Assembly: GCF_017355265.1 (NCBI RefSeq)
Contig: NZ_JADIJQ010000008.1
Coordinates: 1 to 64,000, forward strand
Origin: Tessaracoccus sp. SD287
GTDB lineage: Bacteria; Actinomycetota; Actinomycetes; Propionibacteriales; Propionibacteriaceae
Direction of reading: 5' to 3'
Length of the DNA: 64,000 nucleotides
Positions within the stretch are counted from its first letter, which is position 1. Each line of letters opens with the position of its first letter. This document shows, one piece after another, positions 1 to 64,000 of this stretch. A model generated the notes under the pieces. That model was not told where the DNA came from and searched no databases. It saw nothing but the letters and a program-made list of their open reading frames with translations. The position numbers were made by a program, and so were the translations under genes.

Positions 1-1
1 C

Positions 2-1363
2 GCCGTCGAGGCGCTGGAGGCCTTCACCACGGTCGTCGAAGGTGTCATCTCGCTCAGCCCCAAGGTGCTCAGCACCGGCGGGATCGGCCGACGCGACCTG
101 AAGACCTTGTCGGCCCGCGGCGACGAGTCGACCACGGCCCTGATGCTGGCCCTGGCCCGCCAGACCGGCATGATCGCCACCCACGGACCGGCCTGGCTGG
201 CCACCAACGCCTTTGACCGGTGGGCCGGTCAGGACCCCTGGACCCAGTGGCGTGAACTGGTGGCGGGATGGTCCCGCCTTGACCGCTGGCCCGATCCCGC
301 CGACGACCCGGTGTCCCCCACCGGCCAGCGCAGCATCATCGGCCTGCGGCGGGCGTTGCTCGCCGAGTTGCGGCGTGCGCCCGCCGGCACCCCGCTGGGC
401 GCCGACCTGCTGGCTGCCCGGGTGGCCTGGCGCTTCCCCGCGTGGCCGTCCGAGCAGACCACCGCCGGGGCCCAGCACCTGGCGGCCGAGGCGACCGCAC
501 TCGGCATCATCGCGTTGGGCCGCACCTCGCACCTGCTGGAGGCGACCGATGACCCGGGCTTCCCGGCCCCCACCCACCAGTTCGTGGTGCAGGCAGACCT
601 GACGGCGATGCCGGTCGGACCGCTGCAGGCCTCGGTGCGTCGTCGGCTGGACCTGCTCACCGAACGCGACCACACGGGGCGCCACTTCACCGCCGCGTCC
701 ATCCGACGCGGGCTCGACCAGGGGCTGAGCTCGGAACAGATCATTGACTGGCTGGCCAGCCACTCGTTGACCCCGCTGCCGCAACCGTTGACCTACCTGA
801 TCGGGGACGTCGCCCGCCAGCACGGCCAGATCAAGGTGATGCCGGCGGCGGCCGTGATCACCATTGAGGACCCCGCGATCCTGGAGGCGCTGCTGCGCTC
901 CCCGCAGGCCCAGGGTCTGGGGCTCGCGAAGGTGGGACCCCAGGCAGTGGCCACCCAGGGTGATGTCATCGAGGTGGTGGAGGTACTGCGGGGGCTGGGC
1001 CATGCCCCGGTGGCGCAGTCGTCCGACGGGGAACTGTTGGCGGCCCCGCGACCACGGCGCGCGGGCCAGGGCCACCCGCCGGGCGGGGAACCTGACCCAC
1101 CCACCCGGGACCAGGTGGCGCTGCTGGCCCGCCAACTGCTGCAGCCGGACCCGTCGGCGCTGGCCGACGACCTGGTCGCGACCCTGCAGTCGGCGCAGAT
1201 GTCGGGTGAGTGGGTGCAGGTCACCCACGTCGATGGGCAGGGCCGACCCCGCACCGACACGGCGCGCATCCTGGGTGTCGCCGGCGGGCACGTGCGGATG
1301 GTCCGCCGGGCCTCACCGCCGCAAACCCTGCCGTTGGCCCGCGTGGTCGGCGTCGTCTCTTGA
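2..1363 (+). CDS. Helicase-associated protein, partner of XPB helicase (5' end outside window)
   Basis: The reading frame is open from the first base of the window, so the N-terminus is missing; a GTG at 65 lies inside the frame and is unlikely to be the true start. The visible ~450 residues have the composition of the actinobacterial helicase C-terminal/XPB-Ssl2-like helicase-associated proteins, including a C-terminal part that ends in a basic segment (res. ~390-430 of the visible part). In mycobacteria a protein of this type lies beside the XPB helicase. Here the XPB gene follows at 4184 with three unrelated genes in between, which supports the assignment. A role in DNA repair or transcription-coupled processing with XPB is inferred; no Walker motifs are seen in the visible part. 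Confidence 0.72.
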   Translation, partial: AVEALEAFTTVVEGVISLSPKVLSTGGIGRRDLKTLSARGDESTTALMLALARQTGMIATHGPAWLATNAFDRWAGQDPWTQWRELVAGWSRLDRWPDPADDPVSPTGQRSIIGLRRALLAELRRAPAGTPLGADLLAARVAWRFPAWPSEQTTAGAQHLAAEATALGIIALGRTSHLLEATDDPGFPAPTHQFVVQADLTAMPVGPLQASVRRRLDLLTERDHTGRHFTAASIRRGLDQGLSSEQIIDWLASHSLTPLPQPLTYLIGDVARQHGQIKVMPAAAVITIEDPAILEALLRSPQAQGLGLAKVGPQAVATQGDVIEVVEVLRGLGHAPVAQSSDGELLAAPRPRRAGQGHPPGGEPDPPTRDQVALLARQLLQPDPSALADDLVATLQSAQMSGEWVQVTHVDGQGRPRTDTARILGVAGGHVRMVRRASPPQTLPLARVVGVVS

Positions 1364-1436
1364 AGAGAGTCTGAAGAGTCACCGAGAGTGGGTGCGTCAG
1401 GAGGCTTCGGCGGCACGCACCTCGTAGGGTGAGGAC

Positions 1437-2279
1437 GTGCGGAAGATCATGGTGCGTCGGATCGTCGCCCTGGCCGTCTGTGCCGTGGGCGGTGCCGCGC
1501 TGTACCTGGCACCCTTCCAGTTGGGTGATTCCCGCTCCCACCTTGACCAGTCCCGGCCCACCGTCGCCGCCTCCCAGGACACCTCCGGCACGGTGGCGAC
1601 CACCCCGGCCGGGGCCACCACCCCACCAGCATCGCTGCCGAGCCCCAGCCTGCACAGCGACCGGACCCTGCCCACCCCGGTGCGCAACCTGCGGTTGAGC
1701 AGCAACACGGCCCGCACCTACACCGTCTCGTGGGGGCCCAGCAGGGACGCCGCCGGCATCCGTCACTACGTGGTGCTGGCCAACGGTTTCCTGGTCGGTC
1801 GGACCCGCATTCCGACCATCACCCTGGTCTGGCAGACCACCACCAGCAACATCTTGTTGCAGGTGGCGCCGGTCGACGGCAACGGCCTCCAGGGTGAGTG
1901 GCGGGCCTTGATGATCGTGCCCCCGCCCCTGTACGGACCGAACACGACCGCGGCGACCACCTCGGCGATGCCGAAACCGTCGTTGACCAGCCAGCCCCAG
2001 ACCCCGCCCAGCCTGACCCCGTCGCCCAGCGTCGCCTCGGCCAGCGCGTCCCCGTCGATCCCCCCGACCACACTGGACCCGTGCTCGACCCAGGACGCGA
2101 CCCGGACGGCCACGGCCACCGCCTCGCAGGAGCCGTCGGCGACCCCCAGCGTGTCGGCGCCGCAGACGACCCTGTCGCCCAGTGCCACCCCCAGCGCCAC
2201 CACCGATCCGACCTCGTCGCTGTCGTCGGAGCCGGGGATGTCCCCGACCGGTGGGCCGACGGACATCCCCTCCTGCTAG
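1437..2279 (+). CDS. Membrane-anchored fibronectin type III protein with Ser/Thr/Pro-rich tail
   Basis: The 280-residue product starts with a short basic head and one hydrophobic segment (res. ~5-25, a signal peptide or anchor). A linker follows, then a single FN3-like domain at about res. 75-160 (it opens near PTPVRNL and contains the typical TVSWGPS and VAPVDGNG strands), then a long S/T/P/A-rich tail. Two cysteines lie in the tail, one of them the last residue. GTG 1437 is chosen because a -10-like TAGGGT at 1425-1430 lies 6 nt before it, the leaderless layout seen repeatedly in this window. The gene is probably an extracytoplasmic surface protein; its ligand is unknown. It sits between the helicase-associated gene and dhaK and converges with dhaK 20 nt apart. 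Confidence 0.7.
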   Translation: MRKIMVRRIVALAVCAVGGAALYLAPFQLGDSRSHLDQSRPTVAASQDTSGTVATTPAGATTPPASLPSPSLHSDRTLPTPVRNLRLSSNTARTYTVSWGPSRDAAGIRHYVVLANGFLVGRTRIPTITLVWQTTTSNILLQVAPVDGNGLQGEWRALMIVPPPLYGPNTTAATTSAMPKPSLTSQPQTPPSLTPSPSVASASASPSIPPTTLDPCSTQDATRTATATASQEPSATPSVSAPQTTLSPSATPSATTDPTSSLSSEPGMSPTGGPTDIPSC

Positions 2280-2299
2280 GACCTCAGCGGACCAGGGCC

Positions 2300-3295
2300 T
2301 CAGAAGATGCGGTTGACGACCTCGGCCGGTGCCGCCAGCAGACGTTCGATCTCGTCGTCCAGCTTCACCAGCGTGATCGACGCGCCGGCCATCTCCAGCG
2401 ACGTGCAGTACTCCCCCACGTAGCTTCGGGCGATGGTGATGCCCTGGGCCTGCAGCTTCTCGGCGGCGATGCCGAACAGCAGGTACAACTCGCTGATCGG
2501 GGTGCCACCCAGACCGTTGACCATCAACGCCACCCGGTCACCCGAGGCGAACGGCAGGTCACTGACGACCGGGTCGAGCACCATGTCGACGATCTCGTTG
2601 GCCGAGGCCAGCTTCGCCCGCCGCCGCCCCGGCTCGCCGTGGATGCCGACGCCGAGTTCGATCTCGTCGTCGCCCAGGTCGAACAGCGGCGATCCCTTGG
2701 CCGGCGGGGTGCAGGCGCTCAGCGCCACGCCCATGGTCCGGGTGACCGAGTTGACCCGCTCGCCGATGGCCTTGACCTCGGCCAGGCTGGCCCCTTCCTC
2801 GGCGAGTGCGCCCACCGCCTTGATCACGAAGAAGTTGCCGGCCACCCCGCGGCGACCCACGGTCCAAGTGGAGTCCTGCACCGCGACGTCGTCGTCGATG
2901 AACAGGGTGTCGCACTCGATGTCGTCGGCCGCGGCCATCTCCTGGGCCATCTCAAAGGCCATCTTGTCGCCGGTGTAGTTGTTGACCAGCAGCAGCACAC
3001 CCTTGTCGGAGTTGACCCGCTTGGCGGTCTCGTAGACGTAGTCCGCGGGCGGGGCGGCGAACACGTCGCCGGGGCAGGCGGCGTCCAGCATGCCCTTGCC
3101 GACGACCATCACGTGTGCCGGCTCGTGGCCCGACCCCGAGCCCTGGACGATGCTGACCTTGTTGTTGTTGGGTGCGTCGGAGCGCATGATCAGGTTGTAC
3201 TCGGGGACGTAGGTGATCGTGTCGGGGTTGGCCGCGGCGATGCCCTTGAGCATCTCGGGGACGAACTGCTGGGGGTCGTTGACGAACTTCTTCAT
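2300..3295 (-). CDS. dhaK: Dihydroxyacetone kinase subunit DhaK
   Basis: This 331-aa protein is the ketose-binding subunit of the two-part dihydroxyacetone kinase. It has the GSGSGHEPAH loop near res. 50-60, the LLVNNYTGD motif, and GVGIHGEPG, whose histidine forms the hemiaminal bond with dihydroxyacetone. ATG 3295 is preceded by AGGAGAG. The gene lies 41 nt downstream of dhaL in the same direction, so the two are co-transcribed. The product should turn dihydroxyacetone into its phosphate with DhaL. No dhaM (the PTS phospho-donor subunit) is present in the window, so the phosphate donor cannot be told from context. A close substrate such as erythrulose cannot be excluded. Confidence 0.93.
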   Translation of the reverse strand: MKKFVNDPQQFVPEMLKGIAAANPDTITYVPEYNLIMRSDAPNNNKVSIVQGSGSGHEPAHVMVVGKGMLDAACPGDVFAAPPADYVYETAKRVNSDKGVLLLVNNYTGDKMAFEMAQEMAAADDIECDTLFIDDDVAVQDSTWTVGRRGVAGNFFVIKAVGALAEEGASLAEVKAIGERVNSVTRTMGVALSACTPPAKGSPLFDLGDDEIELGVGIHGEPGRRRAKLASANEIVDMVLDPVVSDLPFASGDRVALMVNGLGGTPISELYLLFGIAAEKLQAQGITIARSYVGEYCTSLEMAGASITLVKLDDEIERLLAAPAEVVNRIF

Positions 3296-3336
3296 GGTTG
3301 CTCTCCTGTGAATTGGGTGCGGCGGTGGTGGATGGG

Positions 3337-3972
3337 CTACTGGTCGGGCCAGGTCTCGGCCAGGCTTTCGGCGAGCACGGCGATGGCCATGGCGCCCGCA
3401 TCGACCGAGCCGATGCTGCGCTCGCCGGTGTAGGACGCCCGGCCGCGGCGGGCCTGCAGCTGCGCGGTCGCCTCGGCGCTTTGCCGGGCGGTGGCGGCGA
3501 CGGCGCGGATGGCCTCCGCCCCGGTGCTGCCCCTGGCGATCTCGGCCTCGAGGGTGTCGATGGCAGGGACCAGCGCATCCAGCAGCGTCTTGTCGCCGAG
3601 TTCGGCGTTGCCGCGCTGCTGGATTCCGCCGACCGCTGCCCGCAGTCCGGCGACCACGTCGCTGGCGCTGAACTCGGCGGCACCCTTGAGCTTCGCGCCG
3701 AACCGCAGGAAGGCGGTGCCCCAGATGGGTCCCGAGGTGCCGCCGATCCGGGCCGAGAAGGCCATGGCGATCTTGGTGATGAACACCCCCGGGTCGGTGC
3801 GGTCGAACTCGTCCCACTTCTGGGCGACGATCTCGAAGCCGCGGGCCAGGGAGTAGCCGAAGTCGCCGTCACCGACGACGGCGTCGAGGTCGCCGAAGTA
3901 CTTCTCGTTGGCGAGGATGGTCTGGGTCATGGTCGAGATCACGCGCTCGACGTCGGCTTGCGTGCCGGGCAT
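3337..3972 (-). CDS. dhaL: Dihydroxyacetone kinase ADP-binding subunit DhaL
   Basis: A 211-aa protein with the DAK2/DhaL layout: the nucleotide-site motif VVGDGDFGYSLARGF (res. ~28-42), the GTSGPIWGTAF motif, and a C-terminal segment with SYTGERSIGSVDAGA, which corresponds to the family's conserved lid. ATG 3972 is preceded by AAGGAG at a 7-nt gap; upstream in-frame codons lack a site. It is the first gene of the dhaL-dhaK pair. DhaL carries the ADP/ATP that phosphorylates the substrate bound by DhaK. The order dhaL-dhaK is reversed from the usual dhaK-dhaL. Confidence 0.92.
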   Translation of the reverse strand: MPGTQADVERVISTMTQTILANEKYFGDLDAVVGDGDFGYSLARGFEIVAQKWDEFDRTDPGVFITKIAMAFSARIGGTSGPIWGTAFLRFGAKLKGAAEFSASDVVAGLRAAVGGIQQRGNAELGDKTLLDALVPAIDTLEAEIARGSTGAEAIRAVAATARQSAEATAQLQARRGRASYTGERSIGSVDAGAMAIAVLAESLAETWPDQ

Positions 3973-4183
3973 GGACGGCTCCTTGGTTCCCACGCGCGGC
4001 ACCCGTGGACTCGGCCGTGAGCGGGGTGGTAGGGACATCAGGCGCACTCCCCGAACGGCTTCGTCGCTGCCCGGTGACCTGCGTTGTTCGCAGCCTAGGC
4101 CATGGCCACGACAAGGGTAAGGGGCAACTTTGGCCGACCACTGCGCGTTCGACGACTTGTCCGCTGGGGGATACTCAATGGTG

Positions 4184-5830
4184 ATGAATCCCACCGCGCC
4201 CCTGATCGTGCAGTCCGACCGAACCCTGCTGCTGGAGGTCGACCATCCCGATGCCGAGACCGTGCGGATGGCGATCGCTCCGTTCGCCGAGTTGGAGCGG
4301 GCCCCCGAACACATCCACACCTACCGGATCACCCCGCTGGGCCTGTGGAATGCGCGGGCCGCGGGCCACGACGCCGAACAGGTGGTGGACGCCCTGCTGA
4401 CCTGGTCGCGTTACCCCGTGGCCAGTTCCCTGCTGATCGACATCACCGAGACGATGGGACGCTACGGCCGGCTGCGGATCGAGAAGCACCCAGTACACGG
4501 GTTGGTGATGGTCAGCCAGGACAAGGCGGTCCTCACCGAGGTGCTGCGCGCCAAGAAGGTCAAGGGTCTGGTCGGTGAGCGGATCGATGACGAGACGGTG
4601 GTGGTGCACCCCAGCGAGCGGGGCCACCTCAAGCAGGTGCTGCTGGGGCTGGGGTGGCCCGCCGAGGACCTGGCCGGGTTCGTCAACGGCGAGGCCCATC
4701 CGATCAGCCTGGCCGAGGATGGCTGGCAGGTGCGGCCCTACCAGAGGGTCGCGGCCGAGTCGTTCTGGCACGGCGGTTCCGGTGTCGTGGTGCTGCCCTG
4801 CGGTGCCGGCAAGACCATCGTGGGGGCGGCCTCCATGGCCCTGGCCGGGGCCACCACCCTGATCCTGGTGACCAATACGGTCGCGGCCCGGCAGTGGCGC
4901 GACGAACTGGTGCGTCGCACCAGTCTGACCCCCGACGAGATCGGTGAGTACTCCGGCGCCCGCAAGGAGATTCGCCCGGTGACCATCGCGACCTACCAGG
5001 TGGTGACCACCAAGCGTGGCGGGGTGCATCCGCACCTGGAACTGTTCAGCGCCCGGGACTGGGGGCTGGTGATCTACGACGAGGTGCACCTGCTGCCGGC
5101 GCCGGTCTTCCGGATGACGGCCGACCTGCAGGCCCGGCGACGCCTGGGTCTGACCGCGACCCTGGTGCGGGAGGACGGCCGCGAGGGTGACGTGTTCAGC
5201 CTGATCGGTCCCAAGCGCTATGACGCCCCCTGGAAGGACCTCGAGTCGCAGGGCTGGATCGCGCCGGCTGACTGCGTCGAGGTGCGGGTCACCCTGGCCG
5301 ATGACGAGCGGATGGCCCAGGCCATGGCCGAACCCGAGGTGCGGTACCGGTTGGCGTCGACCACTGCCTCCAAGCAGCGGGTCGTGGTCGACCTGGCCGA
5401 GCGCCACAAGGACCAGCCGACCCTGGTCATCGGGCAGTACGTCGACCAATTGGTGGAACTGGCCGAGGTGCTGGACGCCCCACTGATCACCGGCGCCACC
5501 AGCACCAAGCAGCGTGAAGTGCTCTACCAGCAGTTCCGTGACGGCGAGATCAAGCGACTGGTGGTCTCCAAGGTGGCGAACTTCTCCATCGACCTGCCGA
5601 GCGCCGAGGTCGCCATCCAGGTCTCGGGGGCCTTCGGTTCACGGCAGGAGGAGGCCCAGCGGCTGGGTCGGCTGCTGCGTCCCAAGGACGGGCTGGTGGC
5701 CCGCTTCTATGCGGTGGTCGCCCGCGACACCGTCGACGCGGACTTCGCCCAGCACCGCCAGCGCTTCCTGGCCGAGCAGGGCTACTCCTACCGGATCATC
5801 GACGCCGAGGACCTGGACGACCTGGACTGA
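4184..5830 (+). CDS. XPB/Ssl2-type DNA repair helicase
   Basis: The ~548-aa product matches the bacterial XPB family over its full length. The N-terminal domain has PFAELERAPEHIHTYRITP (res. ~30-50). The motor has Walker A PCGAGKT (~200), DEVH as YDEVHLL (~305), the RED motif (LVREDGREGD) and helicase motif VI (QEEAQRLGRLLRP). These are 3'-5' helicases working in repair or transcription. Several starts are possible (ATG 4178, GTG 4181, ATG 4184). ATG 4184 gives MNPTAPLIVQSD, close to the N-terminus I recall for the mycobacterial protein, and sits 8 nt after a GATACT box (4170-4175). The gene converges with a DUF892 gene 16 nt away. Confidence 0.93.
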   Translation: MNPTAPLIVQSDRTLLLEVDHPDAETVRMAIAPFAELERAPEHIHTYRITPLGLWNARAAGHDAEQVVDALLTWSRYPVASSLLIDITETMGRYGRLRIEKHPVHGLVMVSQDKAVLTEVLRAKKVKGLVGERIDDETVVVHPSERGHLKQVLLGLGWPAEDLAGFVNGEAHPISLAEDGWQVRPYQRVAAESFWHGGSGVVVLPCGAGKTIVGAASMALAGATTLILVTNTVAARQWRDELVRRTSLTPDEIGEYSGARKEIRPVTIATYQVVTTKRGGVHPHLELFSARDWGLVIYDEVHLLPAPVFRMTADLQARRRLGLTATLVREDGREGDVFSLIGPKRYDAPWKDLESQGWIAPADCVEVRVTLADDERMAQAMAEPEVRYRLASTTASKQRVVVDLAERHKDQPTLVIGQYVDQLVELAEVLDAPLITGATSTKQREVLYQQFRDGEIKRLVVSKVANFSIDLPSAEVAIQVSGAFGSRQEEAQRLGRLLRPKDGLVARFYAVVARDTVDADFAQHRQRFLAEQGYSYRIIDAEDLDDLD

Positions 5831-5846
5831 CGCAGCAGCCGTCGGT

Positions 5847-6350
5847 TCAGCCCTTGGCGACCTCGGCGGCCTTGGCGTTGGCCTCCGTCTCGGCGATCTT
5901 GGTGAGGAGTTCGTCGGTGCGGCTCTCCTCCTCCAGGCTCTCGGTGAGCAGATCGTAGGCGTTGCCGAGGGTGAGCATCTTCGCCCAGCGGCGCAGTGTC
6001 CCGTAGCGGGTGATCTCGTAGTGCTCGACGGCCTGCGCGGCTGAAATCAGTCCCGCGTCCAGGGCGGTGGTGTCCTTGTAGTCCTCCAGGACGCTGCTGC
6101 CCTCGGCGAGGATGCCGTCGATGGCCTCGCACCGCTTCGACGTCGGCGGCCGGTCGATTAGCGCGAAGACCTGCTCCAGCCGCTTGATCTGGCCCTCGGT
6201 CTCCAGGGTGTGCGCCTCGAAAGCCTGCTTCAATTCATCGGAGCTGGCATTGGCCTGCAGTGTCGGCAGATTCTTGTGGATGTGTCGCTCGGCGTAGTAG
6301 ATGTCACGCAGCGTGTCGAAGAACAGGTCTTCCAGGCCCTTGTCCGCCAT
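5847..6350 (-). CDS. YciE/YciF-type ferritin-like protein (DUF892)
   Basis: A 167-aa helical protein that starts LEDLFFDTLRDIYYAERH and carries the spaced Glu/His residues of the DUF892 family, which adopts a ferritin-like four-helix fold (for example QAVEHYEITRYGTL near res. 107-120). The family is linked to stress responses in other bacteria, but its reaction is not established. The last residues are a charged helix rich in Lys, Ala and Glu. ATG 6350 is preceded by GGAG at a suitable gap. It stands alone, convergent with the XPB helicase gene and downstream of the NUDIX gene in the same direction, about 100 nt away, with a hairpin between. Confidence 0.85.
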   Translation of the reverse strand: MADKGLEDLFFDTLRDIYYAERHIHKNLPTLQANASSDELKQAFEAHTLETEGQIKRLEQVFALIDRPPTSKRCEAIDGILAEGSSVLEDYKDTTALDAGLISAAQAVEHYEITRYGTLRRWAKMLTLGNAYDLLTESLEEESRTDELLTKIAETEANAKAAEVAKG

Positions 6351-6442
6351 CGGTGTCTCCTTTGGTCACGGGCGCTTGAGTGCGCCGGGTAGGTGTGACA
6401 CTAGGCCGATGCCCGGGGGCATTGTCGCCGAATGCGACATGT

Positions 6443-6460
6443 GCCACCCTAGGGGGTGGC
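6443..6460 (-). terminator. Hairpin at end of peptide-transport operon
   Basis: The palindrome GCCACCC-TAGG-GGGTGGC forms a 7-bp GC-rich stem with a 4-nt loop and overlaps the TAG stop of the NUDIX gene. There is no T-run, which is common for high-GC organisms. It is a plausible end point for the long leftward operon that starts near 15.1 kb. Confidence 0.45.
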
Positions 6461-6991
6461 GTCGACGTCAGGGGCCGGCACCGTGGACTCGTGCATCACG
6501 CCCCAGTCCAATGGCTCCTGACCGGCCCAGTGCACCACCTCGGCCAGGTGCACCGGCCAGACCTCCCGGTCGCCCAAGTCGTCGGCGCCGAACCATCCGT
6601 GGTCCAGCAGGGTCACCTTCTCGGCCTCGGTGAAACCCGAGGTGTCGACCTCGAAGGGATCGACGTCGACCAGGAAGAAGGCCTCCTGCTGCACGAGCAC
6701 CTGGTCGGAGTAGCCGTGCACCACCACGCGGCGGGCGACCGGTCCCTGCAGCAGGTCCTCGGTGACCACCAGTCCGGTCTCCTCGAACAGTTCCCGCACG
6801 GCGGCCTGGGCGTCGGTCTCGCCGGGGTCAATGCCTCCGCCGGGGGTCACCCACCAGCCGCTGCCGGGGATCCCCGGGTCCCGGTCGGCGAACAGCAGCA
6901 CCCGGGGACGTCCGCGGGCTGCGCCGCTGCGCACGATCACGCGCGCCGCGCGGCGCCGGCGCAGTGGCCGCCCGTCGGGACGCCGATCCAT
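6449..6991 (-). CDS. NUDIX hydrolase
   Basis: A 180-aa protein with a complete Nudix box near res. 55-80: GGGIDPGETDAQ followed by AVRELFEETGL, the metal-binding signature GX5EX7REUXEEXGU. Such enzymes hydrolyse nucleoside diphosphates linked to another group; the substrate here cannot be read from sequence. ATG 6991 follows a strong purine run with AGGAGGAGG. The gene begins 14 nt after the stop of the MFS gene, so it is probably the last gene of the peptide-transport operon, where a house-cleaning role is possible but unproven. The frame stays open far upstream through the MFS gene on the same strand, but that part is a shadow, not a fusion. Confidence 0.88.
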   Translation of the reverse strand: MDRRPDGRPLRRRRAARVIVRSGAARGRPRVLLFADRDPGIPGSGWWVTPGGGIDPGETDAQAAVRELFEETGLVVTEDLLQGPVARRVVVHGYSDQVLVQQEAFFLVDVDPFEVDTSGFTEAEKVTLLDHGWFGADDLGDREVWPVHLAEVVHWAGQEPLDWGVMHESTVPAPDVDATP

Positions 6992-7005
6992 CCTCGTCCT
7001 CCTCC

Positions 7006-8289
7006 TCAGCGCTCCGGGTGTTCCTGCACGCTGCGCACCACGGCCGGTGACAGGTTGGCCCGGACGGCGCTGAGCAACAGCACCACCAGCACCAGGGTGG
7101 CCATCAGGTTGATGCCCACGAAGCCCTGCCAGGCCAGGACCGCGCCCGCGAAGGCGGTGATCCCGGCGGCACCGAAGTTCATGAACGTGTCCACGGTACC
7201 CTGCATCGGCACCCGGATCTCGGGGTCGACGGTCGAGGTCACCAGCGCCGACCCGGCGAGCATGGTGCACGACCAGGCGACACCCAGCAGGGTCAGGGCG
7301 GGGATCAGGCGGACCAGGTGGGACTGCCCGATGGCGTCCATGATGCCGACGGCAAAAGCGGCCAGGAAGATGGCCATGCCAATGTAGATCACCTTCTGCG
7401 GGCCGATCTTGTCGACCGCCCAACCGACCACCGGTGACAGTCCGTACATGCCCAGAATGTGGCTCGAAATGACGATGCCCACCAATTCGAGGCCCATTTC
7501 GTGGTGGTACATGTGCAGCGGGGTCATCACCATGACCGAGGTCATCATCATCTGCCCGGTGATCACGGCGACCATCCCGAAAAGGGTCATCGGATGGTTC
7601 CATGCCACCCGAAGGCATTCTGCGATTGACACATTGCGGCGCGGGGTGCCGGTGTCGTGCAGGGGCCGCTGCGGCTTCTTCATGCTGAGCGTGATCAGCG
7701 TCGCCAGCACGAAGGACGCCACCGAGAACAGGTAGGGGCCGACCAGGTGGTTCAGCCCCAGGGAACGACCCAGGGCGGCTCCGGGGGCCGACAACTGGGG
7801 GCCAGCCACCGACCCGACGGTGGTGGCCCAGACCACGATGGACATGGCCCGCGCCCGCATCTCGGGTGGGGCCAGGTCGGTGGCCGCGTAGCGGGACTGC
7901 AGCCCCGAGGCTGTGGCCGAGCCGAACAGCGCCAGTCCCAGGAACAGCACCGCCAGTTGGCGGCTCTGCACACCCAGCAGGATGAACACCGCACCGAGCC
8001 CGCCCAGGGCGAAGCCCAGGCCCAGCGCCGTGCGGCGTCCCCGGGAATGGGCCAGCCGTGACAGCGGGAAGGCCAGCAGGCCGGCGCCCAGCACGGTGGC
8101 CGTCTGGGCGAACCCCGCGACGCTGGTGCTGCCCGAGACCTCTTCGACCAGGACGGCGCCGACGGCCACCCCCGAGGCGATGCCCACGCCGGACAGCAGT
8201 TGGGCCACCGCCAGCCGCCACTGGTTCGGACGGTAGGCAGGGTCGACTGCTGCTGGGACCGCGGTGTCAAGGGCCATCTGGTTGGTCAC
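7006..8289 (-). CDS. MFS transporter, 12-TM type, in peptide operon
   Basis: A 427-aa integral membrane protein with about 12 hydrophobic segments and the MFS loop-2/3 motif as RLAHSRGRRTALGLG (res. ~85-100). The central cytoplasmic loop (MKKPQRPLHDTGTPRRN) splits two six-helix halves. GTG 8289 is chosen because it overlaps the stop of the upstream ATPase gene by 4 nt (GTGA) and has AGGAGG 7 nt before it. Translational coupling to the peptide ABC importer is therefore likely. MFS members of this kind often export small molecules, so it may expel a product of the imported peptide; that is inference. Confidence 0.88.
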   Translation of the reverse strand: MTNQMALDTAVPAAVDPAYRPNQWRLAVAQLLSGVGIASGVAVGAVLVEEVSGSTSVAGFAQTATVLGAGLLAFPLSRLAHSRGRRTALGLGFALGGLGAVFILLGVQSRQLAVLFLGLALFGSATASGLQSRYAATDLAPPEMRARAMSIVVWATTVGSVAGPQLSAPGAALGRSLGLNHLVGPYLFSVASFVLATLITLSMKKPQRPLHDTGTPRRNVSIAECLRVAWNHPMTLFGMVAVITGQMMMTSVMVMTPLHMYHHEMGLELVGIVISSHILGMYGLSPVVGWAVDKIGPQKVIYIGMAIFLAAFAVGIMDAIGQSHLVRLIPALTLLGVAWSCTMLAGSALVTSTVDPEIRVPMQGTVDTFMNFGAAGITAFAGAVLAWQGFVGINLMATLVLVVLLLSAVRANLSPAVVRSVQEHPER

Positions 8290-9335
8290 GCCACTTCCTC
8301 CTGGGCGAGGTGCTGCGTGCCCAATTGTTCCTGTTCGGCCTGGTGTTGGGCCAGCGTCTTGCCGGGGTAGTGGCATTCGACGCGGTGGTCACCGTTGACG
8401 TGCATCGGCGGTGCCTCGGCGGCGCACAGGTCGGTGGCCAGCGGGCATCGGGTGCGGAACCGGCAGCCGCTGGGCGGGTTCATGGGCGAAGGGATCTCGC
8501 CCTTGAGGATGAATCGCTTGCCCTTCTGGCTGGGGTCGGGCACCGGTGAGGCCTGCATCAGCGCCTTGGTGTAGGGGTGCTCGGGATTGTTGAACACCAC
8601 GTCGACCGGTCCTTGCTCCACGATGCGTCCCAGGTACATGACGCCGACCCGGTCGGCCATCTGGCGCACGATCGGCAGGCCGTGGGCGATGAACAGGTAG
8701 GAGATGCCCATCTCGCGTTGCAGTTTGACCATCAGGTTGGCGATCTGCGCCTGCACCGACACGTCCAGGGCCGAGAGTGCCTCGTCGGCCAGGATCAGCT
8801 TCGGCTTCAGGGCGATCGCCCGGGCGATGCCGACGCGCTGGCGCTGGCCACCGGACAGGGCCCTCGGCCGCGCCTTGCGCCGCTCGGGGTTGAGGCCCAC
8901 CGACTCCATCAGCCGGACCACCTCGTCGTCCAGGGCCTTGCCCTTCATGCCCTTGAACACCTTCAGCGGCTCCCCAATGATGTCGCCGATGCGCATCCGG
9001 GGGTTCAGCGAGCCGTAGGGGTCCTGGAAGACCACCTGCACGTCGGGGCGCAGCTTGCGCATTTCGCCGTGGCTGGCGTGGGAGATGTCCTGGCCCTCGA
9101 AGACCACCGTGCCCTCGGTGGGATGGTCCAGCCGGACCGCCACCCGCCCGAGGGTGGACTTGCCCGACCCGGACTCCCCCACCAGCGCGTAGGTCTCCCC
9201 CGGCATGATCCGCAGGGTGGCACCGTCGACGGCACGCAACTTGTCGGGCGGGTTGAAAGGATTGGCGTGCTTGATGTCGAAGACCTTGACGACGTCGGTC
9301 AGTTCGAGGACCGGTTCAGCGGTATTGCTCGTCAT
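8286..9335 (-). CDS. Di/oligopeptide ABC transporter ATP-binding protein (DppF/OppF type)
   Basis: A 349-aa ATPase with Walker A GESGSGKST (res. ~53-61), Q-loop VVFQDPYGSLNPRM, signature LSGGQRQRVGIARA, Walker B LILADEALSALDVS and H-loop FIAHGL. The C-terminal oligopeptide/dipeptide transporter domain carries the four cysteines typical of this group (SGCRFRTRCPLATDLC and ECHYPG), probably a metal or Fe-S site. It energises the permease pair DppB/DppC together with the DppD-type ATPase just upstream. Its ATG overlaps the stop of that gene by 4 nt (ATGA), and it overlaps the MFS gene by 4 nt on the other side. Note H-loop FIAHGL instead of the usual FITHDL. Confidence 0.94.
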   Translation of the reverse strand: MTSNTAEPVLELTDVVKVFDIKHANPFNPPDKLRAVDGATLRIMPGETYALVGESGSGKSTLGRVAVRLDHPTEGTVVFEGQDISHASHGEMRKLRPDVQVVFQDPYGSLNPRMRIGDIIGEPLKVFKGMKGKALDDEVVRLMESVGLNPERRKARPRALSGGQRQRVGIARAIALKPKLILADEALSALDVSVQAQIANLMVKLQREMGISYLFIAHGLPIVRQMADRVGVMYLGRIVEQGPVDVVFNNPEHPYTKALMQASPVPDPSQKGKRFILKGEIPSPMNPPSGCRFRTRCPLATDLCAAEAPPMHVNGDHRVECHYPGKTLAQHQAEQEQLGTQHLAQEEVA

Positions 9336-10348
9336 GCCTGTGCACCTTCCAGCAGGGGGAGCCGATCAACGGCAACATTTCGTGGGTTCCAGCAGGCGGC
9401 CTGACCCTCGCCGATGGTCATCAGTGGCGGGTCCTGGGTGAAGCACCTGTCGGTGGCCGATCCGCAGCGCGGGTTGAAGGCGCAGCCGCCCGGCAGCTTC
9501 GACGGGTCGGGCACCGACCCCGGGATGGCGGGCAGCCACTCCTGGCGCTGCCCGCTGATCGGCGGGATGCAGGCCAGCAGCCCCTCGGTGTAGGGGTGGT
9601 GGGGCTGGATGAAGATGTCGGTCGGTGAGGCATCCTCGACCACCCGGCCGGCGTACATGACCACCACCCGGTCGGCCAGGTCAGCCGCGACCCCCATGTC
9701 ATGGGTGACCAGCAGCACCGACATGTCGTTCTGCTGGCGCAGCTTGTCGATGAGTTCCAGGATCTGCGCCTGGATGGTCACGTCCAGGGCCGTGGTCGGC
9801 TCGTCGGCGATCAACAGTCGGGGGGACGAGGACAGCGCCGAGGCGATCATCACCCGCTGGCACATGCCACCCGAGAGCTGGTGTGGGAACGAGTTGAGCA
9901 CCCGGGCGGTGTCACGAATGCCGACCTCGGTGAGCAGTTCGGCCATCCTGGCCTGCTCGGCCTGCTTGGAGCTCCTGCCGTGGGCCCGTCGCAGACCCTC
10001 ACGCATCTGGTCCTCGATGGGGAAAACCGGGTCGAGTGAGCTCAACGGCTCCTGGAACACCATGGCCAACTCGGTGCCCCGCAATCGGGCGCTGGCCTGG
10101 GGGTGACCGACCAACTCCTGGCCGTTGTAGACGATCGAGCCGGTGGCCGAGATGTTGCGGTCCATCTGGATCAGACCCATGATCGCCCGCGAGGTGACCG
10201 ACTTGCCGGAGCCGGACTCCCCCACCAGGGTGACGATCTCACCGGCGCGGACCTCGAAACCGACCTCCCGGATCAGGTCGACGTCGCGGTCGCCCCGGTC
10301 CAGGGTGACGGTCAGGTCATTGACGGACAGTACGGTTGATGCGGCCAT
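9332..10348 (-). CDS. Di/oligopeptide ABC transporter ATP-binding protein (DppD/OppD type)
   Basis: A 338-aa ATPase with Walker A GESGSGKSV (res. ~39-47), Q-loop MVFQEPLSSLDPVF, signature LSGGMCQRVMIASA, Walker B LLIADEPTTALDVT and H-loop LVTHDMG. The C-terminal region GGCAFNPRCGSATDRC shows the cysteine cluster of the DppD/OppD group. It pairs with the DppF-type ATPase (4-nt overlap downstream). It begins 1 nt after the stop of the DppC-type permease gene, so the cluster is one transcription unit. The signature motif has Cys where most members have Arg or Gln. Confidence 0.94.
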   Translation of the reverse strand: MAASTVLSVNDLTVTLDRGDRDVDLIREVGFEVRAGEIVTLVGESGSGKSVTSRAIMGLIQMDRNISATGSIVYNGQELVGHPQASARLRGTELAMVFQEPLSSLDPVFPIEDQMREGLRRAHGRSSKQAEQARMAELLTEVGIRDTARVLNSFPHQLSGGMCQRVMIASALSSSPRLLIADEPTTALDVTIQAQILELIDKLRQQNDMSVLLVTHDMGVAADLADRVVVMYAGRVVEDASPTDIFIQPHHPYTEGLLACIPPISGQRQEWLPAIPGSVPDPSKLPGGCAFNPRCGSATDRCFTQDPPLMTIGEGQAACWNPRNVAVDRLPLLEGAQA

Positions 10349-10349
10349 G

Positions 10350-11273
10350 TCAGCCCTCCTCGAACTTGTCGCTCAGAGAGTCGCCCAGGACGCTCAAGCA
10401 GATGACGGTCAGGGTGATGGCCAGACCGGGGAAGGTGCTCATCCACCACGCCGACTCCAGGTAGGGCTGTCCCTGGGCCAGCAGCTGGCCCCAGTCCGGC
10501 AGGTCCTTGTGCGGGCCCAGGCCCAGGAAGGACAACGAGGCGGCCAGCACGATGGCGACGCCGATGGTCAGGGTGGCCAGCACCACGATCGGCGCGATGG
10601 CATTGGGCAGGATGTGGCGCAGGATGATGCGGGCCTGGCTGTAGCCGCTGGCCCGGGCAGCCTCCACGTAGAGGCGGTCGCGCACCGTCATGGTCTGCGA
10701 TCGCATCACGCGGGCGAACTGCGGAATGGCGGCGATGCCGACGGCGATGACCAGGTTGGTGGTGGTGGGTCCCAGTGCCGCGGCGATCACCAGTGCCAGC
10801 AGCACACCGGGGAACGCCATCAGGATGTCGACCAGGCGACCGATCAGCATGTCCACCCACCCGCCGGCGTAGCCGGCCATCAGGCCCAGGGTGGTGCCCA
10901 CCACCAGCGCCAGGACGGTGGCGCCCAGCCCGATCAGCACCGCGCTGCGGGCGCCGTGCACCAGCAGCCCCAGCACGCTGCGGCCGTACTGGTCGGCTCC
11001 CAGCAGGGTCTGCCCGGGTTCCTGCAGCACCCGCTCGACGTCGGGGGCGGCCGGGTCACCCTGCACCAGCAGGGTGGGGATCAGTGCGGCCACCACCACC
11101 ACCAGGATCCACACGGCGGCCAGGGAGGTGATCACCGAGTTGACCGAGGTCTTGCGTCGGCGACGCTTCGGGGCGTCCGCCGCGGCAACGACCGGAACCG
11201 TGCCGGCGACTGCCTGCACCGGGGCCTCGGCCGTCTGCACCGCGGTCACCACGGCGGTTGTCTGGTCGCTCAT
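10350..11273 (-). CDS. Di/oligopeptide ABC transporter permease (DppC type)
   Basis: A 307-aa permease. A 40-residue N-terminal extension rich in Ala, Val and Thr ends in a basic patch (KRRRRK), followed by a first TM helix (res. ~48-70), the periplasmic loop with LGADQYGRSVLGLLVHGARS, and four to five further helices. The EAA loop is visible as EAARASGYSQARIILRHILPNA, where it docks on the ATPase. It forms the channel with the DppB-type protein encoded upstream. The ATG overlaps the end of the amidohydrolase gene by 4 nt, so the enzyme sits between the two permease genes. Confidence 0.94.
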   Translation of the reverse strand: MSDQTTAVVTAVQTAEAPVQAVAGTVPVVAAADAPKRRRRKTSVNSVITSLAAVWILVVVVAALIPTLLVQGDPAAPDVERVLQEPGQTLLGADQYGRSVLGLLVHGARSAVLIGLGATVLALVVGTTLGLMAGYAGGWVDMLIGRLVDILMAFPGVLLALVIAAALGPTTTNLVIAVGIAAIPQFARVMRSQTMTVRDRLYVEAARASGYSQARIILRHILPNAIAPIVVLATLTIGVAIVLAASLSFLGLGPHKDLPDWGQLLAQGQPYLESAWWMSTFPGLAITLTVICLSVLGDSLSDKFEEG

Positions 11274-12529
11274 GCCGTCACCGCCTCGTGGTTCAGGGTC
11301 GGGGCAGCGTGCGTCTTGTTCATGGGCACGAAGCCCTCGGGCAGCTTCGGCAACATGGGCAGCGCGTCGGGGACGAAACGCTGCCCGCGGGCCACGACCA
11401 GCTCGAGGTCCGACACCGCCGCGATGTCGGTCAGCGGGTTGCCGCGCACCGCGATCAGGTCAGCGTCCAGGCCGGGGGTGAGGCTTCCGGTCACGCCGCT
11501 GAGACCCAGCGCCTCGGCGGCGATCACCGTGGTCGAGCGCAGCACCTCGGCGGTGGTCAGCCCGTACTCGACGTAGAGCGGCAACGACAGCGGGAAGGCG
11601 TAGTGGGGCACGTTGTCGATGCCGGAGTCGGTGCTGGTGATGATCCTAGCGCCGGCGTCCCGCAACCCCTTGATGCGGGTGGCGAAACGGGCCGGGTCGA
11701 ATTCCCGCGCCCGTACGTTGATGGTCGGTGAGACGTAGGAACCGCTGGCCGCGATCTTGTCGCCGAGTTCGGGTTCGTAGACGGTGTCACCGCCGGCGAC
11801 CACGAACGAGCAGTGCTCCAGGGTGTCGACCCCTGCCTCCACCGCCCGACGGATGCCCTCGGTGCCGTGGCAGTGGGCCGCGACCCGCTTGCCGACGCGG
11901 TGGGCCTCCTCCACGATGATGCGCAGCGCCGCCGTCTCGAACTGCGGGAACCAGGGTGCCGAACCGGGGGTCATGAACCCGCCGGTGCTCATCACCTTGA
12001 TGTGGTCGACACCGAACTTGTGGTGCAGCCGCACCAGCTTGCGGACGTCCTCGAAGGAGTCGGCCTCACCGCCCATGAACCAGCAGTGGCCGCCGGTGCT
12101 GGTGATGGGTGACCCCGCCGTCAGCAGTCGGGGGCCCTGCAGGGTGCCGTTGGCGATGGCGTCGCGCACGGCGACGTCGGTGTAGCCACGCGCACCCAGG
12201 TCGCGGGCGGTGGTGACCCCCACGCTGAGCAACTCCCGGGCGCTGCGCACCATCAGGGTCACCTGCTCGGCGTCGGTCTCCTCCTTCATCCGGGCGACCG
12301 GGGTCGGTCCCCCGTCAAAGGCAAGATGCACGTGGGCGTCGGTCATGCCGGGCATCAGCGTCACGTCGCCGAGTTCGACGATCTGGGCGTGCCGTGCGGC
12401 CTCGAGGTGTTCCAGGTCGCTCTGCCGACCCACCCACTCAATGCGGGAACCGTTGACGAGGACGGCCGCCATGTCGAGGATCTCGACCGGATCAGTGTTC
12501 AGTACGCGGTTGGCCTTGTAGACGATCAT
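11270..12529 (-). CDS. Metal-dependent amidohydrolase, dipeptidase/carboxypeptidase-like
   Basis: A 419-aa amidohydrolase-superfamily enzyme with the full metal set: HxH in TDAHVHLAFD (res. ~64-70), the bridging lysine in VDHIKVMSTGG (~180), histidines in AAHCHG (~220) and LEHCSF (~240), and the aspartate in STDSGIDN (~295). The nearest well-known relatives are imidazolonepropionase-like amidohydrolases that include Xaa-Pro and Arg/Lys-specific peptidases. Being wedged between the two permease genes of a peptide importer (4-nt overlap with dppC, 10-nt gap from dppB) it probably cleaves the imported peptide in the cytoplasm; there is no signal peptide. The specificity cannot be read from sequence. 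Confidence 0.85.
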   Translation of the reverse strand: MIVYKANRVLNTDPVEILDMAAVLVNGSRIEWVGRQSDLEHLEAARHAQIVELGDVTLMPGMTDAHVHLAFDGGPTPVARMKEETDAEQVTLMVRSARELLSVGVTTARDLGARGYTDVAVRDAIANGTLQGPRLLTAGSPITSTGGHCWFMGGEADSFEDVRKLVRLHHKFGVDHIKVMSTGGFMTPGSAPWFPQFETAALRIIVEEAHRVGKRVAAHCHGTEGIRRAVEAGVDTLEHCSFVVAGGDTVYEPELGDKIAASGSYVSPTINVRAREFDPARFATRIKGLRDAGARIITSTDSGIDNVPHYAFPLSLPLYVEYGLTTAEVLRSTTVIAAEALGLSGVTGSLTPGLDADLIAVRGNPLTDIAAVSDLELVVARGQRFVPDALPMLPKLPEGFVPMNKTHAAPTLNHEAVTA

Positions 12530-12539
12530 CGAAGGGTCC

Positions 12540-13469
12540 TCACTTGTTCAGGGATCGGCGGATGCGGGGGTCGATGTAGGCGTAGGAGACGTCCACGACG
12601 ATGTTGATCAGGATGTAGATCATGGCGATGACCAGGACGACGCCCTGGACGACCGGGAAGTCGTTGGCGCCGATGCCCTGGACGAGCATCTGGCCCAGTC
12701 CTTGGCGCGAGAACACCGCCTCGACGATGACCGCACCGGCGACCAGGGCACCCAGCTGCAGGCCCACGATGGTGACCGTGGGGATGATGGCGTTGCGCAG
12801 CACGTGCTTGAGCACGATCACCTGCTGCTTGAGGCCCTTGGCGTGCAGCGCCGCCACGAAGTTCTCGCCCAGCACGTCGATGACCGAGTTGCGCACCAGG
12901 CGTGCCACCGTGCCGCCGGCGGACAGGCCGAGCGCGACGGCTGGCAGCACCAGGGTGGACAGGTCGCCCGACCCGGAGGCGGGGAACCAGTTCAGGGTGA
13001 ACGAGAACAGCATGATCAGCAGCAGGCCCACCCAGAACGAGGGGGTGGAGGTGTTGATCAGGCTCAGCACCCGGATCATGATGTCGGGCCAGCGTCCGCG
13101 GTACATCGCGGCGAGCGAGCCGAAGATGATTCCCGAGACCGCGCTGACCGCTGCAGCGGCCAGGGCCAGCTGCAGGGTCGGCACGATCTGCTCGGAAATC
13201 ATGTTCGTGACCGAGTCACGGGTGCTGTAGCTCTGCCCGAAGTCGAAGGTCAGGGCGTTACCGAGGTAGTCCAGGTACTGCTGCCAGATCGGCTTGTTCA
13301 GGCCGAACTGCTCGCGCAGCGCTGCCTCCACCTCCGGGGTGGCCGGGGCGCTGCCCAGGATCACCGCCACCGGGTCGCCCGGCAGCATCCGCAGGGCAAT
13401 GAACAGGACGATGGTGACACCCAGGAGAGTCGGTATCGCCGCTGCGATTCGCTTCAGGATGAAGAACAT
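12540..13469 (-). CDS. Di/oligopeptide ABC transporter permease (DppB type)
   Basis: A 309-aa permease with the classic DppB start (FFILKRIAAAIPTLLGVTIVLF, an N-terminal TM helix), the LPGDPVAVILG segment, and a conserved loop with LHAKGLKQQVIVLKHVLRNA for ATPase docking (res. ~200-220). About six TM helices are visible. It ends with DPRIRRSLNK, as usual in the family. It begins 5 nt after the stop of the binding-protein gene and continues into the amidohydrolase gene. It is the partner of the DppC-type permease. Confidence 0.94.
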   Translation of the reverse strand: MFFILKRIAAAIPTLLGVTIVLFIALRMLPGDPVAVILGSAPATPEVEAALREQFGLNKPIWQQYLDYLGNALTFDFGQSYSTRDSVTNMISEQIVPTLQLALAAAAVSAVSGIIFGSLAAMYRGRWPDIMIRVLSLINTSTPSFWVGLLLIMLFSFTLNWFPASGSGDLSTLVLPAVALGLSAGGTVARLVRNSVIDVLGENFVAALHAKGLKQQVIVLKHVLRNAIIPTVTIVGLQLGALVAGAVIVEAVFSRQGLGQMLVQGIGANDFPVVQGVVLVIAMIYILINIVVDVSYAYIDPRIRRSLNK

Positions 13470-13474
13470 TCAGC

Positions 13475-15082
13475 TCACGCCTTTCCCTTGACGTCGTAGA
13501 AGACGGGGTACCCTTCGGCGTCGAAGCGCAGACCCTCGATGCCACGAGTGGCCATCGTGTAGGTGGGCACGTAGACCGGCAGCGAGATCGCCTGGGCATT
13601 GATCTCCTTCTGCAGGTCGGCGTACATCTGCAGCCGCTTGGTCTCGTCCATCTCGGTCTGGGCAGCCGTCAGCTTGGCGTCCAGGTTGGTGACGTGGGCG
13701 AAGTTGAAGCCGTTCTTGTTGGGGGCCGGCTGGAAGGGCGAGCCGAGGATCGACCAGATGACGTTCGGGTCGACGTTGACCAGGCTGAGCCCCATGATGT
13801 CGTAGCTGCCGTTCTGGGTGCTGGCGGTCAGGGCGGCGACCTGCATGAGTTCGATCTTGACCTCGAAGCCGGCCTTCTCGGCGTAGGTCTTCACGAACTG
13901 GGCGATGTCCTGGCGCTTCTCGCGGTTGGGGCTCGACTCGTTGTAGACGACGGTCAGACGCTTGCCGTCCTTGACCCGGACGCCGTCAGCGCCGGCCTTC
14001 CAGCCGGCTGCCTCCAGCAGCGACTTGGACTTCTCGAGGTCGTAGGGCAGCAGGTCCTTGAGCGTCTCGTCGTAGCCGGGGGTGGTGGTCGACAGGTTGC
14101 CGGAGGCCTGCTGGTAGACCCCGAAGTAGAGCGACTTCACGATGGTGGCCACGTCGACCGACTGGGCGAAGGCCTGCCGGACGGCCTGGTCGGTGAAGAC
14201 GCCCTTCTGCTGGTTGAAGTACAGCTGGAAGGGTGAGCCCGACTGGGGCTGGGCGACGAAGTCCAGGGACTTGTCGTTCTTGGTGTTCTCGGCCTCGGTC
14301 TCGGGGACGTTGCTCATCGCCTGGATGCGTCCGGTCTTCAGCGAGCCGAGCCGCACCGTGGGGTCGGGCACGATCTGGAAGGTGAGCTTCTTGAGATGGG
14401 CGGGGCCCTCGTGCTTGGCGCTGGCCGGGGCCCAGTTGTAGTCCTCGTTGCGCTCCAGCACGATCTGGGCCATCGGGGTGTACTCGACCATCTTGAAGGG
14501 GCCGGTGCCACTGGGCTTCAGGTTGTACTGCTCGGCGCCCATGGACGCGACGGCGGCCGGGGACACCATGCCGAGGAAGGGCGAGGTGAGTACCGCCAGG
14601 AAGGGAGCGTACTTGGCGCTCAGGGTGATCTCCGCGGTGGTGGCGTCGGGTGCCGCGCACGACTTGTAGGGACCGATCAACGAGATGGCGTACCGGGAAC
14701 CGGTCTCGGGCTTCTTGATCCGGTCGAAGTTGAAGCAGACCGCCTTGGCGTCGAAGGCGCTGCCGTCGTGGTACTTCACGCCCTCCTTCAGGGTGAAGGT
14801 GTACTTCAACCCGTCCTCGGAGACCTTCCACTCCTTCGCCAGGCCGGCGACGATCTTGCCGTTCTCGTCCTTGGACACCAGTCCATCAAAAACTTGCCGC
14901 ATGATCCGGGCGTCCTGGGCGGCGGGCGTGACGTTCGGGTCGAAGCCCACCGTGGGCGAGTCGATCGCGAAGATCATCTCCTCCAGGGTTGCCCCTGAAC
15001 CCTTGCTGTCGGTGCCGCATGCCGAGGCGCCCAGGGCCACCGCCAGCGCCACGGCGACGCCCTTCCACACTTTTGCAACCAT
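13475..15082 (-). CDS. Peptide-binding lipoprotein of ABC importer (SBP family 5)
   Basis: A 535-aa extracytoplasmic binding protein. The N-terminus MVAKVWKGVAVALAVALGASAC is a lipoprotein signal ending at Cys. The mature part shows the family-5 pattern GLAKEWKVSEDGLKYTFTLKEGVKYHDGSAFDAKAV near res. 75-110, and QAFAQSVDVATIV further on. ATG 15082 follows AAGGAG at 6 nt; an ATG 15 nt upstream would translate this ribosome site itself and is rejected. It is the first gene of the leftward operon. It should capture di- or oligopeptides, or a related ligand, at the membrane surface. Confidence 0.92.
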   Translation of the reverse strand: MVAKVWKGVAVALAVALGASACGTDSKGSGATLEEMIFAIDSPTVGFDPNVTPAAQDARIMRQVFDGLVSKDENGKIVAGLAKEWKVSEDGLKYTFTLKEGVKYHDGSAFDAKAVCFNFDRIKKPETGSRYAISLIGPYKSCAAPDATTAEITLSAKYAPFLAVLTSPFLGMVSPAAVASMGAEQYNLKPSGTGPFKMVEYTPMAQIVLERNEDYNWAPASAKHEGPAHLKKLTFQIVPDPTVRLGSLKTGRIQAMSNVPETEAENTKNDKSLDFVAQPQSGSPFQLYFNQQKGVFTDQAVRQAFAQSVDVATIVKSLYFGVYQQASGNLSTTTPGYDETLKDLLPYDLEKSKSLLEAAGWKAGADGVRVKDGKRLTVVYNESSPNREKRQDIAQFVKTYAEKAGFEVKIELMQVAALTASTQNGSYDIMGLSLVNVDPNVIWSILGSPFQPAPNKNGFNFAHVTNLDAKLTAAQTEMDETKRLQMYADLQKEINAQAISLPVYVPTYTMATRGIEGLRFDAEGYPVFYDVKGKA

Positions 15083-15115
15083 GTTTGTCTCCTTCAACGG
15101 GATGTAGGCGTCATC

Positions 15116-15156
15116 TTGCAGGACCGTGATAGTGATTACAAGAGTTGTTGCAGGAC
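15116..15156. repeat. Direct repeat TTGCAGGAC in divergent control region
   Basis: The 9-mer TTGCAGGAC occurs at 15116-15124 and again at 15148-15156, 32 bp apart (about three helical turns). It lies between the start of the peptide-binding protein gene and the CRP-like site, where a regulator of the divergent operons would bind. The YheO/DauR-type regulator encoded at 15309 is a candidate; this is inference. Confidence 0.4.
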
Positions 15157-15186
15157 TGGCACACGATTGTCTTTTTTCCTAGGGAA

Positions 15187-15202
15187 CGTGACGTAGATCA
15201 CG
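15187..15202. promoter_or_regulatory. CRP/GlxR-like operator
   Basis: The 16-mer CGTGACGTAGATCACG is a perfect GTGA-N2-TA-N2-TCAC palindrome, matching the cAMP-dependent CRP/GlxR consensus of actinobacteria at all core positions. It lies about 105 bp upstream of the peptide-binding lipoprotein start and about 107 bp upstream of the divergent regulator start, so it could serve both operons and place them under carbon or cAMP control. Confidence 0.65.
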
Positions 15203-15237
15203 CAGGACTTCAACGACGCGTTGTAGAGTCACGGCTC

Positions 15238-15267
15238 TTGCTTCGCGGAGACGCGTGGGCGTACTCT
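15238..15267 (+). promoter_or_regulatory. Putative -35/-10 promoter of the regulator gene
   Basis: TTGCTT (15238-15243) and TACTCT (15262-15267) are separated by 18 bp and lie about 40 nt upstream of the GTG at 15309. They fit a housekeeping sigma promoter for the regulator and C-S lyase genes. Assigned by eye only. Confidence 0.4.
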
Positions 15268-15308
15268 GAACCGACAGACGCCATCAACAGTTAGTGGAAG
15301 GAGCAGCC

Positions 15309-16139
15309 GTGGTCCTGGCCGACGATTCGCCACCGCCGCTGGCAGGCGGCAACGACCTGCGCATTCGCCGCAGCCTTGATGGTGAGCGGCTGCTCGCGGT
15401 CTTCTCGCGCCTGGTCGACCCGCTGGGCCGGTCCATGCCCGCCACCAGCGAGGTGGTGCTGCACGACCTCAGCCTGTTGCCGAACTCGATCGTGGCCATC
15501 CACGGCAACGTGACCGGTCGGGTGGTCGGCGACCCCGCCACCGACCTGCTGCTCGAACGCATCGCCAACCGGGACAACACCGATGAGCACCTCAACTACG
15601 AGACGGTGCTGCCCGACGGTCGCCGACTGCGGTCCTCCACGATGATCATCCGCGACGTGGCCGGCAACGCGGTGGCAGCGCTGTGCATCAACACCGACAC
15701 CTCCGCCTGGGAGACGGTTGGGCTGGTCGCCCAGGCCATGCTGGGGCGGCTGGACGACACGGCCCGCGCGGCGCTGCTGCGTCCGGCCGGCCTGGACGCG
15801 GTGACCCCGCACCAGGTGCCGACGCTGATGGACGGGGACGGATCGACGGCTCCGCACGCCCTGGGCGAGACCTTCGTCCGAGACATCGACGAACTGGCCC
15901 AGGTGATCCTGAACCGCGCCATCGACGAGTCCGGGGTGCCGGTGGAGTTGATGCACAAGCGCCACAAGGTGGAGGTGGTGCGCCAGCTCGAGGCCCGCGG
16001 ACTGTTCCTGCTGAAGGACGCGGTCGAACTGGCCGCGCATGCCTTGCAGGTCACCCGCTTCACGATCTACAACTACCTCAACGAAGTCCATGACCAGTCC
16101 GAGGAACACGATGACCGAAAGGCAACACATGAGGTTTGA
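15309..16139 (+). CDS. YheO/DauR-family transcriptional regulator
   Basis: A 276-aa protein with an N-terminal PAS-like YheO domain (res. ~25-130: VVLHDLSLLPNSIVAIHGNVTGR and MIIRDVAGNAVAALCIN) and a C-terminal helix-turn-helix at ~220-268 (MHKRHKVEVVRQLEARG, then a recognition helix around VTRFTIYNYLNE). This layout is that of DauR, the D-arginine-utilisation repressor, and YheO. GTG 15309 is preceded by GGAAGGAG at 5 nt. It is divergent from the peptide operon and overlaps the C-S lyase gene downstream by 29 nt, so it likely controls both, with a small amino acid or peptide product as ligand (inference). Confidence 0.85.
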   Translation: MVLADDSPPPLAGGNDLRIRRSLDGERLLAVFSRLVDPLGRSMPATSEVVLHDLSLLPNSIVAIHGNVTGRVVGDPATDLLLERIANRDNTDEHLNYETVLPDGRRLRSSTMIIRDVAGNAVAALCINTDTSAWETVGLVAQAMLGRLDDTARAALLRPAGLDAVTPHQVPTLMDGDGSTAPHALGETFVRDIDELAQVILNRAIDESGVPVELMHKRHKVEVVRQLEARGLFLLKDAVELAAHALQVTRFTIYNYLNEVHDQSEEHDDRKATHEV

Positions 16140-17274
16140 CGACATCACCGCCGAAGAGCTGTTCCGGGTCGGTGGCAGCAAGTGGAGCCGTTACGGTGAC
16201 GCCCTGGGGGCCTTCGTGGCCGAGATGGACTTCGGTCTGGCCGACCCCATCAAGCAGGTGCTCCACCAGGCCGTGGACGCGGGCCTGTCCGGTTACGTCT
16301 CCCCCGTCTGGGACGAGCAGCTCAAGCAGGCGACGGCCGACTTCGTCGCCCGCCGCTACGGCTGGAACGTCGACGTCAAGAACGTGCTCACCGCCCCGGA
16401 CGTGCTCACGGGGATGATGATCACGATGAAGCACCACCTCAAGCCCGAGGCACGGGTGATCCTTCCGACGCCCGCCTACATGCCGTTCATGTTCCTGCCG
16501 CAGATGACCGGACATGACCTGGTCCAGGTGCCGATGATCCGCACCGAGACCACCTGGGAGCTCGACTTCGACGCGATCGAGGAGGTCTTCGCCGACGGGG
16601 ACATGTTCGTGCTGTGCAACCCGCACAACCCGATCGGCAAGGTCTACACCCGCGACGAGATGGTCCGCCTGTCCGAGATCGTCGAGCGGCACCACGGCCG
16701 CGTCTTCAACGACGAGATCCACGCGCCGCTGATGCTGGACGGCAACACCCACGTGCCCTACCCGAGCATCAGCGAGGTCGCCGACGGGCACACGCTGACG
16801 GCCATGTCGGCCTCCAAGGCGTGGAACCTGGCCGGCTACAAGTGCGCACAGCTGGTCCTGAACGACCAGGACCTCACAACGGCCAAGGACTTCGCATTCG
16901 AACTGCACGGCACCGCCACCCCGGGTGTGCTGGCCAACATCGCCGCCTTCACCGAGGGCGAGGAATGGCTGGACGAGGTCACCGGCTACCTCGAGGGCAA
17001 TCAGCGTCGCCTGCTGGAACTGGTGGCCGAGGAACTGCCCGGTGCGGTCATGGTCCCCAACCAGGGCACCTACCTGGCCTGGATCGACCTCGAGGCGCTG
17101 GGTCTGGAGGGCAAGCCCAGCGACTTCTTCCTTGAGAAGGCCCGGGTCGCGCTCACCGACGGCGGCGCGTGCGGGGACGTCGGCAAGCACAGCGTCCGGC
17201 TGAACTTCGCCACCCCGCGGCCCGTGATGGAGCAGATGGTGCGCCGCATGGGTGAGGCCGTGCGCAACCGCTGA
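16111..17274 (+). CDS. MalY/PatB-type PLP-dependent C-S beta-lyase
   Basis: A 387-aa fold-type I PLP enzyme. Diagnostic motifs are the early aspartate stretch GAFVAEMDFGLADPI, LCNPHNPIGKVYTRDEM, FNDEIHAPLML, and SASKAWNLAGYKCAQ with the PLP lysine (res. ~235). These match MalY/PatB cystathionine beta-lyases, which cleave C-S bonds of cystathionine or Cys-S-conjugates to pyruvate, ammonia and a thiol. ATG 16111 (GAGGA upstream) overlaps the regulator gene by 29 nt; ATG 16129 is an alternative. Its coupling to a regulator divergent from a peptide importer suggests it acts on a product of imported peptides. An aminotransferase role is less likely but possible. Confidence 0.88.
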   Translation: MTERQHMRFDDITAEELFRVGGSKWSRYGDALGAFVAEMDFGLADPIKQVLHQAVDAGLSGYVSPVWDEQLKQATADFVARRYGWNVDVKNVLTAPDVLTGMMITMKHHLKPEARVILPTPAYMPFMFLPQMTGHDLVQVPMIRTETTWELDFDAIEEVFADGDMFVLCNPHNPIGKVYTRDEMVRLSEIVERHHGRVFNDEIHAPLMLDGNTHVPYPSISEVADGHTLTAMSASKAWNLAGYKCAQLVLNDQDLTTAKDFAFELHGTATPGVLANIAAFTEGEEWLDEVTGYLEGNQRRLLELVAEELPGAVMVPNQGTYLAWIDLEALGLEGKPSDFFLEKARVALTDGGACGDVGKHSVRLNFATPRPVMEQMVRRMGEAVRNR

Positions 17275-17297
17275 TCGCCCCCACCACCCACAAGCAG

Positions 17298-17337
17298 ACC
17301 CGGAACCCCAGTCACGGAGGGGTTCCGGGTCCTTTTC
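17298..17337 (+). terminator. Rho-independent terminator after the C-S lyase gene
   Basis: A perfect 12-bp stem (ACCCGGAACCCC at 17298-17309 with GGGGTTCCGGGT at 17319-17330), a 9-nt loop and a following T-rich run (TCCTTTT). It ends the rightward unit and lies between two convergent operons. Confidence 0.9.
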
Positions 17338-17353
17338 GTGGGTCGCCGCGTGC

Positions 17354-18220
17354 TCAGCGCAGGAACAGCTTGCGCAACCGCAGCGTGGTCAGCAGGGTTC
17401 CTGCGGCGGACATCACGAGGAAGTAGACGATGTGCCACGCCGTGGCCCAGGTCAGGTGTCCGACGGCCAGGTGGCGCATCATCTCGACCCCGTGCCACAA
17501 CGGCAGGGCCATGACGAACCACTGGATCACCTCGGGAAAGACCTCGATGGGGTACAGGGTGGCCGAGAACAGGAACATCGGCAGCATGACGAAGATGATC
17601 ACGTCCAGCTGCTGGAAGGTCTTCATGAAGCTGGTCACCCCCATGCCGATGCTGGCGAACCCAAAGGCGATCAGCAGGGCGGCGGGAATCATGGCCAGCG
17701 CCCACCACGAGGTCACCAGACCCAGCCCCGCCATCAGGGACATGAAGGCCACGGCATAGATGAGGCCGCGCAGCAGGGCCAGCACGATCTCGCCCAGGGC
17801 GACGTCCATGGGCCCCATCGCCGTCTGCAGCATTGCCTGGTAGAGCTTGGCGTAGTTCAGCTTGAAGAAGACGTTGGTGGTCGAGTCGTACAGGGCCCCG
17901 TTCATGGCGGAGGTGGCCAGCAGGGCGGGGGCGATGTAGGCGGCGTAGCTGATCGGGCGACCGCCGGGACCGGCCACCTCACCGACCAGCGCACCGACAC
18001 CGATGCCCATGGCCAGCAGGTAGAGCACCGGTTCGACGAAGCCGCTGACCAGGATCACCCAGTTCTGCGTCTTGATGGCGATCCAGCCGCGCTCCAGGAC
18101 GGCCAGCAGGTTGCCCGAGTACAGGCCGGGGAAGGGCCGCGGGGTGTCCAGTCGGCGCTCGATGTGCCCGATCGGGTCCGGCTTGGGAGTGATCAGTTCC
18201 TGCGCGGGAATGCTCGTCAT
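17354..18220 (-). CDS. ABC-2 type exporter permease, second subunit
   Basis: A 288-aa membrane protein with a ~65-residue cytoplasmic head and six hydrophobic helices, typical of DrrB/ABC-2 permeases (for example VSGFVEPVLYLLAMGIGVG and MFLFSATLYPIEVFPEVIQW, the conserved region before the last loop). Its ATG 18220 overlaps the stop of the first permease gene by 4 nt (ATGA). With that paralogue and the ATPase upstream it likely forms a heteromeric exporter for a lipid, polymer or antibiotic. The substrate is unknown. It ends next to the strong terminator at 17298. Confidence 0.9.
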   Translation of the reverse strand: MTSIPAQELITPKPDPIGHIERRLDTPRPFPGLYSGNLLAVLERGWIAIKTQNWVILVSGFVEPVLYLLAMGIGVGALVGEVAGPGGRPISYAAYIAPALLATSAMNGALYDSTTNVFFKLNYAKLYQAMLQTAMGPMDVALGEIVLALLRGLIYAVAFMSLMAGLGLVTSWWALAMIPAALLIAFGFASIGMGVTSFMKTFQQLDVIIFVMLPMFLFSATLYPIEVFPEVIQWFVMALPLWHGVEMMRHLAVGHLTWATAWHIVYFLVMSAAGTLLTTLRLRKLFLR

Positions 18221-19077
18221 GACCACAACCTCCGGCGGTAGGTGCCTGCTGCCAGGCGGGCGCTGACCACGGTCAGCACGACCAGGAAGAGCAGGTGGAC
18301 CGCGACCAGCCACCACGGTTCGCTCAGCCCGTAGGTGGCCCATCGGGCCAGTTGCGACCCGTGCCAGATCGGTGAGATCCAGCCGATCCACTGCAGGTAG
18401 ATGGGCATGGAGCCCAGCGCGAAGAAGGTGCCCGCGAACAGGAACATGGGCATGATCACGAACCGCTGGATCGTGGTGAACTGGGCACCCTCGTTCTCGA
18501 GGGTGGCCGCGAAGGCCTGCATGGGGGCCGCCAGGGACAACGCCGTCAGCGTCGAGACGGGGATGGCCACCCACGACCAGCCGCTGGGTGCGGCCCCGAA
18601 GGCCATCATGATCAGCCAGAAGGCCACCGACTGGGCGGTGAACCGCACCGCGACGCCGAGCAGGTGCCCCCAGGCGATCTGGGCGGGATCCATCGGGGTC
18701 GCCGCCGGCCCGAAGTAGGTGCGGTGCCACTTGAAGCCGCCCATGATCGGGTAGGTGGATTCCCCGAAGGCCGACTGCGAGGCGGTGGCGACCATGATGG
18801 CCGGGGCCACGAAGACCAGGTAGCTGACCCCGTCCACGGTGGTGCCGTTGCGGTCGAGCAGGCTGCCCAGGCCGACACCCATGGCCAGCATGTAGAGCAA
18901 CGGGGTGCCGACGGCGTTGAGGACGATCGACAGCAGGTAGGCCCGGGCACCACGCAGGTAGGTCTCGGCGTAGTAGAGGACTCCCCAGCGGGTGGCGTTG
19001 GCGGCCATCTGCTCAGGCGCGGGGACGCGTCCGGAGCGCGCCAGGGCCCGGACGTCGAGGTCAGCGGTGTCAGTCAA
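18217..19077 (-). CDS. ABC-2 type exporter permease, first subunit
   Basis: A 286-aa ABC-2 permease with six predicted helices and the same overall order as the next gene (VLNAVGTPLLYMLAMGVGLG, MFLFAGTFFALGSMPIYLQW), yet only moderately alike. Translation starts at TTG 19077: no ATG or GTG gives the correct length, AAGGA lies 7 nt before it, and it overlaps the ATPase gene by 8 nt. The tight overlaps in ATPase-permease-permease order argue for one complex with two different permease halves. Confidence 0.88.
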   Translation of the reverse strand: MTDTADLDVRALARSGRVPAPEQMAANATRWGVLYYAETYLRGARAYLLSIVLNAVGTPLLYMLAMGVGLGSLLDRNGTTVDGVSYLVFVAPAIMVATASQSAFGESTYPIMGGFKWHRTYFGPAATPMDPAQIAWGHLLGVAVRFTAQSVAFWLIMMAFGAAPSGWSWVAIPVSTLTALSLAAPMQAFAATLENEGAQFTTIQRFVIMPMFLFAGTFFALGSMPIYLQWIGWISPIWHGSQLARWATYGLSEPWWLVAVHLLFLVVLTVVSARLAAGTYRRRLWS

Positions 19078-19999
19078 CGAGGGTCCTTCCGGTCAACCGC
19101 AGGAACACGTCCTCCAGCGAACTGCGCCGCACCAGGGAGGTGATCGGGTTGAGCCCCGCCTCGGTGACCTGGACCAGGGTGGCCTCGCCGTCCTGGGAGT
19201 AGAGCAGTACCCGGTCGGGCAGCACCTCGATCCGCTCGGCCAGACCTCCGAGTTGTGCGACCACGGCCGCATTGCGGTCGGAGCCGAATCGCAGTTCCAG
19301 CACCTCCCGCGTCGAGTAGTCGCGGATCAGTTGCGCCGGGGACCCCTCGGCCATGATGGAGCCCTTGTCCACCACGATCAGCCGGTCGCACAACTGCTCG
19401 GCCTCGTCCATGAAGTGGGTGGTGACGATCAGGGTGACACCGGCCTCCTTCAGCCGGAACAGCCGGTCCCACAGGGTGTGGCGGGCCTGCGGGTCCAGCC
19501 CGGTGGTCGGCTCGTCCAGCAGCAGGATCCGCGGCTCATTGACCAGTCCGCGGGCGATGGTCAGGCGACGCTTCATGCCACCCGACAGCTCCCGGACGCG
19601 GACCTCGGCCTTGTCGGTGAGCTGGGCGAAGGCCAGCAGCTCGTCCGACTTCGGCCGCAGGTAGTCACGGCGCAACCCGAAGTAGCGTCCGTACATGATC
19701 AGGTTCTCGCGGACCCGCAGGTCTTCGTCGAGGTTGTCCTGCTGCGGGACGACGCCCAGGTGGGCCCGCACCTGGGGGCCATGCGTCTCCGGGTCGAGAC
19801 CATTGATGGACAAGGTGCCACCGCTGCGGCTGAGGGTGCCGCCGATCATCCGCATGGTGGTGGACTTGCCGGCCCCGTTGGGCCCGAGCAGGCCGAAGGA
19901 CTCCCCGGGGGCCACGTCGAAGTCAATGCCGTCGACGGCGGTGAAGTCGCCATAGTTCTTGCGGAGGCCTCTGGCCTGGATCACGGGGGTGCTGGACAC
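19070..19999 (-). CDS. ABC-2 exporter ATP-binding protein (DrrA/NodI type)
   Basis: A 309-aa ATPase with Walker A GPNGAGKSTT (res. ~40-49), signature LSGGMKRRLTIARG, Walker B LLLDEPTTGLDPQ and H-loop IVTTHFMDEAEQLC. The C-terminal ~80 residues form the DrrA/NodI-type accessory domain. GTG 19999 is the best start because the product then begins VSSTPVIQARGL, a normal N-terminus; no strong ribosome site is seen. It overlaps the first permease gene by 8 nt and is 50 nt downstream of cutC in the same direction. Confidence 0.92.
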   Translation of the reverse strand: MSSTPVIQARGLRKNYGDFTAVDGIDFDVAPGESFGLLGPNGAGKSTTMRMIGGTLSRSGGTLSINGLDPETHGPQVRAHLGVVPQQDNLDEDLRVRENLIMYGRYFGLRRDYLRPKSDELLAFAQLTDKAEVRVRELSGGMKRRLTIARGLVNEPRILLLDEPTTGLDPQARHTLWDRLFRLKEAGVTLIVTTHFMDEAEQLCDRLIVVDKGSIMAEGSPAQLIRDYSTREVLELRFGSDRNAAVVAQLGGLAERIEVLPDRVLLYSQDGEATLVQVTEAGLNPITSLVRRSSLEDVFLRLTGRTLVD

Positions 20000-20049
20000 A
20001 ATGGTCGAGCCTACGACCAACCGGTGACAGAACCCAACCGAATTGCTGG

Positions 20050-20751
20050 TCAGCTGACGTGGGCCACCTCGGTGTCGATGAGATGTCGCCACGAGGTGAC
20101 CAGTCCGGCATCGACCCACGCCTTGTAGGTGCCCTGGGGCCTTGCCCTGCGGCCAATGTGGAAGCTGCGCACCCCGGCGCGGACCAGCCACGGCACGTGT
20201 TCTGGTTCGAGTTGGCCGCCGGCCATGATCAGCGACGCGGCTTGCGGCACCTCGGTGATCGTTTGCAGCAGGTCGTCCAGTCCGTGCTCGACGCCCCGAG
20301 GGGAGCCGGCGGTCAGCACCTGGTCGAGGCGCGGCAGCGTCGGCAGCACCTGCCAGGCCCGGCGGGCGTCCAACACATGGTCGATGGCGCGGTGGAAGGT
20401 CCAGGGCCAGTCCCCCTCACCGACCAGCGCCTGGATGACCTCGGTGTCGACGTCACCGTGACCGTTGAGGAAGCCCAGGACGACCCCGTCGGCTCCCGCG
20501 TCCAGGTAGGACCAGATCAGGCCCCGCAGCCGGGTTGCCTCTCCCCCGTCGGTGCCGAAACCGGGGCGCAGTCGCACCATGGGGCGCAGTGGGATGTCGA
20601 TGCTGTTCCGGACCTTCTCGACCAGTGCCGGTTCGGGTGACAGGCCGTCCTCGTCCATGGTGCCGAGCAGTTCGATGCGGTCGGCGCCGCCCTCCTCGGC
20701 CCGGCGGGCGTCGTGCTCGTGGAGTGCGATCACCTCCAGCAGGCCAGTCAT
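20050..20751 (-). CDS. cutC: CutC-family protein
   Basis: A 233-aa TIM-barrel protein with the CutC landmarks: LEVIALHEHDARRAEEGGADRIELLG at the N-terminus, LRPMVRLRPGFGTDG near res. 65, and TFHRAIDH near 120, plus LTAGSPRGVEHGLDDL further on. CutC was first linked to copper homeostasis, but its biochemical role remains uncertain. ATG 20751 is preceded by a GGGGG run. It is followed 50 nt later by the ABC-2 exporter genes, which it may lead in one transcript. Confidence 0.85.
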   Translation of the reverse strand: MTGLLEVIALHEHDARRAEEGGADRIELLGTMDEDGLSPEPALVEKVRNSIDIPLRPMVRLRPGFGTDGGEATRLRGLIWSYLDAGADGVVLGFLNGHGDVDTEVIQALVGEGDWPWTFHRAIDHVLDARRAWQVLPTLPRLDQVLTAGSPRGVEHGLDDLLQTITEVPQAASLIMAGGQLEPEHVPWLVRAGVRSFHIGRRARPQGTYKAWVDAGLVTSWRHLIDTEVAHVS

Positions 20752-20796
20752 GCCCCCAGTCTGGGGCCGATGGGCCGGTGGGGGTGGGAGCAACGC

Positions 20797-20832
20797 CGAA
20801 CGGGCGGCCCCCAGCTGGGGACCGCCCGTTCG
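20797..20832 (-). terminator. Long hairpin after groEL
   Basis: CGAACGGGCGG and CCGCCCGTTCG pair over 11 bp, continued by CCCC/GGGG after one mismatch, with an AGCT loop. It sits 22 nt past the groEL stop codon and between it and cutC. No T-run follows, but the 16-position stem is strong. Confidence 0.7.
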
Positions 20833-20853
20833 GGTGGTGCGGTGGGGATGGAC

Positions 20854-22612
<1,759 letters not shown>

Positions 22613-22620
22613 CTCCATTC

Positions 22621-22647
22621 TTAGCACTCGACCCCCGAGAGTGCAAA
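22621..22647 (-). promoter_or_regulatory. CIRCE operator 2 (HrcA site)
   Basis: TTAGCACTC-N9-GAGTGCAAA matches the CIRCE consensus with one mismatch in the right arm. It is 35 bp from the first copy, start to start. The two sites face the groEL promoter region, and the second also lies about 50 nt upstream of the divergent gene at 22696. Confidence 0.92.
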
Positions 22648-22695
22648 GATTCCGCACCCCCACTTCTGCCGGTCGAGCCCGGCAGAATGGACGTC

Positions 22696-23226
22696 GTGAG
22701 CAGCCCCGTGATGTCTCGTGTGCGCAACCTGGCCAACTGGTGCAATGCGTCCACCCCGTTCGGCCTGGCGGTGGCCGCCGTCGGTCGCGCGCGCGTGCGG
22801 CGTGGCCCCGACGGGGTGTGGCTGGCCGAGGGCTACCGGCTCGGCTTTCCGATGGCCGGGGCCTTCACCATCGGCTCGGTCATCCTCACCGCGTCCGGGT
22901 CGTGGGCTGACCTCGAGGCGCGCCACCCCGGTCTGCTGCAGCACGAGACGAATCACACGTGGCAGTGGGCCTACTCGATGGGGCTGCCCTACCTGCCGGC
23001 CTACGGCCTGGCCATGGGCTGGTCCTGGCTGCGGACCGGTGACCGGGCCGCGGCCAACGTGTTCGAGCTCGAGGCCGACCTGGAGCTCGGGGGCTACCGC
23101 GTGCTGGCGTTCCGTCCCCTGACCGAGGGCCTGGCGCACCTGCGCAGGGTGGTCAGCCGTGCTGGGCCAGGCGCGAGGCCGAGCGCGACCGCTGGCGCTG
23201 CTCGCGCAGCCGACGCAGACGTTTGA
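22696..23226 (+). CDS. Uncharacterised protein with HExxH motif and hydrophobic core
   Basis: I do not recognise a named family. The 176-aa product has a hydrophobic segment near res. 50-66 and LLQHETNHTWQW at 80-91, an HExxH pattern (H83, E84, H87) like that of zinc peptidases. A second hydrophobic stretch (GLPYLPAYGLAMGWSWL) follows, then NVFELEADLE (~121-130), where E124 or E126 could be the third ligand. This layout (HExxH, membrane-like segment, FE-EAD) recalls small membrane proteins of unknown function seen in other bacteria. GTG 22696 is chosen because CAGAAT (22683-22688) lies 7 nt before it. Its 3' end overlaps the convergent DUF3263 gene by 74 nt. Confidence 0.7.
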   Translation: MSSPVMSRVRNLANWCNASTPFGLAVAAVGRARVRRGPDGVWLAEGYRLGFPMAGAFTIGSVILTASGSWADLEARHPGLLQHETNHTWQWAYSMGLPYLPAYGLAMGWSWLRTGDRAAANVFELEADLELGGYRVLAFRPLTEGLAHLRRVVSRAGPGARPSATAGAARAADADV

Positions 23227-23455
23227 CCAGCAGGGGCTGGGCGGCCAGGGCCGTCGGGTCGTCCAGGAGCGCGTTGAGGATCTGGTGGTAGGCCGTGGTG
23301 GACATGCCGAACCGTTCGCGAATCTCGCTGCCCTTGGAGCCGTCGGCCGACCACCACGACTTCTCGAACTCCAGGATGGCGCAGTCACGCTCGCTGAGGC
23401 CCTGCACCTGGACGCTCGCTTCGGGAACAGCGCTGATGTGGCTTCGGGCTGACAT
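23153..23455 (-). CDS. DUF3263 family protein
   Basis: A 100-aa protein with the DUF3263 core LSERDCAILEFEKSWW and FGMSTTAYHQILNALLDDP, a small helix-turn-helix-like domain found almost only in actinobacteria, and a basic C-terminal tail (RLRRLREQRQRSRS). DNA binding is suspected for the family but not shown. ATG 23455 lies 7 nt after a TAGACT box (23468-23463 on this strand), the leaderless layout. Tail-to-tail overlap of 74 nt with the HExxH gene is confirmed by the stops at 23153 and 23226. Confidence 0.85.
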   Translation of the reverse strand: MSARSHISAVPEASVQVQGLSERDCAILEFEKSWWSADGSKGSEIRERFGMSTTAYHQILNALLDDPTALAAQPLLVKRLRRLREQRQRSRSASRLAQHG

Positions 23456-23591
23456 GCCGACGAGTCTAGCTGGCGAATCACAGCCATGTCATTCAAGGGC
23501 GGTGATTCAGGGGCGGTGATGGGGAGTCGTTACACTCGAGGGGTAACCGTCCCGCCCAGCCGGACGCCGTCACGACAGTAGGAACTGCGCA

Positions 23592-24788
23592 ATGATGCAC
23601 CTCGAGGGCCGGATCCAGAACTACGCCTGGGGATCGACAGACTCGATCGCCACGATCCTGGGGGTGGACCCCACCGGCGAGCCACAGGCCGAACTGTGGC
23701 TGGGCGCCCACGGGCTGGCGCCCAGCGAGGTCCCCGAGCACGGCACCGACCTGCGTACCTGGCTGCTCGACCATCCCGAAGCGCTCGGCGCGGCATCCCT
23801 GGACGCCTTCGGTCCCCGGCTGCCCTTCCTGCTGAAGATCCTGTCGGCGGCCCACCCGCTGAGCCTGCAGGCGCACCCCAACCGGGAACAGGCGCGGGCC
23901 GGCTTCGCCGCCGAGAACGAGCGCGGCCTGGCGTTGACCGACCCCCAGCGCAGCTTCAAGGACGACTGGCCCAAGCCCGAGATGGCCATCGCCCTGACCG
24001 ACTTCAGCACGCTCAGCGGATTCCGCCCCGCGGCCCAGACTGCCGCCCTGTTCGCCCAGCTCGGGGTCAGCGACGAACTTGGCTCGGTGATCGGTCCGCT
24101 CACCCAGCGCAGCGGCAGCGCCGCCCTCGCCGAGGTCTTCCTCGACGCGCTGAGCCTGTCCGACCAGCGCCGCGGCATGGTGGACGTAGTGGTGGCGGCC
24201 GCCCTGCGCCACGCCGACGACGATTCCGCGCTGGGCGCCTTCGCCCGCACCGCCGTGGAACTGGACGAGCACTACCCCGGCGACCGCAGCATCCTGGCCG
24301 CACTGCTGCTGAACCGCCTGGACCTGCGGCCCGGCCAGGCCGTCCATCTGCCACCCGGGAACATGCACGCCCACCTGTCGGGCACCTGCCTTGAGATCAT
24401 GGCCAGCAGCGACAACGTGTTGCGAGGCGGCCTGACCCACAAGCACATCGACGTCGACGCCCTGGTGCAGGTGGTCGACTTCGAAGGCGCCGTGCCGCAC
24501 CTGGTGGAACCGGTCCTCGTGGCGCCCGGCCTGCGGCACTACCCCACCCCGTCACCGGAGTTCGACCTGTGGATGATGCACCTGGGTCGTGGCGGCCACC
24601 CCGAGCCGGTGGTGCTGCCCGCCGTCGGCAGCGCCCGCATCCTGATGGTCCTGGACGGGTACCTGGCCTGCGCCAGCACCGATGAGACGACCGAGCTGGT
24701 CAAGGGCCAGGCCGCCTTCATCCCGGCCGGTGAGGTGGTCCGGGTGCACGGCGACGGCGAGGCGGTGCTGGCCGGCGCCGGTGTCTGA
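23592..24788 (+). CDS. manA: Mannose-6-phosphate isomerase, class I
   Basis: A 398-aa type I phosphomannose isomerase. The zinc-binding pattern is QAHPN (res. ~95, Gln and His), the glutamate in DWPKPEMAIALTDF (~120), and the later histidine in LPPGNMHAHLSG (~255). RLPFLLKILSA, the family landmark, precedes it. The enzyme interconverts mannose 6-phosphate and fructose 6-phosphate, feeding mannose into glycolysis or GDP-mannose synthesis for glycans. ATG 23592 has AGGA upstream. Its TGA stop shares its last base with the 3' end of the convergent tRNA-Thr gene. Confidence 0.95.
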   Translation: MMHLEGRIQNYAWGSTDSIATILGVDPTGEPQAELWLGAHGLAPSEVPEHGTDLRTWLLDHPEALGAASLDAFGPRLPFLLKILSAAHPLSLQAHPNREQARAGFAAENERGLALTDPQRSFKDDWPKPEMAIALTDFSTLSGFRPAAQTAALFAQLGVSDELGSVIGPLTQRSGSAALAEVFLDALSLSDQRRGMVDVVVAAALRHADDDSALGAFARTAVELDEHYPGDRSILAALLLNRLDLRPGQAVHLPPGNMHAHLSGTCLEIMASSDNVLRGGLTHKHIDVDALVQVVDFEGAVPHLVEPVLVAPGLRHYPTPSPEFDLWMMHLGRGGHPEPVVLPAVGSARILMVLDGYLACASTDETTELVKGQAAFIPAGEVVRVHGDGEAVLAGAGV

Positions 24789-24860
24789 GCCCCCTGTGGG
24801 AGTCGAACCCACGACCCCCTGTTTACAAGACAGGTGCTCTGGCCGCTGAGCTAAGGGGGC
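24788..24860 (-). tRNA. tRNA-Thr (anticodon TGT)
   Basis: Read on the minus strand, GCCCCCT (5' acceptor) pairs with AGGGGGC, the D arm is TAGCTCAGCGGCCAGAGC, the anticodon stem CCTGT/ACAGG closes the loop CTTGTAA with anticodon TGT, and the T arm has GTGGGTTCGACTCCCAC. Discriminator base is T; CCA is not encoded. The last base overlaps the manA stop codon. Confidence 0.96.
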
Positions 24861-24940
24861 GCACCGCGAAGACGCGGGCCTGCCCAATTGTGCCGACATC
24901 CGGGTGCTGGGGGGAAATCGTTGCCCGATAGCATGGCGTG

Positions 24941-25564
24941 GTGAACCAGTCCCTTCGTGCACCGGAGCCGTCCAAGTGGGCGCGCATCATCGCCGCCGAC
25001 CCCGACCACACCCAGCGCTACATCCAGCGTTTCAAGGTGATGGCCGAACAAGGTCACGATCTGTACGGCGAGGCGCGCTTCGTCGACGCGATGGTGCCGC
25101 GCAATGCGCACATTCTTGATGCGGGCTGCGGGCCGGGTCGACTGACCGGCCGCCTGCACCAACTCGGCCACCGGGTCGTCGGCGTGGACGTCGACCCCGG
25201 ACTGATCGCGGCCGGCGACATCGACAACCCCGGCCCCACCTACCTCGTGGGTGACCTGGCGGTCCTCGACCTGCCGTCGGCGGGCATCGCCGAGGGCTTC
25301 GACGTGATCGTCTGCGCCGGCAACGTGATGGGATTCCTGGCCGAGTCGACCCGCGCCGAGGTGCTGCGCCGCTTCGCCACCCACCTGGTCGACGACGGCC
25401 GCGCCGTCATCGGCTTCGGGGCCGGTCGCGGCTACGCCTTCGACGAGTTCCTCGCCGACGCGGCGGAGGCCGGCCTGCGGTTGGAACTGGCCCTGTCCAC
25501 CTGGGATCTGCGCCCCTATCGCGAGGGCGACGGCTTCCTGGTGGCGGTGTTCGCCAGGGGCTGA
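24941..25564 (+). CDS. Class I SAM-dependent methyltransferase
   Basis: A 207-aa protein with the SAM-binding motif ILDAGCGPGRLTGRL (res. ~55-69), VVGVDVDPGLI for motif II, GDLAVLDLP for motif III, and FDVIVCAGNVMGFL as post-motif. The substrate cannot be deduced. GTG 24941 lies 6 nt after TAGCAT (24929-24934), the leaderless arrangement; GTG 24938 is directly in front. The gene converges with a MarR regulator, overlapping it by 49 nt at the 3' ends. Confidence 0.87.
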   Translation: MNQSLRAPEPSKWARIIAADPDHTQRYIQRFKVMAEQGHDLYGEARFVDAMVPRNAHILDAGCGPGRLTGRLHQLGHRVVGVDVDPGLIAAGDIDNPGPTYLVGDLAVLDLPSAGIAEGFDVIVCAGNVMGFLAESTRAEVLRRFATHLVDDGRAVIGFGAGRGYAFDEFLADAAEAGLRLELALSTWDLRPYREGDGFLVAVFARG

Positions 25565-26043
25565 GCCCTGATCGGGTCGACCTGCCCCTGCGCGTGCGGA
25601 AGCGCGCCCAGCACCGTGGCCGAGATCTCGCTCAGCTGGCGCACCTGTTCGGGGGTGAGCACGTTGAAGATGACTTCGCGGACGTGCTCGACGTGGGCGG
25701 GGGCGGCCTCGCGGACCAGCTGCCAGCCCTGCTCGGTGAGGTGGGCATTGGTGGAGCGGCCGTCCTGCTCGCAGGGCTTGCGCTCCACCAGACCGCGCTG
25801 CTCGAGGCGCCGCACGGCATGGGAGAGCCGCGGCAGGGTGGAGTTGGCCCTGGTGGCCAGCGCGCTCATCCGCAGGGTCCGGTCCGGCGACTCGGACAGG
25901 ATGGCCAGGACGTAGTACTCGAAGTAGACGAGGTTGGCGCCTGAGCGCAGCTGGGCATCGAAGGTACTGGGCAGCAACTCGATCAACGCCACCAGCCGGA
26001 TCCAGGCCTCGCGCTCCTCCGTGGTCAGCCAGTCCGTGGCCAT
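25516..26043 (-). CDS. MarR-family transcriptional regulator
   Basis: A 175-aa winged-helix regulator: LVYFEYYVLAILSESPDRTLRMSALA (start of the DNA-binding domain), ANSTLPRLSHAVRRLEQRGLVERKPCEQDGRSTNAHLTEQGW (recognition helix and wing, res. ~70-115). ATG 26043 gives a normal N-terminus; a TTG at 26070, 8 nt after a TACGAT box, would be a leaderless alternative with nine more residues. The motif TTG-TCAGTT-CAA just upstream (26088-26099) is a possible autoregulatory operator. Its targets are unknown; it overlaps the methyltransferase tail by 49 nt. Confidence 0.88.
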   Translation of the reverse strand: MATDWLTTEEREAWIRLVALIELLPSTFDAQLRSGANLVYFEYYVLAILSESPDRTLRMSALATRANSTLPRLSHAVRRLEQRGLVERKPCEQDGRSTNAHLTEQGWQLVREAAPAHVEHVREVIFNVLTPEQVRQLSEISATVLGALPHAQGQVDPIRAQPLANTATRKPSPSR

Positions 26044-26118
26044 CGGCCCACCCTTCGCTTGTGTGGTCAACGGCCTCCATCGTATCAGTTGTCAGTTCAA
26101 CCATTTGGCATCCGCGGG

Positions 26119-27516
26119 TCAGCGGATGTAGACAGCCGCGTTGTTCCCGCCGGTGCACACCGTGACGGGCCCCGCTACGCAGGTCATCGTGTAGGTCTGG
26201 TTGGTGACCGGACTGATGGCCCGCACCGTTGTCGTCCCGGTTCTGCTGGTGGACGACCAGGCGGCGGCGACGTTCGCGGCGAATTCACAGGAGGTGTTCC
26301 TGTTCACGCCGATCGACTCACTGCACTGGCTCACGCCTGCCGGGAAGGCGGGAAGACTCGTGGTCGGTGCGAGGGTTGATGTCCTGGTCGTCGTCGCAAC
26401 CGTGGTGCTGGGGGCATCAGTGACCTGGGCCGTGGTGGGTCGGGAAGCACTGGGCGTGACGGTCGGGGCGTCCCGGCTGCCAAGCAGCAGCCAACCCACC
26501 ACCGCCACCACCACGACCAGCGCCGCGAGGGCCAGCCAGACGCCCCGCCGCGAGTCTTTGGGCCGTGGTGGACGGTGCTGGGCGGTCGGCACGGGGGCCG
26601 GGGGCACGACGCGCGACACCTGGGCTGCGGCCGGTCGGAGTGGGGGCGGGGGCGCGGCCAGTCGGCGGGCTGCTGGCAGGCCGGCGACGCGTTCGCGGAT
26701 GAAGGCCAACCGAGCGGCCACCTGGTTGGCGTCATCGGGTCGCCGCAGGGGATCCTTCGCGAGCAGGACGGAGATCTGGTCCCAGAGCAGGTCGGGCACC
26801 CCGGCAGGACGCCCGGGGGCCAGGTTCGCGTGCGCGTGGACCAGGTCGGCGGGCGCCACCCCGTCAAAGGGCCGGACACCAGTGCTCAATTCGTAGAGCA
26901 TGATGCCCAGGGCGTACAGGTCCGAGCGCGGCGTCGGCACCGCCCCGGCGGCCAGTTCCGGGGCTTGGTAGGGCAGGTTCTGCGGGAGTGACTCGGCGGG
27001 CGGTCGGATCAGTCCATAGGCACCGAGCAGGGCGACGGCGAAGTCGCTGACCCGTGCGCTCAGCAGACCGTCGACCTCGTGCAACATCACGGTGCTGGGG
27101 CGCACCCCCTGGTGGGTGAGGCCCCTGGCGTGCAAGGCGCCCAGTCCGTAGGCGACCTGGCCGCCGACGGCAGCGACGTCGACCGGCGGCAAGGTCTCCG
27201 GGTCCAGCATCGCGGCCAGGTCGCCGCCGCCCGCCAGGTCCGTGACGATCGCGAGGCGGGTTCCGTTCAGCACCAGCAGGTCGCGCACCCGCACGACGTT
27301 GGGATGGTTGATGCCGGTCAGTAAGCCGCGTGCGTGGAGGAAGCGTTGCTCGGCGTCGGCCCCCAGCCCGGGCGTCAGGTCGAGCACCCTGACGGCCACG
27401 GGCGCGTCCCACTGGTCAACGGCACGCCAGACCTCGCCGACACCAGGGCGGCCGGTCGGGCCGATCCGGTCGATCACCAGGTAACGGCCGTCGAGACGCG
27501 ATCCGGAAAGGGTCAT
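26119..27516 (-). CDS. Membrane-bound protein kinase-like protein, apparent pseudokinase
   Basis: A 465-aa protein with a PknB-type kinase fold (res. 11-275), an Ala/Pro linker, one TM helix (~325-347), a Ser/Thr-rich stalk and an outer C-terminal domain (~395-465) with CSESIG, NTSCEF, TMTCVAG and TVCTGG cysteines, as in actinobacterial sensor kinases. The catalytic residues are changed: the beta-3 lysine is R43 (AVRV), the HRDxKxxN loop is HQGVRPST (D to G137, K to R139, N to T142), and DFG is DFA (158-160). Catalysis is therefore unlikely. It may bind nucleotide or act as a scaffold. ATG 27516 starts normally; the gene stands alone. Confidence 0.88.
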   Translation of the reverse strand: MTLSGSRLDGRYLVIDRIGPTGRPGVGEVWRAVDQWDAPVAVRVLDLTPGLGADAEQRFLHARGLLTGINHPNVVRVRDLLVLNGTRLAIVTDLAGGGDLAAMLDPETLPPVDVAAVGGQVAYGLGALHARGLTHQGVRPSTVMLHEVDGLLSARVSDFAVALLGAYGLIRPPAESLPQNLPYQAPELAAGAVPTPRSDLYALGIMLYELSTGVRPFDGVAPADLVHAHANLAPGRPAGVPDLLWDQISVLLAKDPLRRPDDANQVAARLAFIRERVAGLPAARRLAAPPPPLRPAAAQVSRVVPPAPVPTAQHRPPRPKDSRRGVWLALAALVVVVAVVGWLLLGSRDAPTVTPSASRPTTAQVTDAPSTTVATTTRTSTLAPTTSLPAFPAGVSQCSESIGVNRNTSCEFAANVAAAWSSTSRTGTTTVRAISPVTNQTYTMTCVAGPVTVCTGGNNAAVYIR

Positions 27517-27694
27517 GGGCCACGATACGTCCAGCGCGCACCCAGATGCGGTGCAGCGTGGTCAGTCGAGTGGCGCCCAACACGTTTTGTCAGAGCCCAT
27601 TCGTAATGTCATTTCTGTCCTGGCCCAGTGGGTCGAAGCCATTCCTGGCAACGACTGGGCACAGGAATCCTGGCCATGACAGAAGGAAGTCACC
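27517..27694. other. Intergenic region with an imperfect inverted repeat
   Basis: This 178-nt gap separates the divergent pseudokinase and DUF4352-like genes. TTCTGTC at 27613-27619 pairs with GACAGAA at 27678-27684, and TCCTGGCCCAGT (27617-27628) with ACTGGGCACAGGA (27653-27665) imperfectly. These would make a leader hairpin ahead of the ribosome site at 27682-27689. No known riboswitch is recognised. Confidence 0.35.
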
Positions 27695-28528
27695 ATGCCG
27701 AACAATGCGTCGTTCGGGGCGTCCCAGCAGGGCGGTCAACAGTTCAACCCGGGCACCGGCCCGCGGGTCCAGCCACCCCAGCAGTTCCCCGGACAGCAGT
27801 TCCCGGGACAGCAGTTCCCTGGCCAGCAGATGCCCGGCCAGCAGTGGCCGCAGGCACCGATGCCCCCGAAGAAGAAGGGCAAGGGCCGCGTGGTGCTGGC
27901 CGTGGTCGGCGGGGTCGCGGGCCTGATGGTGATTTCCGCTCTGGCGGGGGGCGGCAACGCGCCCCAGGCCACCGCGCCCAGTAGCCAGGCGAGCACGATG
28001 CCTGCCGCGGCCGAGGTCAAGCCGACCGCCGCCGCCACGACGGCACCCGCCACGACCGCGGCCCCCACGACCGCCGCGCCTACGACCGCGGCCCCCACGA
28101 CAGCGCCAGCAACGACCGCCGCCCCCGAGCAGAAACCTGTGGGCGCCCGTCTCGGCGCCCCCGTCGTCAGCGGTGACGTGGAGTTCACGCTGACGAACTT
28201 CAAGTGCGGTGTCCAGCCCACCGGGTTGGGGCAGAAGATCGAGCCGCAGGGCAAGTTCTGCGTCCTCGACGTGAGCGTCAAGAACGTGGGCAAACGGGAA
28301 GCAATGATCTCCGACTCGGACATCACCCTGGTGGATGGCAATGGCCTGGAGTTCTCCGCGTCGTCTGACACCTTCTTCGTCGAGGGTGTGCTGATGTTCG
28401 AGACCGTCAACCCGGGCAACAAGGTCTCGGGCAAGGTCTACTTCGACGTCCCCAAGGACGTGACCCCGACCAGCGCCCAGGTCAAGAGTGGGTGGTTCAC
28501 CAAGACCCAGACCGTCACGCTGGCCTGA
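27695..28528 (+). CDS. Membrane-anchored DUF4352-like protein with Pro/Gln repeats
   Basis: A 277-aa protein in four parts: a Gln/Pro/Gly-rich head with the PGQQF repeats (res. ~29-52), a basic patch KKKGKGR and a TM helix (~64-82), a low-complexity stalk of PTTAA units (~105-145), and a C-terminal beta-sandwich (~150-277) typical of the DUF4352/telokin-like group (VEFTLTNFKCGVQ, FCVLDVSVKNVGKREAMISDSDITLVDGNG). It likely faces the outside with the sandwich exposed. AAGGAAG precedes ATG 27695. Function unknown; it is divergent from the pseudokinase gene. Confidence 0.8.
   Translation: MPNNASFGASQQGGQQFNPGTGPRVQPPQQFPGQQFPGQQFPGQQMPGQQWPQAPMPPKKKGKGRVVLAVVGGVAGLMVISALAGGGNAPQATAPSSQASTMPAAAEVKPTAAATTAPATTAAPTTAAPTTAAPTTAPATTAAPEQKPVGARLGAPVVSGDVEFTLTNFKCGVQPTGLGQKIEPQGKFCVLDVSVKNVGKREAMISDSDITLVDGNGLEFSASSDTFFVEGVLMFETVNPGNKVSGKVYFDVPKDVTPTSAQVKSGWFTKTQTVTLA
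27779..27847 (+). repeat. 15-bp coding tandem repeat (about 4.6 copies)
   Basis: Units start at 27779, 27794, 27809, 27824 and 27839 with the theme CAGCAGTTCCCCGGA. They encode PGQQF/PGQQM repeats in the disordered head of the DUF4352-like protein. Units differ by a few bases, so the array is diverged rather than newly expanded. Confidence 0.85.
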
Positions 28529-28537
28529 GTTGTCGTC

Positions 28538-28566
28538 GGCCCGGTCGGTGCTGTACTGGCCGGGCC
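28538..28566. terminator. Hairpin between convergent genes
   Basis: GGCCCGG (28538-28544) and CCGGGCC (28560-28566) pair over 7 bp with a 15-nt loop, between the convergent DUF4352-like and DedA-type genes. No T-run is present, so it is a weak call. Confidence 0.4.
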
Positions 28567-28571
28567 CCCGC

Positions 28572-29384
28572 TCAGGCCCGCTTCTTGCGCGGGGCAAACA
28601 TGGTCGTGGCGATGACGAAGACGACCAGGCCGATGGCGACGTAGTTGGCGTACTTGGCGTACTCCTTGAGCACCTTCACCGCCGGTTCACCGACCACCCA
28701 CCCCAGCGAGAGGTACAGCAGCAGCCAGGTGGTGCTGGCCAGGAAGTCGAGCAGGATGAAGCGCTTGACGCTCATCCCCGAGGCGCCGAAGAGCACGAAG
28801 ATCACCTGCATCAGCGGCAGCGGAATCGGGACATAGGCGACGAACATGCCCAACCAGCCCAGCTTCTGCGCCCAGCGTTCGGCCCTGGCGTAGTTCTTGG
28901 CGGCGCGCTCGGAGCGTCCGGCCCACACCTCGATCATGCCGCGCCCCCAGAGCTTGCCCGCCCACCAGAACACCCAGTCGAACTTGATCGACATGACGGT
29001 GCCGGCCAGCAGGTACCAGACCCAGTTGTCGGCCAGGCCCTGCGAGGCCAGTGCCCCCATGGCGGCCGCACCTGACCGTGAGCCGGTGATGGCCACCAGC
29101 AGCGGCGGGTTCAGGCCCAACAACCAGCCGCGAAGCGGCAGCATCGCCAGCCCGAAGACACCCATGAAGGCGATCCAGGCCAGGCACGCGTAGTCCGACC
29201 GGGTGGGCTTCTCCCTCCACGGCATGCCGGGTTCCTCCCACCACTCCTTCTCAGGAGCAGGCTCGGTCGGCGACCCCCCGGGGGATGCCCCGGCCGCCCT
29301 GGCGGTGGCCTTGGCCAGGGCACGGTCAGCGGCGGCGACCACCGGGTCGGGGCCGGGCTGCTGTCCGGCGGGCTGGGATTCCAT
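28572..29384 (-). CDS. DedA-like (VTT domain) membrane protein
   Basis: A 270-aa integral membrane protein. An N-terminal ~60-residue Ala/Pro-rich cytoplasmic part with a WWEEPGMPW motif leads into helices and the VTT/DedA core: FDWVFWWAGKLWGRGMIE, YVPIPLPLMQVIFVLFGASGMSVKRFILLDFLAS (res. ~175-210). DedA relatives are linked to membrane-lipid scrambling and proton-gradient maintenance. ATG 29384 has TAGCCT 7 nt upstream (leaderless). It converges with the DUF4352-like gene. Confidence 0.8.
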   Translation of the reverse strand: MESQPAGQQPGPDPVVAAADRALAKATARAAGASPGGSPTEPAPEKEWWEEPGMPWREKPTRSDYACLAWIAFMGVFGLAMLPLRGWLLGLNPPLLVAITGSRSGAAAMGALASQGLADNWVWYLLAGTVMSIKFDWVFWWAGKLWGRGMIEVWAGRSERAAKNYARAERWAQKLGWLGMFVAYVPIPLPLMQVIFVLFGASGMSVKRFILLDFLASTTWLLLYLSLGWVVGEPAVKVLKEYAKYANYVAIGLVVFVIATTMFAPRKKRA

Positions 29385-29655
29385 ACCATCGAGGCTAGCC
29401 GGGGCGGTGGCATCCACCGAACTGCTCAGGACTCCCCTTCATTCGCTCACCGGCCCTGATCCCTTGCGTATTTCCCCTCAGGTCCTTTGCATCTCCGTTT
29501 TCGTCGTGGCGACTAGGGGATTCAGCATCCTGCGTCTGATGACGGCCCGGGCAATCGGTGACGACTGGCCCACGGTGGGGGGATTCCTGACTAGCCTCGC
29601 GCCCAACCACCGGGAACCAACGACGGTTCCCGGGCGTACTCGAAGTGAGGCACTT
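29385..29655. other. Intergenic region upstream of nagZ with a 9-bp hairpin
   Basis: This 271-nt gap lies between the DedA-type gene and nagZ. CCGGGAACC (29610-29618) and GGTTCCCGG (29625-29633) form a perfect hairpin with a 6-nt loop just 15 nt ahead of the ribosome site of nagZ. It could be an operator or attenuator of the muropeptide operon. Nothing else recognisable was seen. Confidence 0.5.
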
Positions 29656-31440
29656 GTGAACCCCCTCAACTCTTCCCTGTCGCGTCGTGCTGTTCTCGCC
29701 ACTGGCGCGGGAATCGCGGGCGCTGCTGCCTGCGCTGGACGGGCCAGCGCGTCGACCAGCCCGGACCAGCGCATCACCGGCTGGGTGCGTTCGACACTGG
29801 CCAGGATGACCGCCGACGAGAAGCTCGGCCAGTTGTTCATCGCCGAGGTCTACGGCGCGACCGCCGACACCGCCGACGCACGCAACCTGTCCCAGTTCGG
29901 ACATGCCACCCCCGCCGACGTCGTCGCCAAGCTGCACCTGGGCGGCGTCATCTACTTTGCCTGGACCGACTCCTACAAGAATCCCCGGCAGGTCGCCGAG
30001 CTGAGCAATGGCCTGCAGCGAGCGGCCCTCGGATCGGCAGCCAAGGCCGCGGTGCCCCTGCAGATCGCCACCGACCAGGAGATGGGCGTGGTCACCCGAC
30101 TCGGTCCCCCGGCCACCCAGTTCCCCGGCTCGATGGCGCTGGGCGCCGGACGCAGCACCGATGATGCCCGCACCGCCGCGGACATCACCGGCAAGGAACT
30201 GCGCGCGGTCGGCATCAACGTCAACTTCGCCCCCACCTCCGACGTCAACGTGAACCCGCTCAACCCCGTTATCGGGGTGCGGGCGTTCTCCTCGGACCCC
30301 ACCCTCACCGCCGACATGGTTCGCGCCCAGGTGCGGGGCTACCAGGACGACGGCAACGTCTCGTCCTCGACCAAGCACTTCCCGGGCCATGGAGACACCG
30401 CCACCGACAGCCACTACGGCCTGCCGCTCATCGACCACACCCGCGAGGAATGGGAGACCATCGACGCCCCGCCGTTCAAGGCAGCCATCGCGGCGGGAGT
30501 GGACATGGTGATGACCGCCCACCTGCTGATGCCCGCCTTTGACGACTCCGGCGACCCGGCGACCCTCTCGAAGCCGATCATGACCGGGCTGTTGCGCGGC
30601 CAACTCGGTTACAAGGGCGTCGTGGTGACCGACAGCCTCGCCATGCAGGGGGTCCGGGACAAGTACGGGGACGACGAGGTCGCCGTCCGCGCGCTGGAGG
30701 CGGGGGTCGACCAGTTGCTGATGGCACCGAAACCCGTCGAGGCGATCGCCGCCATCAAGGCGGCCCTGGCCAGTGGACGGCTGCTGTGGGCCGACATCGA
30801 CCGCAAGATTGAGCGCATCCTGACCCTGAAGTACCGCCGCGGCTACGTCCAACAGCCCTACGTCGACGCGGACAGGGTCGACGGCTACCTCGGCAACGAC
30901 GCCCACATGGCTACCGCCGACCGGATCAGTGACCGCACCGTCACACTGGTCGAGAATGACGGGGTGCTGCCCCTGGCGGCGGGACGCAAGGTGCTGGTCA
31001 CCGGCTGGGGGGTCTCCACCACCGCGTCGGTCGCCGCGCTGCTCACCGACGCCGGCCATGCCGCCACCGCCCTCGAGACCGGTCTGACGCCCACTTCTGC
31101 GCGCATCGGTGCGGCCGCGACGGCCGCAGCCAGCCATGACGTGGTCGTCGTGCTCACCAACAAGGCGTGGACGAACACCGCCCAGCGCACCCTGGTCGCC
31201 CGGCTGGGCGCCACCGGCACTCCCGTCGTCGTGGTCGCCGTCCGCGACCCCTACGACCTGAGCTGGGTGCAGGGCAACGCCAAGGTGGCGACCTACTCCT
31301 ACTCACCGGTCACCCCCGGCTCGCTGGTGCGGGTGCTGACCGGCACGGTCAACCCCCGCGGCAAGCTGCCGGTCGACCTGGTCTCGCCCACCGATGTCAC
31401 CTCCGTCGTCCACCCCTTTGGCCACGGCCTCAGCTACTGA
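29656..31440 (+). CDS. nagZ: Exported beta-N-acetylglucosaminidase NagZ (GH3)
   Basis: A 594-aa GH3 enzyme. The N-terminus LSRRAVLATGAGIAGAAACA is a twin-arginine signal, so the enzyme is exported folded. The catalytic region has KHFPGHGDTATDSH (the NagZ-type His/Asp acid-base loop, res. ~245) and VVVTDSLAMQGV with the nucleophile aspartate (~325). The C-terminal GH3 domain (ending VHPFGHGLSY) is also present, as in the long Gram-positive NagZ. It would release GlcNAc from muropeptides outside the cell. GTG 29656 is preceded by GTGAGG. It is followed 25 nt later by namZ and then an AmiE-like gene, the same trio known in Bacillus subtilis. Confidence 0.92.
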   Translation: MNPLNSSLSRRAVLATGAGIAGAAACAGRASASTSPDQRITGWVRSTLARMTADEKLGQLFIAEVYGATADTADARNLSQFGHATPADVVAKLHLGGVIYFAWTDSYKNPRQVAELSNGLQRAALGSAAKAAVPLQIATDQEMGVVTRLGPPATQFPGSMALGAGRSTDDARTAADITGKELRAVGINVNFAPTSDVNVNPLNPVIGVRAFSSDPTLTADMVRAQVRGYQDDGNVSSSTKHFPGHGDTATDSHYGLPLIDHTREEWETIDAPPFKAAIAAGVDMVMTAHLLMPAFDDSGDPATLSKPIMTGLLRGQLGYKGVVVTDSLAMQGVRDKYGDDEVAVRALEAGVDQLLMAPKPVEAIAAIKAALASGRLLWADIDRKIERILTLKYRRGYVQQPYVDADRVDGYLGNDAHMATADRISDRTVTLVENDGVLPLAAGRKVLVTGWGVSTTASVAALLTDAGHAATALETGLTPTSARIGAAATAAASHDVVVVLTNKAWTNTAQRTLVARLGATGTPVVVVAVRDPYDLSWVQGNAKVATYSYSPVTPGSLVRVLTGTVNPRGKLPVDLVSPTDVTSVVHPFGHGLSY

Positions 31441-31465
31441 CCACCCCTCACGAAAGAAGACAGAC

Positions 31466-32773
31466 ATGGGAATCAACCGACGCATGATGATGGGCGGCGC
31501 CGGAATCGCCGCCGGCGCGAGCGCGCTGAGTTTCGGCGGCGTCACCGCCGCCAACGCCACCCCCGGCAAGGGGTCGGGCACCCGGGTGAAGACCGGGGCC
31601 GACGTGCAGGCAGCCAAGGGCTGGGCAGACCTGAAGGGACGCAAACTCGGGGTCATCACCAACCCGACCGGCGTGCTGGCTGACGGCACCTCGATCGTCG
31701 ACTCGATGGCCGCCGCCGGCCTGGACATCAAGGGCATCTTCGGGCCCGAGCACGGCTTCCGCGGCACCGCCCAGGCCGGGGACGCCGAGGGCACCACCAT
31801 TGACCCGCGCACCGGACTGACCATCTACGACCTCTACGGGGCGACGGTGGCGTCCATGGCCACCATGTTCACCAAGGCCGGCCTCGACACGATCGTCTTC
31901 GACATCCAGGACGCCGGCGCCCGGTTCTACACCTACATCTGGACGATGTACAACGCGATGCGCGCTGCGGTGCGTGCCGACGTGGCCTTCCTGGTGCTGG
32001 ACCGTCCCAACCCCACCGGCGGCGTCGCCAGGGGGCCGCTGATGACGGAGTTCTTCACCACCTTCGTCGGGTCCGAGGCGATCGTCCAGCAGCACGGCAT
32101 GACCGTCGGTGAACTGGCCGGCCTGTTCAACGGTGAGTTCCTGCCCCAGGACGAGGCGGGCGCGCGCCTGAGGGAACTGGTCGTCATCCAGAACAAGGGC
32201 TGGAAGCCGCGCGAGCTCTACCAGGACACGGGTCTGCAGTGGGTTCCGCCGAGCCCCAACATGCCGACCCCGGACACCGCCCTGCTGTACCCCGGCACCT
32301 GCATGTTCGAGGGGACGAACCTGTCCGAGGGACGCGGCACCACCCGACCGTTCGAGTGGATCGGCGCTCCCTACATGGACCACCGCTGGTCGGTGGCCCT
32401 GAACGATCGCAAACTGTCGGGCGTCCAGTTCCGCGAGGCGTACTTCACGCCCACCTTCAGCAAGCACGCCACCAAGGTGTGCGCCGGGGTCCAGGTGCAC
32501 ATCCTCGACCCGTACGCCCTGGACGCGGTGCGCGTGGGCGTCGAGATGCTGGTCGCCGCCAAGGCGCTCTACCCGGAGTTCGCCTGGCGCAACGACGCCT
32601 GGGACACCACCCGCCCCTACTGGATCGACAAGCTGACCGGGTCGTCGCGGTTGCGTGAGCAGATCGACTCCGGCGCCTCGGCCGACGCCGTGGTGGCGGC
32701 CTGGCGCAGCGAGCTGGCCGCCTTCGACAGGTTGCGGCAGCAGTACCTGCTCTACCCCGGCAACCGCGGATGA
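31466..32773 (+). CDS. namZ: Exo-beta-N-acetylmuramidase NamZ (DUF1343, GH171)
   Basis: A 435-aa DUF1343 protein: KLGVITNPTGVLADGTSIVD, IFGPEHGFRGTAQAGD (res. ~95-110), IVFDIQDAGARFYTYI (~140), FLVLDRPNPTGG (~177), and YPGTCMFEGTNLSEGRGTTRPFEWIG (~275-300). These are hallmarks of NamZ of B. subtilis (YbbC), which removes MurNAc from the non-reducing end of peptidoglycan fragments. MGINRRMMMGGAGIAAG at the N-terminus looks like a Tat signal. GAAAGAAGA precedes ATG 31466. Its end overlaps the next gene by 4 nt. Confidence 0.9.
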   Translation: MGINRRMMMGGAGIAAGASALSFGGVTAANATPGKGSGTRVKTGADVQAAKGWADLKGRKLGVITNPTGVLADGTSIVDSMAAAGLDIKGIFGPEHGFRGTAQAGDAEGTTIDPRTGLTIYDLYGATVASMATMFTKAGLDTIVFDIQDAGARFYTYIWTMYNAMRAAVRADVAFLVLDRPNPTGGVARGPLMTEFFTTFVGSEAIVQQHGMTVGELAGLFNGEFLPQDEAGARLRELVVIQNKGWKPRELYQDTGLQWVPPSPNMPTPDTALLYPGTCMFEGTNLSEGRGTTRPFEWIGAPYMDHRWSVALNDRKLSGVQFREAYFTPTFSKHATKVCAGVQVHILDPYALDAVRVGVEMLVAAKALYPEFAWRNDAWDTTRPYWIDKLTGSSRLREQIDSGASADAVVAAWRSELAAFDRLRQQYLLYPGNRG

Positions 32774-34491
32774 AGCGCCCGATGAGGCGGGTCTGCCTCG
32801 CCCTGGCCACGTCGGTGGCGTTGACGGTGGGACTGGTGGGTCCCGCCGTGGCGGCGGACTACACCACGGTGCACCAGGGCTATGCCGCCCCCAACACCGT
32901 GCTCACCACCGCCACCCCGCAGCGCCAGGGCCTGAACCCGGAGCCGATCGAGGCGGCCAAGGCCGCCCTGGACGGCTACACCCGTCCCCAACCCAACGGC
33001 TACCCCCTCTACCCGGGGTATGCGGCGGTGATGGGGCATGACGGTGCCATCGTGGCCCGGGCGGTGGGTGGGCACGCCCTGCTCTATGCCGACGCCACCA
33101 CCACACTGCCCGAGTCCGAGCGGATCGCGGTGGTCGAGGACACCATCTTCGACCTGGCCTCGGTCTCGAAGCTGTTCACCTCCCTGGTGGCCGTGCAGCT
33201 GATCGAGGAGGGTGCCCTGGAGCTGGACGAACCGGTGGCCACCTACCTGCCCGCATTCGCGGCCAACGGCAAGCAGGACATCACCGTCCGGCACCTGTTG
33301 ACCCACACCTCGGGTCTGGTGGCGTGGTTGCCGCTGTGGTCGGCACCCGACTACGACAGTCGCATCCGGGCCGTGCTGAACGCCACCCCCACCCACGCCC
33401 CCGGCGAGGTCTACCGCTACTCCGACCTCAACCTGATCACCCTGGGACTGATCGTGGAGAAGCTGCGGGGCACGTCCCTGGATGTTGTCGTCCGGGAACG
33501 CGTCACCGCTCCGCTGGGCATGGTCGACACCGGCTACAACCCGTCCGACAAGCGGCGGACCGCCGCCACCGAATACCAGGCGACCCCCAACCGGGGCATC
33601 GTCTGGGGTGAGGTCCACGACGAGAACGCCTGGTCGCTGAACGGTGTTGCCGGTCACGCCGGGGTGTTCTCCACCGTGAAGGACCTGTCGATCCTGTCGC
33701 AGGCGCTGTTGAACGGCGGCATCTACGAAGGTCGACGGATCCTCTCGGAGTCGTCGGTCGACCTGCTCATCACCGACTTCAACGAGAAGTTCCCCGATGA
33801 CAGTCACGGCCTCGGCTTCGAGCTCGACCAGCGCTGGTACATGGCTGGCCTGGCGAGCCCGAAGACTGCCGGGCACACCGGCTACACCGGCACCAGCCTG
33901 GTCATCGACTTCACCTCACGGTCGTTCGCGATCCTGTTGACCAACAGGGTGCACCCGTCGCGGGCCTCAGGGTCGGTCAACCCGCCGCGACGTGACTGGG
34001 CCCAGGGGCTCGCCCTGGCGATGCCGGTGCGACCCACCACTGGCGCGACGGCGTGGATGACTGGCACCACCAATGCCACCACCTCCACCCTGGACCTGCC
34101 CGTCGAGCGCCTGACGCGGGACGCCAAGCTCAGCTTCGACCTGTTCATCGACGCCGAGGACCAGTGGGACCCGTTCTCACTGGAGCTCTCCACCGATGGC
34201 GGGACGACGTGGGCGCCGCTGCCCTACCGGCTCAAGGACCGCGACTTTCGCGCCCAGACCGTCGATGGACCGTTGGCCGTCAGCGGGCTGCGGCGGTGGA
34301 TGAAGGCCGAGGCGCAGGTGCCGGCCGGGGACAACCTGGTCATCCGGTGGAAGCACACCACCGACAACCTGTACCTGGGCCGGGGTGTGTATGTCGACAA
34401 CATCAAGCTGCGCGGTGGCGGGGTGCAGGTGAGCCCCGAGAGAAACCCGGAGCTGTTGCTGGCGAAGAACTGGACCCCCTCATCGGTCTAG
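32770..34491 (+). CDS. Exported serine hydrolase, AmiE-like (beta-lactamase fold) with extra C-terminal domain
   Basis: A 573-aa secreted protein. A Sec signal peptide ends at AVAA (res. ~28). The beta-lactamase/PBP fold shows SxxK as ASVSKLFTS (~135), YSDLN (~218, Tyr-x-Asn position), and GHTGYTG (~375) in the place of KTG. A beta-sandwich of about 145 residues follows (~425-573, with LSTDGGTTWAPL and YLGRGVYVDNIKLR), not part of a basic AmiE. In B. subtilis AmiE (YbbE), an N-acetylmuramyl-L-alanine amidase of this fold, is encoded with NagZ and NamZ; by context this is the same step. Esterase or D-peptidase activity cannot be excluded. The 4-nt ATGA overlap with namZ shows coupling. Confidence 0.85.
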   Translation: MKRPMRRVCLALATSVALTVGLVGPAVAADYTTVHQGYAAPNTVLTTATPQRQGLNPEPIEAAKAALDGYTRPQPNGYPLYPGYAAVMGHDGAIVARAVGGHALLYADATTTLPESERIAVVEDTIFDLASVSKLFTSLVAVQLIEEGALELDEPVATYLPAFAANGKQDITVRHLLTHTSGLVAWLPLWSAPDYDSRIRAVLNATPTHAPGEVYRYSDLNLITLGLIVEKLRGTSLDVVVRERVTAPLGMVDTGYNPSDKRRTAATEYQATPNRGIVWGEVHDENAWSLNGVAGHAGVFSTVKDLSILSQALLNGGIYEGRRILSESSVDLLITDFNEKFPDDSHGLGFELDQRWYMAGLASPKTAGHTGYTGTSLVIDFTSRSFAILLTNRVHPSRASGSVNPPRRDWAQGLALAMPVRPTTGATAWMTGTTNATTSTLDLPVERLTRDAKLSFDLFIDAEDQWDPFSLELSTDGGTTWAPLPYRLKDRDFRAQTVDGPLAVSGLRRWMKAEAQVPAGDNLVIRWKHTTDNLYLGRGVYVDNIKLRGGGVQVSPERNPELLLAKNWTPSSV

Positions 34492-34517
34492 CCTCATCGG
34501 TCCAGTGTGCAGAGCAG

Positions 34518-34548
34518 CGGCCGGCCCCCTCCTGCAGGGGGCCGGCCG
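34518..34548 (+). terminator. Terminator of the muropeptide operon
   Basis: A perfect 13-bp stem (CGGCCGGCCCCCT at 34518-34530, AGGGGGCCGGCCG at 34536-34548) with a 5-nt loop, 27 nt past the stop codon of the AmiE-like gene. The following sequence is TTGCC, a weak T-tract. Confidence 0.8.
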
Positions 34549-34638
34549 TTGCCATTCGTCCACCTTTTCGGGGGGAAGTTGAGGCGGGAACGGTCTCAAC
34601 TCCATTACGACGGCCTTCCGCCGTCACCGAGTTGCCGC

Positions 34639-34715
34639 TAGATTCGTTAATGTTCCCAATCAGTCACGGCTGACGCTGGGGCGTCGAAGCCCGCGAAGCT
34701 GCGGGAATCGTTTCC
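34639..34715 (+). promoter_or_regulatory. Putative promoter and LacI-like operator before the sugar ABC ATPase
   Basis: TAGATT (34639-34644) can serve as -10. GGAATCGTTTCC (34704-34715) is a GGAA-N4-TTCC palindrome with a central CG, the layout of LacI-family operators, and lies 48 nt before the start codon. A LacI-type regulator would suit a sugar-uptake ATPase. Assigned by eye. Confidence 0.4.
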
Positions 34716-34762
34716 ACTACGGATCGTCGGGCACGTACCTGCCCGTGGAAAGGACAATTGGC

Positions 34763-35860
<1,098 letters not shown>

Positions 35861-35890
35861 GGCTGGCCTGCGACAACGATCGATATCCCC

Positions 35891-35920
35891 GGAAGGGCTC
35901 GGCTTCGGCCGGGCCCTTCC
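35891..35920 (+). terminator. Terminator with TTCG tetraloop
   Basis: GGAAGGGCTCGGC and GCCGGGCCCTTCC pair over 13 positions (one G-U pair) around a TTCG tetraloop, a very stable hairpin, ending the MsmK-like gene. Confidence 0.85.
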
Positions 35921-35940
35921 TGCGTTCCCGCACGACCAGG

Positions 35941-36531
35941 TCAGGCCATGAAGAAGTCCCTCAACCCGTCCAGCATCATCTGCACCGCGATCATCACCAG
36001 CACCATGCCCATCAGCCGTTCGATCGCCACCAACGTCCTGTCCCCGACGAAGCGCTGCAACCAGCCGGCGCTCAACAACACCCCCGCCGAGATGGCCCAG
36101 GCCAGCACCAATGCCAACAGCCACCACGGCCACATGCCGGGCGCGCCGGAACTCACCACCAGGATTTCGGTGGCCAGCAGCGACGGCCCGGCCAGGTAGG
36201 GCACGGCCAGCGGCACGATGAACGGCTCCCCGCTGACGGGCTCGTGCAGGTTGCGCATCTCGGTCGGGAACACCATCCGGACCGCGATCAACAGCAGGAT
36301 GACTCCGCCTGCGACGGTCAGCGCCTCCTGCGAGACGTGCAACAGGTCCAGCAGGAACCGGCCGAGTCCCAGGAACACCAGCATGATGACCAACGCGATC
36401 AGCACTTCCCGCAGGATCACCCGTGCCCGGCGCTCCGGGGCGGTGTGGCGCAGCGCCGCCAGGAACAACGGCACGTTGCCCAAGGGGTCCATCACCAGCA
36501 GAAAGGTCAGCGCGGCAGAGGTCCAGGTCAC
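35941..36531 (-). CDS. MarC-family integral membrane protein
   Basis: A 196-aa membrane protein with six hydrophobic segments, starting TWTSAALTFLLVMDPLGNVPLFLAAL, the signature of the MarC/YhgN family (MDPLGNVP). A second motif, VPLAVPYLAGPSLLATEILV (res. ~105-125), repeats the pattern in the second half. The role is unclear; the family is not a proven antibiotic exporter. GTG 36531 lies 6 nt after TAGATT on this strand (36543-36538), a leaderless start. It is divergent from trhO. Confidence 0.88.
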   Translation of the reverse strand: MTWTSAALTFLLVMDPLGNVPLFLAALRHTAPERRARVILREVLIALVIMLVFLGLGRFLLDLLHVSQEALTVAGGVILLLIAVRMVFPTEMRNLHEPVSGEPFIVPLAVPYLAGPSLLATEILVVSSGAPGMWPWWLLALVLAWAISAGVLLSAGWLQRFVGDRTLVAIERLMGMVLVMIAVQMMLDGLRDFFMA

Positions 36532-36537
36532 GGGGCG

Positions 36538-36561
36538 AATCTAGCCACATCCGGGCATACT
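36538..36561. promoter_or_regulatory. Divergent pair of -10 boxes for marC-like and trhO genes
   Basis: TAGATT for the leftward gene (36543-36538) and CATACT for the rightward gene (36556-36561) each lie 6 nt from the start codon of a leaderless gene. The 36-nt gap between the two start codons leaves no room for untranslated leaders, so the two promoters overlap face to face. Confidence 0.6.
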
Positions 36562-36567
36562 CGCACT

Positions 36568-37455
36568 GTGCGCGTTCCCAAGATCCTGCTCTTCTACCAC
36601 TTCACCCCCCTGGCCGACCCGGAGGCGATCCGGCTGTGGCAGTGGGAACTGTGCCATTCGTTGAAGTTGCGGGGCCGCATCATCGTCAGCCGGCACGGCA
36701 TCAATGCCACCGTCGGCGGCTCGGTCGAGAACTGCAAGGCCTACCTCCGGAGGACACGTGCCCACCCCGGACTGCGCGCGCTGGAGGTGAAATGGTCGGC
36801 CGGCACCGCGTTGGACGCCGAGGGCTTCAGCACCGACTTCCCGAAGCTGCGGGTGCGCGTCCGCGAGGAGTTGGTCAGCTTCGGTGTCCCCCACGAACTG
36901 GTCGTGGACCAGACCGGCGTCGTCGGCGGTGGCACCCGGCTGAGTCCCCAGCAGGTCAACGACCTGGTCGCCGAGCGTCCCGAGGCCGTCTTCTTCGACG
37001 GTAGGAATGCCGTCGAAGCCGCCGTGGGCCGGTTCCGTGACGCGGTCGTGCCCGACACCTCGACCACGCACGACTTCGTGGCCGAACTCGACTCCGGCAA
37101 GTACGACCACCTGAAGGATCGGCCCGTGATCACCTACTGCACCGGCGGCATCCGGTGTGAGGTGCTGACGGTGCTGATGCGCAACCGCGGCTTCGCCGAC
37201 GTCTACCAGGTCGACGGCGGTGTGGTCAGCTACGGCGAGCAGTTCGGCAACCAGGGACTGTGGCAGGGCAGCCTGACCGTCTTCGACGGTCGCTCGGTCA
37301 TCGACCTCGGCCCCGACCCCGAGGTGATCGGCCGCTGCCACCGCTGCGCCGCACCGACCTCGCGCCTGCAGAACTGCTCCGACCTGGCCTGCCAGGAGCG
37401 TCTGGTCACCTGCGGGGGCTGCGCCGACGACCAGAATTGGTGCGCGGCGCACTAA
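36568..37455 (+). CDS. trhO: tRNA uridine(34) hydroxylase TrhO (rhodanese-like, UPF0176)
   Basis: A 295-aa protein: an N-terminal acylphosphatase-like domain (ILLFYHFTPLADPEAIR to ALEVKWS), a rhodanese domain with the active-site loop YCTGGIRCE (Cys191, Cys197), and a C-terminal zinc-ribbon-like region (CHRCAAPTSRLQNCSDLACQERLVTCGGCADDQNWCAAH with eight cysteines). The TrhO family makes 5-hydroxyuridine at tRNA position 34. GTG 36568 lies 6 nt after CATACT. The stop TAA forms part of the -10 TAACCT of the next gene. Confidence 0.9.
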   Translation: MRVPKILLFYHFTPLADPEAIRLWQWELCHSLKLRGRIIVSRHGINATVGGSVENCKAYLRRTRAHPGLRALEVKWSAGTALDAEGFSTDFPKLRVRVREELVSFGVPHELVVDQTGVVGGGTRLSPQQVNDLVAERPEAVFFDGRNAVEAAVGRFRDAVVPDTSTTHDFVAELDSGKYDHLKDRPVITYCTGGIRCEVLTVLMRNRGFADVYQVDGGVVSYGEQFGNQGLWQGSLTVFDGRSVIDLGPDPEVIGRCHRCAAPTSRLQNCSDLACQERLVTCGGCADDQNWCAAH

Positions 37456-37465
37456 CCTTCGTGTC

Positions 37466-38641
37466 ATGGACCAGCCCGAGACCTCCCGCCTCACCCGAGC
37501 CCTGCGCCACGGCATCGGCCAGGACACCCAGTACCGTGCGGTGGTGCCGGCCTGGTACGCGTCGACGAACTACACCTTCCCGACCATCGCCGAGGAACCC
37601 GACTACGCCTACAGCCGGTCGGGCAACCCGACCCGGGACCTGTTCGGCGAGGCCCTGGCGATCCTCGAGGGTGGCGCCGGGACGGTCATCACCTCCTCGG
37701 GCATGTCGGCGGCGACCCTGGCGCTGCTGGCGTGCGTGCCCGTCGGTGGACGCGTCGTCGCCGCCCACGACCTGTACGGCGGCACCTGGCGGCTGCTGAG
37801 TCGTTTCGCCAACGACGCCAGGCTGCAGGTCGACTGGGTCGACCTGACCGACCTCGACTCCGCCCGGGCAGCATTGGACTCCCCCGCCGACCTGGTCTGG
37901 ATCGAGACCCCGTCCAACCCCTTGCTGCGGATCACCGACATCGCGGCGGTCGCCGACCTGGGCCATGCGGCCGGGGCCGTGGTGCTGGCCGACAACACGT
38001 TCTGCTCCCCGGCGCTGCAGCAGCCCCTGTCCCTGGGGGTCGACGTCGTGCTGCACTCCACCACCAAGTTCATCAACGGCCATTCCGACGTGGTCGGGGG
38101 TGCGCTGGTCAGCGCCACCCGGGCGCAGCACGACGACCTGGACTGGTGGGCCAACACCACCGGGGTGTCCGGGTCGAGCTTCGACGCCTGGCTGCAGTTG
38201 CGCGGCCTGCGCACCCTGGACGCGCGGGTCCGCGTCCACGACCAGAACGCCCGGGCGGTCGTCGACCTGCTGGTCGGTCATCCGGCCGTCGCCAAGGTCC
38301 ACTACCCCGGCCTGAGCGACCACCCAGGCCACGCCCTGGCAGCGTCCCAGCAGTCGGGCTTCGGATCGCTGATCAGCTTCGAACTGGCGGGTGGGCGTCC
38401 GGCGGCCGACGCGCTGGTGGCGAGCCTGCGCACCTTCTGCCTGGCCGAGTCCCTCGGTGGGGTCGAGTCGCTGGTGGTCCATCCGGGAGCGATGACCCAC
38501 GCGGCCATGAGCGACGAGGCTCAGGGCATGGCCGGTATCACGGAGGGACTCCTTCGGCTCTCGGTCGGCATTGAGCAGGCCCCGGACCTGGTCGCCGACC
38601 TCACCGTCGCCCTGGATCGGGCCCAACGCGCCACCCGCTGA
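37466..38641 (+). CDS. Trans-sulfuration-type PLP enzyme (cystathionine gamma-synthase/lyase family)
   Basis: A 391-aa Cys/Met metabolism PLP enzyme: DYAYSRSGNPTRDLFGEALA near res. 50, SSGMSAATLALLA, IETPSNPLLRITDI (~150) and VLHSTTKFINGHSDVVGG (~200), where the lysine holds PLP. Family members make or break cystathionine or do direct sulfhydrylation; motifs alone do not separate MetB from MetZ or MetC. Proximity to metQNI and cysS suggests methionine/cysteine synthesis. ATG 37466 is 7 nt after TAACCT (37453-37458), which overlaps the trhO stop codon. Confidence 0.85.
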   Translation: MDQPETSRLTRALRHGIGQDTQYRAVVPAWYASTNYTFPTIAEEPDYAYSRSGNPTRDLFGEALAILEGGAGTVITSSGMSAATLALLACVPVGGRVVAAHDLYGGTWRLLSRFANDARLQVDWVDLTDLDSARAALDSPADLVWIETPSNPLLRITDIAAVADLGHAAGAVVLADNTFCSPALQQPLSLGVDVVLHSTTKFINGHSDVVGGALVSATRAQHDDLDWWANTTGVSGSSFDAWLQLRGLRTLDARVRVHDQNARAVVDLLVGHPAVAKVHYPGLSDHPGHALAASQQSGFGSLISFELAGGRPAADALVASLRTFCLAESLGGVESLVVHPGAMTHAAMSDEAQGMAGITEGLLRLSVGIEQAPDLVADLTVALDRAQRATR

Positions 38642-38667
38642 CGGTCCCGGGCTGGCAGACTGGGCCC

Positions 38668-40056
38668 GTGCCCCGTTTTCTGTCCGCCCAACCCGACTCG
38701 CGACTGCTCGCGCTGCCGTGGAGCACCCCGCTCGAGGAGTGGCCGACCGACCTGCTCGTCGCGCTGCCCCGCGGCATCTCGCGTCACGTCGTCCGGTTCA
38801 TTCGGGTCGGCGACGACGTCTACGCCGCCAAGGAGGTCATCGAGCACCTCGCCATCCACGAGTACCGACTGCTGCACGACCTGCGCAGGATCGGTGCCCA
38901 CGGCGTGGAGGCGCTGGCGGTGGTCAGCGGACGCACCACCCGCACCGGTGAGCAACTGGACCCGATCCTGGTCACCAAGCATCTGTCGTTCTCACTGCCG
39001 TACCGCTCACTGTTCCACTCCGGCGTGCGCCAGGACACCGTGATGCGCCTGCTCGACGCCCTGGTCGTGCTGCTGGCGCAGTTGCACCTGCTCGGCTTCC
39101 TGTGGGGCGACGTGTCACTGTCCAATGTCCTGTTCCGTCGCGACGCCGAGTCCTTCGCCGCTCACCTGGTCGACGCCGAGACTGGGGAACTGCACGAGAA
39201 ACTGACCAACGGGCAGCGTCTGCACGACCTGACCATTGCCCGCACCAACCTGTTCGGGGAGTTCCTCGACCTGGAGGCAGGCGGCCTGCTCGACGCGTCC
39301 CTTGACCCGCTGGTGCTGGTCGACATCATCGAGAACCGCTACCAGGAGCTGTGGACCGAGCTCACCGGCGTGGAGGAGTTCGCGGGGTCGGAGTTGCACC
39401 GCATCGAACGACGCGTCCGCCGCCTGAACGCGCTCGGATTCGACGTGGCCGAACTGGACATCTCGACCTCGGCGTCGGGTGACCGGGTGCGCCTGCAGCC
39501 CAAGGTGGTCGACCCCGGCCACCACTCCCGACGCCTGCTGCGCCTGACCGGCCTGGACGCCGAGGAGAACCAGGCCCGACGGATGCTGAACGACCTGGAC
39601 ACCTTCCGCGCCCGCTCAGGTCTGGGCCACGTGGACGAGGCGGTGGTGGCCCACCGCTGGATGACCCAGTGCTACGAGCCCATCATCGCGGCCATCCCCG
39701 CCGACCTGCGCGGCAAGCGCGAGAACGCCCAGTTCTTCCACGAGGTGCTCGACCACCGGTGGTACCAGTCCCAGGAGTTCAACCGCGAGGTGCCGCTGGC
39801 CGAGGCCGCCCACAGCTACGTCCACGAGTACCTGGCAGAACTGCCTGACGAGGCCATCTCGTCGGAGTCGATGCTCCAGATCACCCAGAGCGGCAACACC
39901 CCGAACAACCCGTACGACCCGTCCAAGGGCTTCGCCGAACCAACCGACGAGATCCCCATCTTCGATCCGTGGGAGCAGGCGGCCGACGAGATCGACCCGT
40001 CGAACGCCAACGTGCTGGACATCGCCGCGTTGCGGGCCAAGGCTCGCGGCGGGTAG
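38668..40056 (+). CDS. DUF4032 protein with kinase-like fold
   Basis: A 462-aa protein of the DUF4032 family. The middle part resembles an antibiotic/lipopolysaccharide kinase fold: FLWGDVSLSNVLFRR (res. ~147-161) is a catalytic-loop-like WGDxSxxN, and HLVDAETGEL (~170) is a metal-loop-like segment. The lysine of EVYAAKEV (about res. 55) could serve as the beta-3 lysine. The rest is a helical C-terminal domain that ends in an acidic, Asn/Pro-rich tail. The substrate is unknown. GTG 38668 is 6 nt after CAGACT (38656-38661). Confidence 0.8.
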   Translation: MPRFLSAQPDSRLLALPWSTPLEEWPTDLLVALPRGISRHVVRFIRVGDDVYAAKEVIEHLAIHEYRLLHDLRRIGAHGVEALAVVSGRTTRTGEQLDPILVTKHLSFSLPYRSLFHSGVRQDTVMRLLDALVVLLAQLHLLGFLWGDVSLSNVLFRRDAESFAAHLVDAETGELHEKLTNGQRLHDLTIARTNLFGEFLDLEAGGLLDASLDPLVLVDIIENRYQELWTELTGVEEFAGSELHRIERRVRRLNALGFDVAELDISTSASGDRVRLQPKVVDPGHHSRRLLRLTGLDAEENQARRMLNDLDTFRARSGLGHVDEAVVAHRWMTQCYEPIIAAIPADLRGKRENAQFFHEVLDHRWYQSQEFNREVPLAEAAHSYVHEYLAELPDEAISSESMLQITQSGNTPNNPYDPSKGFAEPTDEIPIFDPWEQAADEIDPSNANVLDIAALRAKARGG

Positions 40057-40103
40057 CCATATGACGGGACGCGCTGTGGGGAATTGTTTGGCCAGCGGCA
40101 CAC

Positions 40104-40208
40104 TTGACACCATGGGGTGATGGATCGCTTGTCGTGATCCCTGCCGCACCCGCGGCCACCCTGCCACCACGGCACGCCGCTCTTCGCGGCGTCGGGGCTT
40201 GTTGCCCC
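40104..40208 (+). other. Structured leader of metQNI
   Basis: Between TTGACA (40104-40109) and the metQ ribosome site lie three hairpins: GGATC/GATCC (40122-40140), ACGCCGC/GCGGCGT with a TCTTC loop (40174-40192), and GGGGC/GCCCC with a TTGTT loop (40194-40208). The last lies just before the AAAGGA site and could mask it or end transcription early. I do not recognise the core of a SAM-I, SAM-II or SAM-IV riboswitch, so control by a ligand is only a possibility. Confidence 0.4.
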
Positions 40209-40227
40209 ACAGTTGAAAGGAACACTC

Positions 40228-41112
40228 ATGTTCAAGCGTTGGGCCACCCCGCTGGCTGCCCTCACCACCGCTGTTGCCCTGCTGCTGACCGGCTGCGGCT
40301 CCGGCGCCGACCAGGGCGTCGGCGACGGCCAGGACGCGCCGATCTCGATCGGCGTGGTCGGAGCCTCCGAGGAGCAGTGGACGATCTACAAGCAGAAGGC
40401 TGAAGCAGCCGGCATCAAGGTCGACATCAAGGACTTCACCGACTACACCACCCCGAACCCGGCCGTGACCGACGGTTCGCTCGACTCCAACCAGTTCCAG
40501 CACATCCTGTACCTGGCCGGTTACAACAAGGACAACAACGCCGACCTGGTGCCGATCGCCTCGACAGCGATCTACCCGCTGGCGTTGTACTCGAAGAAGC
40601 ACACCTCGTTGGATGCCATCCCCCAGGGCGGGCAGATCGCCGTCCCGAACGACGAGACCAACAAGTCCCGCGCCCTGCACGTGCTGGCCGAGGCCGGCCT
40701 GCTGAAGCTCAAGGACGGCACCGGTGTCGTGGCCGGCGAGGAGGACATCGACCAGGCCGGCTCCAAGGTGACCGTCTCGCCCATGGACGCCCAGCAGACG
40801 GTGACCGCACTGTCCTCCATCGACGGGGCCGTGGTCAACAATGACTTCGTCAACGACGCGGGCCTCGACCCGAACAGCGCCCTGTTCAGCGACGACGCCT
40901 CGTCCAAGGCTGCCGAGCCCTACATCAATGTCTTCGTCGTCCGCAAGGCCGACGCTGACAACGAGCAGTTGAAGAAGCTCGCGGCCATCTTCCAGGACAA
41001 GGACTTCCAGGCTGCACTGCAGAAGAGCTCCAAGGACTCTGCCGTGCTGGTCAACAAGTCCCCCGAGGAACTGCAGAAGATCCTGACCGACGTCACCGAA
41101 TCGCTGAAGTGA
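40228..41112 (+). CDS. metQ: Methionine-binding lipoprotein MetQ
   Basis: A 294-aa NlpA/MetQ-family lipoprotein. The signal peptide ends in lipobox LLTGC (Cys ~24). The mature part carries the family core ISIGVVGASEEQWTIYKQKAE, YTTPNPAVTDGSLDSNQFQH (with the Asp/Asn of the methionine site) and the IAVPNDETNKSRALHVLAEAGLLKLK block. It delivers methionine to the MetNI transporter. ATG 40228 follows GAAAGGA. It is the first gene of metQ-metN-metI, 25 nt upstream of metN. Confidence 0.93.
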   Translation: MFKRWATPLAALTTAVALLLTGCGSGADQGVGDGQDAPISIGVVGASEEQWTIYKQKAEAAGIKVDIKDFTDYTTPNPAVTDGSLDSNQFQHILYLAGYNKDNNADLVPIASTAIYPLALYSKKHTSLDAIPQGGQIAVPNDETNKSRALHVLAEAGLLKLKDGTGVVAGEEDIDQAGSKVTVSPMDAQQTVTALSSIDGAVVNNDFVNDAGLDPNSALFSDDASSKAAEPYINVFVVRKADADNEQLKKLAAIFQDKDFQAALQKSSKDSAVLVNKSPEELQKILTDVTESLK

Positions 41113-41137
41113 CCACGGTGCCCACCGGACGACACCG

Positions 41138-42229
41138 ATGAGTGAACCCATCATCACGCTGGACGGCGTGCACAAGCGCTTCGACGCCTCGTCGGGCACC
41201 GTGCACGCCGTCAACGGCGTCTCCCTGGACATCTACCCGGGCGAGATCTATGGCGTCATCGGATTCTCCGGTGCCGGCAAGTCGACCCTGGTGCGGCTGA
41301 TCAACGGGCTCGAACCCACCACCTCGGGACGGCTGCTGGTGGCCGGGCACGAAGTCTCGGCCATGACCGAGAAGCAGTTGCTGCCGGTGCGTCACCACAT
41401 CGGCATGATCTTCCAGCAGTTCAACCTGTTCGCCTCGAAGACGGTCAGCGAGAACATTGCCTACCCGCTCCAGATCGTGAACTCCGAGACCAAGCAGTGG
41501 GGCAAGGCCGAGCGGGACGCGCGGGTGGCCGAACTGCTCGACTTCGTGGGGCTGTCCGACAAGGCCCGCGCCTACCCCCACCAGTTGTCCGGCGGCCAGA
41601 AGCAGCGCGTCGGGATCGCCCGCGCCCTGGCCTCCAACCCCAAGATCCTGCTCGCCGACGAATGCACGTCGGCGCTTGACCCGCAGACCACCGACGAGGT
41701 GCTGGCGTTGCTACGCAAGGCCAACCAGGAACTGGGCATCACCATCGTCATCATCACCCACGAGATGGACGTGGTCCGCAACCTGTGCCACCGGGTCGCG
41801 GTGATGGAACAGGGGCAGGTGATCGAGTCCGGTGAGGTCTACGACATCTTCAGCAACCCGGCCCACCCGACCACCCGGCGTTTCGTGAACACCTCCCTGA
41901 AGGACCGTCCGAGCGAGGCGACGCTGGCCCGTTTGGCCCAGCACTACCCGGGACGGATGATCACCGTCACCATTCGGGACAAGGACACCGGCGGTCGCAC
42001 CGTGGTCAAGACCCTGGACGAGGTCAACGTGCGCGCCGACCTGGTCTACGGCTCCATCGTCGAGATCAGCGACCGTCCCTACGGCTCGCTCACCTTCGCC
42101 CTCAGCGGCGACGAGGAGCACATCGACCATGCCCTGGGCCTGCTGCGCGACTTCACTGACGTCGACGAGTACGACGTGGCGCACCTGCGCGCCGACGCCG
42201 TCGAACCCGCAGCAGGGGGGCCGCGATGA
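41138..42229 (+). CDS. metN: Methionine ABC transporter ATP-binding protein MetN
   Basis: A 363-aa ATPase: Walker A GFSGAGKSTL (res. ~43-52), Q-loop MIFQQFNLFASKTV, signature LSGGQKQRVGIARA, Walker B ILLADECTSALDPQ, H-loop IITHEMDVVRNLC. The last ~75 residues (~285-360) form the NIL domain, which binds methionine and inhibits the transporter when the cell is replete. The end overlaps metI by 4 nt (ATGA). The three genes form a compact operon. Confidence 0.95.
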   Translation: MSEPIITLDGVHKRFDASSGTVHAVNGVSLDIYPGEIYGVIGFSGAGKSTLVRLINGLEPTTSGRLLVAGHEVSAMTEKQLLPVRHHIGMIFQQFNLFASKTVSENIAYPLQIVNSETKQWGKAERDARVAELLDFVGLSDKARAYPHQLSGGQKQRVGIARALASNPKILLADECTSALDPQTTDEVLALLRKANQELGITIVIITHEMDVVRNLCHRVAVMEQGQVIESGEVYDIFSNPAHPTTRRFVNTSLKDRPSEATLARLAQHYPGRMITVTIRDKDTGGRTVVKTLDEVNVRADLVYGSIVEISDRPYGSLTFALSGDEEHIDHALGLLRDFTDVDEYDVAHLRADAVEPAAGGPR

Positions 42230-42888
42230 AGTTCGACTTCTCCGTGAACGGCGACGTCTTCGTCGAGGCCATCTTCACCACGCTCTACCTGGTCTCGGCG
42301 GCGCTGCTCGTCGGCGGCCTGGTGGGGTTGACCCTGGGCCTGCTGCTGACCCTGACCCGCCGCGGCGGGCTGCTGGCCAACGGCCCGGTCTTCAACGTGC
42401 TGAACGTGATCATCAACTTCTTCCGACCCATCCCGTTCATCATCTTCGTGGCCGCCATGGGTCCGCTGACCCTGGCCGTCGTCGGCACCAGCATCGGCAC
42501 CAATGCCTTCCTGTTCCCGATGATCATCATGGTCTCGATGGGCACCTCACGCATCGTGGAACAGTCGCTGGTGGCCATCGACCCCGGCGTCATCGAGGCG
42601 GCCCGGTCGATGGGTGCCTCGACCTGGCGGATCATCCGCACCGTGCTGATCCCCGAGGCGCAGGCACCGCTGATCCTGGGCTACACCTACCTGTTCGTCG
42701 CCGTCGTCGACATGTCGGCGCTGGCGGGCATCGTCGCCGGTGGCGGACTGGGTGCCTTCGCCCTGTCCTACGGCTACCAACGCTTCGACTGGGCCATCAC
42801 CTGGATCACCGTGCTGGTGATCGTCGCCTTCGTCCAGGTCATCCAGTTCCTGGGCAACTGGTTGGCCCGCAAGTCGCAGCACCGCTGA
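42226..42888 (+). CDS. metI: Methionine ABC transporter permease MetI
   Basis: A 220-aa permease with five TM helices and the EAA-type loop IEAARSMGASTWRIIRTVLIPEA (res. ~120-142) that docks to MetN. FFRPIPFIIFVAAMGPLT near res. 65 is typical for MetI. The ATG overlaps the stop of metN. Confidence 0.95.
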   Translation: MKFDFSVNGDVFVEAIFTTLYLVSAALLVGGLVGLTLGLLLTLTRRGGLLANGPVFNVLNVIINFFRPIPFIIFVAAMGPLTLAVVGTSIGTNAFLFPMIIMVSMGTSRIVEQSLVAIDPGVIEAARSMGASTWRIIRTVLIPEAQAPLILGYTYLFVAVVDMSALAGIVAGGGLGAFALSYGYQRFDWAITWITVLVIVAFVQVIQFLGNWLARKSQHR

Positions 42889-42924
42889 CCTGTTCCCGGG
42901 GACCACCCCTGCGCCCCACCCGCG

Positions 42925-42944
42925 GGGACGACCCCGGTCGTCCC
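42925..42944 (+). terminator. Hairpin between metI and cysS
   Basis: GGGACGAC and GTCGTCCC pair over 8 bp with a CCCG loop, 36 nt past the metI stop. It lies just before the TAGACT box of cysS, so it may mark the end of the met operon. No T-run is present. Confidence 0.5.
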
Positions 42945-42962
42945 ACCCCCTAGACTGTGCGG

Positions 42963-44405
42963 GTGAGCTTCCGCCTGTACGACTCGGCCACCAGCCAGGT
43001 CCACGACTTCCGACCCCTCGTCGAGGGACGGGTCTCGATCTACCACTGTGGTCTGACCGTGCAGTCCTCACCCCACCTGGGCCACATCCGCAAGGAGGTG
43101 GTCTTCGACGTGCTGCGTCGCTGGCTCACCCACTCGGGCTACCAGGTCAGCGTCGTCGCCAACGTCACCGACATCGACGACAAGATCCTGGCGAAGTCGG
43201 CCGAGCGCGACGTCGAGTGGTTCGCCCACGCCTACGAGTTCGAGCGCGAACTGCACGTCGCCTACGCGGCGCTGGGCTGCCTGCCGCCCACCTACGAGCC
43301 CCGCGCCACCGGCCACATCCCCGAGATGGTCGAACTGATCCAGACCCTGGTCGAGCGCGGCCACGCCTACCCCGCCGCCGACCAGTCCGGTGACGTCTAC
43401 TTCGACGTGCGCTCCTGGCCCGAGTACGGCGCCCTGTCCCACCAGCGGATCCAGGACATGGAGGCCGCCGCCGACGCCGACCCGCGCGGCAAGCGTGACC
43501 CCCGCGACTTCGCGCTGTGGAAGGGCCACAAGGACGGCGAGCCGTACTCGGCGTCGTGGCCCAGCCCCTGGGGACGCGGTCGTCCGGGGTGGCACATCGA
43601 GTGCTCCGCCATGGCCGGCAAGTACCTCGGCGACTCCTTTGACATCCACGGCGGCGGCATCGACCTGCGCTTCCCGCACCACGAGAACGAGCTGGCGCAG
43701 TCACGGGCCGCCGGCCGAGGGTTCGCCACGTACTGGATGCACAACGCCTGGGTGACCATGTCGGGCGAGAAGATGAGCAAGTCACTGGGCAACACCGCCC
43801 AGGTCACCGAGGTCACCCGGACCCACGACCCGCGCGCCGTCCGCTACTTCCTGCTGGCCCCGCACTACCGCTCGACCATCGAGTTCTCGCCGACCGAGGA
43901 GGCCACCCGCGGTTCGCTGGACGAGGCCACCAAGGCCATCGAACGCATCGACACGTTCATGACTCGCGCAGGCGAACTGGTCGGTGAACCGGCACCCGAC
44001 GCGATGCCGTCGCAGCACTGGGACGACTTCGCGCGGTCCATGGACGACGACCTCGGCACCCCGGGCGCCGTGGCGGCCCTGTTCGCCGCCGTCAAGGACG
44101 GCAACACCGCACTCACCGGCGCGGACGCCGGGCAGGTGGCGTCGGTGCTGGCCGGGGTCGACCAGATGATGCGGGTGCTGGGCCTGCACCGCGGACTGCC
44201 CGAGTGGGCGCACCTGGCCTCCTCCGGCGACGCTGCCCTGGAACCGGTCGTCGACGGCCTCGTCAAGGCCATGCTCGACCAGCGCGGCGAGGCCCGCGCA
44301 CGCAAGGACTATGCAGCCGCAGACGCCATCCGGGACACCCTGGGCGGGCTTGGGCTGAAGATCACGGACACCCCGCAGGGTGCCCGCTGGACACTGGAGA
44401 ACTGA
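42963..44405 (+). CDS. cysS: Cysteinyl-tRNA synthetase
   Basis: A 480-aa class I synthetase: [23 protein letters not shown] (res. ~24-45, Zn cysteine and HIGH-type HLGH), [25 protein letters not shown] and [16 protein letters not shown] (Zn site residues, ~210-245), and KMSKSLGN (~270). GTG 42963 lies 6 nt after TAGACT (42951-42956); GTG 42957 abuts the box and is rejected. It attaches cysteine to tRNA-Cys. The next gene starts 1 nt after its stop. Confidence 0.96.
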
Positions 44406-44406
44406 C

Positions 44407-45366
44407 ATGGCAGGCAACAGCCAGCGCCGCGGCGCCACCACCAAGGGCAAGGGACGCACCGCTGGTTCGGGTGGACGCGTCCGCCGCGGACTCGAGGGCA
44501 AGGGGCCGACCCCCAAGGCCGAGGACCGCCCCTACCACAAGGCGCACAAGATGAAGCAGGTCGCGGCCAGGCGTGCGGTCGGCCGCCAGACGCGTCCGGG
44601 CCCCGGCGGCAAGGGTCGTCCCGGTTCGGGCCCCGAATGGGTCGCAGGACGCAACCCGGTGCTGGAGGCGCTGAACGCCGGACTTCCGGTCAGGACGGCC
44701 TACATCGCCGAGGGGGCCGAGCGCGACGACCGCCTGCGCGACATCCTGAAGTTCGCCGCCGAGCACACCATCCCGATGATGCAGGTGCACCGGGTCGAAC
44801 TCGACCGGCTCACCGGTGGTGCCCTGCACCAGGGCGTTGCCCTGCAGCTGCCCGCCTTCGAGTACGCCCACCCCGACGACGTGCTCGCCGATGCCATCAA
44901 TGATGAGGACTCCGAGGCCCTGGTGGTCTTCCTCGACCAGATCACCGACCCCCGAAACCTGGGCGCGGTGATTCGTTCGGCCGCCGCTTTCGGCGCCCAC
45001 GGGGTGGTCATCCCCGAGCGCCGCTCCGCGGGCATGACCGCCGCCGCCTGGAAGACCTCGGCCGGAGCCGCCGCCCGTATTCCGGTGGCGCTTGCCACCA
45101 ACCTGAACCGCGCCCTGGAGAGCTACTCCAAGGCGGGCTTCACCATCATCGGGCTGGCCGGTGAGGGTGACGTCGAGGTGTCCGGCATCCCCGGGGTCGA
45201 CGGCCCGTTGGTCGTGGTGATCGGCTCGGAGGGTGAGGGACTCTCACGCCTGGTCCGCGAGCACTGCGACCACCTGGTCTCGATTCCGATCACCAGCGAC
45301 GTCGAGAGCCTGAACGCCTCGGTGGCCGCCTCCATCGCGCTGTACGAGATCAACCGCTGCCGCTGA
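44407..45366 (+). CDS. rlmB: 23S rRNA (guanosine-2'-O-)-methyltransferase RlmB-type (SPOUT)
   Basis: A 319-aa TrmH-family enzyme with a ~75-residue basic, disordered head (many KGKG and RRG stretches) and a SPOUT fold: GRNPVLEALNAG (substrate-binding domain start), DQITDPRNLGAVIRSAAAFG (motif 1, ~180), GSEGEGLSRLVREHCD (motif 2, ~275), SIPITSDVESLNASVAASIALYE (motif 3, ~295-317). It starts 1 nt after the cysS stop, a pairing common in actinobacteria. The methylated site is assumed to be G2251 by similarity. Confidence 0.9.
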   Translation: MAGNSQRRGATTKGKGRTAGSGGRVRRGLEGKGPTPKAEDRPYHKAHKMKQVAARRAVGRQTRPGPGGKGRPGSGPEWVAGRNPVLEALNAGLPVRTAYIAEGAERDDRLRDILKFAAEHTIPMMQVHRVELDRLTGGALHQGVALQLPAFEYAHPDDVLADAINDEDSEALVVFLDQITDPRNLGAVIRSAAAFGAHGVVIPERRSAGMTAAAWKTSAGAAARIPVALATNLNRALESYSKAGFTIIGLAGEGDVEVSGIPGVDGPLVVVIGSEGEGLSRLVREHCDHLVSIPITSDVESLNASVAASIALYEINRCR

Positions 45367-45378
45367 ACGCGACGGTTC

Positions 45379-45452
45379 CCAGCAGAATGCCGCAGGATGG
45401 CGATGACGGTGGTTTCTTGCTGGTTTGGGCCCATTCTCAGGCATCCTGCTGG
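45379..45452. repeat. 74-bp palindromic element, copy 1
   Basis: The left arm (45379-45398, CCAGCAGAATGCCGCAGGAT) and right arm (45433-45452, ATTCTCAGGCATCCTGCTGG) are inverted repeats with few mismatches around 34 nt. The right arm contains the stop and C-terminus of the DUF559 gene. A second copy of identical length lies at 46365-46438. Confidence 0.75.
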
Positions 45453-46273
45453 GGCATCCGGTCGCGTTGGAAGCGTCGTACCCACTCGACCAGCTCATCG
45501 AGGGTGGCAGCGGTGAAGCGCAGCACCCTCCAGCCGTCGTACTGCAGCCAGTTGTGGCGGTTGGCGTCGTACTCCAGGTCCTGCCGGGTGCGGTGATAGG
45601 ACCAGCCGTCCAACTCGACCGCCAGCTTCAGGCCGGGGAAAGCGATGTCGATGTAGAACACCCGGCCGCGGATGTTGACGCGATGGTTGCCTTTCCACCC
45701 TGTGATGCGGTGGTGCCGCAGGATCTGGTGGGCAGAGCGCTCAAGGGCTGACCACGGCTGCTCGCGGGACTCGTGCAGGAGCCTGCGGCGCAGAGCGTTG
45801 CCCCTGCGCCAGGTCATCTCCTCCATTGTCCTCGCCAGCAGTTCCAAGGTCACCACCCGTCGCCGGAGCCCTTCGTCAATCGCCGTGCCGCCGAGATCAT
45901 CGACCATGTCCAGGACGGTCAAGGGCGCGGCGGTGATGCGCAGCTCTCCGCGACGGGTGACCAACGCATCGGGGATGGCCCTTCGTGAAACATGGAGCCA
46001 CGGCGGTGGAGCGATGAACCTGGCCTGGTCGAGGTGAACCGTCTCATCGAGGCGTTCGGGCCAGAAGTCGAGCCGGGCTGCTGTCTGTCTCGACAGCACG
46101 GAACCAGGCCGCAGCTCATGGGCAGCCCAGACGCGGTGCCACCAACCCGGCTGCGGATCTGCACTGTAGGCGCCGGGCAGCACAGGTGTGAGTCGCCCGG
46201 CGCGGACCTGCTCGTCGAGCCGGCTTCGTTCGGTGGGACTGAGGTGCTTGCGAATGATCAACGGGTTCTCCAT
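45437..46273 (-). CDS. DUF559/VSR-like endonuclease-fold protein
   Basis: A 278-aa protein. The N-terminal half (MENPLIIRKHLSPTERSRLDEQVRAGRLTPVLPGAY) looks like the AbiEi-type helical domain often fused to this fold. The C-terminal part (~190-278) is a DUF559 domain: FYIDIAFPGLKLAVELDGWSYHRTRQDLEYDANRHNWLQYDGWRVLRF, with the Asp and Glu-x-Asp residues of a Vsr/PD-(D/E)xK nuclease. ATG 46273 fits. The last residues (RMPQQDA) are coded by the right arm of a 74-bp palindromic element. A second copy lies upstream. Function unknown; a restriction, toxin or repair role is possible. Confidence 0.82.
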   Translation of the reverse strand: MENPLIIRKHLSPTERSRLDEQVRAGRLTPVLPGAYSADPQPGWWHRVWAAHELRPGSVLSRQTAARLDFWPERLDETVHLDQARFIAPPPWLHVSRRAIPDALVTRRGELRITAAPLTVLDMVDDLGGTAIDEGLRRRVVTLELLARTMEEMTWRRGNALRRRLLHESREQPWSALERSAHQILRHHRITGWKGNHRVNIRGRVFYIDIAFPGLKLAVELDGWSYHRTRQDLEYDANRHNWLQYDGWRVLRFTAATLDELVEWVRRFQRDRMPQQDA

Positions 46274-46364
46274 GACCCCGATTCCACGCACCGGCGCAGC
46301 CAGATCCGCGTTGTCCACAGCGTCCAGCGGCGTTGACAGAAGCTGTCCACAGTTCGGCCATTTC

Positions 46365-46438
46365 CCAGCAGGATGCCCGAGGATGTGTCCTGAACGGTCA
46401 TGAGGGCCTCTGACACCGATCCTCAGGCATTTTGCTGG
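46365..46438. repeat. 74-bp palindromic element, copy 2
   Basis: Left arm CCAGCAGGATGCCCGAGGAT (46365-46384) and right arm ATCCTCAGGCATTTTGCTGG (46419-46438) are near-perfect inverted repeats. The arms match copy 1 closely, while the 34-nt middles differ. It lies between the DUF559 gene and glyA. Confidence 0.75.
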
Positions 46439-46531
46439 TTCACGTTGACGTTCACGGACGCCGGTGCCCGAGGACAACCGCCGCTCGCGCGGTAGATTGG
46501 CACCCACACCGAACTCCCGAGGAGCATGCTC

Positions 46532-47971
46532 GTGTCGAACGCGAACGCAGAACTGGCCAGCGCCTACAAGACCATCCTTGACGTCGTCGGCCGCACCGAG
46601 CCACGCATCGCCGAGGCCACCCGTCAGGAACTGGCCGACCAGCGCGGTTCCCTGAAGCTCATCGCGTCGGAGAACTACGCCTCGCTGCCGGTGCTCGCCA
46701 CCATGGGCACCTGGTTCAGCGACAAGTACGCCGAGGGCACCGTCGGCCACCGCTTCTACGCCGGATGCCAGAACGTCGACACCGTCGAGTCACTGGCCGC
46801 CGAGCACGCCCGCGAACTGTTCGGGGCCGAGTACGCCTATGTGCAGCCCCACTCCGGCATCGATGCCAACCTGGTGGCCTACTGGGCGATCCTGTCCCAC
46901 AGGGTCGAGTCCCCAGCCCTCGAGCAGGTGGGCGCGAAGACCGTCAACGACCTCACCGAGGCCGACTGGGAGAGCCTGCGCCGCGCGTTCGGCGAGCAGA
47001 AGATCATGGGCATGTCCCTGGACGCCGGCGGCCACCTGACCCACGGCTTCCGTCACAACATCTCGGGCAAGATGTTCCACCAGCGCGCCTACGGCACCGA
47101 CCCCGAGACCCAATTGCTCGACTACGACGCCCTGGCCGCCTCGGTGAAGGAGTTCAAGCCGCTGATCCTGGTGGCGGGCTACTCCGCCTACCCGCGCCGG
47201 GTGGACTTCGCCAAGATGCGCGAGATCGCTGACTCGGTGGGTGCCACCCTGATGGTGGACATGGCCCACTTCGCAGGTCTGGTGGCGGGCAAGGTGTTCA
47301 CCGGCAACGAGAACCCCGTGCCCCACGCCCACGTCGTCACCACCACCACCCACAAGTCCCTGCGCGGTCCCCGCGGCGGCATGGTGCTGGCCACCAAGGA
47401 GTTCGCCCCCGACGTCGATCGCGGCTGCCCGATGGTACTCGGCGGTCCCCTGTCCCACATGATGGCTGCCAAGGCGGTGGCGCTGGCAGAGGCCCGCACC
47501 GCCGAGTTCCAGACCTACGCCCAGGACGTCGCCGACAACGCGAAGTCGCTGGCCGAGGGTTTCCTGACCCGGGGCGCGAAGCTGGTCACCGGCGGCACCG
47601 ACAACCACCTGGTGCTCCTGGACGTCACCAACTACGGGCTCACCGGTCGCCAGGCCGAGTCGGCCCTCATTGACGCCGGCGTGGTGTCCAACCGCAACTC
47701 GGTGCCGCAGGACCCCAATGGTGCCTGGTACACCAGCGGCGTCCGGCTGGGCACCCCGGCGCTGACCACCCGTGGTTTCACCGCCGACGACTTCGACCGG
47801 GTCGCCGAGCTGATCGTTGACGTGCTGGCGAACACCACCCCGGCCACCACCTCGGCCGGAACCCCCGGCAAGGCCAAGTACGTGATCGCCGATGGTGTGG
47901 CCGAGCGGACCATGTCCGCCGCCCAGGAACTGCTGGACGCCCACCCCTTGTACCCCGGCCTCGAGCTCTGA
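46532..47971 (+). CDS. glyA: Serine hydroxymethyltransferase with long insert
   Basis: A 479-aa SHMT, about 50-60 residues longer than the usual ~420. PLP and THF residues are present: SENYAS (~45), [18 protein letters not shown] (~72), [13 protein letters not shown] (~245), and [14 protein letters not shown] with the PLP lysine (~270). Extra segments lie near [22 protein letters not shown] and the AEDHLTHGFR-like region after res. ~120. GTG 46532 is preceded by GAGGAG at 7 nt; ATG 46526 is too close to it. It makes glycine and methylene-THF. Confidence 0.95.
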
Positions 47972-47983
47972 GACGTCCACCTG

Positions 47984-48039
47984 CCCCACACCACAACAGC
48001 TGCCCCCGCCTCGAGGCGGGGGCAGCTGCATGTGTGGGG
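47984..48039. terminator. Nested bidirectional terminator after glyA
   Basis: A 14-bp stem (CAGCTGCCCCCGCC/GGCGGGGGCAGCTG, 47997-48028) with a TCGA loop, enclosed by a second stem CCCCACAC (47984-47991)/GTGTGGGG (48032-48039). It lies between the convergent glyA and DUF2207 genes and could stop both. Confidence 0.85.
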
Positions 48040-48057
48040 TGCAGGTGGCGTCGTGGC

Positions 48058-49788
48058 TCAGCGCGAGAACAACCGACCCTGCACGGCCGTGATGAACGCG
48101 TCCAGGGATGCCGGCAGGTGGTGCAGGTGCCAGTCCGGGGGCGCGTGGTACCAGTCCAGCTTGGTGGAGTCGGCGTGCTCGTCACCGTCGGCGGCAACCA
48201 TGGCCTCGATCCATCGGTCCTTGCCACCCAGGACGACCGCGTAGGGCAACAGTTCGGAGATCTCGTGCAGTTCACGGCCGTGGGGCATCTGGTCGGTGCG
48301 CTGGTGCTGCAGCAGGGACGCGAATCCGTGCAGACCGGCCAGGAGTTCCGAACCACGCGCCGAACGACGAGGCATCTGCTGCGAGACCCACAGCAGACCG
48401 ACGGCGACGGCCACCAGGGCCAGACCGACCAGACCGAACCGGGTGAAGGCCACCAGCAGCCCCAACGCCACCAGGGCGACGACCAGGCTCACCCAGCCAG
48501 CGACCGCGAAGGTGTTGCGGGCCGCATCGGGGCGGTTCTCGAACCAGCCCTGCTCGACGACGTCGTCGTACAGTGCGTCCTGCACCTGGGGGACGACGGG
48601 CCCGACAGCCTCACCGATCCGTGAGACCAGCACCGGCTCACCGCCGACCGGGGCCACGGCGTCCAGCAGCAGCATCTCGTACTGGTGCAACTCGCCGCGG
48701 CCGGACTGCCGGCGGGTGAAGGACCAGTCCATCGGGCTGTGCCCATCGTTGGGCAGCTGTTCGATGCGCAGGTGGCCGCGCACGGCGAGGTCGAGCAGGG
48801 TGCCCGTGACGTCGACGGGGTCGACGCGCTCGTCGGCGACGGTGCCGATCTGCCCGGGGCGGACGTCGCTGACCATCGCGAACTGCGACTGTCCCTCAGC
48901 GATCGGCGCGAACTCGGCCACCAGGGTCGGGTGCGACATGGCCTGCACGTCACGCCCGGAGCGTCGGTGCAACGACCACAGCGCCAGTCCCCCCACCAGC
49001 AGCGCGCCAAGGGTCGCCAGGGCGGTGGGCCAGTTGACAGTGAAGGCACGGTCCAGGGTCCAGTGGTGGTCGATCTGCTCATTGGCCGCCAGAGCGCTGG
49101 TGGGCGAGATGAAACTGACCAGGACGACCTCGTTGGGGCCGCGCGGGCCGTCCTCAAAGGTCGGGACGGGGGCCTCGTGGGTGCCCGCCTGCCAGTTGGA
49201 GCAGGCACCGGGGGCGACCGGGTTGCCGGAGCGGCAGTCGATCCAGCTGACGGGCGCGGCGGTATTGATGGTGCCGCTCACCTGCGTCACAGCCACATTC
49301 AGGCCCTGCAGGAAGTGCCACGCAAAGGTCGAGGTGGCCTCGTGCTGGTCCGGCTTCGGGTTGGCCGAGACGGCGCCGATGACTCGGTAGCTGATCACGA
49401 TCGGCTGGTTGTTCGCCTTGGCGGTGTCGATCTCGATGACCTTGTCGTCCCCGTCGTCGCTGACGGCCGCACCCAGGTCGGCACCACCAGCGGTGGCCTT
49501 CAGGTCGGTGATGGTGAACACGTAGTCACTGGTCGATGTCGCCGGACGCTTCGTCCGGAATGCCTGGCGCACGGTCTGCGGCTTCGTGTCGCCCAGGGTG
49601 AGGGTCGCGGTGACGCCCAGCGCCCCATCGGAGGCCAGTTGTGCCTCGATCACGTAGGACTGCGCCGTCTCGTCGGCGCGAGCGCTCAGGGCCAGCGGTC
49701 CCCCCACCATGACCGCGCCCAGCATGAGGGCGACCAGCAGTTGGATCGAGCGCGTCAACAGCGCACCCGGGGCGGCGTGGTGGGACAT
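48058..49788 (-). CDS. DUF2207-type membrane protein
   Basis: A 576-aa protein. A signal peptide (res. ~12-36, ending SARA) leads to an extracellular beta-rich domain (DUF2207 N-part, ~40-255) with two cysteines (WIDCRSGNPVAPGAC), then a TM helix (~265-283), a cytoplasmic part with VDPVDVTGTLLDLAVRGHLRIEQL, a pair of TM helices (~410-450) and a C-terminal cytoplasmic tail with the conserved LHEISELLPYAVVLGG. The order matches DUF2207 proteins, with no known function. ATG 49788 has GAAAGG upstream. Confidence 0.82.
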   Translation of the reverse strand: MSHHAAPGALLTRSIQLLVALMLGAVMVGGPLALSARADETAQSYVIEAQLASDGALGVTATLTLGDTKPQTVRQAFRTKRPATSTSDYVFTITDLKATAGGADLGAAVSDDGDDKVIEIDTAKANNQPIVISYRVIGAVSANPKPDQHEATSTFAWHFLQGLNVAVTQVSGTINTAAPVSWIDCRSGNPVAPGACSNWQAGTHEAPVPTFEDGPRGPNEVVLVSFISPTSALAANEQIDHHWTLDRAFTVNWPTALATLGALLVGGLALWSLHRRSGRDVQAMSHPTLVAEFAPIAEGQSQFAMVSDVRPGQIGTVADERVDPVDVTGTLLDLAVRGHLRIEQLPNDGHSPMDWSFTRRQSGRGELHQYEMLLLDAVAPVGGEPVLVSRIGEAVGPVVPQVQDALYDDVVEQGWFENRPDAARNTFAVAGWVSLVVALVALGLLVAFTRFGLVGLALVAVAVGLLWVSQQMPRRSARGSELLAGLHGFASLLQHQRTDQMPHGRELHEISELLPYAVVLGGKDRWIEAMVAADGDEHADSTKLDWYHAPPDWHLHHLPASLDAFITAVQGRLFSR

Positions 49789-49894
49789 GACTGGCCTTTC
49801 CATCCGTGCAGGGGGCCGGCACGGCTCGCTGACGGATACTATTCCACACGGGAAGGGTCATTGCCGAGACCCTTGTGGCGGGTATTGTGACACC

Positions 49895-49924
49895 GTGATG
49901 AAGCCCCGGCGCACGTCCACCTGA
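49895..49924 (+). CDS. Possible nine-codon leaderless leader ORF
   Basis: GTG-ATG-AAG-CCC-CGG-CGC-ACG-TCC-ACC-TGA follows TATTGT (49883-49888) by 6 nt, the same spacing as proven-looking leaderless starts elsewhere in the window. It lies 53 nt upstream of the metallopeptidase gene at 49978. It may be translated and affect expression of that gene, or be chance. Confidence 0.25.
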   Translation: MMKPRRTST

Positions 49925-49977
49925 TTCGTCTGCCACCAGCCTCGTTGTCGTTCCCGCACCGCGCCGATGGAGTCGCC

Positions 49978-51045
49978 ATGACCAACAATCCCCCGTACCC
50001 GCCTTTCCCACCGCCGCGCGGACAGCACCGGGTTGTCAGTGGGCAGGGATACGGGCATCCGGGTTTCAACAGCCAGCAATTCGGCAACCCATGGCGCGGC
50101 GTCCAACAGTTCCCCACCCCCCTGCCAGCTCCGGCACCGAGGAAGGCCTCGATCCTGCCGGCCGTGCTGATCGTCGCCGTGGCGCTGGTGGCGGTCATTG
50201 GGATGGTGAAGCTCGCCAGCGACGGGGGCGGCGGGGAGCGGCCGAGCACCCGCTACCAGCACGAGGACTACCAGATTCCCCCCGCCGCCCAGGAGCATCC
50301 CGCCCTGCCCTGGCCATCGACTGACGCCGACATCAAGAACTGGCTCGAGAACAACGCGCTCTACTCCCAACAGGTGGCGGTCCCGGTGCGCTGCGAACTG
50401 GGTGCCTTCGACCACACCACCGCTACCAGCGACCAGAAGAAGGCTCAACTGGAGAAGACGTTGGTCTGCCTGGTGCGGGTGTGGGGTCCGACCCTGGAAG
50501 CCGCCGGGTTCACCATCACCCATCCGACGGTGACCATGTACGACGCCCCCATCCAGAACGCCTGCGGCAAGGCCGAGACGCACAATGCCTTCTACTGCGG
50601 CGTCGACCAGAACCTGTACTTCGCCACTGACGTCCACGAGATCCTGGGTGAGAAGGCCGGCGATCCGTGGGCCTACGAGGCGGTGATGGCCCACGAGTTC
50701 GGCCACTCCGTGCAGGGACGGGCCGGCATCATCCCCGCCAAGGCGCTCAAGGCGCAGCAGGCCACCAACGAGGCCGGTCAACTCGAACCGACCCGCCGCA
50801 ATGAGGCGCAGGCCGACTGCCTGGCCGGGCTCTTCTTCAACTCCGTCCAGGAGTCTATGGGTCTGGATGACGACCAGGTCAGCGGCATCGGGGGCTTCTT
50901 CGGCCAGATCGGCAACGACGACCCGTCCCGGTTGAGCTCCCATCCCCAGCCGCCGACCCGCGCCAGGTGGTTCGGACGAGGTGCGGGCAACACCGCCATC
51001 GGCGTCTGCAACAGCTACGTCGCCCCCCTGGACGACGTGAAGTAG
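49978..51045 (+). CDS. Membrane-anchored neutral zinc metallopeptidase, copy 1
   Basis: A 355-aa type II membrane protein: a Pro/Gly-rich cytoplasmic head, a TM helix (~61-80, ILPAVLIVAVALVAVIGMV), and an extracytoplasmic YpfJ/KPN_02809-type domain (~120-355). The metal site is [18 protein letters not shown] (HExxH), with the third ligand in [15 protein letters not shown]. Conserved cysteines (RCEL, VCLV, ACGK, FYCG, DCLAG, VCNS) may form disulfides. ATG 49978 has GGAG 5 nt upstream. Substrate unknown. Confidence 0.88.
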   Translation: MTNNPPYPPFPPPRGQHRVVSGQGYGHPGFNSQQFGNPWRGVQQFPTPLPAPAPRKASILPAVLIVAVALVAVIGMVKLASDGGGGERPSTRYQHEDYQIPPAAQEHPALPWPSTDADIKNWLENNALYSQQVAVPVRCELGAFDHTTATSDQKKAQLEKTLVCLVRVWGPTLEAAGFTITHPTVTMYDAPIQNACGKAETHNAFYCGVDQNLYFATDVHEILGEKAGDPWAYEAVMAHEFGHSVQGRAGIIPAKALKAQQATNEAGQLEPTRRNEAQADCLAGLFFNSVQESMGLDDDQVSGIGGFFGQIGNDDPSRLSSHPQPPTRARWFGRGAGNTAIGVCNSYVAPLDDVK

Positions 51046-51107
51046 CACGGCCGGCGGGGTTGACTGCAGCCAGTGCCGGCGACCCGGCCAGCGGCTAATC
51101 TGACGAC

Positions 51108-52250
51108 GTGAGCAGCCACCAGCAGCCAGGATGGGACGACTTCGCCACGCGGCGACGCGAACCCGGTGCGGTCGGGGGCGGGTTCGGCACCCAGTCCCAG
51201 TGGCGCGCACCGGCACCGTTCCCGGGCCAGCAGCAGTACCCGGCCCCCCAGTACCCGCCTGCCCAGTACCCGCCGCCGCAGTTCCCCGGACAGTTCGGTC
51301 AGGGCGGCTACCCCCCGTACCCGGCACCGCCCCCGCATCCGCCGCGCAACCGCTCCGTGGTGCCGGTCATCCTGCTGTGCATCGTGGCCGTGGTCGCCGT
51401 GCTGGGGGTGGTGGCGCTGGCCACCGGTGACAACCGGCCCGGCGGGCAGACCAATCGCTACCAGAACGACGACTACCAGGTGCCACCGGCCGTCGGCAAC
51501 CACCCGTCACTGCCCCGACCCACCTCGGATTCCCAGGTCAAGACCTGGCTCGAGGACAACGCGATCTACCAGCAGGACGTGGCCAAGCCGGTGCGCTGCG
51601 AACTGGCTGCCTTCGACCACACCACGGCGACCAGTGACCAGAAGAAGGTCCAACTCGAGAAGGCCCTCGAATGCCTGGTCAGGGTGTGGGGTCCGACCCT
51701 GGAGACCGCCGGTTTCACCATCACCCATCCGACGGTGACGATGTACAGCAGCCCCATCCAGGGTGCCTGCGGCAAGACCGCGATGCGCAACGCCTTCTAC
51801 TGCAGCCTCGACCAGAACCTGTACTTCGCCACCGACCTGCACACCATCTTCGGCGCCAAGTCGGACGACCAGTGGGCCTACGAGGCGGTGATGGCCCACG
51901 AGTTCGGCCATTCGATCCAGGGCCGGACGGGAATCATCCCCGCGAGGAACCTGCTGCTCAAGGACGAGACCAGCAAGGCGGTCGCCTACCTCAGCGTCCG
52001 CCGCACCGAGGCCCAGGCCGACTGCCTGGCCGGGCTGTTCTTCAACTCCACCCAGGAGTCACTGGGGCTGGCCCCCGAGGACATCACCAGCATCCAGAAC
52101 TTCTACGGCTCCATCGGCAACAAGGACCCGAACAAGATCAGCACCCACCCCCAGCCCCAGTCGCGCTACCGCTGGTTCCAGGCCGGCATCACCAATGTCT
52201 CGGTCGGCACCTGCAACACGTTCACGGTGCCCGCGGACGAGGTCAAGTAG
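51108..52250 (+). CDS. Membrane-anchored neutral zinc metallopeptidase, copy 2
   Basis: A 380-aa paralogue of the preceding gene with the same order: a longer Pro/Gln/Tyr-rich head ([16 protein letters not shown]), a TM helix (~82-102), and the domain with [18 protein letters not shown] and [15 protein letters not shown]. Cysteines match copy 1. The catalytic-region DNA is nearly identical in both genes while the heads differ. GTG 51108 lies 6 nt after TAATCT (51096-51101). It ends 8 nt inside the convergent ispF gene. Confidence 0.88.
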
Positions 52251-52734
52251 GCCCGGGCCCCACCACCAGCGCGGTGGCGACGGCAGCCACACCCTCGCCA
52301 CGTCCGGTCAGGCCCAGCCCGTCGGTGGTGGTGGCAGACACGCTGACCGGACACCCCAATGCTTCGGACATCAGCTGTTCGGCCTCGACGCGGCGCCCAC
52401 CGATGCGTGGACGGTTGCCAATCACCTGCACCGACACGTTGCCCAGTTCGAAGCCGGCAGCGCGCACCCGACGCGCGGTCTCAGCCAGGAAGGCGACCCC
52501 GCTGGCCCCCGACCACGCCGGGTCGGACGTGCCGTAGTTGCTGCCCAGGTCACCGAGCCCGGCCGCCGCCAGCAGGGCGTCGCAGGCAGCGTGGCAGGCG
52601 ACGTCACCGTCGGAGTGGCCAGCCGGCCCGGCCGTCTCGTCCGGGAAGTGCAGACCGGCGACGTGCATGGGGACGCCGTTCTCGAGGCGGTGGACGTCGA
52701 CGCCGATGCCGGTGCGGGGCAGTCCGTCGATCAC
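52243..52734 (-). CDS. ispF: 2-C-methyl-D-erythritol 2,4-cyclodiphosphate synthase
   Basis: A 163-aa Isp[13 protein letters not shown] (metal Asp and His, res. ~9-20), [27 protein letters not shown] (~41-67, HSDGD motif) and [20 protein letters not shown] (~136-155). It cyclises CDP-methylerythritol phosphate in the MEP isoprenoid route. GTG 52734 overlaps the ispD stop by 4 nt (GTGA), with GGAGG at about 8 nt. The gene follows ispD in one unit. Confidence 0.95.
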
Positions 52735-53483
52735 CCGTTGTGCCTCCAGTGGCGCCACACCCGGCGACCAGAGTGATGGCCGAGGGTCTCGCGCACCTTC
52801 CACAATGCCCGGGCGATCGTCAGGTCAGCCGGTTCGGTGATCTTCATGCCCATCCGCGAACCGTGCACCAACTCGGCCCGATGCCCCATGGCCTCACAGA
52901 TCGAGGCGTCGTCGGTGAACCGGCGTTCGTTTCCGGCAACTGCCTCGTGGCACTCCCAGATGACCTTCAACGCGAACCCCTGCGGCGTCTGCACCGCACG
53001 CAGGCTGTCACGATTGATCAGGACGGTGTTGTTGTCCTCGTCCACCATGCGAATGGTGTCGGTCACCGGTACGGCGGGGATCACCGCGACAGCGCCCTCA
53101 TGCACCTTGGCGATCACGTCCTTCACCACGTGCGCCGGCACCATGGGGCGGACGGCGTCATGGATGAGCACGATCTCGGCCTCGCGCAGGACGGGGTCGG
53201 CCATGATGGCCTGCAGTCCGCGGTGGACGGACTCCTGCCGGCTCGCTCCGCCGGTGGTCATCACGACCGGGATCGGGGAACCCGTCAGGTGCTTGATGAA
53301 CCGGTCGGCAGTTTTCGGGTTGACGACGACCACGGCGTGGGTGCAGCCGCCGGCCGACATCGCCTCGATGGACATGCCCACGACGGCGCGACCGGTCAGT
53401 TTCAGGATCGCCTTCGGCGTGGGGCCGCCGTAGCGACTACCAATTCCGGCGGCGACAACGATGGCAACAACGGGTTTAGACAC
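52731..53483 (-). CDS. ispD: 2-C-methyl-D-erythritol 4-phosphate cytidylyltransferase
   Basis: A 250-aa Isp[23 protein letters not shown] (res. ~6-27, nucleotide-binding loop), [14 protein letters not shown] (~79), [10 protein letters not shown] (~103) and TQTPQGF-like VQTPQGF (~160). It attaches CMP to methylerythritol 4-phosphate. GTG 53483 lies 6 nt after GATACT on this strand (53495-53490), a leaderless start, so ispD-ispF has its own promoter although it lies 102 nt downstream of ptsI in the same direction. GTG is the sole good start. Confidence 0.93.
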
Positions 53484-53585
53484 CAGTCGAGTATCGCATC
53501 CCGCATCCACCGGCTCGTCCACCGGCTGGTCACAGCATCTCCAGATGGTGCCCCTGGCCGCCCTTCACGGCTGGTGACCCGACCC

Positions 53586-55283
53586 TCAGCCGCCCACCAG
53601 GAAACGCAGTTCGTCACCCGCCAGGGCCAGGACCGCACTGCGCGCCGCCGCCGGGTCACGGGCGGTGACGGCCGCCTGGGCCATGGCGCGACAGGTGGCC
53701 AGGTCGGTGTGGCGCAGCGCGAACCGGACCGCACTCAGTGAGGCGCTCGACATGGACAGGCTGGTCACCCCGAGTCCGATCAGCACCAGCGCCATCAGCG
53801 GGTTGGACGCGGACTCGCCGCACACACCCACGCGTTTGCCCTGCGCCTGGCCGGCTCGAACCGTGCTGCTGATCAGGGTGAGCACGGCGGGCTGCCACGG
53901 GTCGATCAGGTCAGCCAGCGCCCCCAGGAGGCGATCGGTGCCCATCGTGTACTGGGCCAGGTCATTGGTCCCGATCGAGACGAAGTCCAGTTCGGCCAGC
54001 ACCTGGTCTGCCTGGATGGCCGCCGAGGGAACCTCCACCATGGCGCCCACCGTGGTGTTGCCGGCGGCACGAGCCATCCGGGCGAAGTCGCGTGCCTCGT
54101 CCGGCGTGGCGATCATCGGGGCCATCACCCAGGCCTCGGCCTCGGGCACGTCTGCGGAGGCCTCCGCGATGGCCTCGAGCTGGGTCGCCAACAGTTCGGG
54201 CATGGTGCGGACCAGGCGGTACCCGCGGACGCCGAGCGCCGGGTTGTCCTCGTGGTCGACGTTCGCGAAGGCCAGCGGCTTGTCGGCGCCGGAGTCCAGG
54301 GTCCGGAAGACGACCCGGCGCCCGGCTTGGGCGCGCAGCACCCGCCGGTACACGTCGGCCTGTTCCTGCTTGGTCGGTGCCGTCCGGGCCGAGAGGAACA
54401 GCACTTCGGTACGGAACAACCCGACACCGTCGCAGGCATGTCCGGACGCCTCCTGGGCATCGGCCAGCCCACCAATGTTGGCCAACAACGTCACGGGGGT
54501 GCCATCAGCGGTGGCGGCCGGATCAGTGTCGGCGTCCAGACTGTCGAGCAGGTCGTTGCGCCGTCGGATGCGCTCCGCGTCCTGTTCCGAGGGATGGGTC
54601 ATCACGATGCCGGCGCGCCCGTCCACCAGCGCCGGCGCGCCTTCGGGGAGCCGAGTGGCACCCTCGGCCTGGACCACGCAGGCCAGACCCCACTGGCGCG
54701 CGATGATCGCAGTGTGGGCGGTGGGCCCGCCCAGTTCGGTGACCAGGGCCCGGACCTTGCGCACGTCGAGGACGGCCGTGTCGGCCGGGGTGAGGTCCTC
54801 GGCGACGATGATGGAGTCCTCCACCAGTTCGGCACCGGCCATGCCCACGCCCAGCAGCTGAGCCAGTACCCGGTCACGCACCCCGTTCAGGTCGCTGACC
54901 CGTTCGGCCATGTAGCCGCCGAGTGCCTGGAACTGCTCTGCCACCTCGGCGAAGGCCACCCGCACGGCGACGGTGACCGATTCCCCCTGCTCGATGTGCG
55001 CCTGGGCCGCCTCGATGACGCTGGGGTCGTCGGCGATCTCCGCGGTGGCGACCAGGACGTCCTTCAGTTCGCCGTCCTGCTGCTGCTCGGCCAGCTCCGC
55101 GTACTGACCCGCGACGGCGGCCATGGCCGCCAGCAGGGTCTGCGTCGCCGCGGCCCGGTCGTCCTGGTCGACGGGACGGGGCAGGTCGGCGTCGAGGTCA
55201 CCGCCGTGGCGCCACACGACGATCCGGCCCAGGGCACCGCGGACCCCCGCGCTGACGCCGCGGAGCTCGATCGATTCCGGCAT
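53586..55283 (-). CDS. ptsI: PTS enzyme I
   Basis: A 565-aa phosphoenolpyruvate-protein phosphotransferase: ELGGPTAHTAIIARQWGLA (active His, ~res. 190), GVGLFRTEVLFLSA (~290), and IGTNDLAQYTMGTDR (~450) plus VGVCGESASNPL with the catalytic cysteine (~500). It passes phosphate from PEP to HPr. ATG 55283 follows GGGGG. The stop of ptsH is 1 nt upstream, so ptsH-ptsI are co-transcribed, and they lie in the same direction right after the SorC regulator of the glucitol-type operon. Confidence 0.96.
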   Translation of the reverse strand: MPESIELRGVSAGVRGALGRIVVWRHGGDLDADLPRPVDQDDRAAATQTLLAAMAAVAGQYAELAEQQQDGELKDVLVATAEIADDPSVIEAAQAHIEQGESVTVAVRVAFAEVAEQFQALGGYMAERVSDLNGVRDRVLAQLLGVGMAGAELVEDSIIVAEDLTPADTAVLDVRKVRALVTELGGPTAHTAIIARQWGLACVVQAEGATRLPEGAPALVDGRAGIVMTHPSEQDAERIRRRNDLLDSLDADTDPAATADGTPVTLLANIGGLADAQEASGHACDGVGLFRTEVLFLSARTAPTKQEQADVYRRVLRAQAGRRVVFRTLDSGADKPLAFANVDHEDNPALGVRGYRLVRTMPELLATQLEAIAEASADVPEAEAWVMAPMIATPDEARDFARMARAAGNTTVGAMVEVPSAAIQADQVLAELDFVSIGTNDLAQYTMGTDRLLGALADLIDPWQPAVLTLISSTVRAGQAQGKRVGVCGESASNPLMALVLIGLGVTSLSMSSASLSAVRFALRHTDLATCRAMAQAAVTARDPAAARSAVLALAGDELRFLVGG

Positions 55284-55284
55284 C

Positions 55285-55551
55285 TCAGTGCGCCCCCTGC
55301 GACTCGACCAGGTCGCCGAGTTGCTGCAGCGCCTGGTCGGCACCCTCGCCCTCGGCCTGCAGGATGATGACCGTGCCGTGGTCGGCGCCCAGGCCCATCA
55401 CCTTCAGGATCGAGGCCGCGTCGACGAAGTCCCCGGATTCGGTGCGCACCCGCACCTTCACCGGCTGCTTCTTGGCGAGGGCGACGAATTCTGCTGCAGG
55501 ACGTGCGTGCAGGCCCTCCGGTGCGGCCACCGTGACGGTGCGTTCAGCCAT
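55285..55551 (-). CDS. ptsH: Phosphocarrier protein HPr
   Basis: An 88-aa HPr: GLHARPAAEF with phosphohistidine H15 and AASILKVMGLGADHG with a serine at the regulatory position (S47). It accepts phosphate from enzyme I and donates to IIA proteins such as SrlB here. ATG 55551 has GAGAGG upstream. It is 72 nt from the upstream SorC gene. Confidence 0.97.
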   Translation of the reverse strand: MAERTVTVAAPEGLHARPAAEFVALAKKQPVKVRVRTESGDFVDAASILKVMGLGADHGTVIILQAEGEGADQALQQLGDLVESQGAH

Positions 55552-55623
55552 GATTTCATTCCTCTCTTGCGGGCCTGCGCCCGTTTCGGGGTCTCTCCCC
55601 TGATTGCTGCGCGTGGTGATGAG

Positions 55624-56604
55624 CTACTGGCCGGGGTTCGGGGAGTCGGCGGCGCGCAGGACGGCCGTGGCCAGTTCCTCGTCGCCGATGAACTGGGTCA
55701 GCACGCCGGTGCGCAGGGCTCCCAGCGCGCCGAGCGCCTTCTCCATCCCCGCGGCGATGCCGACCACGGAGGGAATCGTGTCGAGCTGTTCAAGGGTGAG
55801 CCCGACGACCCTGTTGCTGGAGGGCAGCCCCAGCGGGCGGCCCTCGATGTCGAAGAAATGACCGCAGAGGTCACCCACCGGATTCTGGGCCATGAAGGTC
55901 TGCTCCTCCTCCGGGGACAGGCGCATCGCCCGGATGACCCTGGACGAGGAGTGCACGCCCAGTCGCCCGATACCGACCAGGGCGACCTCGCACCGCTGGG
56001 CCCGTTCCAGCGCCTGGATCACCCCCGACTCCTGGTTGAGTGCCTTCCAGGTCACCTCGGACTCGACGACGGCAGGTGAGTCGAATCGGTAGGCCAGCGC
56101 GCCGCAGCGCCGGGCCAGCGTGTCGAGCGCCACGTGTCCCGACGCCCCCGTGGGCTGCATGGTCGGGGCCCCGCCGGCCAACGGGCACAGTTCGAGTCGC
56201 GGGTACACCGGCTCGACCTGGACGTGGTCGGTGAAGGAGGCGATCGTCTCACCCCAGCTGAGCCCGAACCGGCTCAGCCCCGGCACGACCTTCTCGAAGA
56301 TCCGGGCGGCCATCTCACCCACGATGTCGACCGCGGTCCGACCCGGGGGACGCACCACCACCTGGGCTGACTGCAGCGAGAATCGCTCCATCAGCGCCGC
56401 CTCCAGCTCCGCGTCCCTGGTCAGGGAGCGGTCCTGGTGGATGCGGATCTCGACGATGCCGCGCTCCCGCGCCGACAGCAGGGTGCGCGAGACGCTGGAG
56501 CGCGACACCCCCAGGGCCTTGGCGATCTCGCCCTGGGACTTGCCGTCGAGGTAGTACATCCGCGCAGCACGAATCAGCACGTCTTGGGAGCGGGGAGCGG
56601 GCAC
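55624..56604 (-). CDS. SorC/DeoR-type sugar-binding transcriptional regulator
   Basis: A 326-aa regulator: an HTH in RAARMYYLDGKSQGEIAKALGVSRSSVSRTLLSARERGIVEIRI (res. ~11-55), then the SorC sugar-phosphate domain (~60-326) with GLSWGETIASFTDHV, ELCPLAGG, and GVHSSSRVIRAMRLSP. GTG 56604 has GGAGG 8 nt upstream. It is the sixth gene of the srl-type operon. Its likely operators are the TGCA-based palindromes at 60539-60652. Members sense sugar phosphates, so the phosphorylated PTS substrate is a likely ligand (inference). Confidence 0.88.
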   Translation of the reverse strand: MPAPRSQDVLIRAARMYYLDGKSQGEIAKALGVSRSSVSRTLLSARERGIVEIRIHQDRSLTRDAELEAALMERFSLQSAQVVVRPPGRTAVDIVGEMAARIFEKVVPGLSRFGLSWGETIASFTDHVQVEPVYPRLELCPLAGGAPTMQPTGASGHVALDTLARRCGALAYRFDSPAVVESEVTWKALNQESGVIQALERAQRCEVALVGIGRLGVHSSSRVIRAMRLSPEEEQTFMAQNPVGDLCGHFFDIEGRPLGLPSSNRVVGLTLEQLDTIPSVVGIAAGMEKALGALGALRTGVLTQFIGDEELATAVLRAADSPNPGQ

Positions 56605-56636
56605 GTCTTGAACCTCCGATACTCGAGCCTGAACGG

Positions 56637-57929
56637 TCAGAGCATGCCCTGACCCAGGAGCGAGTCTTGCAGGCGTCGCATGGCAACCAAAGGTCGGGAC
56701 TCGTCGAGCACCACGTCGTCCCACCCGATCACCTCGTCCTTGGCGATGTCACGCACGAGCTCGGCGCCGGCCAGCAGGCCCATCGGAAGGGCGTTGCGCT
56801 CGCGTGCCTCCTGAACCGGCACCGTCCAGCCGCGGGCGTGGTAGCCGCCCATGCCGTCCAGGACGGTTCCGGCCGGCAGGTCGATCTTGGCGCGCGCGAC
56901 CACCTCACTCGTCCAGGTGGCTGCCTGGAAGCTGGCGGTGCCCTCCAGGACGGCCTGGCCGATCGAGAGGTGAGCCTCGATGGAGGCCAGGTGGTAGGGG
57001 CGGTAGAGGACGTAGTAGGGGCCCTTGCCGAGCTTCAGGTAGTCCAGTTCGTGGGTCACCACGTCGGACTCCGACTTCACCACCACGAAGACTCCGGGGG
57101 CAACATTGCCGGTGACGAACTCGACGACCGGGCTCTGGCCCAGGATTCCCCCGTCACCCTCGGGCACCAGCATGGTGGCCAGCTCGTCCAGGTCGCAGGC
57201 GGGCCCGTGCATGCCCGAGACGTCCACGGGGTAGCCGGTGGCGTTCGACAGGGCGCACATCTCGAGTTGGGTCTTGGTCCCGTCGGTGAACTCGCACAGC
57301 ATCTTGGGGTTCATCCCCTTGCCCTCGGCCTCCGCCCGGACGTCGTCGGGGGTGTCGTAGGGACGGTTGGGATTGTTCTTGCCCTTGCCGGCCGCGACCA
57401 CCGTCAGGCCGAGGTCCTCGGCGTAGTGGACCAGCTCGAGGCATTCCACGGGTTCGTCACCGCGGCAGACCGTGTAGACCGAATTGCCGGCGTTCGCCAT
57501 GGAGGCGAGCAGCAGGCCCACCGTGACGTCCGCCTCGACGGTCATCAGGGCGACGTGCTTCTTGGCGGTGATCGAGGCCCAGGCGACCGAGGCGGCCACG
57601 TCCGGCACCCCGGAGACCTCCAGGACGAGGTCGACCGGCAGCTGGGGCAGCAGCCGCCCGTCGCGGAGCACGACCCGCTCGCCCCGCTGAATGCGCTCAA
57701 TCGCCTCGGTGACGTCCTCGCAGAGGACGGCTCCCGGAAGGCCGGCGCGTTCGAGGGCCCCGACGGCCCGGTCCGGGGCAATGTCTGCCACGGCCACCAC
57801 CTCGATGCCCTTGGCGCGGCTGAGCTGGGCGATCAGGCCGCTGCCCATCTGTCCGGCTCCGACCTGCGCGACGCGGACGGGGCGTCCAAGCTCGTCCTGC
57901 CTGCGCAGCAGTGCCTGGGTGTAGTACAT
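56637..57929 (-). CDS. COG4091 oxidoreductase (homoserine-dehydrogenase-like, SAF domain), possibly DRL/DXR-like
   Basis: A 430-aa protein with a Rossmann start VRVAQVGAGQMGSGLIAQL (res. ~18-36), a middle domain (~150-300) with VVAAGKGKNNPN, NPKMLCEFTDGTKTQLEMCALSNATG, and a C-terminal SAF-like domain (~345-430, ARAKIDLPAGTVLDGMGGY). It belongs to the predicted homoserine dehydrogenases of COG4091, which from memory include the Brucella DXR-like enzyme. It fills the place where a sorbitol-6-phosphate dehydrogenase would be, 2 nt after gutM and 32 nt before the regulator. Substrate unproven; a polyol phosphate is likely. Confidence 0.82.
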   Translation of the reverse strand: MYYTQALLRRQDELGRPVRVAQVGAGQMGSGLIAQLSRAKGIEVVAVADIAPDRAVGALERAGLPGAVLCEDVTEAIERIQRGERVVLRDGRLLPQLPVDLVLEVSGVPDVAASVAWASITAKKHVALMTVEADVTVGLLLASMANAGNSVYTVCRGDEPVECLELVHYAEDLGLTVVAAGKGKNNPNRPYDTPDDVRAEAEGKGMNPKMLCEFTDGTKTQLEMCALSNATGYPVDVSGMHGPACDLDELATMLVPEGDGGILGQSPVVEFVTGNVAPGVFVVVKSESDVVTHELDYLKLGKGPYYVLYRPYHLASIEAHLSIGQAVLEGTASFQAATWTSEVVARAKIDLPAGTVLDGMGGYHARGWTVPVQEARERNALPMGLLAGAELVRDIAKDEVIGWDDVVLDESRPLVAMRRLQDSLLGQGML

Positions 57930-57931
57930 GG

Positions 57932-58432
57932 TCAGCTCCTCGGGGTTTCGGCGCCGCCGGCGCGGGTCAGGGGGGTGGCGCGACGGGTCACACGGACACG
58001 GTCCTGCTGCCGGCCGGCGCCGGGGGCGACTGTCGACAGGGAGGTGTCGCGCTGCCCGCGCAAGCTCTTCAGGCGGGTCAGGGCGTCCTCGATGGCTCTG
58101 CGGACCTGGACGTCGGTGGTGCGCTCGGCGATGGTGGCCACCGGGCCGACCAGGTGCGGGGCGGGACGAAGCCGCGCCACCACTGTCGCCCCCGCCATCA
58201 CGCTGGCCGCCACCACGTCCTGGCTGGCGCTGTCCACCACCAGGACGACGACGGCGCCGCGCAGGCGTCCCTTACCGCGTCCGGAGACCAGATGCCGCCC
58301 GGGGGCGTTGTGGGACAGCGCGATGGCATTCACGTCGGCGGTGTACTTCTTGGTCTGCCACACCGACAGCCCAACGCTCAGCAGCAGGGCGGTCAGCAGC
58401 AGGATCGGCAACAGCCATTCCATGTCGGTCAC
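57932..58432 (-). CDS. gutM: GutM-type regulatory membrane protein
   Basis: A 166-aa protein with one N-terminal TM helix (res. ~5-25, LLPILLLTALLLSVGLSVW) and the GutM region GRGKGRLRGAVVVLVVD (~52-68), then LTRLKSLRGQRD. GutM (SrlM) is an activator of glucitol operons in enteric bacteria; here it has a C-terminal basic tail. ATG 58432 overlaps the stop of srlB by 4 nt. Its regulatory role in this organism is inferred by family. Confidence 0.85.
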   Translation of the reverse strand: MTDMEWLLPILLLTALLLSVGLSVWQTKKYTADVNAIALSHNAPGRHLVSGRGKGRLRGAVVVLVVDSASQDVVAASVMAGATVVARLRPAPHLVGPVATIAERTTDVQVRRAIEDALTRLKSLRGQRDTSLSTVAPGAGRQQDRVRVTRRATPLTRAGGAETPRS

Positions 58433-58797
58433 TCCCCCCGGGTGAATCGGAGGGTCAGGCCGGGCAACGGCATCGGGACGCCGTCACCGGCCGCCTTGAT
58501 GGCGCCGGGCAGCAGCTTCTGGTCGGGCTGGTTGGCGTAGACCACGACGTGGCCGAGTTCGGCCAGGTTCGCGTTCGCCCGTTCGCCGACCTCTGCCACG
58601 GTGAAGCGGTCCTCACCGATCCAGAAGTCGTCGCCGGGGCGCACCTCGGCCGCCTGCCCGGCACCGTCGTGGACGATGCTGACATCGGCCAGGGCGTCGG
58701 GGACGGGTTCACCGAACAGGATGTAGCAGCCGGCGTCGAACATCTCGGGTGCGTCGTCACCAATGCGGGTGACGGTGGCGGACCAGATGTCAGTCAT
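58429..58797 (-). CDS. srlB: PTS glucitol/sorbitol-type enzyme IIA
   Basis: A 122-aa IIA-Gut: PEMFDAGCYILFGEPVPDALADVSIVHDG (res. ~18-45), where H43 is the likely phosphohistidine, and DRFTVAEVGERANANLAELGHVVV further on. AGGAGAA precedes ATG 58797. It passes phosphate from HPr to the IIB domain of SrlE. The stop overlaps gutM by 4 nt. Confidence 0.92.
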   Translation of the reverse strand: MTDIWSATVTRIGDDAPEMFDAGCYILFGEPVPDALADVSIVHDGAGQAAEVRPGDDFWIGEDRFTVAEVGERANANLAELGHVVVYANQPDQKLLPGAIKAAGDGVPMPLPGLTLRFTRGE

Positions 58798-58850
58798 GGG
58801 TTCTCCTGGGGTTGTTGGGGGCAGGTGCGTGACCACCCGCCCCCAACCGA

Positions 58851-59852
58851 TCAGATGAGGAACGAGGCGAGGAAGGCGATGATGACCGCGATCGGCGAGG
58901 TGATCAGGCGACTGAACAGCACCGCCGGGACACCGACCGACACCGTCTCCGGCTGGGCCTCCCCGAGGGACAGGCCCACCGGGACGAAGTCACAGCCCAC
59001 CTGCCCGTTGATCGCGTACAACGTCGGCAGGGCATACTGCACGGGCACTGCCCCCTGCGCGATCTGGGTGCCCATCAGCACACCCACCACCTGGGCAATC
59101 GCCGCACCGGGACCCAGAATGGGTGACAGGAACGGGAGCGCGGTGATGATGCCGAGGGCCACCAGCCCGATCGGGTTGGACGCCATCGGCGAGACGCCGC
59201 GGGCGATCCAGTCCGAGATGCCGGTGTAGGTCACGATGCCGATGAGCAGCGAGACGTAGACCATGAACGGCAGGATCGTGTTGAGCATCAGCTTGACCGA
59301 CTGCCGACCCGAGCTGAGCAGCGTGTTGATCAGGTAGCCGATCGCGCTGCCGAACTTGACCACGATCCCGGTGAAGCCGCCGCCGGCGGCTGCCGTGGCC
59401 GCCTCGCGGCGTGCCTCGGCACGGGCGGTGGTCTCGCGCAGTTCCTCCACGGGGGTGGGCTTGGCGGTGGTGACCACGTCGCCCTCCTCGGCCAACTGCA
59501 CCTGGGACTCGCCCACCGCCGAGACGAAGATGTCCTCGGTGATGTACTGGGCCAACGGACCACCCGGCTCGCCGGCGAAGACGTCGACGGTCGGAATCCC
59601 CTTCTTCGGGTAGACCCCCACGCGGGCAGTGCCGCCACAGTTGATCACCGCAGCCATCACCTGGGCGTCGGCGACGTGGTTGGTGAATCCGTCCACGACG
59701 TCGGCACCGGACAGTTCGGCGATCCGCTGGGCCACCGGATGGATTCCTCCGCCGGTGACCGACAGGACAACCTTCTTCTCCTCGGTGGGGGTCAGCACGA
59801 GTCCGGTACCCCAGCCGCCCTGCCCCTTCGAGATTCGAACGCTGCGGAACAT
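58851..59852 (-). CDS. srlE: PTS glucitol/sorbitol-type enzyme IIBC-like (IIB with membrane domain)
   Basis: A 333-aa protein. The IIB part (~1-170) starts FRSVRISKGQGGWGTGLVL, with VINCGGTARVGVYPKKGIP, where Cys72 is the likely phosphocysteine. The membrane part (~185-333) has four to five helices with FVPVGLSLGEAQPETVSVGVPAVLFSR. ATG 59852 overlaps the srlA stop by 1 nt (TGATG). Together with srlA it forms the membrane transporter. Confidence 0.93.
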   Translation of the reverse strand: MFRSVRISKGQGGWGTGLVLTPTEEKKVVLSVTGGGIHPVAQRIAELSGADVVDGFTNHVADAQVMAAVINCGGTARVGVYPKKGIPTVDVFAGEPGGPLAQYITEDIFVSAVGESQVQLAEEGDVVTTAKPTPVEELRETTARAEARREAATAAAGGGFTGIVVKFGSAIGYLINTLLSSGRQSVKLMLNTILPFMVYVSLLIGIVTYTGISDWIARGVSPMASNPIGLVALGIITALPFLSPILGPGAAIAQVVGVLMGTQIAQGAVPVQYALPTLYAINGQVGCDFVPVGLSLGEAQPETVSVGVPAVLFSRLITSPIAVIIAFLASFLI

Positions 59853-60508
59853 CAGAACACCCCTCCGGTGGTGGCGGCACCGGCACTCTGGAAGTGGCCG
59901 TGCTCGTAGGCCTCGTCGAACTTCTTGAAGACCTCCCCGTGACCACCGCGCTTGATCAGCAGCGCAGTGATGACCTGGGTGACGTAGCCACGAATGGCGA
60001 TCACGACGATGCCGGTCAGGAAGTACAGGGCCGCCAGGCGGGCGTATGCCCCGTCGTCGACCTGCATGACACCTGCGGAGACGCCGGCCCACACGAAGAT
60101 CTCACCCGCATTGGCATGCGGGAAGAACGACGTGACCGGGTGGACGAAGGAGACCGCGGAGTCGTAGAAGGCGGGCTTGTAGCGCTCGGGCAGGAATCGT
60201 CCGAACGAGTAGCACATGGGGTTGGTCAGGATCAGGACGCTGATCACCGGCATGATCGTGTAGCGGGTGAGGGCGTACTTGCCGGCCCACTGCACTGCCT
60301 TGGTGACGCGCTCCTCCCCGATCCATGTGGTGATCGCATACATCGCGGTCAACAGGACCAGCAGCAACGGCAGGATGCCGGTGATGAGGCCCAGGAGACT
60401 CTCGGCGGACGCGTTGAACAACCCGATGAAGTGGGTTGCGAACCAGGTGATGCCCCGCATCACCGGGTTGCTGCTTGTCTCAAGCAGCACGAAGTCAAAG
60501 GCGGGCAT
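59852..60508 (-). CDS. srlA: PTS glucitol/sorbitol-type enzyme IIC
   Basis: A 218-aa membrane protein: MRGITWFATHFIGLFNASAESLLGLITGILPLLLVLLTAMYAI near the start, LILTNPMCYSFGRFLPERYKPAFYDSAVSFVHPVTSFFPHANAGEIFVWAGVSAG (~res. 95-150), typical of GutA/SrlA. ATG 60508 follows GAGGAG. It is the first gene of the operon and leaves a 168-nt control region shared with the divergent E1 alpha gene. Confidence 0.93.
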   Translation of the reverse strand: MPAFDFVLLETSSNPVMRGITWFATHFIGLFNASAESLLGLITGILPLLLVLLTAMYAITTWIGEERVTKAVQWAGKYALTRYTIMPVISVLILTNPMCYSFGRFLPERYKPAFYDSAVSFVHPVTSFFPHANAGEIFVWAGVSAGVMQVDDGAYARLAALYFLTGIVVIAIRGYVTQVITALLIKRGGHGEVFKKFDEAYEHGHFQSAGAATTGGVF

Positions 60509-60538
60509 ACTCAACTCCTCTGTTGGTGAGCACCTTTA

Positions 60539-60652
60539 TGCACATCCATGCGAGCAGATGTGCAGTTGCGGATCATCATGACACCACGCCGGCGCTCTTG
60601 CCAAGGCCCGACACCCAGGATCGCTGTGCAAATAGTTGCAGATACATCTGCA
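60539..60652. promoter_or_regulatory. Operator cluster between the PTS and dehydrogenase operons
   Basis: Three palindromes share TGCA ends: TGCACATC-N10-GATGTGCA (60539-60564), TGCAAATAGTTGCA (60627-60640, 5-bp arms) and TGCAGATACATCTGCA (60637-60652). The last covers the -35 zone of the E1 alpha promoter (-10 TATGGT at 60664-60669). The first lies just upstream of srlA. They are good candidates for the SorC regulator encoded in the PTS operon, which would link both operons. Confidence 0.6.
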
Positions 60653-60676
60653 CCGTTGTGGGCTATGGTGGTGGCC

Positions 60677-61681
60677 ATGTCAGGAGATCACACTGAGCTC
60701 GCCACCGATACCCTGCGCACGATGTGGCGCATCCGCCTCTTCGAGGAGGCCGTCGAGGACCTGTACGGCCGGGGCATGATGCACGGCACGATGCACCTGT
60801 CGATCGGCCAGGAAGCCGTGCCCACGGGCGCGTGCCAAACCCTCAAGGGCGGTGACCAGATCACCTCCACCCACCGCGGTCACGGCCACTGCATCGCCAA
60901 GGGGGCCGACCTGGGCCGCTCGATGGCCGAACTGCTGGCCAAGGACAACGGCTACTGTCGTGGCCGCGGCGGCTCCATGCACATCACCGACGTCTCCCAG
61001 GGCAACCTCGGAGCCAACGGCATCGTGGCCGGCGGCGTCCCGATCGCCACCGGCGCCGCCCTGTCCAACAAGATGCGCGGCACGGACAACGTGACCCTGT
61101 GCTTCCATGGCGACGGAGCCGTGGGTGAGGGCGCCTGGCACGAGGCCGTGACCCTGGGCTCCATGTGGTCCCTGCCGGTCGTCTACATCTGCGAGAACAA
61201 CAAGTACGGGATGTCGATGCCGTCGGAAAAGGCGTTCAAGGTCGAACGGCTCTCCGACAAGGCGGCCGGCTACGGCATCCCCGGCGTGACCGTCGACGGC
61301 AATGATGTCGACGCCGTCCGTGAGGCCGTCGCCGAGGCCGTCGAGCGCGCCCGCCGTGGCGAGGGTCCGACCTTCATCGAGTGCCTCACCTACCGGTGGC
61401 GCGGGCACTCCAAGTCGGACAAGAACCTGTACCGCACCAAGCAGGAGATCGCGCAGTGGCGCGACCGCGACCCGATCGCCGCCTACGCCCACAAGTGCCT
61501 CGAGAACGGGTCACTGACCCAGGAGCAGATCGACGCGGTGGCCGACGAGGTGCGGACCCAGATCCGGGAGGCTGTCGTCTTCGGCACCCAGGGCGCCGAA
61601 CCCACCCTCGAGGACATGCTCGCCGGCGTCTACGCCCCCTCCCCCGTCGACGCCCAGGACATCGCGAAGGGTCTGATCTGA
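60677..61681 (+). CDS. Acetoin/2-oxo acid dehydrogenase E1 alpha subunit
   Basis: A 334-aa ThDP-dependent E1 alpha: [13 protein letters not shown] (res. ~60), RGRGGSMHI (~93), [18 protein letters not shown] (~110), the ThDP motif [31 protein letters not shown] (~146-176), and [16 protein letters not shown] (~241). The GHSKSD form is typical of acetoin dehydrogenase AcoA rather than pyruvate dehydrogenase. ATG 60677 is 7 nt after TATGGT, a leaderless start. It is the first gene of a three-gene operon, divergent from the PTS operon. Pyruvate or branched-chain substrates cannot be excluded. Confidence 0.85.
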
Positions 61682-61682
61682 C

Positions 61683-62681
61683 ATGACGAACACCGAAACG
61701 CGAACGATGACCTACGCCGAGGCCATCCGCGAGGCCATGGCACAGGCCCTCGAACAGGACCCCCGCGTGTTCCTGATGGGCGAGGACGTGGGCGTCTACG
61801 GCGGCGCCTTCGGCGTCGAGAACGACCTCATCGACAGGTTCGGTCCCGAGCGCATCCGCGACACGACGATCTCCGAACTGGGCTTCGTCGGTCTCGGGGT
61901 GGGGGCCGCGGTCACCGGGATGCGGCCCATCGTCGAGATCCAGTTCTCCGACTTCACCGCCCAGGCCATGGACCAGATCGCCAACCAGGCTGCCAAGCTG
62001 CACTTCATGGTCGGCGGCCAGCAGAGCGTCCCACTGGTCATCCGCGCCCCCGGTGGCTCCGGTACCGGTGCGGCGGCGCAGCACAGCCAGTCCCTCGAGG
62101 CGTGGTTCGCCCACGTCCCCGGGCTCAAGGTCGTCATGCCCTCCAACGCCACCGACGCGGCGTCGCTGCTGCTCGCCGCCCTCGAGGACCCCAATCCCGT
62201 CGTCATCCTCGAACACAAGCTGCTGTACAAGCAGCAGTTCGAGTGCCCCCTGGAATGGCCGAAGGCCCTGCTCGGCCAGGGGCGCATCGAGCGGGAGGGC
62301 ACCGATCTGACGATCGTCGCCACCGCCATCGAGGTGCAGCGCTCGGTGCAGGCCGCCGAACAACTCCAGGCCGAGGGCTTCTCCGTCGAAGTCATCGACC
62401 CCCGCACCATCAAGCCCCTCGACACCGAACTGATCCTGGCATCGGTGCGCAAGACGGGTCGGGTGCTGCTGGTCCAGGAGGCGGCCAAGACCGCGGGGTT
62501 CATGGCCGAGGTGTCGGCGATGATCACCGAGTCGGACGCCTTCGCCTACCTGCAGGCGCCCGTGAAGCGACTGTGCGGCCTGGACACGCCCATCCCCTAC
62601 AACCCCCAGTTGGAGAAGGGCACCGTTCCCCAGGTGGACGACATCGTCCGCGAAGCCAAGCAACTGATCCAGGAGTGGTGA
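61683..62681 (+). CDS. Acetoin/2-oxo acid dehydrogenase E1 beta subunit
   Basis: A 332-aa transketolase-type E1 beta: [34 protein letters not shown] (res. ~9-42), [35 protein letters not shown] (~57-92), [26 protein letters not shown] (~137-162) and [13 protein letters not shown] (~235). It completes the ThDP site with E1 alpha, whose stop lies 1 nt upstream. Same operon. Confidence 0.87.
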
Positions 62682-62683
62682 CC

Positions 62684-63943
62684 ATGCCCCGCATCCCGAT
62701 CAACATGCCGAAGATGTCGATGACCATGGAGACCGGCACCCTGGTCGAATGGTCGGTCAGCGTCGGTGACGAGGTCCATGACGGCGACGTGCTCTGCGTC
62801 GTGACCACCGACAAGGTGGACATGGACGTCGAGAGCGTCGCCGACGGGGTCATTGCGGAGTTGCTGATCGACGCCGGCGACTCGCTGCCGGTGGGCCAGC
62901 CGATGGCCTGGCTGGACTCGGCCAGCGAGGACCTGCTCGGGGACCTCTTCGCCGGGTCCCCGGCGCAGGAGAAGGCTGCCGACACCCCGGCGATTGCCAC
63001 GGGCGACTTCGAGTCCGATTCCGCGGACGAGCCCGCCCAGGGCGGACCTCCCGCTCCCACCGAGCGGCTCCGCGCGGTGCCGCTGGCCCGCACCCTGGCC
63101 AAGGAGCACGGCCTGGACCTGCGCCAACTGGCCGCAGCCCAACCCGGACGCGTGGTGCGCGCCCGCGACGTCCGCGAAGCACTCGAACGCCAGGAGCAGC
63201 CAACCGCCGCGCCCGCGCCCCAGCCTGAACCGGTCCGCGCCGAACCGGTCCGCGCCGAACCGTCGCCCAAGCGTCAGGCACCGGCGACCGACCGCAGGTC
63301 CCGCGTCCGGCAGGCCACCGCGCGGGTGATGGAGACCTCAGCCCTGGTCCCGCAGTTCACTGCCTACCGCACCCTCGACCTGACCCAGACGGCGCGCGCC
63401 CGCACGGCCGGCCTGAAGGGCGTCTCGTGGACGACGATCCTGGTCAGGGCCTACGCCATGATGCTGGAGCAGTACCCCGACCTCAACGCCTCGTGGGTCG
63501 ACGGCCAGGTGACGGCGAACGAGGACGTCGTGGTGTCCCTGGCCGTCGACACCCCCGACGGTCTGCTCGCACCCGCCGTGACCAACCCGCAGCGGACCTC
63601 GATGAAGGCACTGGATGCCCAGATCCGCGACCTCGCCTCTCGGCTGAAGCAGGGAGCACAGGACCGCGACCTGTTCGCCCAGGGCACCGGCACCGTGTCC
63701 AACCTGGGGGGCATGGGGGTGGAGATGTTCAATGCCCTGCTGACTCCCCCGCAGGCCACGGCCCTCTCGCTGGGCTCGGTGGGCCACAAGTTTCGGACCG
63801 ACGAGGCCGGCGCGCCGGCGGCGTTCATGGGCTGCACGGTGGGGCTGACCATCGACCACCGCGTGGCCGATGGAGCTGACGCGGCTCGTGCCCTGGACAC
63901 CCTGCAGGCGCTCCTGGCCGATCCGATCACCCTGCTGGCCTGA
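62684..63943 (+). CDS. Dihydrolipoamide acyltransferase E2
   Basis: A 419-aa E2: a lipoyl domain (res. 1-78) with lipoylated K44 in TTDKVDMDVES, a peripheral-subunit-binding domain (~127-165, RLRAVPLARTLAKEHGLDL), a Pro/Ala linker with EPVRAEPVRAEP, and a catalytic acetyltransferase domain (~200-419) ending TIDHRVADGADAAR with the HxxxDG site. AGGAG precedes ATG 62684, 2 nt after the E1 beta stop. No E3 (lipoamide dehydrogenase) is present before the terminator, so an E3 encoded elsewhere must serve. Confidence 0.9.
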   Translation: MPRIPINMPKMSMTMETGTLVEWSVSVGDEVHDGDVLCVVTTDKVDMDVESVADGVIAELLIDAGDSLPVGQPMAWLDSASEDLLGDLFAGSPAQEKAADTPAIATGDFESDSADEPAQGGPPAPTERLRAVPLARTLAKEHGLDLRQLAAAQPGRVVRARDVREALERQEQPTAAPAPQPEPVRAEPVRAEPSPKRQAPATDRRSRVRQATARVMETSALVPQFTAYRTLDLTQTARARTAGLKGVSWTTILVRAYAMMLEQYPDLNASWVDGQVTANEDVVVSLAVDTPDGLLAPAVTNPQRTSMKALDAQIRDLASRLKQGAQDRDLFAQGTGTVSNLGGMGVEMFNALLTPPQATALSLGSVGHKFRTDEAGAPAAFMGCTVGLTIDHRVADGADAARALDTLQALLADPITLLA

Positions 63944-63972
63944 CCGACGGGGTCAGCGTCCACCAACGACGA

Positions 63973-64000
63973 GGGGACCCATCCTGGTGGATGGGTCCCC
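63973..64000 (+). terminator. Terminator after the E2 gene, at the window edge
   Basis: GGGGACCCATCC (63973-63984) and GGATGGGTCCCC (63989-64000) form a perfect 12-bp stem with a TGGT loop; any T-run lies outside the window. It ends the dehydrogenase operon. Confidence 0.75.

Follow-up and report, generated by a model that had tools for sequence, protein, structure and literature searches.

DXR-II is a second, unrelated enzyme for the conversion of DXP to 2-C-methylerythritol 4-phosphate (MEP) in isoprenoid synthesis (PMC3847144). Eleven members of the family make MEP in vivo and the tested DLO relatives do not; the latter form two sister groups, DLO1 and DLO2, without DXR activity where tested (PMC3847144). 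K191, K193, T229 and R320 are the substrate- and fosmidomycin-binding residues of DXR-II, and the enzymes of Finegoldia magna and Chloroflexus aurantiacus are functional in E. coli, yet neither of these bacteria has a MEP pathway (PMC3847144). The DXR-II-type protein (DRL) of Listeria monocytogenes is a listed member of the published DXR-II clade. It is encoded in a locus of the lmo0542–lmo0546 type (L092), together with GutM, the IIC, IIB and IIA components of a glucitol-type PTS and a SorC-type regulator. To our knowledge, neither an enzyme activity nor a growth test nor a metabolite has been described for this type of operon, in which a DRL accompanies a Srl-type PTS, and among open-licence papers we found no description of methylerythritol uptake or catabolism, of a DXR-like enzyme together with an acetoin dehydrogenase, or of lmo0546.

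The window, that is, the whole stretch of 64,000 nucleotides from Tessaracoccus sp. SD287 that we analysed, carries such an operon on its minus strand. It begins with a SrlA-like EIIC of the glucitol-type PTS (59852–60514; Pfam EII-GUT 1.8e-67, NCBIfam SrlA equivalog above cut-off), a SrlE-like EIIBC with the likely start MFRSVRI (58851–59852; EIIBC-GUT_N 1.7e-60, EIIBC-GUT_C 1.2e-41), a SrlB-like EIIA (58429–58797; PTSIIA_gutA 1.4e-25, the sole one found in a search of the genome) and a GutM-like protein (57932–58432; GutM 3.4e-11), all of them far above chance. The DRL gene (56637–57929) starts 2 bp after the gutM-like gene and is followed by a SorC/DeoR-type sugar-binding transcriptional regulator whose exact start is uncertain (55624–56620; Sugar-bind 5e-49), an HPr phosphocarrier protein (55285–55551; TIGR01003 2.8e-23), PTS enzyme I (53586–55280; TIGR01417 1.2e-107, above cut-off), the MEP cytidylyltransferase IspD (52731–53522; TIGR00453 1.3e-58, above cut-off, the only full match in the genome) and IspF (52243–52803; TIGR00151 2.6e-41, above cut-off, single copy in the genome). 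Divergently, on the plus strand, lie the genes for a TPP-dependent E1 alpha (60678–61681, with 60664 or 60678 as the likely start; Pfam E1_dh 7.4e-84), E1 beta (61683–62681; NF006667 3.1e-113) and a lipoyl acyltransferase E2 (62684–63943; 2-oxoacid_dh 3.4e-42, Biotin_lipoyl 3.7e-19). The next gene after E2 is carD, on the other strand and just past the end of the window; in several other genera, too, the cluster is placed between carD and ispD–ispF. On the far side of ispF, two tandem paralogous plus-strand ORFs of about 370–380 aa with a HEFGHS metallopeptidase motif (49945–52250) are also conserved close to ispF in relatives.

EIIC, EIIBC, EIIA and GutM belong to the same families in the window and in the srl/gut sorbitol operon of E. 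coli and Salmonella (L106), but the two operons differ in several ways. No SDR gene lies between SrlA and IspF, and the window operon is therefore without SrlD, as the initial annotation had it; a SorC regulator stands where the sorbitol operon has SrlR; and the window has an additional HPr and enzyme I, a SrlE of a separate group, and a coupling to DRL and E1/E2. In the SrlE tree the DRL-linked sequences, that of the window among them, and the SDR-linked sorbitol sequences, represented by three rows only, fall on opposite sides of a branch with an SH-aLRT of 99. Plasmids of different Ligilactobacillus salivarius strains carry the SDR-type operon in one case and the DRL-type operon in another. 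Both results bear out the earlier suspicion that the compound is probably not sorbitol and that the name glucitol PTS would mislead, and a transported compound other than sorbitol is thus supported. The accompanying statement that the oxidoreductase replaces sorbitol-6-phosphate dehydrogenase is right as to the missing SrlD; "replacement" is nevertheless a loose word, because the two kinds of operon, DRL and SDR, appear to be distinct polyol systems with one type of transporter in common. An FSA-type aldolase gene adjoins both kinds of operon in L. salivarius (L091, L104), and in Kineosporia and families f12, f19 and f34 (L067–L069, L081–L084) two ORFs, each with a separate part of EIIBC, take the place of a single SrlE homologue.

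The 430-aa, COG4091-type protein right after gutM is encoded by an intact ORF. Its homoserine-dehydrogenase-like N-terminus is recovered as NAD_binding_3 (1e-5), and the SAF domain lies at the expected place (residues 344–407), though below the Pfam cut-off (E 0.0025, 18.8 bits versus 21). As a description of the enzyme, however, "homoserine-dehydrogenase-like" stops short: the defining domain, absent from the first reading, is Pfam DRL_cat (PF21135, 3.9e-62), which places the enzyme in the DXP-reductoisomerase type II family and therefore points to 2-C-methylerythritol. The only full-length solved relatives are the Brucella abortus DXR-II structures 3UPL and 3UPY, and 3UPL matches residues 10–427 with 3e-94. 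K191, K193, T229, H250 and R320 (Brucella numbering) are all kept in the alignment, including T229, which is lost in distant homologues; position 121 is Ala in the window protein and Gly in DXR-II. A quick tree puts the window DRL on the DXR-II side of a split between 63 DXR-II-type rows and seven distant homologues (SH-aLRT 88). Membership in the non-DXR sister families DLO1 and DLO2 was ruled out by T229, H250 and the tree. Judged by its sequence, the protein is a member of the DXR-II (DRL) family. It differs from the Brucella enzyme in ending beta-2 with an NAD-type Asp, where Brucella has Ser-Ala-Arg-Arg, and in its PTS/E1 catabolic context, in a genome that already has DXR-I. We propose that it would act as an NAD-dependent MEP-to-DXP oxidoisomerase.

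An acidic residue ending beta-2 typically selects NAD. Outside f15, a family of small-genome Actinomycetota, and Brucella apart, Asp or Glu occupies this position in 49 of 49 DRLs, all those in catabolic context included; the acidic residue is absent from nine of ten f15 DRLs, as it is from Brucella. PTS or E1 genes neighbour 46 of the 49 acidic DRLs versus none of the nine non-acidic ones, a correlation backed by only about three changes on the tree; with phylogenetic control there are just two independent pairs and no power, and the Fisher p of 6e-8 is not independent evidence. DXR-I is absent from all 17 f15 genomes tested, which have IspG, and the nine searched for DXS gave only weak, transketolase-like matches. 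In ten f15 loci (L119–L128) the DRL has no PTS or E1 neighbours and in 6–7 of the ten adjoins polyprenyl synthase, type 2 IPP isomerase (IDI-2) and IspE: it is a biosynthetic DRL. Brucella DXR-II branches within the rhizobial PTS/E1-linked group of the quick DRL tree. The simplest reading of these sequences would be an origin in NAD-type catabolic enzymes, with two or more later recruitments to biosynthesis, and the beta-2 residue suggests a preference for NAD among DRLs in catabolic context.

The E1/E2 set resembles the acetoin dehydrogenase complex (acoABC) in being of the TPP–lipoyl type, with an E1-alpha/E1-beta heterodimer and a lipoyl E2. The DRL-linked E1-beta proteins of three phyla, with that of the window, form one group (ultrafast bootstrap 90, SH-aLRT 90). 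Its nearest labelled reference, weakly supported (88/66) and the only one of its kind in the tree, is the E1 of an authentic acetoin operon, that of Acinetobacter (L107), in which acetoin reductase and butanediol dehydrogenase are present; mitochondrial PDH, Bacillus PDH and BCKDH fall outside the group. The best-scoring models for the window E1-alpha are those of PDH. A single clade of all DRL-linked E1-beta that takes in genome G330 (L079) was ruled out (p-AU 2e-6), and L079 joins acetoin dehydrogenase. Unlike the acetoin operon, the window set comes without acetoin reductase or butanediol genes, E2 being followed by carD, and it co-occurs with a DRL, the proposed acyloin being DXP. Acetoin dehydrogenase turns an acyloin into acetyl-CoA and an aldehyde; DXP is an acyloin like acetoin, and the same chemistry would therefore yield acetyl-CoA and glyceraldehyde 3-phosphate. 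E. coli aceE mutants, which make DXP in vivo, suggest in the opposite direction that such chemistry is within reach of a PDH-type E1 (PMC3424233).

The grouping of DRL, PTS and TPP complex recurs, reshuffled, in Actinomycetota, Alphaproteobacteria and Bacillota, and the SorC regulator is kept beside DRL in most relatives. Among Actinomycetota, DRL occurs with the glucitol-type PTS, the SorC regulator and E1/E2 in many orders and orientations. Alphaproteobacterial plasmids (Nitratireductor, Rhizobium K1/93, Aminobacter, Pseudoroseomonas, Terrarubrum and, by sequence search, Paracoccus) carry GutM-IIC-IIB-IIA-ptsP, a SorC regulator and DRL-E1alpha-E1beta-E2, and three of their E2 proteins bear the record name acetoin dehydrogenase. 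Priestia has PTS, E1/E2/E3 and DRL with an FGGY kinase. In Rhizobium N324 and S. meliloti Rm41, DRL-E1-E1-E2-E3 is kept and the PTS gives way to an ABC transporter and a sugar kinase; in NGR234, a strain in the published DXR-II list, E1/E2 directly follow DRL. Since E1/E2 are kept beside DRL with either a PTS or an ABC transporter, DRL goes with E1/E2 across transporter types. A DRL lies within 9 kb in 33 of the 34 plasmid E1-beta records closest to that of the window (at least 58% identity), a set that includes close relatives and hence fewer independent events than the count. In three loci (L081, L080 and L067, from G073, G126 and G457) an extra IspD paralogue stands beside DRL, and the other IspD is found with IspF elsewhere in the genome.

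The association is not universal. At least seven lineages with DRL and PTS (Pseudoclavibacter, Zimmermannella, Brachybacterium, Acidipropionibacterium, Tessaracoccus, Dermabacter and G004) lack an E1 of the DRL-linked group, the best match being 40–43%. These E1-lacking relatives carry a trio of a class II ketose-bisphosphate-type aldolase, a TPI-like protein and YjbQ; the trio adjoins the DRL–PTS operon in L053–L057, L059, L060, L063–L065, L071 and L073, and in L049–L051, where it is present in addition to E1. In the E1-lacking relatives either DXP is split another way or the substrate differs. No E1 is found beside DRL in Listeria, L. salivarius or E. raffinosus, and the Listeria locus differs from the window in gene order as well as in having no E1/E2 adjoining DRL. 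Conversely, C. difficile plasmids (L098, 7017–12937) carry a SorC regulator and E1alpha/E1beta/E2/E3 of the DRL-linked group, with adjoining PTS IIA/IIB/IIC of another type, and have no DRL within 9 kb of the set. The E1 group is therefore not strictly tied to DRL, and the C. difficile set perhaps serves to break down a different acyloin or 1-deoxyketose.

The divergent region between srlA and the E1-alpha gene contains two copies of a 26-bp operator-like dyad with a 12-bp spacer: TGCACAT-N12-ATGTGCA before srlA (TGCACATCCATGCGAGCAGATGTGCA, 60539–60564) and TGCAAAT-N12-ATCTGCA before the E1-alpha gene (TGCAAATAGTTGCAGATACATCTGCA, 60627–60652). The same dyad with the same spacing lies 70–139 bp upstream of srlA in L049, L051, L052 and five Pseudoclavibacter loci (L049 and L051–L057 in all). 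In 561 kb, 12 of 13 matches fall at srlA or E1-alpha promoters, with about two expected in shuffled sequence; the window itself supplied the pattern, three of the 13 are in the window's own region (two of them overlapping), and the Pseudoclavibacter loci are almost identical to each other. The PTS–DRL and E1/E2 operons are thus plausibly under one SorC-type regulator.

Searches of the window genome recovered its own DXR-I (on contig 16), DXS, IspD, IspF and IspG, and no HMG-CoA reductase, so DRL is not needed there for isoprenoids. DXR-I rules DRL out as the genome's sole DXR. IspD and IspF were likewise ruled out as dedicated extra copies in this genome: each is the genome's one housekeeping copy, and carD and ispD flank the cluster. 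DRL and Srl-type PTS also occur in five genomes with HMG-CoA reductase and without IspG (G143, Pseudoclavibacter G453 and G461, Zimmermannella G458 and Dermabacter G460), and IspF is absent from both of those searched for it (G143 and G453). Because these mevalonate-only genomes carry the operon too, it does not serve there to make isoprenoids. L. salivarius and E. raffinosus, which use the mevalonate pathway, carry this operon type as well. Two genomes of family f21 (G109 and G208) have DXR-I, IspD, IspF, IspG and the DRL–E1/E2 cluster with no true DXS match; the cluster E1 might supply DXP in these. Three genomes of genus g68 (G119, G080 and G270) have IspG and no DXR-I, and a DRL with acidic beta-2 is their only DXR candidate.

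We consider it probable that the genes of the locus form a regulon for the breakdown of 2-C-methyl-D-erythritol, or of a closely related 2-methyltetrol, via MEP and DXP to acetyl-CoA and triose phosphate. 2-C-methylerythritol corresponds to an isoprenoid intermediate in free form and also arises by oxidation of isoprene. The glucitol-type PTS, which has an HPr and an enzyme I of its own alongside, would import 2-C-methylerythritol and phosphorylate it to MEP; DRL would oxidise MEP with NAD+ to DXP, running the DXR-II reaction backwards; and the E1/E2 complex, with E3 from elsewhere, would convert DXP with CoA and NAD+ to acetyl-CoA and D-glyceraldehyde 3-phosphate. The DXR reaction is reversible, and the cleavage of DXP would draw it in this direction. 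The shared dyad ahead of both operons would be bound by the SorC-type regulator, whose ligand is probably a sugar phosphate, and the adjacent IspD and IspF could divert a small share of the imported MEP to isoprenoids. What we observe in the sequences are the family memberships, the gene context across phyla, the active-site and cofactor-site residues and the shared operator-like dyad; from these we infer the substrate, the reaction direction, the cleavage of DXP and the regulation. The weakest points of the methylerythritol model are the relatives that lack E1 and the C. difficile E1 set without DRL.

The E1-lacking relatives give some room to another branched polyol taking the same route: the PTS would import apiitol (2-C-hydroxymethyl-erythritol) or a similar branched alditol, and DRL would form xylulose or ribulose 5-phosphate, with the E1 complex as a helper or yielding glycolyl-CoA. 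The rearrangement is chemically analogous, transketolase and an FSA-type aldolase follow the L. salivarius DRL operon, and the aldolase/TPI-like/YjbQ trio replaces E1 in part of the family. Even so, we regard this route as rather unlikely: the most conserved partner is an acyl-forming TPP complex, which is not required for a ketopentose phosphate, and DXP and MEP are the substrates of the verified family members (PMC3847144). Alternatively, the cluster could be a plain polyol operon whose DRL acts as the dehydrogenase for sorbitol 6-phosphate or a different straight alditol phosphate, next to an unrelated pyruvate dehydrogenase encoded by the E1/E2 genes. The glucitol family of the transporter and the PDH models that score best with E1-alpha fit this reading. 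We think it quite unlikely, given that L. salivarius has a classical SDR operon besides the DRL operon, that the SrlE types separate in the tree, and that DRL keeps the E1 set as a neighbour in different phyla and with different transporters.

An isoprenoid role, either with DRL for MEP synthesis or with the PTS for salvage of methylerythritol via IspD/IspF, and without catabolism, would suit the position of the cluster between carD and ispD–ispF, the true equivalogs IspD and IspF in that place, and the g68 genomes that have a cluster-type DRL and no DXR-I. We give it little credence as the main function, since the operon persists in mevalonate-only genomes, the window genome has DXR-I and DXS, salvage would not call for a link to E1/E2, and the genuine biosynthetic DRLs sit in other operons. 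Isoprenoid supply may be a side role of a cluster whose main function we take to be methylerythritol catabolism.

For the family as a whole, it stands in our judgement at an even chance that there is a widespread, undescribed catabolism of 2-C-methylerythritol via DXP, from which the biosynthetic DXR-II of Brucella and of the actinobacterial family would be derived by reversal with a switch from NAD to NADP. If true, this would suggest an origin for biosynthetic DXR-II and would explain functional DXR-II in bacteria without a MEP pathway, such as F. magna and C. aurantiacus. Operons that carry the label "sorbitol PTS plus SAF-domain protein" in many genomes would then represent carbon catabolism from an isoprenoid-pathway intermediate. 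Methylerythritol is made by plants and 2-methyltetrols are found in the atmosphere; the pathway would give both a use, and its importer-kinase, NAD-linked MEP oxidase and DXP-cleaving E1 would be available as enzymes for isoprenoid engineering.
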